Assembly: GCA_035620555.1 (NCBI GenBank)
Contig: DASPGQ010000558.1
Coordinates: 1 to 39,920, forward strand
DNA length: 39,920 nucleotides
Direction of reading: 5' to 3'
Origin: Vicinamibacteria bacterium
GTDB lineage: Bacteria > Acidobacteriota > Vicinamibacteria > Marinacidobacterales > SMYC01
Shown: piece by piece, positions 1-39,920 of the stretch
How positions within the stretch are numbered: the stretch's first letter is position 1
Layout: every line of letters starts with the position of its first letter
The notes under the pieces: model-generated
Seen by the model: only the letters and a program-made list of their open reading frames with translations
Databases searched by the model: none
What the model was told of the DNA's origin: nothing
Position numbers and translations under genes: made by a program

Positions 1-1190
1 TCCCGGTCTCGCGCGGTCTGGAGCCTTCCCAGAAACCAGGTGCCGATGTTGGAGAGGCCCTTGTAGTCGAGGTCGACAGGATTCTGCGTGGCGAGCACGA
101 CACCGAGTCCGAAGGCTCGAGCCTGTTTGAGCAATGTCAGCATGGGAGCCTTGGAAGGCGGCGCGGCGACCGGGGGAAAGAAGCCGAAGACCTCGTCCAT
201 GTACAGGATCGCGCGAAGGCTTCCCGTACCTTCTTGTCCGCGCATCCATCCAATGACCTCTTCGAGAAAAAGCGTGACGAAGAACATCCTTTCGGCGTCG
301 GAGAGGTGGGCGATGTAGAGAACGCTGAGACATGGCCGGCCGTCGTCATCGCGCAGCAATCGGCTCACGTCGAGAGGCTCACCTTGAAGCCAGGAAGCAA
401 ATGCTGTCGAGGCGAGCAAGCTGTTGAGCCGCGTTGCCAGCGATAGACGCTCCTTCGCCGGGAAGAACGTCTCCAAATCCATGGCTCCGAGACGGCCGAA
501 GGGGGGATCGACCGACGCTCGCACGAGCTCCTCCAGGCTGGTGGTCTCACCCTTCGACCAGGCGTGCTCGACGAGGTTCGATAGAAGGATGTGCTCCCGG
601 CTCGTCATTGGATCGCCCTCGATGCCGGCAAGGCCGAGCAGCGCCGAGACGGTCGTTTCGACTCGCTTGCCGATCGCGTCAGGGTTGCTTCGCGCGTCTT
701 CGCTCGGGCATTCGAAGCTCCGAAGCAGGGCGAGGGGACGCCCCGAGGCGCTTCCGGGGGTGAAGATCTGGACCGAGCCCGCCCGCTCGAGCATCCCGAG
801 TCGCTCTTTGGACTGCCCCCACGCCGAGAGTCCCCGCTCCCATCTGGCGGCTTCGTCTCGAGCCAACTCCTCCGGCGTGACGCCTCGCCGGGAGGCCTCG
901 CTGGGGTCGATCCACGCCGCAAAGGACTCGGGAGACAAATCGGTAAAGCGAAGGAGAAGGTTCGCCATGTCGCCTTTGGGGTCGATGACGAGCGCCGGAA
1001 CGCCATCCAGCAGGGCCTCTTCGAGAAGAACCGTCGAGAGACCCGTCTTGCCGCTCCCCGTCATCCCGACGATGAGCCCATGGGTCGTCAGATCTTTCGA
1101 ATCGTAAAGAAGGAGATCGGCTCTCGTCTCTGACCGACGAGGGTCGTAAACCTTCCCCAGATAAAACGCACCGAGCTTCTCGAACTGCAT
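1..1190 (-). CDS. HerA-like/DUF87 ATP-binding protein, C-terminus cut by window edge
   Basis: The reading frame is open from the ATG at 1190 to the window edge, so about 396 N-terminal residues are visible and the end is missing. An in-frame TGA lies two codons upstream of the ATG, which fixes the start. The N-terminus reads MQFEKLGAFYLGK and is followed by a Walker A loop, GMTGSGKTG, near residue 42. A Walker B-like stretch, ILYMDEVFGFFPP, and the sensor-like phrase VLATQNPVDLDYKGLSNIG come near the edge. These are typical of HerA/DUF87-type P-loop ATPases, which form hexameric DNA-translocating or similar motors. No partner nuclease (NurA) is visible. The substrate cannot be read from the sequence. 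Family assignment is good; function is inferred only at the level of ATP-driven motor. Confidence 0.85.
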   Translation of the reverse strand, partial: MQFEKLGAFYLGKVYDPRRSETRADLLLYDSKDLTTHGLIVGMTGSGKTGLSTVLLEEALLDGVPALVIDPKGDMANLLLRFTDLSPESFAAWIDPSEASRRGVTPEELARDEAARWERGLSAWGQSKERLGMLERAGSVQIFTPGSASGRPLALLRSFECPSEDARSNPDAIGKRVETTVSALLGLAGIEGDPMTSREHILLSNLVEHAWSKGETTSLEELVRASVDPPFGRLGAMDLETFFPAKERLSLATRLNSLLASTAFASWLQGEPLDVSRLLRDDDGRPCLSVLYIAHLSDAERMFFVTLFLEEVIGWMRGQEGTGSLRAILYMDEVFGFFPPVAAPPSKAPMLTLLKQARAFGLGVVLATQNPVDLDYKGLSNIGTWFLGRLQTARDR

Positions 1191-1284
1191 CTTTCAAGCG
1201 CCGAGGAACGACTCGGGATCATAGGCAACGGGGAATTTCCCGGCAAGCGACAGTCGATTCTTCGGAGGCGGGCGGGCTCGCGCG

Positions 1285-1842
1285 CTAACCGAGCTCCGAG
1301 ATTCGCCTCTCGATGGTATGAAAGACGAGAGACCCCAGTTTTTTTTCAGTCTCCTCGGAGACGCCGATGAACCGGACCCCGATGCCTCGACGAATACGCA
1401 GCTCGGGAATCCCGGCCTTCGCGCACCAGATCACTTCGCCCTGGAGCTCGAGCATATCCTCCGAGTCGTCGAAGGAGATGCCGGCGATGTATAGGGTCAC
1501 GCGGGCGCCCACATCGACGAGCCGATCGGTGGCGAGAAACGTTCCGCCGCGACTCAAGTTCACCACACTGGCGTCGAAGGACCCACCCTCGTGGTCGACG
1601 ACCGCATGGGCCTCGACGGGAACGCGCAGGAGACTCTCGTCGGAGAGATTGTCACGAATCTCCTCGGCCGACGGAGACTTCGGCCTGTCGGGCCCCAGCC
1701 CCGAGTGAAAAATGATCAGGTCGTAGACGACCTTGAGCTCCTCCCACCGTTCCTCGTCCGCCGGGCTCAGACCCGGGTCCTTCCGGTTTCGGGCAGCATT
1801 CAGCTCGTCGTATTTCCGGATCAGATCGAGCACCGTCTTCAC
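1285..1842 (-). CDS. PilZ-domain protein
   Basis: A 185-residue protein starting at GTG 1842, with AAGGA about 10 bases upstream. Residues 1-65 look helical and charged. The PilZ barrel begins near LRVPVEAHAVV (about residue 71) and carries the NLSRGG signature that matches the PilZ [D/N]xSxxG motif. The usual upstream RxxxR c-di-GMP clamp is incomplete, because only one Arg is present in RVPVE. PilZ proteins normally bind cyclic-di-GMP and control motility, exopolysaccharide or similar outputs. With the incomplete clamp, ligand binding here is uncertain. It resembles the single-domain PilZ proteins common in myxobacteria and acidobacteria. It lies 94 bases upstream of the HerA-like gene on the same strand, but no functional link is visible. 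Confidence 0.8.
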   Translation of the reverse strand: MKTVLDLIRKYDELNAARNRKDPGLSPADEERWEELKVVYDLIIFHSGLGPDRPKSPSAEEIRDNLSDESLLRVPVEAHAVVDHEGGSFDASVVNLSRGGTFLATDRLVDVGARVTLYIAGISFDDSEDMLELQGEVIWCAKAGIPELRIRRGIGVRFIGVSEETEKKLGSLVFHTIERRISELG

Positions 1843-2017
1843 GTTGCTTCAATCCTTGCACGCATCATGCCGAATGGACTGTAGCACTTAAGCGTTACGA
1901 TTGCAGGCTTTAGCGCGTGGGCACCGAGTTCAGCCGTGGGAAAAAACACACATTCTCTCCTTCGAGCCCATTTTTACCATGAAGAGACCCGAGTTGCCGC
2001 CTCCGGATCGTTCTTGC
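1843..2017. other. Intergenic region upstream of repeat copy 1
   Basis: This is the first part of the 317-base gap between the PilZ gene and the permease. It should hold the promoter of the PilZ gene on the minus strand. I see no convincing -35/-10 pair, no hairpin of note and no credible small ORF. The plus-strand frame from GTG 1936 runs into the repeat and has no ribosome-binding site. The rest of the gap is repeat copy 1. Confidence 0.5.
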
Positions 2018-2149
2018 TAGTCAGGCTGATGAAAAAGTACGCTCTAGGCTGCGCGAGCGGAGCGAGCCCGGCGCGCTGGCCGCGCCGTAAGCAGCCCGAG
2101 CCGTGGCGGCTCGATCGAATACAGGTCCCGCCACGGCATTGAACACTAG
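2018..2149 (+). repeat. Structured dispersed repeat, copy 1 (upstream of permease)
   Basis: About 132 bases that recur in inverted orientation at 28841-28970. By eye alignment, the 100-base core 2050-2149 matches the other copy at 93 of 100 positions; the first 32 bases are more divergent but share TGATGAAAAA. The core contains a hairpin GGCGCG-CTGGC-CGCGCC (about 2070-2086) and a second dyad, CCGTGGCGG and CCGCCACGG (2101-2109 and 2128-2136), with an 18-base loop. The copy ends in CACTAG, 10 bases before the permease ATG, next to the purine run AGAGAG that serves as ribosome-binding site. No protein is encoded. It could be a MITE/REP-type element or a cis-regulatory leader. Confidence 0.85.
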
Positions 2150-2159
2150 AGAGAGATGA

Positions 2160-4616
2160 ATGATGGAGAATCTGCTGCAGGATGCCCGTTACGCGCTCCG
2201 AGGGTGGTTGAGACGGCCAGGCTTCACCGCCCTCATCATCGTCACGCTCGCACTCGGGATCGGAGCCAATAGCGCCGTCTTCAGTGTCATCGACGGCGTG
2301 CTCCTCCGACCGCTTCCCTATCCGGACCCCCAGCAGCTCGTGCTGATTCGGACCGAGCTCCCCGAGCAAGGAGGTCTCTTTCCGAAGAGCTCGGGCCCGG
2401 AGATACTCGATTTGAAAGAGCGGGCAGGGTCGCTCGAGACCATCGGGGGCATCTGGGCGCGTCCTGCAGCGCTGACCGACGATCGAAGCGAGCCCGAGGA
2501 GATCGAGATGGGCTTCGTGACCGCGGGGTTTCTCTCCGTGCTCGGCGTAACGCCTCTTCTCGGGCGCGACATCTCTCCCGAGGAGGACGTCCTCGGCGCA
2601 CCTCAAGTCATCGTACTGAGCTACGGTCTCTGGCAGCGTCGCTATGGCGGTGAGACGGACATCGTGGGCAAGACGATCGAAATGGACGGCATCTCTCACA
2701 CCGTGGTCGGAGTGATGCCCGAGCGCTTTGCCCTGTGGATGCCTCCCGACTCGGGAGTTCCGAAGTCACTCCAAGCCTGGGTACCCTGGGGCGGGGGTTA
2801 CGAAGAAATGTCGCGCTCGTTTCGTGTCTTCACCGTCGTGGGACGGCTTCGGACCGAGCTCGACGTGCAGAAGGCGCGCTCCGAGCTAGCCGATATCGCA
2901 GCCCGCATCGCGGCAGACTTCCCCGCGGATTACGAGCGGTCGGGCTTTCGGCTGCACCTGGAGCCGCTTCACGACGACGTGACCGCGCCGGTCCGCCCCG
3001 CGCTTCTGGTCCTCTGGGCGACGGTTGGCTTCGTGCTGCTCATCGCCTGCGCGAACGTTACGAACCTGCTCTTGGTTCGGGCGACGGGAATGGAGCGGGA
3101 GATCGTTCTGCGAACCGCGCTCGGCGCCAGCCGCCGTCGCGTGATGAGACAGGTCGTCACCGAGAGCATGCTTCTCGCCGCGCTCGGTGGCGCTCTGGGG
3201 CTGGTTTTGGCACGATGGGGCATCGTCGCCTTAGAATGGCTCCGTCCGGGAGAGCTTCCGCGCCTGGAAGAGGTCGACGTGGGCATCCGTGCGGTCGTCT
3301 TCGCGACCGTGGCCGTGACTCTCGCCGGTGCTGTCATCGGGCTACTCGCGGCCTTCCATCTTTCGCCCGCTCAGCTCCCCTCGGGGCTCAAAGGGCGATC
3401 CATCGGCGAGGGGGCGCGTCATCGCCTGCGCGGAGTGCTCGTCGTGGGTGAGGTTGCGTTGGCGCTCGTGCTTCTGGTGGGCGCGGGACTGCTGTTCCAA
3501 ACTTTCGTCTCGCTTTCCGCCGCCGATCTGGGATACCGGACCGACGGAGTCACCACCTTGAAGCTTTCACTCATCGACTCCGCGTACTCGTACCGGGACC
3601 CCGCCAAGATCGCCGGCTTCTATCGGTCGCTCGTCGAAAGGGTTTCCGAGCGGTCAGGCGTCACCGCGGTTGGCGCATCGACCCAGCTTCCACTCGATGG
3701 CTTTTCGAACCGCACCGCGCCCTACGCCTATGAGACCGAAGACGACATCATCGAATGGGACACGGTCACGGCAGACTACCGTACGGTGACTCCCGGGTTT
3801 CTCGAAGCCCTCAGAGTTCCGTTGCTCGATGGCAGGCTGTTCGATTGGACCGACGACATGGATCATCCGAACGTCGTCGTGGTCGACGAGAAGCTTGCGG
3901 CGGCCGCCTGGCCCTCCCAGCCGGCCGTCGGCAAACGCCTTCAGGTACTCACTTTCCTCCACGGTGAGTTCCGTCCGACCTGGAGCGAAGTGATCGGCGT
4001 CGTGGGGCATGTACGCAATCACCCGGGGATCGATGGCCAGGAGCAGGTGTTTCTGCCACACTCGCAGTCGCCGCAACGCACGATGACCGTCGCCGTCCGG
4101 AGCGAGCTTTCGGTTGCGACGTTGTCGGCCGCGATTCGAACCGAAGTCGCCCGCCTCGAGCCTACCCAGCCCATCCACGCGATCCAACCCATGGAGGAAT
4201 ACCGCGCGGGTGCGGTCGCCGAGAACCGGTTCACGATGTTGGCCCTTGGAGCGTTCTCGTCCGTCGCTCTGGTTCTTGCGTCTCTCGGCCTCTACGGCAT
4301 CATCGCCTTCACCGTGGGCCGGCGGACGCGTGAGATCGGAATCCGTCTCGCGCTCGGCGCAACGCCCCGCGACATCTTGCGGGACGTCCTGGCGCAGGGA
4401 CTCCGGCTCGTCGGAGCCGGACTCGTCCTCGGGACGGCCGTCGCCCTTGTATTCACGCGCGTCCTCGAAGGTCTGCTGTTCGGCGTTTCTTCCAGGGATC
4501 CGCTCACGTTCACGGCCATGCCGCTGCTTGTCGTCGCGGTCGCCGTCGCGGCGTGCTACCTTCCCGGCCGCCGTGCCGCTTCGTCGCACCCCGCCACGGC
4601 GCTGCGAGAGGAGTGA
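2160..4616 (+). CDS. Orphan MacB/FtsX-type ABC permease (ADOP-like)
   Basis: An 818-residue membrane protein with the acidobacterial 'duplicated orphan permease' layout. It has an N-terminal membrane anchor (LLQDARYALRGWLRRPGFTA), the IGANSAVFSVIDGVLLRPLPYP signature, a MacB periplasmic core, a first FtsX block (about residues 285-400, with NLLLVRATGMEREI), a second MacB core and a C-terminal FtsX block (about residues 690-815, with GRRTREIGIRLALGATPRDI). No ATP-binding or membrane-fusion subunit is adjacent, which is what 'orphan' means here. Two ATGs are possible, 2160 and 2163, both just after AGAGAG. The family is related to MacB efflux and lipoprotein-release permeases, but the substrate is unknown. 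The last 61 bases overlap the convergent gene downstream. Repeat copy 1 ends 10 bases before the start. Confidence 0.93.
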   Translation: MMENLLQDARYALRGWLRRPGFTALIIVTLALGIGANSAVFSVIDGVLLRPLPYPDPQQLVLIRTELPEQGGLFPKSSGPEILDLKERAGSLETIGGIWARPAALTDDRSEPEEIEMGFVTAGFLSVLGVTPLLGRDISPEEDVLGAPQVIVLSYGLWQRRYGGETDIVGKTIEMDGISHTVVGVMPERFALWMPPDSGVPKSLQAWVPWGGGYEEMSRSFRVFTVVGRLRTELDVQKARSELADIAARIAADFPADYERSGFRLHLEPLHDDVTAPVRPALLVLWATVGFVLLIACANVTNLLLVRATGMEREIVLRTALGASRRRVMRQVVTESMLLAALGGALGLVLARWGIVALEWLRPGELPRLEEVDVGIRAVVFATVAVTLAGAVIGLLAAFHLSPAQLPSGLKGRSIGEGARHRLRGVLVVGEVALALVLLVGAGLLFQTFVSLSAADLGYRTDGVTTLKLSLIDSAYSYRDPAKIAGFYRSLVERVSERSGVTAVGASTQLPLDGFSNRTAPYAYETEDDIIEWDTVTADYRTVTPGFLEALRVPLLDGRLFDWTDDMDHPNVVVVDEKLAAAAWPSQPAVGKRLQVLTFLHGEFRPTWSEVIGVVGHVRNHPGIDGQEQVFLPHSQSPQRTMTVAVRSELSVATLSAAIRTEVARLEPTQPIHAIQPMEEYRAGAVAENRFTMLALGAFSSVALVLASLGLYGIIAFTVGRRTREIGIRLALGATPRDILRDVLAQGLRLVGAGLVLGTAVALVFTRVLEGLLFGVSSRDPLTFTAMPLLVVAVAVAACYLPGRRAASSHPATALREE

Positions 4617-5374
4617 ACGGTCGAGTCGGTCAGGAACATGTGACCGGGAGCGTGGGTGATGAGAAGCTCCGGCCGGGCAGCGACCACGGCCAGGATCGCC
4701 GTGACGCCACATCCCCAGAAGACAGGCACCTCTCCGTCGAGAACGCTCACCTCCTGTCCGAAATCGGGCTCGGCAATGCGCGCGATTCCGATGGCGCTCG
4801 GATCGCCGCTGTGAATCGGGGCCCCGTGTGAGAGGGGGAATCGGCTGGTAATCTCGCAGACATCCGCCACTCGGCTCTTCTCCACAGGCCTCATGGAAAC
4901 GACGACAGGGCCGGCGAAGCTACCCACGCTCTGGCAGCGGCGGTTCGTGACGTACATCGGCACCACTTTGTCCTCGTCCTGATGGCGAAGCGGGATCCCC
5001 GCTTCGGCCAGCGCACTCTCGAATGTGAAGCTGCAACCCAGAAGAAAGCTCACGAGGTCCTCGCGCCAGATCGGGACGACGTCGGTGGGCTCGGCGACGA
5101 GCTCGCCGTGGCGATAGACGCGATATCTCGGTACGTCGGTTCGAAGGTCAGCGGACGGAGCGCTCGCCCGGGGTGCGAGCTCACCGGGTGCCGTCTGCTC
5201 GATCAAAGGACAGGAGCGAGAGTTTCGCTCGCAGAAGAGACGAAAATCCGCCGCATGGCGCTCGGGAACGACGACGAGGTTCGCCTGGACGAAGCGGGGA
5301 CAAAGCCCCGACGTGCTCGCACGAAACGCTCCCGAGCGAATCCGGGCACGAAGCGCCTCGAGCTCAGGATCCAA
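4556..5374 (-). CDS. DUF1445 / YcsI-type putative hydro-lyase (D-glutamate cyclase family)
   Basis: A 272-residue cytosolic protein. The stretch GLCPRFVQANLVVVPERHAADF near the N-terminus and the end motif LLITHAPGHMFLTD are diagnostic of the YcsI/DUF1445 family, which Pfam links to vertebrate D-glutamate cyclase. GVTAILAV and FLLGCSFTFESAL are other family-like stretches. The reaction in bacteria is not settled; hydro-lyase is the usual annotation. The start is TTG 5374, preceded by AGGGG at a 6-base spacing and only 9 bases after the stop of the upstream gene, so the two are probably co-translated. About 22 residues follow the conserved HAPGHMFLTD end. That tail lies in the 61-base convergent overlap with the permease gene and may have been gained by loss of an earlier stop. 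Confidence 0.85.
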   Translation of the reverse strand: MDPELEALRARIRSGAFRASTSGLCPRFVQANLVVVPERHAADFRLFCERNSRSCPLIEQTAPGELAPRASAPSADLRTDVPRYRVYRHGELVAEPTDVVPIWREDLVSFLLGCSFTFESALAEAGIPLRHQDEDKVVPMYVTNRRCQSVGSFAGPVVVSMRPVEKSRVADVCEITSRFPLSHGAPIHSGDPSAIGIARIAEPDFGQEVSVLDGEVPVFWGCGVTAILAVVAARPELLITHAPGHMFLTDSTVHSSRSAVAGCDEAARRPGR

Positions 5375-5383
5375 CCGCTGCCC

Positions 5384-5749
5384 CTATTGGAGGACCCAGG
5401 CGCTCGTCTCCATGTCCCACAGATACTCATAGCTTCTCTCGAACCGGTCGGTGGCGTAGCCATCGAGCTCGGGCGTCTTGCTCTCTACGATGAAGCGAAT
5501 CGTGCCGGCGTAGGGTCGCGCCGCGTCTCCCGGCACCGGACGGACCTCGACCGAATCGATCGTCCAGGTGATCTTGACCCCGAGGCTGGGGTTCACATCG
5601 GCCTCTGCCTCGCGCTTTTCCGACTCGGCGATCTCTCTCAAGGCGGCCTCGACGTCGGTTTGGGGCGGCGGGGACTTGGAGATTGCCGAACAGGAAAAAT
5701 GGGCCAACAAAACGATGGCAACGGACAGAATCGTGTTGGGACGCATCAT
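5384..5749 (-). CDS. Small exported protein, unknown function
   Basis: A 121-residue protein that I do not recognise. The N-terminus MMRPNTILSVAIVLLAHFSCSA is a signal peptide. The Cys could be a lipidation site, but HFSC is a poor lipobox, so it may be either a lipoprotein or periplasmic. A short helical, charged segment (about residues 30-50) is followed by a beta-rich domain with WTIDSVEVRPV and GTIRFIVESKTPEL, and the end SYEYLWDMETSAWVLQ. ATG codons at 5749 and 5746 are both possible. It is followed after 9 bases by the DUF1445 gene and probably shares its mRNA. No function can be assigned. Confidence 0.7.
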   Translation of the reverse strand: MMRPNTILSVAIVLLAHFSCSAISKSPPPQTDVEAALREIAESEKREAEADVNPSLGVKITWTIDSVEVRPVPGDAARPYAGTIRFIVESKTPELDGYATDRFERSYEYLWDMETSAWVLQ

Positions 5750-5804
5750 GAAGAGGCTAGCAGCGGGACCGCATGGAATTCAACCGACGAGAGAGCGCCC
5801 GGAG

Positions 5805-7253
5805 CTATGTCCTGGGCAGCCCACCGAAAGCGACGAGCTTCGTCTCGAGGTACTCCTCGAGACCCTCCTGGCCCGATTCGGAGCCGAGGCCGCTCGACTT
5901 CCATCCGGGGAAAGGCGCTTCGGTCGCTTGAGGCGCCCATTCGTTGACGCCGATCATGCCGAACTCGAGGCCCTCGTAACACCGGATGGCGGTGTGGATA
6001 TCCCGGGTCCACACGTAAGCGGCGAGACCGTAGTCGGTACGATTCGCGGCGGCGATGGCTTCGTCCACCTCGTCGAAAGATGCGATCGGCAAGACCGGTC
6101 CGAATATCTCTTCGGAAAAGATCGGGTGATCCGGCTGGACGCCGCTCAGGACGGTTGGCTCATAAAAGAACCCCCGCTCGATTTCCTCGGGTCGAGAGCC
6201 TCCCGCGAGGACCGAGACGCCCCGCGACCTCGCATCCACGACCATCGCCTCGACCCGCTCTCGTTGGGCCCGATTGATGAGCGGCCCGACGTCCGTATCC
6301 GGCGAGAGCCCGTGACCGATTCTCAAGTCCTTCACCTGCGGAACGACTCTTTCCGAGAACTCCTCGGCGCAGCTCGCGTGAACGAAAAATCGCTGAGGCG
6401 AGACGCAGACTTGCCCCGCGTTGCGGAACTTGGCGGAAACAGCCGACCGGGCCACCAGGTCGAGGTCGGCGTCGGGAAAAATCAATACTGGGGCGTTTCC
6501 CCCGAGCTCGAGAGAGAGACGTTTGAACGTGCGGGACGCACCATCCATGAGGATACGGCCCACGCGCACGCTCCCGGTGAAACTGATCTTCCGGCAAACC
6601 GGCGATTCGAGAAGAGCTTGCCCCATCGGGCCCGGCTCACCATTGACCAGATTCAGCACCCCGGCGGGCAGCTCCACTTCGTGTAGCACGTTCGCAAGCT
6701 CCATCGCCGTGAGTGGTGTGTATTCCGAAGGTCGTGCGACGACGGTGCAGCCCGCGGCCAGAGCGGCGGCCCAGGCTCGCACCGGGTTGTAGGCAGGAAA
6801 ATTCCATGCGGTGATGACGCCGACGACGCCGATGGGCTGCTTGAGCACCATCATGCGCTTCGACGCGACTCGCGATGGAATCACGCGCCCATAAGCCCGT
6901 TTCGCCTCCTCCCCGAACCACTCGAACAGGTCCGCCGCCACCTGCCACTCCCCCTTCGCCTGAGCGAGCGGCTTTCCGCTTTCCTTGACCGTCACCTCGG
7001 CCAGTCGATCCACGCGGCTGCGAATCCGATCGGCGGCGTTTCTCAGGTATGAAGCTCGAGTGTACGCCGTGGCGTGGGACCACGCCGGTAGGGCTCGCTC
7101 GGCGCTGTCCAGAGCCAAGCGGCTGTCCGTGCCGTTTCCGAAGGGAACCGTAACGATGGCGAGCTCGGTGGCCGGGTCGATGACGTCCCAGGTGCCGCCA
7201 TTAGTGGCGTCGACCCATTCGCCTCCGATGTACTGTTTGTAAACGGAGCTCAC
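5805..7253 (-). CDS. Aldehyde dehydrogenase, succinate-semialdehyde dehydrogenase type
   Basis: A 482-residue NAD(P)-dependent aldehyde dehydrogenase of full family length. The catalytic Glu is in ELGGNAP (Glu249) and the nucleophile is in GQVCVSPQR (Cys283). The Rossmann part contains ITAWNFPAYNPVR and FTGSVRVGR. The overall pattern resembles GabD-like enzymes that oxidise succinate semialdehyde to succinate in GABA or related degradation. The residue that is normally Lys in the cofactor-contacting KPSE motif is Arg174 here (VVARPSEYTP), a conservative but uncommon change. The start is GTG 7253, with only a G-rich stretch upstream. The NAD-glutamate dehydrogenase nearby on the same strand fits a glutamate/GABA theme. 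Substrate is inferred from similarity and other short-chain aldehydes remain possible. Confidence 0.9.
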   Translation of the reverse strand: MSSVYKQYIGGEWVDATNGGTWDVIDPATELAIVTVPFGNGTDSRLALDSAERALPAWSHATAYTRASYLRNAADRIRSRVDRLAEVTVKESGKPLAQAKGEWQVAADLFEWFGEEAKRAYGRVIPSRVASKRMMVLKQPIGVVGVITAWNFPAYNPVRAWAAALAAGCTVVARPSEYTPLTAMELANVLHEVELPAGVLNLVNGEPGPMGQALLESPVCRKISFTGSVRVGRILMDGASRTFKRLSLELGGNAPVLIFPDADLDLVARSAVSAKFRNAGQVCVSPQRFFVHASCAEEFSERVVPQVKDLRIGHGLSPDTDVGPLINRAQRERVEAMVVDARSRGVSVLAGGSRPEEIERGFFYEPTVLSGVQPDHPIFSEEIFGPVLPIASFDEVDEAIAAANRTDYGLAAYVWTRDIHTAIRCYEGLEFGMIGVNEWAPQATEAPFPGWKSSGLGSESGQEGLEEYLETKLVAFGGLPRT

Positions 7254-7275
7254 GCCCCCATGTTACAACGAAGTG

Positions 7276-7977
7276 TCAGTGGCCTGGCAGGAACTCGGAC
7301 AGCTCACCCACGACGACGGAGAAGGCGTCGTGGTCCGCGCGATCCGCGGTGCGGCCGGCGGCGACGGCCATCGTGACCTTCCCGCCGTGATCGCTCAGCC
7401 GGCGCGCGCAGGCTCGCATCGTGGCACTCGACATGAAGAGGTAGTCCACGAGAATGACGGGAACGGTCGGATCCAGCCAGCGGATCACCGCGAGATTCTC
7501 GTACAGCTCGGAACAACTGGCCGGACGTAGGCTCGGCGGGGCCGTCGGTTTCTTCCAGCGAAGCGCATCGACCACATCGGCCTCGACGCCATGAGAAGCG
7601 ATCGATATGGCGAGCAGCATCGTCCATGGCGCTCCGGTCGACTCCACCGTCGACCTCAAGGTGGGAACGGGAACGAGAGCGAAAGGCGACTTCTCGGAGC
7701 TCGACGCCAGGTAGCGCGCGACCATCTCCCCGAACCAATCGATGGAGTCATCGGCGTTGGCTCGCGTAAGGAATCGTTCCTCCCGACCAACCGGTATGGG
7801 AGACGAGCCATGAAGCTTCTCTCCCCGGAGCGCTAGAAGGAAATTACGCACGTCGCGGTGCCTCGGGGTCTGCATGGCCTTGTTGGGAACATAGGTGGAA
7901 AAGCAGACCACCCGCATCGGGCCTCCAGCGGCCGAGCTATGAGCGAATCGACCTCGTGGTACCGATTCGTGGATTCG
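7276..7977 (-). CDS. Degenerate phosphoribosyltransferase-like (ComF-like) protein
   Basis: A 233-residue protein from ATG 7977, chosen because GGAGG lies 8 bases upstream; an open frame continues to 8082 but would run into the predicted promoter. The C-terminal half has the ComF-like order: a FALVPVPTLRS strand, a region equivalent to DxLRWxKPT, then VILVDYLFMSSATMRACARRL. In active type I phosphoribosyltransferases the last segment is the PRPP loop, usually VDDVxTTGAT. Here the second Asp is Tyr and TTG is MSS, so PRPP binding is probably lost. Role unknown; a structural or nucleic-acid-related role is possible. It is 22 bases upstream of the aldehyde dehydrogenase gene and likely co-transcribed with it. 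Confidence 0.65.
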   Translation of the reverse strand, partial: RIHESVPRGRFAHSSAAGGPMRVVCFSTYVPNKAMQTPRHRDVRNFLLALRGEKLHGSSPIPVGREERFLTRANADDSIDWFGEMVARYLASSSEKSPFALVPVPTLRSTVESTGAPWTMLLAISIASHGVEADVVDALRWKKPTAPPSLRPASCSELYENLAVIRWLDPTVPVILVDYLFMSSATMRACARRLSDHGGKVTMAVAAGRTADRADHDAFSVVVGELSEFLPGH

Positions 7978-8353
7978 CATGGCTTGCTCCTCCCGAACCG
8001 AGGACATGAGGGAAGTCGTCGGCGCGTCGCCAATCAGGGGGTTGGGAGACTCAACAGTACGTTTTTTCCCCATAGCTGTCAAGGAGATTCTTCTCGGATC
8101 CAGAACAAAATGAAAGACTTAACTCCCTGCTAATGACTTGGCGATGGGGAATAGCCCCCAGGGCCTTCCCTTTCTGATCGCTGGGAATATCCCCGACTAT
8201 ACCGCAATGGAATCGGCCATGGTGGATGGCGAACCGCGCGAGCCCGTGATGGCGCCTACTTGGCCGGTGTTTCCATCCGGTGCACCGCTGGCTTGGTTTC
8301 TCTGTCGGCCAACGCCCTACAAGGGCCCTGGTCGACGGCGCCGATTTTGCCCC
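7978..8353. other. Intergenic region between PRT-like gene and glutamate dehydrogenase end
   Basis: A 376-base gap. It holds the minus-strand promoter described separately (8054-8082). The rest contains a small GCCCT-ACA-AGGGC stem at 8314-8326, downstream of the dehydrogenase stop and without a T-run, and no convincing ORF or repeat. Nothing else is seen. Confidence 0.5.
8054..8082 (-). promoter_or_regulatory. Predicted sigma70-type promoter of PRT-like/aldehyde dehydrogenase genes
   Basis: On the minus strand a perfect TTGACA (8082-8077) is separated by 17 bases from TACTGT (8059-8054), a weak -10 box. A transcript from here would have a leader of about 70 bases ending at the GGAGG that precedes ATG 7977, which agrees with that start choice. 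Confidence 0.5.
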
Positions 8354-11300
8354 TCATTCCCGAATCACGCTCCTCAGTCGATCGAGATCCGCCTCGTCGT
8401 GGGTTCCGACGCCCGCGAGCACCGCGCGCGTTGCCGATTCGAGGAAGCCTTCGAGCTCGAGAAGCTGTCGGTGCTGGTCCGCGGCTTTTCCGGAGGCAGT
8501 GAGGATCGACTGTCGGAGCTTGGGCGCCTCCGCCCGGCGACAGGCGGCCACATAGGCCTTCAGAACGTCGCCGACCCCGGCTCCCGTTTCCTCGGTCATC
8601 CTGGAGAGAAAACCCGCGCCCGCGTGATTGACGAGATCGTTGACCGCCGCCGTCGCGATGATCTCTCGCCGCAGCGGATGGCCGTGGAAGCTGCTCGCGA
8701 AACTCGAGCGCAATCGCATCGGGAAATACTCGATGAGAAAAGGAAGGGCCTCGTCACTCTCGGGAAAATCGCTCTCCAGCACGTCGGAGAAAGCCCGGAT
8801 CTTCACGTGTCCGAGGACGAGTGCCAGGAGGGGTCGCGGAAGACCCCGATCTCGAGAGGTCGTTTCCATAAGCTCGGTGCGAGACGGTACGTCGTTTCCT
8901 GCTCGATCCATTACGCCGCTCGAGACGAGCTTGGAGACGAGATCGACGAAGGGCTCATAGCGCTCGGCGCTCCTCAGACCGTCGAGGGTCAGGGCGAGCG
9001 CCTGGGCAGCGTTGTCGGCGAGCACGAGCTCCGCCACCTCCTCGGTCATCTCCATGAAGATTCGGTCGCGCTCCGATCGGTTCGCGATCTCGCCTTTCTT
9101 GGCGAGCAGGTTCAACAGAATCTTGATGTTGACCTCGTGATCGGACATATCGACGCCGCCGGAATTGTCCACGGCATCGGTATTGAGTATGCCGCCGTTC
9201 GCCCAGTACTCGAGACGCGCTTTCTGCGTGAGACCGAGGTTTCCGCCTTCACCCACGACGCGGGCGCGGAGATTCTCCGCGTCGACTCGCACCCGATCGT
9301 TGGCTCGATCCCCCACTTCCACGTTGGTCTCGGTGGAGGCCTTGACGTAGGTGCCGATGCCCCCGTTATAGAGGAGATCGACCGGGCTCTTCAGAATGCG
9401 CCGGATCATCTCCTCGCCGCTCACCCGTTCCTCGGTGATGCCGAGAACGGACTTCATCTCCGGGCTCACGGCGATGCTCTTCGCCGATCGGTCGAAAACC
9501 CCGCCTCCGGGGCTGATGCACCTGGTGTCGTAATCTCGCCAGGACGAGCGCGGCAGACGAAAAAGCTTCTCCCGCTGAGCGTAGCTGACATCCGGATCCG
9601 GACTGGGGTCTACGAAGATATGCAGATGGTTGAACGCCGCGAGCAGTCGGATCTTCTTCGACTGCAGCATGCCATTTCCGAAGACGTCACCGCCCATGTC
9701 TCCGATTCCGACGACGGTGAATGGGTCCCGCGAAACGTCGAGGTCGAGGTTTCGGAAATGGTGCTTGATGCACTCCCAGGCACCGCGCGCGGTGATACCG
9801 ACTTTCTTGTGGTCGTAGCCCACGCTCCCGCCCGAAGCGAAGGCGTCGCCGAGCCAGAAACCGTAATGCTTCGCGACCGCGTTGGCGGTATCGGAAAGAT
9901 GCGCCGTCCCCTTGTCGGCGGCGACGACGAGGTAGGGGTCGTCCCCGTCGTGACGGATGACCTCGGGAGGGTGAGCCACCTCACCATCGACGATGTTGTC
10001 GGTCACGTCGAGCAGACCGGAGATGAACTCACGATATCGCTCGACGAGGTAACCATCGAGAGCCGGCCGGGGTGGAAGCTCTCCTTTGAGCACGAAGCCA
10101 CCTTTCGAGCCAACCGGAACGATGATCGAGTTCTTGACCATCTGGGTCTTCATCAAACCGAGGATCTCGGTGCGAAAGTCGTCGTGACGATCGCTCCAGC
10201 GGATCCCGCCGCGAGCCACCCTGCCGCCGCGCAAATGGATTCCCTCGAGTCTCCTCGAGTGAACGTAGATTTCGAACCGGGGTCGCGGGGACGGCATGCC
10301 TTCGACGCGGCCGCTTTCGACCTTGATGGCGACGACGGGCCGCTCGGGTCGCTGGTAGGCATTGGTTCGCACCGTGGCGTCGATCAGGTTGGCGAGCGCC
10401 CGAAGGACCTCGTCGTCCATGAGGTTGCCGACGGCATCGAGAGCCGCGGTGAGCCTCTCCTGAACGTTCGCCACGACGGTCTCGCGGCCCGAAACGTTGG
10501 GGTCGAAACGAGCCTCGAAGGCCTTGACGAGAGTTTCTGCAACCCGGGAGTTCTGGAGAATGACTCCATTGACCGTCTCGAGGTTGTAGTGCGGTCGAAT
10601 CTGCTGCAGATGGTTTCTCAAGGTTCGAAGGACCTCGACCTGGCGCCAGGTGAGACCCGTCGTCACGATGAGAGCGTTCAGAGTCCCGTCGCTCGCCCTC
10701 TCTTCGTCGAGCGCACGCAAGGCATCGGCCAGTCGGTCGATGCCGCTCACGAGGGCGCGGATGCGCTCGGCGGTGTCTTCGATCTCGTAACGGTAGAGGT
10801 GAGCGCGATGTCCCGCGGGTAGCTGAATGGGAATGTGCAGCTCCCCCGTCACTCGCAGTCCGAGGTTCCGCAATGTCGCGAAGGTCTCGATGAAGCCCAG
10901 GGCTCGGGGCGAGTACACTTTCAATGTGGCATGCTCGGCCGAGCGCGGAACGATCGCGACTTCGAGACGCGCCTCGAGCAGCTCGAGGCGTTCGAGGTCC
11001 AGAGGCACTTCTTCGGGGGGCGTCGATTCACGATAGATGCCGCTGCGGGTCTCGTGCGTTACCCAGCGAAGAAAGAGCCTTCGGCCCTCTCTTTCGCCGA
11101 AATGGTCGGTCAGGGCCCGGGCGGCGACGTCCTCCCAGGTGGTGATGATCTCCTCGGTCAAGCGCTGCGCTTCCTCTTCGTCGACGGGATGATCGAGATG
11201 CTCGGAGTCGAAATAGAAGATGAGCACTTGCACGCTGCCGGCGTCCTCGGACGCCGCGAAGCTGACGCGACCGAAACGCTCGGAGAAGGCCCTCTTGAGA

Positions 11301-12637
11301 GCACTCTCGAACTGATAGGAGTACCGGAAACGGGAAAAGCCCACATAGAGGGCTACGTAACTCCGCCCCTTCCGACAATGGATCGCGATCTCGTCGTCTC
11401 CCGTCATCTGCACGATGCGGTCCATGAACGGTTTGAGCTCGCCGGCCGAGGCGTAGAAGAGCTCGCGACGCGGGAATTTGTCGAACAAAGCCCTCGTCTG
11501 GCGGAAGGCGTAGGACATGGGCGCCGCACGGCTCTCGGCGATCAGCCAGCGCTGCTTCTCGCGGAGCAGAGGAAGATCCGCGGCGCGCTGGGCAAAGGAG
11601 CCTTGAGAGAACCGTCCCAGCAGCAGCGTCGCCCGTTCGAGCCGCTCCTCCTCGCCCCATTCGCGCACGACGATGTCGTCGATGGGCTCGAGGTGGTAGA
11701 TCGCCGAAGCGTCGCTCGTATAGTCGATGTCGATGATTCGCTCGTCTTCCTTCGACGGCGCGAGGGTGCGCTCGACACCGTCTATGAGACCCGGGAAAAC
11801 GACTGGCAGCAGCGCCTCGTCACGGAACACGCCGAGAGCACTCTCGGGAATCCGAACCGGAACGCCGTCCGGTCCGACGCGATAACTCACGACTCCCATG
11901 AAGATGAAGTTCTCCGCCGTCAACCACTCGAGGAACTCCTGGGCGGGCTCGAGATCCGGGATGGTGCCCCGGCGGGAGCGAACGCGACGTTTGAGCGCTC
12001 GTCCGCTCGAGAGCATCTCGTCGAAGTCCTCGAGCGCGAGAAACACACACTTCAACACGCAGAAGATCTCGTGCTGGATCCGCCTCAAGCGCTCTTTCGA
12101 TTCGATATGCTCGATTCGGAATCGACACAGGAGCTCTTTGTCCCCCTCGGAGTGCGCGTCGCCGATCCACACGACACGCTCCCACTGACGGCGAACCGTG
12201 AGAATCGGGTGAATCGCCGAGAAGACGCGGAGGCCCGCTTTGCGGAAATAGTTCTTCAAGCTGTCGAATATGAAGGGCGCGTCGGGCGTGTGCGTCTCTA
12301 CGATGGTCGTGTCCATCGGGATCTGCTTGCCGCGAACCGCATGGAGCGACTCGCTTTCCTGCGAATGGCGGACCACGACGTGAAGCCCGGGGAGGCCCCG
12401 GTAGAGCTGGGTAGGTGGAGGGAGCTCCTTGACGAAGAACTGAAAGTTGTCGCGAATGCGCTCCGCGAGGTCCACGGACGATATACCGAAGGCCATCCAC
12501 TCCGGGAGCGAATCGTAGACGACGCGGGCGAAGGACGAGAGAAGATCCTGGTCGTCCGGGTCGGTGTTCTGCTCCTTTAGGTGCGTCAGCACCTCGTCGA
12601 GTTTTCTTGCTTTCTCTTCTGCACTGACACTGAACAT
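8354..12637 (-). CDS. gdhB: Large NAD-dependent glutamate dehydrogenase
   Basis: A protein of about 1427 residues, of the very large NAD-specific glutamate dehydrogenase class that deaminates glutamate to 2-oxoglutarate in catabolism. A long N-terminal regulatory region (with LEWLTAENFIFMGVVSYRV) precedes the catalytic core. The core shows GGIRWSDRHDDFRTEILGLM, KNSIIVPVGSKGGFVLKGEL with the substrate-binding Lys, and the Rossmann part GEGGNLGLTQKARLEYW followed by NTDAVDNSGGVDMSDHEVN. The length is a little below the usual 1500-1600. The start is ATG 12637 (MFSVSAEEKARK). The frame is open further upstream but would overlap the divergent helicase coding region. No strong ribosome-binding site is visible. 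The assignment is secure; allosteric properties cannot be read. Confidence 0.95.
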   Translation of the reverse strand: MFSVSAEEKARKLDEVLTHLKEQNTDPDDQDLLSSFARVVYDSLPEWMAFGISSVDLAERIRDNFQFFVKELPPPTQLYRGLPGLHVVVRHSQESESLHAVRGKQIPMDTTIVETHTPDAPFIFDSLKNYFRKAGLRVFSAIHPILTVRRQWERVVWIGDAHSEGDKELLCRFRIEHIESKERLRRIQHEIFCVLKCVFLALEDFDEMLSSGRALKRRVRSRRGTIPDLEPAQEFLEWLTAENFIFMGVVSYRVGPDGVPVRIPESALGVFRDEALLPVVFPGLIDGVERTLAPSKEDERIIDIDYTSDASAIYHLEPIDDIVVREWGEEERLERATLLLGRFSQGSFAQRAADLPLLREKQRWLIAESRAAPMSYAFRQTRALFDKFPRRELFYASAGELKPFMDRIVQMTGDDEIAIHCRKGRSYVALYVGFSRFRYSYQFESALKRAFSERFGRVSFAASEDAGSVQVLIFYFDSEHLDHPVDEEEAQRLTEEIITTWEDVAARALTDHFGEREGRRLFLRWVTHETRSGIYRESTPPEEVPLDLERLELLEARLEVAIVPRSAEHATLKVYSPRALGFIETFATLRNLGLRVTGELHIPIQLPAGHRAHLYRYEIEDTAERIRALVSGIDRLADALRALDEERASDGTLNALIVTTGLTWRQVEVLRTLRNHLQQIRPHYNLETVNGVILQNSRVAETLVKAFEARFDPNVSGRETVVANVQERLTAALDAVGNLMDDEVLRALANLIDATVRTNAYQRPERPVVAIKVESGRVEGMPSPRPRFEIYVHSRRLEGIHLRGGRVARGGIRWSDRHDDFRTEILGLMKTQMVKNSIIVPVGSKGGFVLKGELPPRPALDGYLVERYREFISGLLDVTDNIVDGEVAHPPEVIRHDGDDPYLVVAADKGTAHLSDTANAVAKHYGFWLGDAFASGGSVGYDHKKVGITARGAWECIKHHFRNLDLDVSRDPFTVVGIGDMGGDVFGNGMLQSKKIRLLAAFNHLHIFVDPSPDPDVSYAQREKLFRLPRSSWRDYDTRCISPGGGVFDRSAKSIAVSPEMKSVLGITEERVSGEEMIRRILKSPVDLLYNGGIGTYVKASTETNVEVGDRANDRVRVDAENLRARVVGEGGNLGLTQKARLEYWANGGILNTDAVDNSGGVDMSDHEVNIKILLNLLAKKGEIANRSERDRIFMEMTEEVAELVLADNAAQALALTLDGLRSAERYEPFVDLVSKLVSSGVMDRAGNDVPSRTELMETTSRDRGLPRPLLALVLGHVKIRAFSDVLESDFPESDEALPFLIEYFPMRLRSSFASSFHGHPLRREIIATAAVNDLVNHAGAGFLSRMTEETGAGVGDVLKAYVAACRRAEAPKLRQSILTASGKAADQHRQLLELEGFLESATRAVLAGVGTHDEADLDRLRSVIRE

Positions 12638-12671
12638 CGTAAAACCGCGAGAAGTAAGTTTAACCCCGATC

Positions 12672-12715
12672 GGACTTTCTCGATAACTCGATCGCCGGTA
12701 CGACCGAGAAAGTCC
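12672..12715. promoter_or_regulatory. 11-bp perfect inverted repeat in gdh/lhr divergent promoter region
   Basis: GGACTTTCTCG (12672-12682) and its exact complement CGAGAAAGTCC (12705-12715) are separated by 22 bases. They lie in the 103-base gap between two divergent starts, the dehydrogenase at 12637 and the helicase at 12741. Two half-sites with centres about 33 bases apart (three helical turns) fit a dimeric regulator. It could also form an RNA hairpin in the leader of either gene. Confidence 0.55.
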
Positions 12716-12740
12716 ACGCGTCCGCGGTAGACTGGCGCTC

Positions 12741-15700
12741 ATGGATTTTTTCGGGCCTTCGGTCTCCGGCTGGTTCGAAGCGAGCTTCGAAGAGCCCACT
12801 CGCGTGCAGCGAGAGGGATTCTCGGTCGTCGCCCGGGGAGAGAACGCCCTCCTGCTCGCCCCGACCGGGAGCGGGAAGACGCTCGCGGCCTTTCTCTGGG
12901 CCATCGATCGGTTGACGCGCCTCGCGCCCGACGCACCTCCCGGGGTGCGTATCCTGTACGTCTCTCCGCTGAAAGCGCTCGTGTACGACGTCGAGCGCAA
13001 TCTCCGAGTCCCCCTCGCCGGCATCTCCCGTGGGGTCGAGCCCCCCCTTAGAAAGATTCGTGTCGATGTGCGCACCGGGGACACGTCGTCGCGGGAGCGT
13101 CGGCTGCAATCGAGAGACCCCGCCGATATCCTCGTCACCACGCCCGAGTCGCTCTTCCTGATTCTCGGGTCTCAGGCCCGCGCGACGCTCCATTCGGTGA
13201 ACACCGTCATCGTCGACGAGATCCATTCGCTGGCAGGCACGAAACGTGGTGTCCATCTCGCGCTCTCGCTCGAGAGGTTGAGCGAAATAACCGAGAGGGA
13301 GCCGCAACGAATCGGACTTTCCGCCACCGTGAGACCCACGGGAGACGTTGCCCGTTTCCTTGGAGGAACACGAGACGTAACGGTCGTGGACGCGACCGAG
13401 CCCGCCCACATCGAGCTCGCGATTCGTGTGCCGGTTCCCGACATGGAGAACATCGGGTCCGTGGCCGACACCGAGGCTGCCGGCGCGGAAGCGCCGCCAC
13501 CACCCCGGGAGCCAGGCTCCCTGTGGTCCCGTATCTATCCCGAGCTCCTGACGCTCATCCTCAACCATCGCTCCACGATCGTCTTCGTCAATAGCCGCTC
13601 GCTCGCCGAGCGCATCGCCCAACGCCTCAACGAGATTGCTGGCATGCCGCTCGTGAGCGCGCATCACGGAAGCCTCTCCCACGCCAAGCGAAACGAGATC
13701 GAGGAGTCTCTCAAGATCGGTACCGTCAAAGGGATCGTGGCCACGAGCTCGCTCGAGCTGGGGATCGACATGGGCTCGGTCGAGCTCGTCGTTCTGGTCG
13801 AATCGCCCGGATCGGTCGCGAGGGGGCTCCAGCGAGTAGGCCGTTCGGGACACGCCGTCGGCGAGAAGAGCCGCGGCATGATCTTCCCGAAGTTTCGCGG
13901 CGATCTGCTCGAATGCGCGGTTACCGCGAGTCGGATGCTCGACTCCGCCATCGAATCCATTCGGGTGCCCGAGAATCCCCTCGACGTACTCTCACAGCAA
14001 ATCGTCGCCATCGTCGCCGATGCCCCCCGCCGCGTCGATGAGCTCGAGGCCCTCGTCAAGCGCGCCTTTCCTTACCGCGAGCTTTCGCGGGACCTGCTCG
14101 TATCGGTTCTCGAAACGCTCGCCGGCCACTATCCGTCCGAGGATCTGGCCGATCTCAGACCCCGGATCGTATGGGATCGCGCTCGGGACGTGCTCACGCC
14201 AAGAAAGGGAGCGAAAATGATCGCTCTTCTCAACGCCGGGACGATTCCCGACCGGGGGCTTTACAGCGTTCACCTCGGGGAAGGCGGGCCCAGAGTGGGG
14301 GAGCTCGACGAGGAGATGGTCTATGAGTCGCGAAGAGGAGACATCTTCTATCTCGGCGCGTCGTCGTGGCGGGTGGAGGCGATCACGCGCGATCGGGTCA
14401 TCGTCTCGCCGGCCCCGGGCGAGCCGGGAAAGATGCCGTTCTGGAAAGGCGACGGTCCGGGCCGGCCCCTCGAGCTGGGACGCGCCATCGGCGCGTTCGT
14501 GCGCGAGCTCTGGGAGACCGCTCCCGAGGAGCGCCGAAATTGGCTCATGAACCGTGCGCCGCTGGACGATTTCGCTGCCGCGAATCTGGAGCGATACATC
14601 GAGGAGCAAAAAGAGCACACGGGCTCGCTCCCCACCGACCGGGAGATCACGGTCGAAAGGTTCCGCGACGAGCTCGGCGACTGGCGCATCGCCCTACTGA
14701 CGCCGTTCGGCTCGCGCGTCCACGCGCCCTGGGCTCTCGCGATTCAAAACCTGCTGTCGTCCCGGGCGGGCTACGAAGTGGAAACGATGTATACCGACGA
14801 CGGCATCGTGCTGCGCCTGTCCGAGGTCGACGAGCCTCCCTCGCTCGAGCTTCTCTTGCCCGACCCGGACGAAGTCGAAGATCGGGTCGTGGAAGAGCTC
14901 GGCGGCTCGGCGCTTTTTGCGAGCGCCTTCAGAGAGAACGCCGCCCGGGCGCTCCTTCTCCCGCGTCGGCGCGCGGAGCAGAGGACTCCTTTGTGGCTGC
15001 AGAGGCTCCGGGCGAAGAACCTGCTCGGCGCGGTGCGGCGCTTCTCGTCTTTTCCGATCGTCCTCGAGACGTATCGACAGTGCCTCCGCGACGTTTTCGA
15101 CCTGCCCGCCCTCGGGGAGGTTCTCCGCGGAATCCAGAACCGGACGATTCGGGTCCACGACGTCGAGACGCCTTCCGCGTCGCCCTTCTCCCGTTCGCTT
15201 ACCTTCGCTTACGTGGCCAACTATCTCTACGAGCAGGATGCGCCGCTCGCCGAGCGCAAGGCCCAGGCACTGACGCTCGATCGCGGCTTGCTCCGGGAGC
15301 TGCTGGGTCAGGCCGAGCTTCGAGATCTCATCGACGCCGAAGTACTCCAGGAGGTCGAGACCGAGCTCGCCCGCAAGGCCGAAGGGTGGAGGGCCCGCAG
15401 TCCCGACGAGCTCGAGGACATTCTGCGCCGCTGCGGAGACCTGTCGGCCGCGGAAATCGGGGCGCGAACGACGGAAGATCCGCGGCCCTGGATCGGAAAG
15501 CTCCTGGACGAGCGACGGGCCATCGAAGTCTTGCTTTGCGAAGAGACGCGGTTCATCGCCATCACCGATGCCGGACGCTACCGCGACGCTCTCGGCTGCG
15601 CGCTTCCAGACGGTCTGCCCGCCCGAGTTTTGACCACCGTGGAACAACCTCTCATCGGGTTGCTGCTTCGATACGCCCGGACTCACGGCCCGTTCACGAC

Positions 15701-17105
15701 CGAATCCGTTGCGCGCCGCTACGGTCTCGTGCCGTCCGAGCTCGAGCCCGTCTTGAAGAACCTCGAGAGCGACGGACGTCTCGTTCTCGGTGAGATCCGC
15801 CCTCTTGGCTCGCGCGCCGAGTGGTGCGACCCCGATGTGCTTCGACGACTCAAGCGAAGGACGCTCGCCAAGCTTCGTAAAGAGGCGGCGCCCGTCGAAG
15901 CGAGTGTTCTGGGAAGCTTTCTTCCCGCATGGCATGGACTCGAGGAGCCAGGAAGAGGCTTGACGAGTTTGCAGGAAGCCATCGATCGCCTCGAGGGGCT
16001 GCCACTTCCGTGGTCGTCGCTCGTCGAGAGTATCCTCCCTCGTAGGGTCACCGATTTTCGCCTGGAGATGCTCGATCTGCTCTCCGCTTCCGGAGCCATC
16101 GTCTGGATCGGGGCGGGAGCACTCGGCCCGCGCGACGGTCGCATCGTCTTGTATCGCCGCGAGCGAGCCGCTTTTTTGCTGGGCCCGCCGTCACCTTACG
16201 AGCCGCAGACCGAGCTCGAGCGAAGCGTGCTCGAGCATCTCGAGCACCGCGGCGCCTCGTTCACCGTGGAGCTCGCACCGAAAGACGTCTCGTTCCGGGA
16301 CCTCGAGCAGGCTCTCCGGAGCCTGATGTGGGCGGGCTGCATCACGAACGACACGTTCTTTCCCCTTCGCGCTCTGGGAAAGACGGCAAAGCCCCGCACT
16401 GCCCGTGGCTCTCGTGGCTCGACCGGGAAGTATGCCGGTGGACGCTGGTCTCTGGTCAAGGGTCTCGCCGACCCAGCCGTTACCGAGACCGAGAGTGCCC
16501 ATGCGCGGGTTACGATGCTTCTCGAACGCTACGGGCTCGTCAGTCGGGCAGCCGCCGTCTTCGAGGATCACCCCGGAGGCTACCCGGCGATCTATCCTCT
16601 CTTGCGGGAGATGGAGGAGCGAGGGCGACTCCGTCGCGGCCATTTCGTCGAAGGTCTGTCGGGCTCGCAGTTCGCCCTCCCGGGGGCCGTCGAGAGGCTT
16701 CGCGCATCGCGGGTCCAGAAAGATCCGGAAGCGAACGCTTATCTGGCCGTCGACCCGGCGAACCCCTATGGCGCCATCCTCCCCTGGCCCGCCAACGAAA
16801 AGGCGTCAGCCCGTCCGCGCCGCGTGCCCGGCGCCTGGGTCGTGCTTCATGGCGGCCGGCTCGTGCTCTATCTGGAGCGCGGAGGACGATCTCTCTTGAC
16901 CTTCGGCGAGTTCTCCGACCCCGATGTGGCACGCGCCGCGATCGAGACGCTCGTCAGCCTTCCTCAATCGAGACCGCGCCGGCTTCGGATCGCATCCATC
17001 GACGACGAGCCCCCGACCGAAAGCCGCCACGGTCCATTGCTCAAAGAGCTCGGCTTCTTCCGAGAAGCGGCGGCGATGGTCTACGCCGAGCACCCCCGGA
17101 TGTGA
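12741..17105 (+). CDS. lhr: Lhr-family DEAD/DEAH ATP-dependent helicase
   Basis: A 1454-residue superfamily 2 helicase with full-length Lhr architecture. The N-terminus has a Q-motif-like TRVQREGF, then Walker A APTGSGKTLAAF (about residue 40), YVSPLKALVYDVERNL, Walker B VDEIHSLAGTKRG (about residue 156), motif III LSATV, motif V TSSLELGIDMGSVELVV and motif VI QRVGRSGHAVGE. A winged-helix and Lhr-core segment follow (with APLDDFAAANLERYIEEQKE), and then a long Lhr-type C-terminal extension to the end. Lhr proteins are 3'-5' translocases on DNA/RNA involved in DNA repair. The start is ATG 12741 (MDFFGPSVSGWF), without an obvious ribosome-binding site. It is transcribed alone, divergently from the glutamate dehydrogenase. 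The convergent cstA gene ends 32 bases downstream. Confidence 0.94.
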   Translation: MDFFGPSVSGWFEASFEEPTRVQREGFSVVARGENALLLAPTGSGKTLAAFLWAIDRLTRLAPDAPPGVRILYVSPLKALVYDVERNLRVPLAGISRGVEPPLRKIRVDVRTGDTSSRERRLQSRDPADILVTTPESLFLILGSQARATLHSVNTVIVDEIHSLAGTKRGVHLALSLERLSEITEREPQRIGLSATVRPTGDVARFLGGTRDVTVVDATEPAHIELAIRVPVPDMENIGSVADTEAAGAEAPPPPREPGSLWSRIYPELLTLILNHRSTIVFVNSRSLAERIAQRLNEIAGMPLVSAHHGSLSHAKRNEIEESLKIGTVKGIVATSSLELGIDMGSVELVVLVESPGSVARGLQRVGRSGHAVGEKSRGMIFPKFRGDLLECAVTASRMLDSAIESIRVPENPLDVLSQQIVAIVADAPRRVDELEALVKRAFPYRELSRDLLVSVLETLAGHYPSEDLADLRPRIVWDRARDVLTPRKGAKMIALLNAGTIPDRGLYSVHLGEGGPRVGELDEEMVYESRRGDIFYLGASSWRVEAITRDRVIVSPAPGEPGKMPFWKGDGPGRPLELGRAIGAFVRELWETAPEERRNWLMNRAPLDDFAAANLERYIEEQKEHTGSLPTDREITVERFRDELGDWRIALLTPFGSRVHAPWALAIQNLLSSRAGYEVETMYTDDGIVLRLSEVDEPPSLELLLPDPDEVEDRVVEELGGSALFASAFRENAARALLLPRRRAEQRTPLWLQRLRAKNLLGAVRRFSSFPIVLETYRQCLRDVFDLPALGEVLRGIQNRTIRVHDVETPSASPFSRSLTFAYVANYLYEQDAPLAERKAQALTLDRGLLRELLGQAELRDLIDAEVLQEVETELARKAEGWRARSPDELEDILRRCGDLSAAEIGARTTEDPRPWIGKLLDERRAIEVLLCEETRFIAITDAGRYRDALGCALPDGLPARVLTTVEQPLIGLLLRYARTHGPFTTESVARRYGLVPSELEPVLKNLESDGRLVLGEIRPLGSRAEWCDPDVLRRLKRRTLAKLRKEAAPVEASVLGSFLPAWHGLEEPGRGLTSLQEAIDRLEGLPLPWSSLVESILPRRVTDFRLEMLDLLSASGAIVWIGAGALGPRDGRIVLYRRERAAFLLGPPSPYEPQTELERSVLEHLEHRGASFTVELAPKDVSFRDLEQALRSLMWAGCITNDTFFPLRALGKTAKPRTARGSRGSTGKYAGGRWSLVKGLADPAVTETESAHARVTMLLERYGLVSRAAAVFEDHPGGYPAIYPLLREMEERGRLRRGHFVEGLSGSQFALPGAVERLRASRVQKDPEANAYLAVDPANPYGAILPWPANEKASARPRRVPGAWVVLHGGRLVLYLERGGRSLLTFGEFSDPDVARAAIETLVSLPQSRPRRLRIASIDDEPPTESRHGPLLKELGFFREAAAMVYAEHPRM

Positions 17106-17137
17106 ATGCCCAGAACATGTCAGAGCGATCGCCGAGC

Positions 17138-18832
17138 CTAGCCCTCGGCCCGCGACACCTCGGTGGCCAGCCCGCGTGCCCGCCGTTCGCGCGCCAGCGC
17201 GGAAGCGGCTTCGAGCATCACCCAGACGGTCGCAAAAATGATGCACCCGTCGATGACGACGAGGAGGTAGTTCTCCGACTCGTAGAGTCCCCAGAGCTGA
17301 TAGACGGCCGACAGAAACGCCATGCTGGTGACGAACATCATCGGCGTCAAGGTGTATCGAGACGGCCTGCCCAGTTTGACCAGAATGACGCTCACGACCA
17401 ATAGGGTGAGCCCGGCCAGGATTTGATTGGTCGTTCCGAAGAGCGGCCAGAGTACCATTCCCCCCGACCCCTCGGCACCGCCAGCTCCAAACGCGAGCAC
17501 GAGGCAGCTTCCCACGGCGACCATGGTCGCCACGTAACCGTTGCGCAGCGGCGCGATACGGTAGATCGCTCCCCACTCCTGCACGATGTAGCGCTGCAGG
17601 CGCACGCCGGCATCCATCGTCGTGCCCGCGAACAGGACGGCCATTACCGTGAGGAGAGTGGCGGCGAACTCGCTCGACAACGAGGTTCCCGAGCTCACAA
17701 TATTGGCTCCGCCGGTGACGAACGCATCGATCCCGCCACCGCCGAAAGTATGGTAGACCCCCTCCCAATCGGCTCGGGATTGAAAACCAGCCGTCGCGGC
17801 GATGATGGCCACCAGGGCCAGAGCACCCTCGCCCAAGGAGCCCAGGTATCCGACGAATCGCGCATCGGTCTCTTTGTTCAGCTGTTTCGACGTCGTGCCC
17901 GATCCGACCAATCCATGGAAACCAGACACCGCCCCACAGGCAATCGTCACGAAGAGGAGAGGTGCCAGCGGCGGGGTGTTCGCGGGAACATTGAAGTTCA
18001 ACGCCGGAGCGACGATATCGGGCCGCGCCAGTGCCACGGCGACGTACAGCAATCCCAGACCGATGAAGAGTTGAATTCCATTGATGTAGTCTCGCGGCTG
18101 GAGCAGCAGCCAGACGGGAAGGAGCGAAGCGACCGCAGCGTAGGCGAAGAGGATCAACACCCACTGGGCGCTCGGGCCCAGTCCCCAGAAATCTGCCGGC
18201 AACGTGACCGGCACTCGTTCGCCGACGTAGATGACGGCGTATAGGATCACCGTACCGACCAGAGTGGGCCAGAAGATCCCGACGTGTAGCCGGTAGAGCA
18301 GCACTCCGATGAACAACGCGACCACGACGGCGCTCCAGGCGGGGATGACGCTCGCGGGCGTCGCAAGAAGGGCGTCGGAGATCGCGACGGCGAAGACCGC
18401 ATTGACCATCAAGAGCAGAAGGAAGATCACGATCATGAACAGATTGCGCGCGCGCTGCCCGACCACGTCTCCGGTCAGCGCACCGATCGATTTGGCCCCG
18501 TTTCGCACGCTTGCCCAGATGGCGCCAAAATCGTGGACTCCGGCGAAAAAGACCGTGCCGACGACCACCCAAATGAACGCCGGCAGCCAACCCCAGATCA
18601 CCGCGATGCCGGGCCCGATGATGGGGGCCGCCCCCGCGACCGCGGTGAAATGATGCCCCCAGAGGACGATCCGATGGGTGGGGACGTAATCCTTGCCGTC
18701 GCTCATCGTGTGGGACGGAGTCTCGAAGGTCGGGTCGAGCTGATAGATCCGTTCGGCGATGAACTTCGAATAGAACCGATAGCCGGCGAACATGCAGATG
18801 AGGCCGGCTGCGGCAATCGCCACGGCGCTCAT
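17138..18832 (-). CDS. cstA: Carbon starvation protein CstA-type transporter
   Basis: A 564-residue polytopic membrane protein with many hydrophobic segments. Signatures of the CstA family are FYSKFIAERIYQLD near the N-terminus, HRIVLWGHHFTAVAGAAPIIGPGIA (residues about 53-77), FFAGVHDFGAIW and GFHGLVGSGTTSKQLNKE. CstA proteins import peptides or pyruvate, typically when carbon is scarce. It is shorter than the 701-residue E. coli protein, as in many bacterial members. ATG 18832 is inside the end of a 26-codon leader ORF (ATGA overlap), with GAGG 8 bases upstream. Expression is therefore probably coupled to translation of that leader. Substrate (peptide or pyruvate) cannot be decided. Confidence 0.93.
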   Translation of the reverse strand: MSAVAIAAAGLICMFAGYRFYSKFIAERIYQLDPTFETPSHTMSDGKDYVPTHRIVLWGHHFTAVAGAAPIIGPGIAVIWGWLPAFIWVVVGTVFFAGVHDFGAIWASVRNGAKSIGALTGDVVGQRARNLFMIVIFLLLLMVNAVFAVAISDALLATPASVIPAWSAVVVALFIGVLLYRLHVGIFWPTLVGTVILYAVIYVGERVPVTLPADFWGLGPSAQWVLILFAYAAVASLLPVWLLLQPRDYINGIQLFIGLGLLYVAVALARPDIVAPALNFNVPANTPPLAPLLFVTIACGAVSGFHGLVGSGTTSKQLNKETDARFVGYLGSLGEGALALVAIIAATAGFQSRADWEGVYHTFGGGGIDAFVTGGANIVSSGTSLSSEFAATLLTVMAVLFAGTTMDAGVRLQRYIVQEWGAIYRIAPLRNGYVATMVAVGSCLVLAFGAGGAEGSGGMVLWPLFGTTNQILAGLTLLVVSVILVKLGRPSRYTLTPMMFVTSMAFLSAVYQLWGLYESENYLLVVIDGCIIFATVWVMLEAASALARERRARGLATEVSRAEG

Positions 18833-18909
18833 GCGTCCGGCCTCGCCGCGGCACGAGCCTCATCCACGGGGTTGGTGGCCAAAAATTCCGTCGCCTTTGA
18901 TTCGTCCAT
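18829..18909 (-). CDS. 26-codon leader ORF translationally coupled to cstA
   Basis: ATG 18909 to TGA 18829 encodes a 26-residue peptide, beginning MDESKATEFLATNP and ending in an Ala/Arg-rich tail. GAGGGTGA lies just upstream at a suitable spacing. Its stop overlaps the cstA start (ATGA). It has no signal peptide or membrane segment and does not resemble the YbdD/DUF466 small proteins that often accompany cstA. It may be a functional small protein or just a coupling device that gates cstA translation. It has no stretch of a single amino acid that would suggest classical attenuation. Confidence 0.5.
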   Translation of the reverse strand: MDESKATEFLATNPVDEARAAARPDA

Positions 18910-19156
18910 CGATGTCACCCTCGGGATTGGCGTTAGCTCGGCGGAGCTACCAGTGGAGAGTGACTATATAGTCCGAGGGCCATGGGTTGCTAGCCCTGAT
19001 CCGCCTCCGACACACTTCGGAGCCCTGATGGCAGGTTGCGCATGATGCGGGTAGACCCGCCATCGTGTGTGTCGCCCTAGCGGGCGCTTCTGCGAGGGCC
19101 GCGGCCCAGGATTCCTCGACCTTACCGCGGCTCTGTCCGGTTCCTTTGGGCGGGGC
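18910..19156 (-). promoter_or_regulatory. cstA upstream region with palindromic TATA box and hairpins
   Basis: A 247-base gap. On the cstA side are a perfect 6-bp hairpin, TAGCTC-GGCG-GAGCTA (18934-18949), and a perfect 12-base palindrome, GACTATATAGTC (18962-18973), which embeds a possible -10 box; no good -35 is seen. On the other side, downstream of the secreted-protein gene, are further dyads including GGGCCGCGGCCC and GCGGG-TCTA-CCCGC, none followed by a T-run. They may terminate transcription of the secreted-protein gene. No ORF is credible apart from the leader ORF described separately. Confidence 0.45.
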
Positions 19157-21475
19157 TCACCGTCGCTTGCTTTTCCCCTGGTCGTGCGGCACGACCACCT
19201 GGGTCGCCCGACTCGAGGTCGTTCCCGCTTCGTCCTGGCAGGTCACCCCGATGGTGTACACGCGATCCACGCCTTGGCCGGATCTCTCCGCTCGAAGGCT
19301 CAGGTGCAAGCTTCCCGGCTCGTACATCCAATCCACCGACGTGTTGCCGTCGCCGGGACCGTTCGGATCTTCGTTGCTCGACACCCAGTCGATCCAGCAC
19401 GCCAGGGCCGGGCTCGCGGTGCAGTTGTCGAAGCCGTTTACGATCAAGCTGACCTCGTGCATCTTGTGGTTGGGAGGCCAGAGGATCGATGGCGACGCGA
19501 CGACCTCGAATTCCGGTGGGGTCTCGTCGATCACGGTCACGTTCGCCGAGCAAGAATGAGAGGCGTTGCCGTCGTACGCGGTCAGCGTCACCGAAGTCAT
19601 TCCCACGCCGTAAGGACCGGGCGGTGATTGTACGAGGCTTATCGGATCGCCGTCGGGATCGTACGATCCACTGTCGACGTTCGCATAGGACTCGCAGCTC
19701 GCATCAGCGAATACGGTCATGTCTTGGCACATGGCGACCGGCGGCTGGTTCGAGCTCACCGAGAGAAAAATGTCCGACGAACAATGGTTTCCCGCTCCGT
19801 CGGTGACTTTCACTCTCCCGCTCCCATCGACGCCCGGATCGGTGAGATCGACCGCGAAGTGAACGACGGGCTCACCGGGAGCAAAGGGAGCGGTCGTTAG
19901 AGTCAGGTTCGTGGCGCCCGGCTCGAGCGACACGGAAAAGACTCCGGTGTCCACGTCGATGAAACCGTTGGCGTTGAGATCTTCGCCCAGGTCCAGGACT
20001 CCGTTGCCGTTCACGTCCTCGGTAAGCCGATCGTCCTCCGCCGTGGCCATCGCTCTTGGGGGGTCTCCACCGTTTTCCATGGTGCAGAGGGGAGCGTTCT
20101 CGTCCCCGATCGGGTTGATCCACTCGAATTGGGCACCGCCGGCGTAGAGGTAGGAATCCTTTTCATCATAGCCTTCGACGGTGATTCCGTGCGGAGCGCT
20201 CGACGACGTCGAATGCGTGCCGGAGTCGAGAGGCTGCACGGTGGCAGAGAAGCCGCTGCTCCCGATGGGACTGAAGTCCGACGCGGGGATGGGAGCTCCG
20301 TCGAGCAGCAGACTCCCCACGTCGGAGTCATGGGCGATGATCGACACGTAGTTCGACAGGAATTGGTCCGCTCCCACCGTGGAGAACGTGTACTGGGGAA
20401 GGAACTGCGCGCTGGGAATTACGTTGCCCATCGAGGGATCGCCCGGCAGGCGGAAGCCCGAGCCGGTCATGTACTGACCGACGAAGATGGGCTTATCCGC
20501 AGCGAACACATGATCGCCGGGGATGGGCCCGATCTCGACGAACTGTCCGCGGTGGATCGTGCCGAGGGATGCGCCATCGAGCACGACGTGCGTGTCATCG
20601 ACGGATGCCACCACCCGATAGACGCTGCCGCCGGGGCGATTGGGAAGATTGGCAACCGCGGCTTCGCGGCCCCACGTTCGCACCGGATGAGCCACCTCGA
20701 ATAGGTGATCACAGAAGCTCGTGCTCGTCGGGACCTCGGCGCACACGTTGCCGTTGGTTACGCCCACGGGGCGGTCGGCGGCGACGATCGTCCCGCTCAA
20801 GGAAGTGGTTTTGCTCGTCGATTGGGTCCTTCCAAAATATCCTTCCCCCCGATCGAGGAACACGTCGAATGGAACGCCAGCTGGACGACCAACCAGATCG
20901 ATGGCCGGGGTAATGGTGACCGTTGTCCCATCGTAGGCAGCGACGACGACGAACTCGGCGTCGAAAAATCCACGATTGTAATCGAGCACGATGTACTCGG
21001 TGTTGAGAACATCGACGGGCAAACCGAGCGCGGCATCGCTGCTGAAATCCCGCCGATTGATCAAGTAGGCGACGAATTCATCGTCGGCGAAAGCCCTGAC
21101 GGCGTTGTTTGCCGCGGTGTCGGCCAACCAGCCCATTGACGCTTCCTGAGGCAAAGCGACCATCGTGACGGAACCAGGATTCACCGGGACGCTCTCGATG
21201 AACGTGGGAAAGTTCACCGGATAGGTCACGGTGACAGTGGTCGCAACGTCTGCCGTGAGATGAAGCTCGATCTGGGCATTGTGATCCAGGTTGGGTAGAA
21301 AGGCCATGATGAAGTCGGTGCCCTTGTTGTCCATCGGCGTGGCGAATAGCGTCGTTCCCAAAAGAGATATCCCCACGAGGACGGCGCAGTGGAACCGGAG
21401 ACGTTTTGCCAGACGATTTTGGCGCGCTGTGGAGGAACGAACACCCTCTGCTCTCGACCCTTGGTGTTGAATCAT
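19157..21475 (-). CDS. Secreted IgGFc-binding-protein-like surface protein
   Basis: A protein of about 772 residues from ATG 21475 (MIQHQGSRAEG). A basic stretch RLAKRLRFH precedes the hydrophobic core AVLVGISLLGTTLFA, so it has a signal peptide with cleavage near ATPMDNKG. Residues about 55-450 fit the IgGFc-binding N-terminal domain family found in bacterial surface proteins (GTDFIMAFLPN, PVGVTNGNVCAEVPTSTSFCDHLFE, FVGQYMTG). After it comes a segment with EDVNGNGVLDLGEDLNANGFIDVDTG, which looks like a Ca-binding dockerin-like loop, and then HYR/PKD-like beta modules (NQPPVAMCQDMTV, ILWPPNHKMHEVSLIV). The tail is basic (HDQGKSKRR). Binding to immunoglobulin is the vertebrate meaning and should not be assumed here; adhesion is likelier. 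A GTG at 21529 is an alternative start but poorer. Confidence 0.8.
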   Translation of the reverse strand: MIQHQGSRAEGVRSSTARQNRLAKRLRFHCAVLVGISLLGTTLFATPMDNKGTDFIMAFLPNLDHNAQIELHLTADVATTVTVTYPVNFPTFIESVPVNPGSVTMVALPQEASMGWLADTAANNAVRAFADDEFVAYLINRRDFSSDAALGLPVDVLNTEYIVLDYNRGFFDAEFVVVAAYDGTTVTITPAIDLVGRPAGVPFDVFLDRGEGYFGRTQSTSKTTSLSGTIVAADRPVGVTNGNVCAEVPTSTSFCDHLFEVAHPVRTWGREAAVANLPNRPGGSVYRVVASVDDTHVVLDGASLGTIHRGQFVEIGPIPGDHVFAADKPIFVGQYMTGSGFRLPGDPSMGNVIPSAQFLPQYTFSTVGADQFLSNYVSIIAHDSDVGSLLLDGAPIPASDFSPIGSSGFSATVQPLDSGTHSTSSSAPHGITVEGYDEKDSYLYAGGAQFEWINPIGDENAPLCTMENGGDPPRAMATAEDDRLTEDVNGNGVLDLGEDLNANGFIDVDTGVFSVSLEPGATNLTLTTAPFAPGEPVVHFAVDLTDPGVDGSGRVKVTDGAGNHCSSDIFLSVSSNQPPVAMCQDMTVFADASCESYANVDSGSYDPDGDPISLVQSPPGPYGVGMTSVTLTAYDGNASHSCSANVTVIDETPPEFEVVASPSILWPPNHKMHEVSLIVNGFDNCTASPALACWIDWVSSNEDPNGPGDGNTSVDWMYEPGSLHLSLRAERSGQGVDRVYTIGVTCQDEAGTTSSRATQVVVPHDQGKSKRR

Positions 21476-21705
21476 GGTGATACCACCAATATGTGGACTC
21501 GCCCGGCCCCGGAGAATGAGGAAGATCACAACACTCGAAAACGCTGTCAGGGTGTGGGGCCGATCCCCCCGGCTGTCGCCGGGACGGTCACTTTGGCTGA
21601 ACTTCGCGCCGTCACGTGGTGGTTTCCCATCGACGACGGAAGGCTGTCGGGTGTAGTAAATTAACCGCGAATGCGGGAGTCGAAAGAGGTCGCGGAGTCG
21701 AAGAA

Positions 21706-22029
21706 ATGGAACACTCGTACGAAGAGCTCAAGATGAAGACGGTGGCGCAGCTTCGAGAGATCGCGGCGGGTATCGACAACGAGGCGTTGAACGGCCACAA
21801 GACGATGCACAAAGATCAGCTCGTCCTGGCGCTTTGCACCGCTCTCGGTATCGATGCGCGCGCGCATCACGCGGTCGTCGGAATCGACAAGTCCAGGGTC
21901 AAGGCACAAATCCGCGCTTTGAAAGCGAAGCGGGCGGCGGCGCTCGAGGCAAAAGACGCTTCCGAGCTCAAGCGAGTTCGCCACAACGTCAAACGCCTCA
22001 AGCAAAAGATCAAACGCGCAACCGTCTAG
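21706..22029 (+). CDS. Small Rho N-terminal-domain-like protein
   Basis: A 107-residue basic protein from ATG 21706, with GGAG about 9 bases upstream. The frame is open to 21616, but that extension is not protein-like. The N-terminal half, ELKMKTVAQLREIAAGI followed by HKTMHKDQLVLALCTALGI, matches the helix-turn-helix core of the Rho N-terminal (SAP-like) domain. The C-terminal half is a Lys/Arg-rich amphipathic helix (VKAQIRALKAKRAAALEA, VRHNVKRLKQKIKRA), likely a coiled coil or RNA/DNA-binding arm. It lacks the Rho ATPase, so a role as a small nucleic-acid-binding protein is inferred. It stands alone and converges with the cysteine-synthase-like gene 13 bases downstream. Confidence 0.75.
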   Translation: MEHSYEELKMKTVAQLREIAAGIDNEALNGHKTMHKDQLVLALCTALGIDARAHHAVVGIDKSRVKAQIRALKAKRAAALEAKDASELKRVRHNVKRLKQKIKRATV

Positions 22030-22042
22030 TCGAGCCTTCTCC

Positions 22043-23152
22043 TCACCGGCTCCGGTACAGGTCGGTGCTCAAATACTTCAAGCCGGAGTCGGCCATCAAC
22101 GTGACCACCTTCGCGTCTGGTCCAAGCGTCTCCGCGACTCGAATCGCGGCGACGACGTTTGCCCCGGTGGACGTCCCGGCGAAGAGCCCTTCCTCCCGGG
22201 CGAGGCGCCTCGCCATATCCATCGCCGCATCCGTTCCCACGGAGACGATTTCGTCGACCAGAGCCGGATCCCAGAGGGGTGGTGTGTAGCCAATCCCGAC
22301 GCCTTCGATATGGTGCGGTCCCGGTGGACCTCCCTGGAGCACCGATGACTCTGCGGGCTCGACCGCGACGATCTCGACACTCGGTTTGTACCTCTTCAGG
22401 ACGGTGGCGACCCCCCGCGAGGAAGCCGACGTACCCACGCATTGAACGAAGGCGTCGATCTCTCCTCTCGTCTGGCTCCAGATCTCCTCGCCCAGCGGAT
22501 AGAAGCCGGCGATGCTGTCATGATTGTTGAGCTGGTCGGTCCAATAGGTGTGCGGCTCCCCGCTCAAAGAACGGGCGGTCTCGATCATTTCCAGGATCAG
22601 TTTCTTTGTCGTTCGACCTCCCTCGCTCGGCACGATCGTGAGCTCCGCGCCCAGCGCGGCCATGTGATCCAGCTTCTCCTGGCTGAACGCGTCGGAGCTG
22701 ACGATCCGGAGCCGGTACCCTTTTACGGCGCAGACCAGCGCGAGAGACGTCCCGGTGCTTCCACCGGTGTATTCGATCACGGTATCTCCTGACTTCAGTC
22801 GACCGTCCGTCTCCGCCCGTGAAACCAGCGAATGCGCCATCCGGTCTTTCATACTGCCGGTGGGGTTCTCCCCCTCGAGCTTTACCAAGATGGCCGCGCC
22901 GCTCGATGGAACGACCTTCTCGAGGCGAACCAACGACGTGTTTCCAATCGTGTCGAGAATCTCCATTGGTTTGATCCCTTCGTCACTCGGCGCGCCCGAT
23001 TCCGTGCGCCGTTCCAGAGCAAGCTCCCGGGTTTCCTGACGTCCTCCCGGCTCCGCCCAGCGCGAACCGAGCCAAGTGCCCGCGGCCAGGCGTCCGAACT
23101 GCCGGCGCGTAAGAGGGTTCGCACGACTGATTCCCGCTCGATCGGTGGGCAT
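22043..23152 (-). CDS. Cysteine synthase-like PLP enzyme with Tat-like N-terminus
   Basis: A 369-residue beta-family PLP enzyme. The core begins at LDTIGNTSLVRLEKV (about residue 66), with the PLP Lys in NPTGSMKDR (Lys102), the phosphate loop YTGGSTGTSL and the C-terminal MADSGLKYLSTDLY. Typical enzymes make cysteine from O-acetylserine or a related donor and start right at this core. Here the best start is ATG 23152, with AAGGAG 7 bases upstream, and it gives an extra 62 residues. These contain PLTRRQFGRLAAGTWLG, a twin-arginine-like motif with a short, weak hydrophobic region. ATG 22966 (MEILDTIGN) would give a conventional protein, with a weaker AAGGG. Export is therefore possible but not shown. 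It is divergent from a GlxA-type regulator that may control it. Confidence 0.85.
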   Translation of the reverse strand: MPTDRAGISRANPLTRRQFGRLAAGTWLGSRWAEPGGRQETRELALERRTESGAPSDEGIKPMEILDTIGNTSLVRLEKVVPSSGAAILVKLEGENPTGSMKDRMAHSLVSRAETDGRLKSGDTVIEYTGGSTGTSLALVCAVKGYRLRIVSSDAFSQEKLDHMAALGAELTIVPSEGGRTTKKLILEMIETARSLSGEPHTYWTDQLNNHDSIAGFYPLGEEIWSQTRGEIDAFVQCVGTSASSRGVATVLKRYKPSVEIVAVEPAESSVLQGGPPGPHHIEGVGIGYTPPLWDPALVDEIVSVGTDAAMDMARRLAREEGLFAGTSTGANVVAAIRVAETLGPDAKVVTLMADSGLKYLSTDLYRSR

Positions 23153-23239
23153 GTCGATACTCCTTTCGAAGAGCCAGAGTAGACCCCACCCGTCTGCGGC
23201 GCTATAGGCAAGAACGCCACTTTTAGTATCATTATTGCC

Positions 23240-24235
23240 ATGCGGATCCACGTTCTCGCCCTCGATGGTGTCTTCGATCTGGGTTTGTCCGCCGTTCTCG
23301 ACGCCTTTCAGACGGCAAACGAGCTGATGGATGTGTCGGGGCTCGACATGCCCCGATTCGAGCTTTCGATCGTGGGAGTTCGCAAGGCAGTCAAGACCTC
23401 ACACGGGCTCCACGTCCCGGCTCAGAAAGAAGGCATTCGGGCGCCGGACTGCGTCGTGGTTCCGGCGATCGGGTACAAGATGCCTGATCCACTGGAGGCG
23501 GCTCTCGCCCGGCCGGACGTCCAGGATGCGGCCGCGTTGCTTCGACACTGGGCCGGCGGCGGCGCCACGATGACCGCCGCCTGCATCGGAACCTTCGTGA
23601 TGGCCGAATCCGGCCTCCTCGACCATCATCGTGCCACCACCACCTGGTGGCTGGCGCCTCTGTTCCGCAAGCGTTATCCCGAGGTATTGCTGGACGAATC
23701 GAACATGATCGTGAAATCGGGTCCCGTCGTCACCGCGGGAGCCGCCTTGAGTCACATGGACCTCGCCCTTTGGCTCGTACGAGGCGTCAGTCCGCAGCTC
23801 GCGTCTCTCACGGCGAAATACCTCATCGTCGACTCGAGGCCGTCCCAATCTGCCTACGCGCTGACGGATCATCTGATCTACTCCGATCCGATCGTCGAGC
23901 GCTTCGAGACCTGGGCCCGCGGGCGGCTCGCCCAAGGGTTCTCACTCGACGAAGCGGCAAAGGCGGCAGGAGCGAGCAAGAGGACGCTCGCGCGCCGCAT
24001 GCAGGCTGTGCTCGGGAAATCCCCGCTGTCCTATGTCCAGAGTCTGCGGCTCGAGCGAGCGGTGCATCTTTTGAGAACGGGTAACGCGAGCGTCGATGAG
24101 GTGGCCTTGCGGGTCGGATACTCCGACGGCGCGACTCTGAGAGCTCTTCTCCGCCGTCGGCTCAATCTCGGGATCAAGGAGATCCGAAGAGTTCCCTGGA
24201 AAGAATCACCTTCCGGGAAAACCGATCGACTATAA
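23240..24235 (+). CDS. GlxA-family regulator (DJ-1/PfpI domain + AraC HTH)
   Basis: A 331-residue transcription factor. Residues 1-185 form a DJ-1/PfpI-like class I glutamine amidotransferase fold, with the nucleophile-elbow Cys115 in AACIGTFVMAESGLLDHHRATTTWW-type context. Residues about 225-315 form an AraC-type helix-turn-helix (SLDEAAKAAGASKRTLARRM, VDEVALRVGYSDGATLRALLRR). The family senses small metabolites and activates catabolic genes. It starts at ATG 23240 without a ribosome-binding site; TATCAT at 23227-23232 suggests the mRNA may start at or next to the ATG. The divergent neighbour, 87 bases away, is the cysteine-synthase-like gene and the most likely target. Ligand unknown. Confidence 0.9.
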   Translation: MRIHVLALDGVFDLGLSAVLDAFQTANELMDVSGLDMPRFELSIVGVRKAVKTSHGLHVPAQKEGIRAPDCVVVPAIGYKMPDPLEAALARPDVQDAAALLRHWAGGGATMTAACIGTFVMAESGLLDHHRATTTWWLAPLFRKRYPEVLLDESNMIVKSGPVVTAGAALSHMDLALWLVRGVSPQLASLTAKYLIVDSRPSQSAYALTDHLIYSDPIVERFETWARGRLAQGFSLDEAAKAAGASKRTLARRMQAVLGKSPLSYVQSLRLERAVHLLRTGNASVDEVALRVGYSDGATLRALLRRRLNLGIKEIRRVPWKESPSGKTDRL

Positions 24236-24241
24236 GCGTGA

Positions 24242-24520
24242 TCAGTAATGATAACGAGCTTGGAGAAAATCGATTCGTTCGTGCCGAACGAGGTACACGA
24301 CGCGATGCTCCTGAGTCAGGCGACGCGACCAAAGGCCGGAGCCGAGATGCTTCAAGGGCTCGGGTTTTCCGACACCCTGGTATGGGTCGCGCAAGACCTC
24401 TTCGACGATATGCAGGCAGCGGAGAGCGGTCTTGCGGTCGTTCTGGACCCAGAACTGTAGGTCCTCGAGAAACTCCTTTTGAAAGACCGCCTCCCGCCGC
24501 TTACTCGGCTTCGCGGTCAA
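24242..24520 (-). CDS. yoeB: YoeB-type mRNA interferase toxin
   Basis: A 92-residue RelE/ParE-superfamily toxin. GKPEPLKH (Glu54), WSRRLTQEHRVVY (Arg73) and the C-terminal RYHY (His91, Tyr92) match the catalytic set of E. coli YoeB, which cleaves mRNA in the ribosomal A site. No catalytic residue is missing, so it should be active. The only suitable start is TTG 24520, inside the end of the antitoxin gene with a 20-base overlap, which gives translational coupling. The first eight or so residues are extra relative to E. coli YoeB. Confidence 0.9.
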   Translation of the reverse strand: MTAKPSKRREAVFQKEFLEDLQFWVQNDRKTALRCLHIVEEVLRDPYQGVGKPEPLKHLGSGLWSRRLTQEHRVVYLVRHERIDFLQARYHY

Positions 24521-24791
24521 TCGCCATCTCTTGCTTCAGCTCGTTTAGCGACCGGCTCCTGCCGCCACCCCTGAGGGCCCGACGGAGCGCACTCATGAGA
24601 CGCCGTGCGTTCTTGGGCGACCGGAGCAGGTGCGCTGTCTCGAGAAGCCCCGCGAGTTCGTCGGCGGCCACGAGCGCGACGTCAGCGTGTCCTCGGCGGC
24701 TGATGATGACGGCATCCCGATCCTCCTCGACCGCACGCCATAGATCGGCGAAGCGCTCACGGGCCCTACTATAGGTTGTTTTGATCGTCAT
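24501..24791 (-). CDS. yefM: YefM/Phd-type antitoxin
   Basis: A 96-residue antitoxin. The N-terminal DNA-binding fold reads TTYSRARERFADLWRAVEED, with RDAVIISRRGHADVALVAADELAGL, and the central LLETAHLLRSPKNARRLMSAL matches the YefM toxin-binding helix almost word for word. A Gly/Arg-rich insert and a charged tail follow. It normally neutralises YoeB and represses its own operon, better in complex with toxin. The operator sits 3 bases upstream of ATG 24791, leaving no room for a separate ribosome-binding site. It overlaps yoeB by 20 bases. Confidence 0.9.
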   Translation of the reverse strand: MTIKTTYSRARERFADLWRAVEEDRDAVIISRRGHADVALVAADELAGLLETAHLLRSPKNARRLMSALRRALRGGGRSRSLNELKQEMAIDREAE

Positions 24792-24794
24792 AAT

Positions 24795-24819
24795 ACTTGT
24801 ACAACAACACTGTACAAGT
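24795..24819 (-). promoter_or_regulatory. YefM operator: paired TGTACA palindromes
   Basis: ACTTGTACA (24795-24803) and its exact complement TGTACAAGT (24811-24819) are separated by 7 bases. Each arm contains the palindromic TGTACA core, with core centres 13 bases apart. This is very close to the known E. coli yefM-yoeB operator, which has two TGTACA sites about 12 bases apart. Binding here would cover the -10 region and the start of the mRNA. Confidence 0.8.
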
Positions 24820-24838
24820 ACCGAGAAGGCGCTGTCAA
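24811..24838 (-). promoter_or_regulatory. Promoter of yefM-yoeB
   Basis: On the minus strand a perfect TTGACA (24838-24833) is followed, after 16 bases, by TGTACA (24816-24811), a poor -10 that is also the operator core. The start of transcription would be about 12 bases before the yefM ATG, giving a very short leader. Confidence 0.6.
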
Positions 24839-25019
24839 GTCTTCGTGTGGTCCAAAGCGAAGGCTCGAGGCAGTTTTGGACGTAGACGAGACACCTTGAT
24901 GGTTTCCGCCGGCCAATCGAAGATGCATACCGTCCATGACCGCGCCCACAAGCGTTCGCTTCGAGGGCCGGTCCCTGGTAGGAGGAGCGGCTCAGCTGGC
25001 GCCCCGAGGAGCCTCGGCT

Positions 25020-25604
25020 CTAGCGCAGGCGGGCGCAGGGGGCGTGACGGAAACAGCTCACCACATGGTCGTTCACCAGGCCCGTGGCCTGCATGTGGGC
25101 ATAGATGATGGTGCTGCCGACGAATGTGAATCCGCGCGCTTTCAGGTCTCGGCTGAGAACGTCGGATTCCTTCGTTTTCGCCGGAATGTCCTTCATCGTT
25201 CGACGGCGGTTGACCTTGGGTTTTCCGCGGACGAAGCGCCACACGTAGGCATCGAAGCTGCCGAACTCTTTTTGAACTTCGAGGAAAGCGCGGGCGTTTT
25301 GAACGGCGCCCCGAATCTTCAGGCGGTTGCGTACGATGCCCGCGTCCTGGAGAAGAGCCGAGATTCGGTCTTCGCCGAACCGAGCGACCTTGCGAGGATC
25401 GAACCGGGCGAATGCCATGCGATAGGCCTCTCTCTTGTTGAGGATCGTGGCCCACGAGAGTCCCGCCTGGGCACCTTCGAGCACGAGAAACTCGAAATGC
25501 CGGCGGTCGTCGTGCACCGGAACGCCCCACTCCCGGTCATGGTAGTCGATGTAGGCCTCGTTCCCCTTCTCGGCCCAGGCACATCGCTTGCGCTCCACCT
25601 TCAT
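25020..25604 (-). CDS. tag: DNA-3-methyladenine glycosylase I
   Basis: A 194-residue base-excision repair enzyme that removes 3-methyladenine from alkylated DNA. KRCAWAEKG and YIDYHDREWGVPVHDDRRHFE at the N-terminus, LEGAQAGLSWATIL, FVGSTIIYAHMQATGLVNDHV and the Cys/His ligands of the family zinc site (Cys near the start; His, Cys, His near the end) are all present. The start ATG 25604 is one base after the egtB stop (TGAGATG), so the two are translationally coupled. It is the last gene of the leu-egtB-tag series. Between its stop and the toxin-antitoxin promoter (24839-25019) I see nothing of note. Confidence 0.93.
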   Translation of the reverse strand: MKVERKRCAWAEKGNEAYIDYHDREWGVPVHDDRRHFEFLVLEGAQAGLSWATILNKREAYRMAFARFDPRKVARFGEDRISALLQDAGIVRNRLKIRGAVQNARAFLEVQKEFGSFDAYVWRFVRGKPKVNRRRTMKDIPAKTKESDVLSRDLKARGFTFVGSTIIYAHMQATGLVNDHVVSCFRHAPCARLR

Positions 25605-25605
25605 C

Positions 25606-26868
25606 TCATTCGGCGTCGCGGGCGAGCCGGATTCCCAGAAACTGCCAGCGAGAGGCCGGGTAGAAGAAATTCCGGTAGCTGGGCCTGATGTGTTTGGCGG
25701 ATGTGGCGAAAGAGCCGCCCCGCGACACCATCTGATTGCACATGAACTTGCCGTTGTATTCTCCGAGAGCGCCATCCGCCGGGCGATAGCCGTGGTAAGG
25801 GAGATAAGCGCTTTGCGTCCACTCCCACAGGTCTCCGTACATTTGTGCCGGACCGTTTCCGTTCTGACCCCGTGGCGGGCCGGCGGGCCGATAACGGCCG
25901 TTCTCCGAGAGATTGCCCTCGATCGGCAGAGAGGAAGCGGCGACCTCCCACTCTGCCTCGCTCGGTAGCCGCATTCCTCGCCAGCGGGCATAAGCCTCCG
26001 CCTCGTAATAGCTGACGTGGCAGACCGGGGCGTTGGGGTCGACCGGTCGCAGTCCGTAGAGACTCATTTGCCACCAGGTGCCCGAGCGGCGCTCCCAGTA
26101 CATGGGCGCTTGCCAGCGCTCGTTCTGCACGACGGCCCATCCGTCGCTGAGCCATAGGTCGGACCGCTGGTATCCTCCGCTGGACATGAACTCCATGTAC
26201 TCACCGGCGGTCACGAGACGAGAAGCCAGCTCGAAGGCGTGTACGAACTGCCGGTGGCGCGGGTACTCGTTGTCGAATGCGAAGCCTTCACCCTCGTGGC
26301 CAATCCAGTAAATGCCCTCGGGATACCCGTGCCACCGCATCGGCTCCGCCGCCGCCACTGGCGGGAGCTCGTCCTCGGCGTAGCGAGGCTTCAGCGGGTT
26401 CGAAGCGTAGACATGAAGGATGTCGGTCATGATCAATTCCTGGTGCTGTTGCTCGTGATGAAGTCCGACGGTCAGGATCCCCGCCTTTCGGTCGAGCTCC
26501 TCGGTCGATGCCGTGTCGAGGAAGCGGCGCACACTGGCGTCCACCGCATGACGGTAGTCGACGACCTCGTCGAGAGAAGGCCTGGAGATGAGACCACGCC
26601 GAACCCGAGGGTGTTGAGCTCCTACCGCGTTGTAGTAAGAGTTGAAGAGGACCTTGTACTCCTCGCGAACGATCCGGTGACCCGAGAAGCCTTCTAGCAG
26701 GAAGGTCTCGAAAAACCAGGTCGTATGACCGAGATGCCACTTGGTTGGACTCGCGTCGGGCATCGATTGAACTTGGGCGTCCTCGGAACGGATGGGGGCG
26801 GCGAGTGCCTCGGTCTCCGAGCGAACTTCTACATACTGGTCCCATGAAGCAACGTCGTGATTGGACAT
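25606..26868 (-). CDS. egtB: EgtB-type sulfoxide synthase (ergothioneine biosynthesis)
   Basis: A 420-residue non-haem iron enzyme. The DinB-like N-terminal half has the iron ligands in KWHLGHTTWFFE and GLHHEQQHQELIMTD (the family HxxxHxE pattern). The C-terminal half is an FGE-sulfatase-type fold (GMRLPSEAEWEVAA, MYGDLWEWTQSAYLPY, SRGGSFATSAKHIRPSYRNFF, FLGIRLARD). EgtB forms the C-S bond between hercynine and cysteine or gamma-glutamylcysteine; acidobacterial members such as that of Chloracidobacterium are known to use cysteine. The methyltransferase EgtD that makes hercynine is not in the window. The gene starts 4 bases after the leuD stop and is followed after one base by tag, so it belongs to the leu transcript. 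A selenoneine-type or other thiol-histidine substrate is an alternative. Confidence 0.9.
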   Translation of the reverse strand: MSNHDVASWDQYVEVRSETEALAAPIRSEDAQVQSMPDASPTKWHLGHTTWFFETFLLEGFSGHRIVREEYKVLFNSYYNAVGAQHPRVRRGLISRPSLDEVVDYRHAVDASVRRFLDTASTEELDRKAGILTVGLHHEQQHQELIMTDILHVYASNPLKPRYAEDELPPVAAAEPMRWHGYPEGIYWIGHEGEGFAFDNEYPRHRQFVHAFELASRLVTAGEYMEFMSSGGYQRSDLWLSDGWAVVQNERWQAPMYWERRSGTWWQMSLYGLRPVDPNAPVCHVSYYEAEAYARWRGMRLPSEAEWEVAASSLPIEGNLSENGRYRPAGPPRGQNGNGPAQMYGDLWEWTQSAYLPYHGYRPADGALGEYNGKFMCNQMVSRGGSFATSAKHIRPSYRNFFYPASRWQFLGIRLARDAE

Positions 26869-26872
26869 TGCG

Positions 26873-27442
26873 TCAGCTTATCTTAAGCGGGGCCAAAGAC
26901 TCGAATGCCGAAACGGCGCTTTCCTGGGCGAGAAGAAAATCGAGCTGATCCTTGCCCTCGAGGAGGCAATGTCTGGCGAAACCATCGAGCGCAAAGCCGA
27001 CCGAGCGCCCCCCGGGGAGTGCGATCGTCTGGCTCTCGAGATCGATCAAAAGCGTCCAACCCGGATTGTCGAGCAGGCTCCGGTGCGTTTCCGCGTCCAC
27101 CTCCACGGGCAAGAGACCGTTCTTCACCGCGTTGCCCTTGAAGATGTCCGCGATCGAGACGCTCACCACCGCCCTGAAACCGAACCCGATGAGCGCCCAC
27201 GGAGCGTGCTCACGCGAGGATCCGCAGCCGAAATTCTCCCCCGCGACGAGAATCTTAGCTCCTCGGGCGTCGTCGCGATTCAGAACGAAACCGGGATCCT
27301 CTCGCCAGTCGGCGAAGAGCTTTTCCCCCAGTCCCTCCTTCGTCGTCACCGTGAGAAACCGAGCGGGAATGATCTGGTCGGTATCGATGTTGTCGATCGG
27401 GAGAACGACCGTGCGGGACTCGAGGATTCGAAACGGCTCCAT
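26873..27442 (-). CDS. leuD: 3-isopropylmalate dehydratase small subunit
   Basis: A 189-residue protein from ATG 27442, two bases after the leuC stop. [18 protein letters not shown] near the N-terminus and [17 protein letters not shown] (about residues 65-81) are the swivelling-domain signatures of LeuD. It pairs with LeuC to isomerise 2-isopropylmalate to 3-isopropylmalate in leucine synthesis. The length is normal for the family. The frame is open further upstream, but only as antisense-like sequence inside leuC. egtB follows after 4 bases. Confidence 0.95.
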
Positions 27443-27444
27443 TC

Positions 27445-28851
27445 TCAGTCCATCATCGGCCGGGGATCGGCGATCGCTCCGGTGACCGCGGTCGCCGCCG
27501 CCGTCAAGGGGCTCGCCAGGATCGTGCGGCCGCCCTTTCCCTGGCGCCCTTCGAAATTGCGATTGCTGGTGCTCACCGCGATCTGTCCCGGAGCAAGCTC
27601 GTCGCCGTTCATCGCGATGCACATCGAACAGCCTGGCTCCCGCCATTCGGCGCCCGCCTCGATGAAGATCTTGTCCAGCCCCTCGTCGACGGCGCGGCGC
27701 TTGACTTCCTGAGAGCCCGGCACGACCAGGGCCCGTACGCCGGGGGCCACCTTTCTGCCCTTCATCACCGAGGCCGCCATCCGGAGATCGCTGAGGCGGG
27801 CGTTGGTGCAGCTCCCGATGAAAACGACGTCGACGGGCTTTCCCACGAGTCGCTCGCCCGCTGAAAGCCCCATATACCGCAGTGACTTATCGACAGCATC
27901 TCGGGGAATGGGCTCGCTCAGGCCGATGGTCATCCCCGGGTTGGTGCCATAGGTGATCATCGGCTCGAGTGCGGAGGCATCGAGCACCATGCTCTTGTCG
28001 TAGACGGCATCCTCGTCGGTTGCGAGACTCTGCCAATCGACGAGCGCCCGCTCCCAGGCTTCACCCCGGGGCACCCGAGGCCGGCCCGCGAGGTACTGGA
28101 ATGTCGTATCGTCCGGCGCGATGAGCCCCGCCCGGGCACCGGCCTCGATGGACATATTGCACACCGTCATGCGGGCCTCCATCGGTAGGGCCTCGATTGC
28201 GCTCCCGGTGTACTCGATGACGTGGCCCAATCCGCCGTCGACACCAACGACGCGGATCACCGCGAGAATCAAATCTTTCGCCGTGACACCCGGGCCGAGC
28301 GTCCCCTCCACCCGCACCTCGAAGGTCTTCGGCTTCTGCTGGAGCAAACACTGGGTAGCAAGCACATGCCCCACTTCGGTCGTACCGATCCCAAAGGCCC
28401 ACGCCCCCAAGGCTCCGTGAGTCGCCGTATGGCTGTCACCACAGACGATAGTCATGCCCGGCTGCGTGAGCCCGAGCTCCGGTCCGATTACATGGACGAT
28501 GCCCTGTCGGTCGTCACCCAGGGGGTACAGCTCGATGCCGAACTCTTCGCAGTTTCGTCTGAGGGCCTCCACCTGCTCTCTCGTTTGCGCGTTCGCGTAG
28601 CGGGGGATGCCACCGTCGAAGAGCGTCGGGGTCGAATGATCCATGGTGGCAACGGTGCGCTCGGGCCTCCGCACTTTGATGCCGCGACGCCTGAGCTCCT
28701 GGAAAGCTTGCGGGGAGGTCACCTCGTGGATCAGGTGCAGGTCGATGTAAACCACGGCAGGATGATCGTGGGTCGCCGGAAGGACGACGTGCCGACGCCA
28801 GAGCTTCTCGAAGAGCGTGAAGGCCAGAGGCGCTCCTCTACTAGTGCTCAC
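27445..28851 (-). CDS. leuC: 3-isopropylmalate dehydratase large subunit (start uncertain)
   Basis: An aconitase-family protein that binds a 4Fe-4S cluster through Cys in [14 protein letters not shown] and [29 protein letters not shown] and [32 protein letters not shown] are further LeuC signatures. With LeuD it isomerises isopropylmalate. The N-terminus is odd. Homologues begin MAKTLYEKLFDAHVV; the matching stretch here is [15 protein letters not shown], and its first codon is CTG at 28827. No ATG, GTG or TTG occurs at that point. AGAGGAG precedes the CTG by 5 bases. The nearest standard starts are GTG 28851 (used here) and GTG 28887, both encoded inside repeat copy 2. leuD follows 2 bases after the stop. 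Confidence 0.93.
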
Positions 28852-28970
28852 TACCGTGGCGGGACCTGTAATCGATCGAGCCGCCACGGCTCGGGCTGAC
28901 TACGGCGCGGCAAGCGCGCCGGGCTCGCTCCGCTCGCGCAGGGTGGGTTAAGTTTTTCATCACCCTGCTA
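28841..28970 (-). repeat. Structured dispersed repeat, copy 2 (between leuA and leuC)
   Basis: About 130 bases, inverted relative to copy 1 at 2018-2149. Read on the minus strand it begins at the leuA stop codon and ends in CACTAG, a few bases before the AGAGGAG in front of leuC. It fills nearly the whole leuA-leuC gap. Dyads seen: CAGGGTG and CACCCTG near its left end, GGCGCG-CTTGC-CGCGCC, and CCGTGGCGG with CCGCCACGG around an 18-base loop. The core 28841-28940 is 93% identical to copy 1 by eye. The stems are identical in the two copies. Confidence 0.85.
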
Positions 28971-30518
28971 CTGCCCGAACACGTCGACGAGCTCTTTCTC
29001 CCCGTCGCGCGCCGCGACCACGCGATTGATGACCCGAAGGAACGCGTCGGCGCTCGCCCTCATGATGTCATTCCCGACGGCGCGACCCTGGTGTCGTTTT
29101 CCCAGCTCTTCAATGTCGACCAAGACCTCGCCGCGCCCGTCGAGACCGGAGGTGAGACCGCGGACCCGATAGTCCATAAGCGCGAGCTCCGTTCCGCTCG
29201 CCCGCCCGATGGCGCGGAAAATGGCCTCGACCGGACCGCTGCCGCAGGCCGCCTCCTTGACCGAACGGCCCGAGCTGTGCTTGAGGCAGATGGTAGCGGT
29301 GGACCCCGACTCCGTGCCCGAGCTCAGATGGAGATCGACGAGCTCCCAGGTGTCGGAGCAGGGTGAGCTCGCCCCGCTCATGAGCGCGCGAAGATCCTCG
29401 TCCACGACTTCTTTCTGCGCGTCGGCGAGCTCCTTGAACGCGACGAAGATCCGATCGAGCTCCCGGTTGTCGATCCGATAACCGAGCTCCTCGAGACGTT
29501 TGCGCAGCGCGTGTCGACCGCTGTGTTTGCCGAGCACCAGGGAGTTGGTCGAAAGTCCGACGTCCTCGGGCTTCATGATCTCGTAGGTCGCTCGGTTCTG
29601 GATGACCCCGTGCTGATGAATGCCGGCTTCGTGCGCGAAAGCGTTCTGACCCACGATGGCCTTGTTGCGTTGCACCACGAGTCCGGTGATCTGACTCAGG
29701 AGACGACTCGAAGGACAGATCCGTGTCGTGTCGATTCCCGTCGTCAGCCCATAGAGGTCGCGGCGTGTCCGGAGGCTCATGACGACTTCCTCGAGCGAGC
29801 AGTTGCCCGCGCGCTCGCCGATGCCGTTGATGGTGCATTCCACCTGACGAGCGCCGGCCGCGAGCGCCGCGAGACTGTTGGCGACGGCGAGCCCGAGATC
29901 GTTGTGACAGTGCACGCTCAGAACGGCTCGTTCGATGTTCGATACGTGTCGCTTCAGGTACTGGATCCGGTCGGCGAACTCCGAAGGCATCGCGTAGCCG
30001 ACGGTGTCGGGGATGTTGACCGTGGTGGCACCGGCTTCAATGGCTTTCTCGACGACTTCGGCAAGGAAATCGAGCTCGGTTCGAGACGCATCCTCGGGGG
30101 AGAACTCGACATCGTCACAGAGCTCACGCGCCATCTGCACACTCTCCGCGGCTCGGCGCACGATCTCTTCCTTTGCCATAGCCAGCTTGAACTCGCGGTG
30201 GATCGCGCTCGTGGCGAGAAAGACGTGGATGCGAGCCCGAGGGGCTTCTTTCAGCGCTTCCCAGGCCCGATGGATGTCATTCGTCTGGCATCGTGCCAGT
30301 CCGGCGATGATGGGCCCCTCGACGAGTCGTGCGACCTCACGCACCGCCTCGAAATCCCCGTTCGAGGCGATGGGAAAGCCAGCTTCGATGACGTCCACCC
30401 CGAGCTCGGCAAGAGCGCGTGCCATCTTGAGCTTGCCGTTGAGGTCCATGCTCGCGCCCGGGGACTGCTCACCGTCTCGGAGCGTCGTATCGAAAATCAC
30501 CACATGATTTCGATCCAT
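28968..30518 (-). CDS. leuA: 2-isopropylmalate synthase
   Basis: A 516-residue enzyme that condenses acetyl-CoA with 2-oxoisovalerate, the first committed step to leucine. The TIM barrel has FDTTLRDGEQSPGASM near residue 10, VEFSPEDASRTE, SVHCHNDLGLAVANSLAA (metal ligands) and NGIGERAGNCSLEEVVM. The C-terminal part holds the LeuA regulatory dimer domain, with GRASGTELALMDYRV and GRAVGNDIMRASADAFLRVIN, so feedback inhibition by leucine is expected. The start is ATG 30518, with GAGGTG 7 bases upstream. A TTG six codons earlier is less likely. It heads the leu-egtB-tag operon. Repeat copy 2 begins at its stop codon. Confidence 0.96.
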   Translation of the reverse strand: MDRNHVVIFDTTLRDGEQSPGASMDLNGKLKMARALAELGVDVIEAGFPIASNGDFEAVREVARLVEGPIIAGLARCQTNDIHRAWEALKEAPRARIHVFLATSAIHREFKLAMAKEEIVRRAAESVQMARELCDDVEFSPEDASRTELDFLAEVVEKAIEAGATTVNIPDTVGYAMPSEFADRIQYLKRHVSNIERAVLSVHCHNDLGLAVANSLAALAAGARQVECTINGIGERAGNCSLEEVVMSLRTRRDLYGLTTGIDTTRICPSSRLLSQITGLVVQRNKAIVGQNAFAHEAGIHQHGVIQNRATYEIMKPEDVGLSTNSLVLGKHSGRHALRKRLEELGYRIDNRELDRIFVAFKELADAQKEVVDEDLRALMSGASSPCSDTWELVDLHLSSGTESGSTATICLKHSSGRSVKEAACGSGPVEAIFRAIGRASGTELALMDYRVRGLTSGLDGRGEVLVDIEELGKRHQGRAVGNDIMRASADAFLRVINRVVAARDGEKELVDVFGQ

Positions 30519-30564
30519 TGCGGCACCTCGCTTCAAACGTTTAGAAACATGCCTCTTAGTTCAC

Positions 30565-30582
30565 TTACCGACCGATAGGTAA
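30565..30582. promoter_or_regulatory. Palindromic operator candidate upstream of leuA
   Basis: TTACC-GACCGATA-GGTAA, with outer flanks TTAGTT and (A)ACTAA that extend the symmetry apart from a 4-base insertion. It lies next to, and just overlaps, the predicted leuA -10 box. Its ACCGACCG-type core resembles sites bound by TetR-family repressors. The regulator is not encoded nearby. Confidence 0.5.
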
Positions 30583-30609
30583 ACTAACGCAAGCTCCTGC
30601 GGTTGTCAA
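30581..30609 (-). promoter_or_regulatory. Predicted leuA operon promoter
   Basis: On the minus strand TTGACA (30609-30604), a 17-base spacer and TAGTTT (30586-30581). Transcription would begin about 55 bases before the leuA ATG, within the palindrome described separately. The leader is too short for a T-box or a leader-peptide attenuator. Confidence 0.55.
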
Positions 30610-30632
30610 CCCGGATTGGCTTGCCCAATACT
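30603..30632 (+). promoter_or_regulatory. Predicted promoter of the BadF-type kinase gene
   Basis: TTGTCA (30603-30608), an 18-base spacer and AATACT (30627-30632). The -35 hexamer overlaps that of leuA on the other strand. Transcription would start about 30639, almost at ATG 30641, so the mRNA would be leaderless. Confidence 0.4.
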
Positions 30633-30640
30633 GCATTTTG

Positions 30641-31558
30641 ATGCCAGTCCTCGGGATCGACGCCGGAGCCACCAAAACCGAATGCTGGTTTGCCGACGAC
30701 GAAGGGGCTCTGCTCAATCGGGCTCGGGGACCCGGCGTTAACTTCCAGCTCATCGAGGAGGACGAGATCGAGTTCACCCTGGACGCCCTCATCCGTCAAA
30801 CCGTCGGCGCGCGCCCCCTCCCGGTGGATTGCGTTTGCGTCGGTATGGCGGGTGCGGGACGAGAGCGAGATTTCACCGCCATGCGGACCATCTTCGATCG
30901 ACTGCGACTCGCGCGGGAGGTCGTCGTGACCCATGATGCACGCATCGCTCTCGTCGCCGGAGCGGGTAAGGCGCTGGGCCTCGTCCTGATCGTGGGAACG
31001 GGCGCCGCAGCTTATGGTGTGAACGCGCGCGGTGCGACGGCTCGCGCGGGAGGATGGGGTCCTTTGCTCGGCGACGAGGGGAGCGCCTATTGGATGGGGG
31101 TCAGTACGCTGCGGGCCGTCATGCGCGCCTACGACGGCCGAGCACAACCCACGCTTCTGGAAGATCTGGTGCTGTCACAGCTCGGCTTGAGCCACGTCGA
31201 GGCGATCGTGCACCGCGTCTACCGGGAGATGAGGCGCGATGAGATCGCGGCGCTTGCCCCACTGGTTCAGCGGGCCGCGGATCTCGGTGACGCCGGCGCG
31301 CAAAGCATCGTCGATCAAGCCGTGCATGAGTTCGTTCGGGCCGCCGAATCGGTGATTGGCAAGCTCGATCTAGCGGGTGAGAATTTTCGTCTGGTTCTCT
31401 CCGGCGGGCTCTGGAAAGCGGTGCCGGTCCTGCAGCAGGATTTCGAGAAACTGATCAAGAAAGTGGCTCCCTGGGCCCAAGTGGCGGCGCTCGCGGTGGA
31501 GCCCGCTCACGGCGCGATCCGTCTCGCGCTCGATCATCTGAGGAGGAAGGAGCGCTGA
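30641..31558 (+). CDS. BadF/BadG-type N-acetylglucosamine/N-acetylmuramic acid kinase
   Basis: A 305-residue ASKHA-fold sugar kinase. The phosphate-binding loop is GIDAGATKTECWFAD at residues 5-19. VGMAGAGRE, VVVTHDARIAL, LIVGTGAAAYGV (adenosine-site loop), GGWGPLLGDEGSAYWMG and LSGGLWKA follow in the order expected for NAGK/MurK kinases. These enzymes phosphorylate GlcNAc or MurNAc at C6. MurQ is encoded tail to tail 11 bases away, and NamZ 5 kb away, which favours MurNAc as a substrate as in the MurK of Tannerella. ATG 30641 has no ribosome-binding site and lies just downstream of a predicted promoter. A TTG directly before it is a less likely start. Substrate is inferred from context. Confidence 0.88.
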   Translation: MPVLGIDAGATKTECWFADDEGALLNRARGPGVNFQLIEEDEIEFTLDALIRQTVGARPLPVDCVCVGMAGAGRERDFTAMRTIFDRLRLAREVVVTHDARIALVAGAGKALGLVLIVGTGAAAYGVNARGATARAGGWGPLLGDEGSAYWMGVSTLRAVMRAYDGRAQPTLLEDLVLSQLGLSHVEAIVHRVYREMRRDEIAALAPLVQRAADLGDAGAQSIVDQAVHEFVRAAESVIGKLDLAGENFRLVLSGGLWKAVPVLQQDFEKLIKKVAPWAQVAALAVEPAHGAIRLALDHLRRKER

Positions 31559-31569
31559 CGACGAATGAG

Positions 31570-32466
31570 TCACTCGAGTACTGCTCTCAAATCTCCTGAC
31601 TCCCGCGCGAGTCGTGCTCGGGCTTCAGCTGCCGAGACTGCCAATCGACCCATGACCACCGCCGTCTTGACGTTCTGAGCCGCGGCAACCAAAAGCGTCT
31701 CGGCGGTAGCGCGGTCGACTCCCGCGACCGAAGCGATGATCCTGATAGCTCGGTCGCGAAGCTTTCGCGAACCGGGTTTCAGGTCGACCATGTAGGGTCC
31801 GAAAACTTTCCCGACATGAATCATCGCGAGCAGCGTCACCTGGTTGAGCACGAGCTTCGTGGCGGTGCCGGCTTTCATCCGCGTCGAGCCGGCCAGAAGC
31901 TCGGGACCCACCGCGGGCGCGATGACGACGTCAGCCAGACGACGGACGCGGGGCCCGCAGGTCACTAACACCGTTCCTGCGCCGCCGCGGCTCGCGCGAA
32001 CGAGTGCTTCGCGCACGAAAGGCGTGATGCTGCTCGCGGAAATCCCGATCACGAGGTCTTTCGAGCCGAGCCGGTGCCTCCGCAGGGCATGCCACGCGTC
32101 GTCTGCGCGATCCTCGGCTCCCTCCTTCGAGCGAAAGACCGCTTCGCGCCCGCCGGCAACGATCGCGACGATGCGATCCGGGTCGGTTCCGAAAGTGGGC
32201 GGACACTCGGCGGCTTCCAACACCCCGAGACGTCCGCTCGTCCCGGCGCCGACATAGAAGACGCGCCCGTTACGCAGCAACGTCGTCGCGAGTCGCCTTG
32301 CGGCGCGCTCGATCGCCGCGGCTTCGTCGTGAACCGCTTTCACCACGACCCGATCCTCTCGAGCGAGCAGGTCGAGCAGTTTTCGAGGCGGCAGGAGATC
32401 GAGGTTCGTGGCCGCAGGGTGAACCGCTTCCGTGGGAAGTGATTCGAAGAGGTGCCGCTTCGACAT
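31570..32466 (-). CDS. murQ: N-acetylmuramic acid 6-phosphate etherase
   Basis: A 298-residue SIS-fold etherase that splits the lactyl ether of MurNAc-6-phosphate to give GlcNAc-6-phosphate and lactate. Family signatures are FYVGAGTSGRLGVLEAAECPPTF (with a catalytic Glu), AGGREAVFRSKEGAED (second Glu region), DLVIGISASSITPFV, STRMKAGTATKLVLNQVT and HVGKVFGPYMVDL. The ATG overlaps the stop of the pirin gene (TGATG), so the two are translationally coupled. No separate ribosome-binding site is visible. It converges with the kinase gene. Together the two form the cytoplasmic half of MurNAc recycling. Confidence 0.95.
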   Translation of the reverse strand: MSKRHLFESLPTEAVHPAATNLDLLPPRKLLDLLAREDRVVVKAVHDEAAAIERAARRLATTLLRNGRVFYVGAGTSGRLGVLEAAECPPTFGTDPDRIVAIVAGGREAVFRSKEGAEDRADDAWHALRRHRLGSKDLVIGISASSITPFVREALVRASRGGAGTVLVTCGPRVRRLADVVIAPAVGPELLAGSTRMKAGTATKLVLNQVTLLAMIHVGKVFGPYMVDLKPGSRKLRDRAIRIIASVAGVDRATAETLLVAAAQNVKTAVVMGRLAVSAAEARARLARESGDLRAVLE

Positions 32467-33308
32467 CAAGAGAGAAACGTTCCGCCGCGGTAGTCCTCGA
32501 ACGCCCTTTGGATCTCCTCCCGCGTATTCATCACGAACGGTCCGTAGCGTGCGACCGGCTCGCCGAGCGGCTTCGCGGCGACGAGGAGCGCGCGCATCGG
32601 TTGGCCGCTGGCCACGATCTCCACGGTGTCGCTCGAGCCTCGTGAGAGGACGGCGAGCTGCCCCCGTTCGATCCGCTTTCCCCCCACAATCCCTTCCCCT
32701 TCGAAGATGTAAACGAAGGCGTTGTGTGCCTTCGGCACGGGCTGAACGACGCTCGCCTTCGCGGGCACGACGATGTCGAGATAGAGCGGAGACGTCGCGA
32801 TTCCGGTGACCGGGCCCACGACACCCTCTACGACGCCGGCGACTACGCGAATTCGTGATCCATCGACGCGGGTAAGCTCGGGGATGCGCTCAGCGGGGAT
32901 GTCCTGATAACGGGGCGCTGTCATCTTGTCACGTGACGGCAGGTTGACCCACAGCTGGAATCCCCACATCAGACCCTGCTCCTGGAGAGGCATCTCCGAA
33001 TGAATGATGCCGCGGCCCGCGGTCATCCATTGGACGGAGCCCGGGCCGAGCTCGCCTCGAGCGCCGGTATGATCTTCGTGGCGCATACGACCTGCCAGCA
33101 TGTACGTGACCGTCTCGAAACCTCGGTGGGGGTGATCGGGAAATCCGGCGACGTAATCCGCACCGTCCTCGGAATGGAACTCGTCGAGAAGAAGGAACGG
33201 ATCATGGTAGTCGAGGGCCGGTGTTCCCAGGCTTCGGCGGATTCTGACGCCGGCGCCTTCGAGCGCTTCCTGAGCCGTGACGATTTGTTTGACTTCGCGA
33301 TGGGTCAT
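32466..33308 (-). CDS. Pirin-family cupin protein
   Basis: A 280-residue bicupin. The metal ligands of the N-terminal cupin are in GFPDHPHRGFETVTYMLAG (two His) and GRMRHEDHTG with GIIHSEMPLQ (His and Glu), so iron-type metal binding is likely retained. RSLGTPALDYHDPFLLLDEF at the N-terminus and WGFQLWVNLPSRDKM are pirin signatures. The start ATG 33308 has AAAGGA 7 bases upstream; the open frame continues but looks non-coding. Some pirins are quercetinases or redox-sensing regulators; the role here is open. Its stop overlaps the murQ start, an unusual partnership. Confidence 0.9.
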   Translation of the reverse strand: MTHREVKQIVTAQEALEGAGVRIRRSLGTPALDYHDPFLLLDEFHSEDGADYVAGFPDHPHRGFETVTYMLAGRMRHEDHTGARGELGPGSVQWMTAGRGIIHSEMPLQEQGLMWGFQLWVNLPSRDKMTAPRYQDIPAERIPELTRVDGSRIRVVAGVVEGVVGPVTGIATSPLYLDIVVPAKASVVQPVPKAHNAFVYIFEGEGIVGGKRIERGQLAVLSRGSSDTVEIVASGQPMRALLVAAKPLGEPVARYGPFVMNTREEIQRAFEDYRGGTFLS

Positions 33309-33385
33309 CGGTGGATCCTTTGGGAAAATACGCTCCATGTTAGCGTCATCGGGCCGATGTGCGCTAAGATTCGCGGGAAGGGTGC

Positions 33386-33406
33386 ATGAGCGAATAGGAG
33401 GCTCAT
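33386..33406 (+). promoter_or_regulatory. Hairpin holding the ribosome-binding site of the His-rich peptide gene
   Basis: ATGAGC (33386-33391) pairs exactly with GCTCAT (33401-33406). The 9-base loop between them, GAATAGGAG, contains most of the AGGAGG ribosome-binding site of the gene at 33408. Folding of the mRNA could partly block translation. Confidence 0.4.
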
Positions 33407-33407
33407 C

Positions 33408-33542
33408 ATGCTTCGGGGAGCTCTTGCCACCTTCACGGTTGTAGCGACGTTTGCGCCTTTCCTGTTGAGTCCGAGCGAGAGCGAGGCGGCGCATGGACAT
33501 CGTCACCGTTACCACCGCCATCACCTTCGGCGTGTGGAGTGA
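33408..33542 (+). CDS. 44-residue exported His-rich peptide
   Basis: ATG 33408 to TGA 33540-33542, with AGGAGG ending 7 bases upstream. Residues 1-28 are a plausible signal peptide: MLRG, the hydrophobic ALATFTVVATFAPFLL, then a cleavage region ending SEAA. The mature part is only about 16 residues, HGHRHRYHRHHLRRVE, with six His and five Arg. It could bind Ni, Cu or Zn in the envelope, or act as a cationic peptide. It lies between the divergent pirin gene and the convergent ydcF gene and has no sequence relative I can name. Coding status rests on the ribosome-binding site and signal peptide. Confidence 0.65.
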   Translation: MLRGALATFTVVATFAPFLLSPSESEAAHGHRHRYHRHHLRRVE

Positions 33543-33581
33543 CGGAGGCAACCTGCACCCTTCGCCTCTAACGCCGGCATC

Positions 33582-33598
33582 GCGGGCAGACGGCCCGC
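33582..33598. terminator. Terminator-like hairpin between convergent genes
   Basis: GCGGGC-AGACG-GCCCGC, a perfect 6-bp GC stem with a 5-base loop, sits between the His-rich peptide gene and the ydcF stop. There is no T-run on either strand, so it is at best a weak or Rho-assisted bidirectional terminator. Confidence 0.4.
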
Positions 33599-34246
33599 CT
33601 AGCGGATGAGGTTGTCGGTAAAACCAAGCGCTACGAGTCTCTCATAGGCATTCCACACCTCGTCGGGAATCGGTTGCGGGATCTGAAATCCCTTCTCGGG
33701 GTAGATCCGGATTCTTTGAAGGTCGCCCACCATGATGTGTATGACTCGCTCCACGGGAATCTCGTCGTTCGGATAGTCGTCGAAGGAAATCTGCGGTGAG
33801 GTCACGATCGCCTCCTTCTCGGGCCACATTTTCTTGAATGTCGCGTAGGTCCTTCGCTCCATGTACGGCTTCTGGACGAGGATGAAACGATCGGGATCGA
33901 GTCCCATACCGTCGAGGAGCTCGCGGGTGTAACGCACGTTCTCACCGGTATTCGTCGATCGGGTCTCGAGAAGAATGGCATCCTCGGGTACGCCCTTCTC
34001 ACGAGCGATACGGGCAAACTTCACCGCCTCGGGCTCGGCCCAAAGGTCTCTCGTGAGGTTCCCGAGCCCGCCCGAGAACACGATGCGAGGGGCGAGACCG
34101 TCGGCATAGAGCTCGGCGCCGCGCTCGGCGACGCGGAGGTCATGGCTTCCCAGAACGAGGATGATGTCGGCAGTCACGATCCGGTGGCCCATCTGGTGAT
34201 AGTGCCAAACGATGCGCGCGAGGTTTTCGACTTCAGCACTCAGCAC
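33599..34246 (-). CDS. YdcF/ElyC-family DUF218 protein
   Basis: A protein of about 215 residues of the DUF218 (SanA/ElyC/YdcF) family. ADIILVLGSHD at the N-terminus, RIVFSGGLGN, LLETRSTNTGENVRYTRELL, ILVQKPYMERRTYATFKKMWP and a C-terminal region like that of E. coli YdcF (PDEVWNAYERLVALGF) are clear. It has no membrane segment, so it is YdcF-like rather than ElyC-like. YdcF binds S-adenosylmethionine, and the family is linked loosely to envelope functions. I chose GTG 34246, which has GGGAGG 10 bases upstream; ATG 34267 and TTG 34318 are alternatives. The divergent lipoprotein gene starts 32 bases away. Confidence 0.85.
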   Translation of the reverse strand: MLSAEVENLARIVWHYHQMGHRIVTADIILVLGSHDLRVAERGAELYADGLAPRIVFSGGLGNLTRDLWAEPEAVKFARIAREKGVPEDAILLETRSTNTGENVRYTRELLDGMGLDPDRFILVQKPYMERRTYATFKKMWPEKEAIVTSPQISFDDYPNDEIPVERVIHIMVGDLQRIRIYPEKGFQIPQPIPDEVWNAYERLVALGFTDNLIR

Positions 34247-34278
34247 GCCGTGATTTCCTCCCAACATATGATAGAGGC

Positions 34279-35547
34279 GTGCGCGTCGCAGTTCTTCTTG
34301 CCAGCTCGGCCCTCGCAATGAGCTGCGCTTCTCCCGTGCCGCCGGCGGATCTCGTCTTCGTGAGAGGCAGCATCTTCGGTGCCGAAGAGGCCGTCGCGCT
34401 CGCGGTCGACGAGGGTCGCATCGTGTCGATTGGCGGAGAATCCGCGGTCCGCGATTACATGGGAAGGGGCACGGGAGTGATCGACCTCGACGGCCGGATG
34501 CTCCTTCCGAGCTTCGCCGACGCTCACGTGCACCTTTACGCCGGCTCGGAAAGCCTCGATTGGCCGCTCATCAGAGAAGCCGCGTCCTACGAGGAGCTCC
34601 TCGATATCCTGCGCGTCCACGCCGTTTCAATGCCTCCGGGAGAGTGGCTGCAAGGTGTCGGATGGCGGCACCATATCGTGGATCCCGTGCGTCGAGCCGG
34701 AACGAACGATCTCGACTCCGCGTTTCCCGATCGCCCGGTGCGGCTGATTTCTCAAGAGGCGCGAGTCTGGGCTACCTCCGAAGCGATCGATGCGGGAGCG
34801 CCCGCGGAGCGAAGTCACGAGGAGCGACTTCGAATCCTCCGACGAGGAATCCGCTACGTTCACCGTTTCGGTATCACCGCCGTGGAGACATCGGGTCTTC
34901 TCTTCCCCGAGCCCCGCAACCTCTACTCGGAACTGCAGCGCCGAGGAGAGCTCGAGCTCCACGTCCATTTCTCGGAAACGTCGTCGCACGAAGCCGAGGT
35001 TTCCTCCGCGCTGGATGCGGCGGAGAGTCGTGGCACCCATCGCATCGACGGCGTGGTCCGACTCTCCCCCCACGATATCGATAGGCTGAGGACGCGACGC
35101 CTGCTGGTTCGAGTCCATCCCTTCAAGATCTCGCCCGACTGGATTCCCGTTCGACACCGCAAGGGTCGCGAGTTTCCCCTTCGCACCCTCGAGCGTACCG
35201 GAGTGCGCCTGGCGTTCGGGAGCGACTGGCCGCTCGCGAGCCTCGATCCGCTCGCCGGTATCGCGGCCGCCGTGACGCGACAAGACTTCGAGGGAAACCC
35301 CGAGAACGGCTGGCTTCCGGAAGAGAGGCTTTCCGTGGGCGAAGCCGTCTTCGCTTACACGGGTCGGCTTCCGCGAGTGGGAGAGTTGGCCGATCTCGCT
35401 GTCGTGTCTCAGGATCTCCTCGAGCTCCCCACGGAGCTGCTCGCGGCGGTAAAGGTCGACATGACCGTCTTCTCCGGCAAGATCGTCTACGTTTCAGAGA
35501 GTTTTCTGCCCGAGCTCGATTCCTCGGTTCGAGTGAGGCTACGCTGA
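34279..35547 (+). CDS. Amidohydrolase (YtcJ-like) lipoprotein, short and with altered metal site
   Basis: A 422-residue protein. The N-terminus MRVAVLLASSALAMSC is a lipoprotein signal with the Cys at 16. DLVFVRGSIF, GRMLLPSFADAHVHLYAGSESLDW (HxH metal ligands), RFGITAVETSG and GVRLAFGSDWPLASLDPLAGIAAAVTRQ (Asp ligand) are of the YtcJ/amidohydrolase_3 type. Typical members have about 530-600 residues; here roughly 100 central residues are missing. In addition the usual HRIEHAQ motif reads HRIDGVVRLSP, so a metal-ligand His is replaced by Gly. VHPFKIS keeps the next His. The activity may be altered or lost. The start is GTG 34279. The last 61 bases overlap the convergent patatin gene. Confidence 0.82.
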   Translation: MRVAVLLASSALAMSCASPVPPADLVFVRGSIFGAEEAVALAVDEGRIVSIGGESAVRDYMGRGTGVIDLDGRMLLPSFADAHVHLYAGSESLDWPLIREAASYEELLDILRVHAVSMPPGEWLQGVGWRHHIVDPVRRAGTNDLDSAFPDRPVRLISQEARVWATSEAIDAGAPAERSHEERLRILRRGIRYVHRFGITAVETSGLLFPEPRNLYSELQRRGELELHVHFSETSSHEAEVSSALDAAESRGTHRIDGVVRLSPHDIDRLRTRRLLVRVHPFKISPDWIPVRHRKGREFPLRTLERTGVRLAFGSDWPLASLDPLAGIAAAVTRQDFEGNPENGWLPEERLSVGEAVFAYTGRLPRVGELADLAVVSQDLLELPTELLAAVKVDMTVFSGKIVYVSESFLPELDSSVRVRLR

Positions 35548-36407
35548 TCGCTCTGCTCTGAATCGAACATCTGTTGGACGAAGCGTCGCCCATCTTCGTA
35601 GCCGAGATCGCAGCCTTGTTCGAGGAGACGGCGATCCGTCGTCGTTCGCGTGACCGGCAGCCGTGCGGTCGGTCGTATCACCCGGATTCGAACGCCGCTC
35701 GGAGGCGAACGAGTCAACTCTGCCGCTTCCCGATATCGATGGTGGCGCTCGCGAAGTGCCCGGCGGATGGCAGAGCTCGAAGAGAAGAGGAAAGCGAGTC
35801 CCGGGGCAAACCGCTCCTGCGCTCGGCTCTCGATCGAGCTCGTAAGGACGACGACGATCTCGCGTGCACCGAGAGTCAAAGCCTTGCGAATGGGAACGGG
35901 ATCGGAAACACCGCCGTCCACATAGCGGCTGCCCTGATAGAACACCTCGCCTCGGTAGAAAAACGGGAGGGCGCAGGTGGCGCGAAGAGCCGTGACGATG
36001 TCGTCCTCGTGGTTGGTCAGGTAGCGCGCTTCTCCCGTGTTCCAGTCGGTAACGCCCAGGTGAAGTCTCGTCTCGCTCTCCCGAAGCGCGTCGATGTCGA
36101 GGGGGCACAGCCGGAGCGTCACGTCGAAGGCGAGGTAATCGATGTCCATGATGCTTCCGCCCCGGAGCAATCGACGGAAACGGACCAGCTTGTCGCCGTC
36201 GAGAAAGTCGAGATAGACGCGACGGTTTCGCTCTGGCTGGCCGGCAAGATAAGAGGCCGCGGCGCAGGCCCCCGCCGAGCACGCGACGATCTGTGCAAAG
36301 CGAATTCGCTTCGATTCGGCGAGCGCTTCGAGGACTCCCGACGTATAGACGCCGCGCATACCGCCGCCTTCGAGTACGAGGACGGGCTCGGCAGGGTAGG
36401 TAGCCAA
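35487..36407 (-). CDS. Patatin-like phospholipase (YjjU-like)
   Basis: A 306-residue patatin. The oxyanion loop is LVLEGGGMRGVYTSGVLEAL at residues 9-28, the nucleophile Ser is in VACSAGACAAASYL (near residue 44), and the Asp of the dyad is in YVDGGVSDPVPI. The first Gly of the GxSxG elbow is Ala. LRGGSIMDIDYL and GYEDGRRFV place it near E. coli YjjU. It is expected to hydrolyse acyl esters of lipids in the cytoplasm or at the membrane. About 29 residues (from QQMFDSEQSD) follow the conserved end, and the last 20 lie in the overlap with the amidohydrolase gene. ATG 36407 is the start. Confidence 0.9.
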   Translation of the reverse strand: MATYPAEPVLVLEGGGMRGVYTSGVLEALAESKRIRFAQIVACSAGACAAASYLAGQPERNRRVYLDFLDGDKLVRFRRLLRGGSIMDIDYLAFDVTLRLCPLDIDALRESETRLHLGVTDWNTGEARYLTNHEDDIVTALRATCALPFFYRGEVFYQGSRYVDGGVSDPVPIRKALTLGAREIVVVLTSSIESRAQERFAPGLAFLFSSSSAIRRALRERHHRYREAAELTRSPPSGVRIRVIRPTARLPVTRTTTDRRLLEQGCDLGYEDGRRFVQQMFDSEQSDQRSLTRTEESSSGRKLSET

Positions 36408-36478
36408 CGGGACGCGCAGGCGCGGAGGTGAGCGGTCGCTCGACGTGGGGCGCTCGCGGTGGGCGTTTCGAGCGCCGT

Positions 36479-36760
36479 TTAATTCAGCCGGTCTTCGTCC
36501 CAGTCGTCATCCGAGTCGCCTTCCCAGCGGTCTAGCTCCTCGTCCTCGTCCTCGTCGTCGTCTTCGTCTTCGTCCTCGTCCTCGTCGTAGTCGTACTCCT
36601 CCTCGTACTCCTCCTCGTCGTCGAGATCGTCGTCATCCACGAGGTCATCCTCGAGCTCATCGTCCTCGTCGTCGGGCTCGTCGATGTCCTCGAGATCGTC
36701 GTCATCCGGCGGTTGGAACGAGGCTGAGCCGTCCTGATTGTCGGGCCCGGTGTACTTCAT
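36479..36760 (-). CDS. Extremely acidic low-complexity protein
   Basis: A 93-residue ORF in which 58 residues are Asp or Glu, by my count. The first 18 residues (MKYTGPDNQDGSASFQPP) and the last 20 are more varied; the middle is almost only D/E with a few Tyr and Leu. The DNA is correspondingly made of GTC/TTC-type triplets on the plus strand and is prone to slippage. It could be a DNA mimic, a histone-like-protein partner, a cation buffer or a disordered linker-like protein. ATG 36760 has no ribosome-binding site, but a perfect TATAAT lies 8 bases upstream. It follows namZ on the same strand by 24 bases. Function unknown; coding status is moderately supported. Confidence 0.6.
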   Translation of the reverse strand: MKYTGPDNQDGSASFQPPDDDDLEDIDEPDDEDDELEDDLVDDDDLDDEEEYEEEYDYDEDEDEDEDDDEDEDEELDRWEGDSDDDWDEDRLN

Positions 36761-36768
36761 CGCCGAGA

Positions 36769-36774
36769 ATTATA
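36769..36774 (-). promoter_or_regulatory. Consensus -10 box (TATAAT) before the acidic protein gene
   Basis: TATAAT on the minus strand between the namZ stop and the acidic ORF. No good -35 lies at 16-18 bases; TTGCCT at 20 bases is the nearest. The predicted transcript would begin a base or two from the ATG. Confidence 0.4.
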
Positions 36775-36784
36775 CAGCACGAGG

Positions 36785-38014
36785 TTAGTACAAAAGGCAA
36801 GTGGCCCGGAGGCGGCGAAACGCCTCGACTCGAGGCCGCTCGCGCGAGACGATTTCGTCCACGCCGACTCCGGCCTCGATAGATTGCCTAGGTCGATCGG
36901 TGCCGAGCAGCCGATCCAGCCAGTATCCGTCACCGCGACGCACCCAGGAGAACGACTGAGGAAACAGATCACGGATAGTGGCGATCGCGCTGAGGCCGGT
37001 GCGAACGGCCTCGAAGTTTCTCGGCTCGTCGATTAGAAGCTTCACCCCGTGACAGGTCTCGTCACGATACTTCGGTTCGGGCGCAGCGGGAATGTCTCTC
37101 GGCACGAAGCTCGTCGGCTCGAAGCGCACACCGCGAAGACTCCGCCCCCGCATCGATTCGCTCAGGAGTGCTCGATCGATCCACGGGGCTCCTGCGCGCT
37201 CGAACGTCTCGTCGACACCACGTCCTTCCGAGACATTGATTCCCTCCAGGAGACCGAACGCGGGATAGGCGAGCGCGGACGTTACCGTGCGCAGGTTGGG
37301 GGACGGAGGGCGCCATGGCAGCCCGGTATCGCCCCAGAGCATCTCTCGCTTCCATCCCCGAACCGGAACCACTGTGAGCCGGAGAACCTCACCCCCGGGC
37401 ATGGTGCGTTTGAAGAGATTCGCGAGCTCTCCGACCGTCATCCCATGGAGGAGAGGGATCTCGCTGATTCCGACGAATGAGCGAAACTCGGGATCGAGAA
37501 TCGGACCTTCGACGCGCTCCCCTCCGTTCGGGTTCGGCCGATCCAGGACCAGGAACTCGATGTTGTTACGGGCCGCCGCCTCCATGGCGAGCTTCATCGT
37601 GCTGACGTACGTGTAGAACCGAACGCCGACGTCCTGGATGTCGAATACGAGAACGTCGATGCCGGAAAGCATTTCGTCCGTGGGCTGACGCGTCTCGCCG
37701 TAGAGGCTGAGCACGGGAGGAGCCGATGCGTCGGCGCCCCGCGAGGCAACGGGCTCACCGGCCGCGACATCACCGCGATATCCGTGCTCCGGTGCGAAGA
37801 GAGCGACCACGGAAAGCCCCAGGTCTTGCAAAACCTGCACCGCGGGAGTGCCGTCGAGGGCCACACCGGTATGGTTCGTGATGAGCCCGACGCGCTTTCC
37901 CGCGAGCAAGCTTCCATCCTCGCGGAGAACGTCGAGTCCCGGCGTTACCGAAGGTCCTCGGAGCGTGGTGGCGGCTAGAAGGCCCAGGGCGAGACAGCCG
38001 CCAAAGCCCTTCAA
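36785..38014 (-). CDS. namZ: Exo-beta-N-acetylmuramidase NamZ (DUF1343)
   Basis: A 409-residue exported protein. From TTG 38014 the N-terminus is MKGFGGCLALGLLAATTLRG, a good signal peptide. DUF1343 signatures follow: GKRVGLITNHTGVALDG, ALFAPEHGYRGDVAAGE (catalytic-site region), FDIQDVGVRFYTYVSTM, LDRPNPNGGERVEGPIL, PLLHGMTVGELANLF and LEGINVSEGRGVDETFERAGAPW. Characterised NamZ enzymes release MurNAc from the non-reducing ends of peptidoglycan chains outside the membrane. The TTG overlaps the ilvE stop (TTGA), which suggests coupled translation; a second TTG at 38032 is possible. MurQ and a MurK-like kinase in this window would use the product. Confidence 0.92.
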   Translation of the reverse strand: MKGFGGCLALGLLAATTLRGPSVTPGLDVLREDGSLLAGKRVGLITNHTGVALDGTPAVQVLQDLGLSVVALFAPEHGYRGDVAAGEPVASRGADASAPPVLSLYGETRQPTDEMLSGIDVLVFDIQDVGVRFYTYVSTMKLAMEAAARNNIEFLVLDRPNPNGGERVEGPILDPEFRSFVGISEIPLLHGMTVGELANLFKRTMPGGEVLRLTVVPVRGWKREMLWGDTGLPWRPPSPNLRTVTSALAYPAFGLLEGINVSEGRGVDETFERAGAPWIDRALLSESMRGRSLRGVRFEPTSFVPRDIPAAPEPKYRDETCHGVKLLIDEPRNFEAVRTGLSAIATIRDLFPQSFSWVRRGDGYWLDRLLGTDRPRQSIEAGVGVDEIVSRERPRVEAFRRLRATCLLY

Positions 38015-39078
38015 TTCACTGGCTCGACCCAACCGTACGGGTCCGGCGCACGTCCCAAACGAATGTCGGTGAGCTGCCTCAGGAGCTCGGGCCCGATCGA
38101 ACGTTCCTCGTCGGGTGGAAGGTCCATGACATCTTCCTCGCTGCCAATTCGTATGACCGGCGCGATCGTCGCCGCCGTCCCTGCCCCGAAGGCTTCGGAG
38201 AGCTTGCCGCTTTCGTGGGCGTCTCGTATCTCTTCAATGGAGATTCGCCGCTCGTCCACTCGAACGCTCATGGCCTCGAGGAGCGTGATGGCGCTCGAGC
38301 GGGTGACTCCGTGAAGGATGGTTCCCGAAAGAGCGGGCGTGACGGCAGCGCCGTCGATCACGAAGAAGATGTTCATCGTGCCGCATTCTTCCACGTAGCG
38401 ATGTTCCTTGGCGTCGAGCCAGAGAACGTTGTGGTAACCCCTCTGTTGAGCCTGACGGGCCGCGTAGTAGCTCGCGGCATAGTTTCCCGCGGTCTTGGCC
38501 TCACCGGTTCCACCTTCGGCGGCCCTCACGAACTGGCGGGTGACCCAAAGCTTCACCGGCTCGGTGTAGTAAGGCCCAACCGGGCAGGTGAAAATGACGA
38601 ACCGATAGGCGTCGGAGGGTTTGACGCCGATGTAATCGTCGTTCGCGAACATCAGCGGCCGGATGTAGAGAGAGCTTCCTTCCTTCGAGGGAATCCAGTC
38701 GGCATCGATCCGGATCAACTCTTTCAGACCGTCGAGGAACAATTCCTTGGGGATCTGAGGCATCACCATGCGTTCCGCCGAACGGTTCATTCGCGCGAAA
38801 TTGTCACCGACCCGGAAAAGCACGGCTTTCCCGTGGATGTTTCGATAGGCCTTGAGTCCCTCGAAGATCGACTGACCGTAATGAAGCGCCGTGGTACAGG
38901 GGGAAAGGGTCATCGTGCCGAACGGGACGATTTCCGGAGGCTGCCAGGTTCCGTCTCGAAAGTCGGCCACCAGCATGTGGTCACTGAACACCCGGCCGAA
39001 CGGAATATTGTCGAAATCCACCTGCGACAAACGAGACGCTTTCGTCCGTCTTACTTTGATCTCGCTGACCGTCGTCAT
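38011..39078 (-). CDS. ilvE: Branched-chain amino acid aminotransferase
   Basis: A 355-residue class IV PLP aminotransferase of the longer (type II) BCAT subgroup. The PLP Lys is Lys195 in GEAKTAGNYAAS; LHYGQSIFEGLKAYR, SLYIRPLMFA, YVEECGTMNIFFV (Glu230) and TILHGVTRSSAITLLE are conserved. It catalyses the last step of Leu, Ile and Val synthesis and their first degradation step. The start ATG 39078 has AAGGTGA at good spacing. It is separate from the leu operon by 7.5 kb. Its stop overlaps the namZ start. Confidence 0.95.
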   Translation of the reverse strand: MTTVSEIKVRRTKASRLSQVDFDNIPFGRVFSDHMLVADFRDGTWQPPEIVPFGTMTLSPCTTALHYGQSIFEGLKAYRNIHGKAVLFRVGDNFARMNRSAERMVMPQIPKELFLDGLKELIRIDADWIPSKEGSSLYIRPLMFANDDYIGVKPSDAYRFVIFTCPVGPYYTEPVKLWVTRQFVRAAEGGTGEAKTAGNYAASYYAARQAQQRGYHNVLWLDAKEHRYVEECGTMNIFFVIDGAAVTPALSGTILHGVTRSSAITLLEAMSVRVDERRISIEEIRDAHESGKLSEAFGAGTAATIAPVIRIGSEEDVMDLPPDEERSIGPELLRQLTDIRLGRAPDPYGWVEPVN

Positions 39079-39102
39079 GAGCTCACCTTCGTTCTAAATT
39101 GT

Positions 39103-39112
39103 TTGCATGCAA
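39103..39112. promoter_or_regulatory. TTGCATGCAA palindrome in ilvE leader
   Basis: A perfect 10-base palindrome about 25 bases before the ilvE ATG and downstream of the predicted ilvE promoter. A repressor site there would act as a roadblock. It may also be chance. Confidence 0.3.
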
Positions 39113-39140
39113 CACCTTCGATTGGCCGTGCCGCTGCCTC

Positions 39141-39169
39141 ATTGTACCGCGTTTGGCGACCCCATTGAA
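39141..39169 (-). promoter_or_regulatory. Predicted ilvE promoter
   Basis: On the minus strand TTCAAT (39169-39164), a 17-base spacer and TACAAT (39146-39141), a good -10. The leader would be about 57 bases. Confidence 0.4.
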
Positions 39170-39193
39170 TTGGGATCGCTTTCTCTATATAAG
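39165..39193 (+). promoter_or_regulatory. Predicted promoter of the Nramp-like gene
   Basis: TTGAAT (39165-39170), a 17-base spacer and TATAAG (39188-39193). The -35 overlaps the ilvE -35 on the other strand. The leader would be about 10 bases, and no ribosome-binding site precedes ATG 39211. Confidence 0.5.
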
Positions 39194-39210
39194 CTCACAA
39201 TTTCGAGCGA

Positions 39211-39920
39211 ATGAACGAAAGAACCAACGTCCTCGAGACACTCACTCTCCCGGAGACGAGTCCGCGAGGTCTCTTTAGACATTTCGGTCCCGGGATGATC
39301 TTGATGATGACCGGGATCGGCACGAGCCATCTGGTAACGGCACCGGTGGCCGGGGGACGATTCGAGTACGCGCTCCTTTGGGCGATTCTCGTGTCCTACG
39401 TCTTCAAGTACCACGGCTTCGAGATGGCTTTTCGTTTCACGAATGCGACGGGACGAAGCATGCTCGATGCCTACGCGACGGCCTGGAAGAAATGGCCCCT
39501 CTGGTATGTGCTCGTTGCGACGCTGCTCCAGTGCGCCATCGGACAGGCGGGACGACTGGCGGCAGCCGCTGCCGTTCTCTATTACTTCTTCCTGGATTAT
39601 TTCGCCCTCGAGCTTCCGAGCTGGGTGTTCGGGCTCGTGCTTTCCGTCACGTCGGTGGTCATCATCTTGAGGGGTCACTATCGCGCCGTGGAGTGGGTGA
39701 CGAAGGTGATGGCAGGAACTCTCGTGATCTCCACCGTTGGTGTCTACGTCGTCGATCCCGCACCTCTTTCTGGCCTCGCCCACTTCGTGATGTTCGAAGT
39801 GCCTCGAGGCTCGTGGCTCGTCCTGGCCGCGTTTCTCGGACTGCTCCCCACGGGCATCGATGTCTCGCTGCAGGCGTCCGAATGGGGCAAGGCCAAGAAG
39901 GCGGGCATGGGTAGAATTCG
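39211..39920 (+). CDS. Nramp-like transporter, cut by window edge
   Basis: The first 236 residues, from ATG 39211, of a polytopic protein that runs off the window. The general Nramp frame is visible: HFGPGMILMMTGIG, then ALLWAILVSYVFKY, LLQCAIGQAGRLAAAAAVLYY and VEWVTKVMAGTLVIST. The metal-binding DPGN motif of helix 1 is replaced by TSHL in GIGTSHLVTAPVAGG. The MPH motif of helix 6 is replaced by LLPTGIDVSLQASEWGKAKK. It therefore belongs to a divergent Nramp-related clade rather than to the Mn/Fe transporters proper. The substrate cannot be inferred. Predicted promoter at 39165-39193. Confidence 0.82.
   Translation, partial: MNERTNVLETLTLPETSPRGLFRHFGPGMILMMTGIGTSHLVTAPVAGGRFEYALLWAILVSYVFKYHGFEMAFRFTNATGRSMLDAYATAWKKWPLWYVLVATLLQCAIGQAGRLAAAAAVLYYFFLDYFALELPSWVFGLVLSVTSVVIILRGHYRAVEWVTKVMAGTLVISTVGVYVVDPAPLSGLAHFVMFEVPRGSWLVLAAFLGLLPTGIDVSLQASEWGKAKKAGMGRI

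Follow-up and report, generated by a model that had tools for sequence, protein, structure and literature searches.

Streptococci offer the best-documented composite repeats of the BOX type. The BOX elements of Streptococcus pneumoniae and S. suis follow a boxA-boxB(n)-boxC plan, in which constant 5′ and 3′ modules enclose middles that vary in the number and choice of modules, and the S. suis forms combine seven subsequences (PMC3049150). These elements are intergenic, present in high copy number, structured if transcribed, and probably mobile but non-autonomous (PMC3049150). The repeat family described here resembles BOX in each of these respects. It differs, however, in residing in another host lineage, in being GC-rich, in lacking terminal inverted repeats, in its apparent insertion between YTRG and AGRG, and in its bias toward the sense orientation and toward start codons. 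The enterobacterial repeats ERIC/RU-1 (127 bp), RU-2, and RU-3 are likewise of similar length, multi-copy, intergenic, and structured; RU elements have been described as MITE-like (PMC2759123), whereas the present repeat has two different end hairpins and a modular middle. REP sequences, which RAYT (TnpA-REP) proteins mobilize, also place a hairpin beside a tetranucleotide, form arrays, and are extragenic (PMC3733652, PMC8266576). A REP is defined as a GTAG-tagged palindrome of 20–40 bp (PMC3733652). In contrast, the element studied here is ~130 bp long, carries three hairpins, has a YTRG left consensus and a CTAG terminus rather than GTAG, and was found with no associated RAYT. We file it as BOX-type because constant end modules enclose exchangeable middles and its sites are dispersed and intergenic (120 of 121 paired elements), a classification by construction plan alone that implies no descent from streptococcal BOX. 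A literature search on the core motif or the lineage returned nothing relevant.

Two copies of the repeat in the window

The window is a 39,920-nt stretch of the genome of a Vicinamibacteria bacterium. A repeat search identifies an inverted pair at 2049–2149 and 28841–28941 (101 nt, 93% complementary) as its strongest long pair, which confirms the repeat that an earlier note had placed at 2018–2149 on the plus strand and 28841–28970 on the minus strand. Copy 1 spans 2017–2149 on the plus strand, both flanking CTAG tetranucleotides included, and lies between a divergent PilZ gene and a permease start. It begins with hairpin H1 (CAGGCTG...TAGGCTG, 2022–2051, plus strand), which is broken in this copy by a changed 3′ arm. 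Next come core A (GCGCGAGCGGAGCGAGC, 2051–2067), which is conserved and unpaired, hairpin H2 (CGGCGCG/CGCGCCG, 2069–2087), and hairpin H3 (CCGTGGCGG/CCGCCACGG, 2101–2136), the right-end module, all on the plus strand. The CTAG right terminus and the purine-rich, Shine–Dalgarno-like target flank AGAGAG that follows it (2146–2155, plus strand) stand just 5′ of the permease ATG at 2160 or 2163.

Copy 2 occupies the leuA–leuC gap at 28841–28970 on the minus strand, and its left TAG (28970–28968) is the leuA stop codon. Here H1 (28939–28967) is intact, as it is in most other copies, and takes the form of a compensatory variant, CAGGGTG/CACCCTG. The conserved core A (28923–28939) and the H2 (28903–28921) and H3 (28854–28889) hairpins follow on the same strand. 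Beyond the right end (28825–28839, minus strand), a Shine–Dalgarno-like AGAGGAG flank precedes a CTG that is probably the non-canonical start codon of leuC. The two dyads reported in the earlier note (GGCGCG/CGCGCC of H2 and the H3 arms) are intact in both copies; the third, 5′ hairpin H1 (CAGGSTG...CASCCTG) had been overlooked.

The genes beside the copies were checked and encode a MacB_PCD/FtsX permease, LeuA, LeuC (Aconitase), and LeuD (Aconitase_C). That the element ends just before a translation start is correct for copy 1. For copy 2, no in-frame ATG, GTG, or TTG follows the element near the expected LeuC N-terminus, and leuC likely starts either at the CTG at 28827–28825 behind AGAGGAG or at a GTG at 28851 inside the tail of the element. 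The best database matches of LeuC itself (27445–28827) are mostly from Chloroflexota, Gemmatimonadota, and Myxococcota, at no more than 70% identity, a pattern that possibly reflects transfer or simply a poorly sampled lineage. The window also contains a long low-complexity run of TCG/TCC-type triplets (36495–36706; 14 overlapping repeat copies), probably corresponding to an acidic tract read from the minus strand. Rfam has no match in the window, the best sub-threshold match scoring 14.6 bits (E 0.84). No promoter-like site was detected in copy 1 or copy 2, and terminator-like sites are limited to two overlapping ones on the antisense strand of copy 2.

Family size, ends, and modular construction

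The earlier note described a repeat with two copies, but searches of the organism's own genome (7.01 Mb, 835 contigs) with the core and the ends reveal a family of ~150–200. BLAST recovers at least ~40 full copies. With up to 3 mismatches allowed, the core GCGCGAGCGGAGCGAGCCCGGCGCG is matched 94 times genome-wide (66 exact matches) and its reversed control not once, which excludes chance. Left ends number 148 (CAGGSTGATGAARAA, up to 1 mismatch; control, 1) and right ends 181 (GGTCCCGCCACGGCAYTGA, up to 2 mismatches; control, 0). The left part of the consensus reads YTRG↓CAGGSTG-ATGAAAAA..-CASCCTG (H1; arrows mark element boundaries or insertion points), then CGCGAGCGGAGCGAGC (core A). The right part reads CGGCGCG/CGCGCCG (H2), CCGTGGCGG/CCGCCACGG (H3), and CATTGAGCAC(T)CTAG↓AGRG. 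Both ends are sharp, at YTRG↓CAGG on the left and GAGCAC(T)CTAG↓AGRG on the right, and flanking sequence is random past ~4 nt on the left and ~5–8 nt on the right. The YTRG consensus was obtained separately from the refined-boundary logo, in which left boundaries are sometimes shifted by 1–2 bases. Nearest-neighbor copies at unrelated loci have a median identity of 95%, reaching 99%.

The copy number and the sharp ends suggest mobility. The size, the copy number, and the lack of coding capacity would suit a MITE that is bounded by terminal inverted repeats and depends on a DDE transposase. However, the two ends (CAGGSTG... and ...GAGCACTCTAG) do not match each other in inverted orientation, and no target-site duplication is detectable, words common to left and right flanks being no more frequent than in shuffled pairings. 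On both grounds, the DDE-type MITE was rejected as highly improbable.

Left and right ends in 129 loci around copies were paired with profile HMMs. Between identical ends, the middle is modular, containing core A or core B and optional inserts X, Y, and Z, with left–right distances of 55–315 bp. Core B (CCGAGCGGYGGCCAAAACGTCTGCCGCGAGATCGG) can stand in place of core A. Insert X (~58 nt) is placed after CGAGCGGAGC, insert Y (~57 nt) lies inside the H2 loop, and an insert Z can come next; inserts can be combined in one element. A solitary module Y (57 nt, AATCGTCCGCA...GTGCGAATAA) immediately follows a stop codon elsewhere in this genome (locus L117, 7393–7449), so Y is possibly an independent element; at other sites, it is found in tandem inside the repeat. 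Module Y could be a small element in its own right, nested within H2 loops.

Copies also form head-to-tail arrays with junctions such as GAGCACGAG↓CAGGG, in which the terminal tetranucleotide is common to both units. These internal junctions lack the AGRG flank, which marks AGRG as target sequence and the terminal tetranucleotide as part of the element. Several contigs of this genome (C442, C686, C200, C609, and C97) end inside or beside copies or arrays, so the arrays are probably under-assembled.

We consider it likely that the family is a non-coding, non-autonomous, short interspersed composite mobile element of the BOX type, which prefers particular sites, is purged from genes, and is carried passively. 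In such an element, fixed left and right hairpin modules would enclose interchangeable middle modules, and a putative trans-acting recombinase or transposase would spread the whole. Insertion would be conservative, leaving the target unduplicated, and would occur immediately 3′ of a YTRG that tends to have AGRG next to it. The pattern fits a scheme in which a circular or excised copy, its ends joined as CTAG↓CAGG, would exchange with a YTRG↓AGRG target, so that the left boundary becomes YTRG↓CAGG and the right one CTAG↓AGRG. The right terminus would bring its own CTAG-like tetranucleotide, so that new units could join old ones and build head-to-tail arrays.

No autonomous copy was found: no long left–right pair encloses a gene, and the left–right distance never exceeds 315 bp, save for two orphan left ends. 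An autonomous copy could be missing from the 835-contig assembly because repeats break assemblies. A search for the mobilizing enzyme found no transposase with matching ends in the genome. The only IS110 gene bears no end of the element and was rejected as a partner. A more specific version of this explanation, whose probability overlaps with that of the broader one, is a REP/IS200-IS605-type element, in which a Y1 HUH transposase acts on single-stranded hairpins beside a tetranucleotide. Hairpins at both ends, the edge tetranucleotide, the absence of target duplication, and the arrays are all consistent with this version. The genome's single Y1 gene, however, is IS200-like and carries different ends and none of the element's, for which it was rejected as a partner, and Y1 matches in three relatives are also without them. 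In addition, the element is far longer than REPs and has no GTAG tag (PMC3733652). We therefore regard the Y1 version as tenable but doubtful.

Relatives and covariation of the hairpins

In three genomes from other genera of the same family, the terminal motif and the 5′ module (H1, core A, and H2, with compensatory changes) are shared with the present element, whereas the 3′ modules differ. One of these genera also has module X, in an identical internal position. In the relatives, the downstream gene is sense for nine copies and antisense for three (12 copies with a called downstream gene), and several copies stand directly before start codons, for example, those of atpD-like and dapA-like genes. 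One such repeat lies at ~2310–2372 of locus L317 in relative G001, directly before an atpD-like gene for the ATP synthase beta subunit. Among 193 genomes of the class, the element is confined to one family. At up to 1 mismatch, the core has 94 matches in the present genome and 4 and 2 in two other members of the family; every other genome of the 193 has at most one. A covariance search of 13 genomes yielded no clear match beyond family members. Phage carriage was considered and rejected, as one viral contig has the 19-base core motif without the element.

The earlier note had proposed a covariance model; a covariance-model alignment of 94 copies, the three other genera included, contains compensatory changes in H1 and H2. 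In this alignment, which was fitted to the structure, H1 and H2 have standard pairs in 98.1% of cells, compared with 23–49% for slid partners. Two-sided changes affect 6 pairs of the two hairpins (48 cells), but this count calls for caution, as 34 of the 48 cells trace to a single G-C/C-G switch in H1 by which two subfamilies are distinguished. In the stems, G-U pairs outnumber A-C pairs by 18 to 6, with 10 of the 18 stemming from one loop-closing pair; this excess hints that the sense strand is the one that folds.

Placement relative to genes

Placement statistics come from 983 kb, comprising 129 loci around copies that were picked for holding copies, with genes called by a home-made hexamer gene caller. 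The downstream gene is sense in 74 of 116 cases and antisense in 42 (p=0.004), these 42 copies being directed at the stop codon of a gene that is convergent or antisense. In co-directional gaps, the bias is 38 of 52 sense versus 14 antisense (p=0.0012). The right end lies a median of 39 nt from a sense start, whereas the left end lies a median of 87 nt from a divergent start (p=2e-5), and in divergent gaps the copy is closer to the start it faces in 24 of 33 (p=0.007). Stop codons are also close: where the upstream gene is in sense, a median of 1 nt separates its stop from the left end, with YTRG often providing the stop codon, and the right end is a median of 20 nt from convergent stops. Replication strand was examined as a cause of the sense bias and rejected; a weak GC3-skew proxy gave 58 versus 50, with no signal.

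These data bear on the proposal that the element is a mobile cis-regulatory leader, kept in sense upstream of starts because its RNA, once folded, governs how the downstream gene is translated or how stable its message is. The sense and start bias in this genome, the like bias in the related genera (9:3, including the copies before the atpD-like and dapA-like genes), the covarying hairpins with their invariant core, and the G-U excess as a hint of sense-strand folding are what such a leader would be expected to show. However, one-third of the copies face convergent or antisense genes (42/116 antisense), the middle modules are freely swapped or deleted, the downstream genes are unrelated to each other, and there is neither an Rfam match nor a promoter; more than half of the G-U pairs (10/18), moreover, stem from one position. 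Judged as a cis-regulatory leader, the element has the conserved, covarying structure in H1 and H2 but not a constant sense placement before related genes. We rate this reading as unlikely. Its more specific form, a lineage-specific mobile 5′-leader that inserts in sense between stop codon and ribosome-binding site and whose core GCGCGAGCGGAGCGAGC is read by a trans-acting factor, appears distinctly improbable. If true, it would put many unrelated genes under shared post-transcriptional control.

The site-preferring mobile element offers a simpler account of the same bias. The purine-rich AGRG right flank is present also where no start follows, and site preference therefore explains much of the start bias. 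Element-free YTRG↓AGRG sites, in a small sample, are likewise sense-biased (14:5) and lie a median of 16 nt from starts, which supports site preference plus purging from genes as the simpler cause. YTRG↓AGRG sites occur at TAG stop codons and just upstream of Shine–Dalgarno sequences, and under this mechanism selection would purge insertions inside genes; most copies would then come to lie in sense, with a stop codon on one side and a ribosome-binding site on the other, and would probably be carried passively in transcripts. Two observations stand against a wholly neutral element. Core A is very constant (66 of the 94 core sites are exact), which could mean function, and the 38:14 sense bias in co-directional gaps exceeds what a neutral element needs.

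The earlier note's picture of a dispersed, structured, mobile-looking repeat with a sense bias and a right end near starts is borne out. Its suggestion that insertion targets start regions fails as a rule because about one-third of the copies are aimed at the 3′ terminus of a gene that is convergent or antisense, and left ends often adjoin stop codons. Many copies lying at random with respect to genes had been named as the outcome that would argue against a regulatory or start-targeted element; the copies are indeed many, but their placement is not random.

The family thus combines a sequence of its own with the BOX plan, a different insertion behavior, a start bias, and a distant host lineage, probably acidobacterial judging from the permease type and kinship. 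Compared at the level of plan, this combination suggests that a BOX-like construction arose more than once. The large natural set of copies across several genera provides material for finding the mobilizing enzyme and for testing effects on the expression of adjacent genes.

Follow-up and report, generated by a model that had tools for sequence, protein, structure and literature searches.

A 44-codon orphan reading frame with a signal-like start and a His/Arg-rich tail between pirin and DUF218 genes of a Vicinamibacteria bacterium

The window analyzed here is a 39,920-nucleotide stretch of DNA from a Vicinamibacteria bacterium (contig DASPGQ010000558.1, positions 1 to 39,920). Within it, a pirin gene and a DUF218 gene are separated by 290 bp, and a short open reading frame (ORF) on the opposite strand fills this gap. 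Located between two same-strand neighbors, the ORF displaces no other gene. The features of the locus are as follows.

32466–33308, minus strand: pirin gene, left neighbor (PF02678 and PF05726; the homologue match begins at the ATG at 33308)
33337–33370, no strand assigned: imperfect 34-bp palindrome (TTAGCG-N16-CGCTAA, and CATCGG/CCGATG further in), lying where the pirin and peptide starts diverge
33386–33406, plus strand: inverted repeat ATGAGC-N9-GCTCAT, spanning the ribosome-binding site, with exact 6-nt arms at 33386–33391 and 33401–33406; a minor fold
33396–33401, plus strand: AGGAGG ribosome-binding site, separated from the ATG by a 6-nt spacer
33408–33542, plus strand: 44-codon ORF with an ATG start, comprising signal-like residues 1–27 and a His/Arg-rich tail (28–44)
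33599–34270, minus strand: DUF218 gene, right neighbor (PF02698; start codon provisional)

The original prediction of a 44-codon gene with a strong AGGAGG holds at these coordinates, and the ORF translates to MLRGALATFTVVATFAPFLLSPSESEAAHGHRHRYHRHHLRRVE. The encoded peptide opens with a short basic segment, which leads into a hydrophobic stretch and then a candidate signal peptidase site, S25-x-A27. Under a home-made rule set for Sec export and signal peptidase I, residues 1–27 qualify as a plausible signal sequence (core mean hydropathy of 2.08, net charge of +1, S25-x-A27), in line with the signal peptide that had been proposed. The tail after this site, AHGHRHRYHRHHLRRVE, contains the six His and five Arg that had been counted, in a mature part of 17 residues for a cut after SEA27 or 16 residues for a cut one residue later (about 16 had been proposed). 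His makes up 14% of the whole 44-residue peptide. On sequence grounds, the locus is fairly read as a small ORF of exported type, rich in His and Arg and preceded by a strong ribosome-binding site.

The chance of meeting such an ORF in random DNA was estimated with order-2 and order-3 Markov models, counting AGGAGG-preceded ORFs of 30–90 aa with ATG starts only. The expected number per window on both strands is 0.69 (order-2) or 0.84 (order-3). A plus-strand scan of the window found a single ORF of this kind, the one at 33408–33542, and a looser scan of both strands returned other ORFs that also match the ribosome-binding-site consensus at 6 bases. Taken alone, an ORF with AGGAGG and ATG is no more than chance would supply. 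The combination with the encoded peptide is rare. Among 3,834 null ORFs, 42 (~1%) have a signal-like start, 7 reach a signal core hydropathy of at least 2.0, 3 have a tail as basic as that of the peptide, and none places six His within 17 residues; only one ORF pairs a tail that basic with a signal-like start. The signal rule and tail thresholds were home-made and chosen once the peptide was already known, so these counts overstate the case. A real-DNA control of 662,858 strand-bases gave 6 distinct AGGAGG-ORFs of 30–90 aa, none signal-like, from loci that partly overlap, were drawn in by earlier matches and include one from the same genome (L081). Because the conjunction of signal-like start and basic tail is so rare, a purely random origin is unlikely, even allowing for the post hoc thresholds, and the ORF at 33408–33542 is probably a real orphan mini-gene.

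Codon usage does not look gene-like. Gene stretches average 0.37 per codon, and the ORF reaches 0.067, a score undercut by 2.1% of gene stretches and surpassed by 18% of wrong-frame stretches. On synonymous codons only, it scores −0.02 against 0.18 for gene stretches, in the middle of the wrong frames and below one antisense frame. On codon content, the five other frames of 33408–33542 all fall below the ORF, the closest being an antisense frame at 0.039. The His/Arg tract becomes a run of hydrophobic residues when read in two other frames, +1 and one antisense. Codon adaptation is often absent from newly arisen genes, and the codon usage is therefore a reason for caution and not a refutation.

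Relatives of the ORF were sought at the DNA and protein levels. No DNA match was found in 59 relatives outside the organism's own genome. The protein search covered the same 59 relatives and 395 genomes of the phylum besides its own, two sets that partly overlap, and gave only weak matches. Translations were read for 19 loci from the 59 relatives and for 12 of 14 new phylum loci (all except L192 and L198); most are Arg-rich ORFs in the wrong frame, one (L019) is a longer exported protein rich in Tyr and Gly, and no short exported His/Arg peptide occurs among them. Homologues with protein-like substitutions, the mark of a conserved small-protein family, did not emerge from these searches, and the peptide has no match in Pfam, NCBIfam, PHROGs, PDB or plasmids. 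No report of histidine-rich small signal-peptide proteins in Acidobacteria was found in the literature, and the portions of the literature consulted on bacterial histidine-rich small signal-peptide proteins connected with copper or the periplasm describe no such gene.

No relative seen retains the ORF locus. Among relatives that have a complete pirin homologue, the nearest (G001; 74% identity) has no comparable ORF in the stretch upstream of that gene. Its DUF218 homologue is 73% identical and lies on a different contig, next to genes that read by eye as a glycogen synthase and an epimerase; with other neighbors around both genes, the locus is not syntenic. A minus-strand stretch upstream of pirin in G001 (L024, 900–1500) resembles, on reading, a broken permease gene. 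In another relative (G003), the pirin match extends to the contig end.

Searches with DNA patterns were similarly unspecific. A loose pattern matches in 183 of 193 genomes of the class and, among the matches listed, falls mostly inside ordinary genes as judged by eye. A stricter pattern matches 95 stretches in the genome contigs, 22 open in frame and 73 out of frame, which is no enrichment. The signal rule is satisfied by four of the in-frame readings, which are 104–160 aa long and share no likeness beyond AHGH. Unrelated exported proteins whose mature parts begin in the manner of AHGH[RH]H do exist (L107, L135, L156 and L179). Two of these, L107 and L179, are near-identical exported-type proteins of ~105 residues with SAHGHHHRQ after the signal and a body rich in Cys and His; neither is related to the peptide.

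The original prediction also placed the ribosome-binding site in an ATGAGC/GCTCAT hairpin and proposed translational control through it. The arms are present as sequence. The stem by itself has an energy of −6.6 kcal/mol, a 35-nt piece folds into it in isolation, and an equal stem arises in 56 of 3,000 shuffles. In the local RNA ensemble, its pair probability is ~0.14 or less, and in the minimum-energy fold the ribosome-binding site pairs instead with GCUUC of the ORF. The stem was not found to be a dominant local fold exceeding shuffles, and the proposed control through it is not upheld. According to the mRNA prediction, the ribosome-binding-site GGAG is paired at ~84%, with a partner outside the named stem. 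The fold has a z of −2.56 over 65 nt and of −1.48 over 205 nt, where 16 of 200 shuffles are as stable, and in 48 of 300 shuffles opening the ribosome-binding site costs at least as much energy. These folding predictions suggest that access to the ribosome-binding site may be partly restricted, though not through the named stem nor clearly beyond chance.

Consensus searches revealed neither a sigma-70-type promoter nor a plus-strand terminator within 33200–33700. The core spacing pattern of the palindrome at 33337–33370 is expected 0.03 times per window, and the palindrome could be a putative operator; as a hairpin, it is matched in 15 of 200 shuffles. It occurs once in the genome and was rejected as a regulon signal, being a single site. 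A perfect 10-nt inverted repeat, GAAGGGTGCA/TGCACCCTTC, lies on both sides of the ORF at 33377–33386 and 33554–33563. An equally long repeat is found anywhere in 45 of 1,000 shuffles and in 35 of 396 real windows, and one with an arm on each ORF flank in 8 of 5,000 shuffles. With a pair probability of 0.08 and no second copy in the genome, in addition to these shuffle frequencies, it was set aside both as a transposon end and as a clasp between the 5′ and 3′ parts of the mRNA. No metal-transport gene was recognized among the window proteins scanned. Elsewhere in the window are a 93-residue, minus-strand ORF that is very largely Asp/Glu, has no Pfam match and lies directly downstream of a NamZ-type exo-muramidase gene (36479–36760), and a 790-residue, minus-strand ORF with an IgGFc_binding domain (PF17517; 19157–21529).

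One competing account is that the frame is untranslated, an accident of the intergenic spacer in which the AGGAGG is fortuitous and the His/Arg tract reflects a run of pyrimidine-purine-pyrimidine triplets in one frame. The codon usage, the lack of relatives found, the expectation of 0.7–0.8 AGGAGG-ORFs per window and the hydrophobic readings of the tract in the +1 and one antisense frame all fit this account, but the rarity of a signal-like start joined to a basic tail (1 in 3,834, with the post hoc thresholds allowed for) argues against it, and we regard it as unlikely while giving it real weight. That the ORF is the leftover of a longer gene seems improbable. The locus is a break in synteny, as the separate contigs and neighbors in G001 attest, and a 29-bp stretch just past the stop codon matches an amidohydrolase-like gene elsewhere in the same genome (C683, named by eye) at 93%. 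However, neither the peptide frame nor the +1 frame has a Pfam match, and the 29-bp match was judged fortuitous because its alignment requires a gap and its gene context differs. A regulatory leader peptide, in which the His/Arg tract would sense charged tRNA (HisL-like attenuation) or export (export-monitoring arrest) and control a downstream gene, would suit an ORF of this length, with its clusters of His and Arg codons and the mRNA structure around it. However, we reject this role as very improbable because no plus-strand gene lies directly downstream: from 33599 onward the opposite strand carries DUF218, and plus-strand genes resume at 34279. The same-strand gene and intervening terminator of a HisL-type attenuator were not seen, no plus-strand terminator being present in 33200–33700, and the longest His run is two.

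A serious rival is a small inner-membrane protein that retains its hydrophobic N-terminus uncleaved and acts on or at the membrane with a charged tail, in the manner of TimP or a type I toxin. Its weight comes from the heavy positive charge that follows the hydrophobic stretch. Five Arg within 15 residues past the presumed cut are unfavorable to Sec export and make its efficiency doubtful. With one Arg before the segment and five after it, the positive-inside rule, as described for uncleaved signals (PMC9360617), opposes easy export. TimP of Salmonella is described as a small toxic membrane protein whose predicted Sec signal is uncleaved, and most type I toxins of E. coli as 18–51 residues long (PMC7667032). 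By that description, TimP and the peptide are alike in being tiny and in joining a Sec-type signal to a short tail, so that length and layout both fit (PMC7667032). The pairing of the GGAG in the predicted mRNA also points this way, but the 205-nt fold is only modestly beyond shuffles. TimP is described with a repressing RNA, TimR (PMC7667032), whereas no antisense RNA was identified for the peptide and 32900–34400 has no Rfam match. The small-residue site S25-x-A27 suits signal peptidase I and speaks for cleavage. Weighing these points, we consider the uncleaved form rather unlikely.

The reading that we tentatively favor, while holding it at somewhat less than even, is that of a lineage-restricted orphan gene for a His/Arg peptide of the envelope that loosely chelates Cu, Ni or Zn. 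The ORF would be translated from its own AGGAGG to a 44-residue precursor, which residues 1–27 would target to the Sec pathway. A cut, most likely after SEA27, would release into the envelope a peptide of 17 residues that lacks Cys and is rich in His and Arg. This 17-mer, with an N-terminus of Ala-His-Gly-His followed by an alternation of His and Arg, would act stoichiometrically as a low-specificity chelator of Cu(II), Ni(II) and Zn(II), and its charge would be expected to rise at acid pH, as in histatins. From its composition and from the precedents of SmbP and histatins, we infer that the peptide may bind metals; chelation, like action on membranes, is put forward here as a conjecture.

Set against its nearest precedents, the peptide is shorter than SmbP, and it differs from Hpn and Hpn-2, which serve intracellular nickel handling at far higher His contents, in its signal-like start and its 14% His. 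SmbP is described as a small, Sec-exported periplasmic protein that binds Ni, Cu and Zn; the likeness is by description, with metal binding reported for SmbP and presumed for the peptide (PMC7137794). Hpn and Hpn-2 of gastric Helicobacter, small, lineage-restricted and His-rich by the account in PMC4671568, set a precedent for orphan metal proteins. The histatins of human saliva are presented as short cationic peptides, rich in His, with a connection to the binding of Cu and Zn (PMC12787115); they are eukaryotic and unrelated, and resemble the peptide in composition only. A bolder version, a bacterial counterpart of histatin in which a genus-restricted, 17-residue His/Arg metallopeptide is released to the envelope or medium and gated by an operator palindrome common to the divergent pirin gene, is a long shot.

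As it stands, the locus illustrates how little one sequence decides about a 44-codon orphan. To our knowledge, the peptide would be, if translated, among the shortest exported His-rich peptides known. It would then lack a family in any of the libraries searched and would offer an example of an orphan micro-gene that codon-based gene callers may miss.
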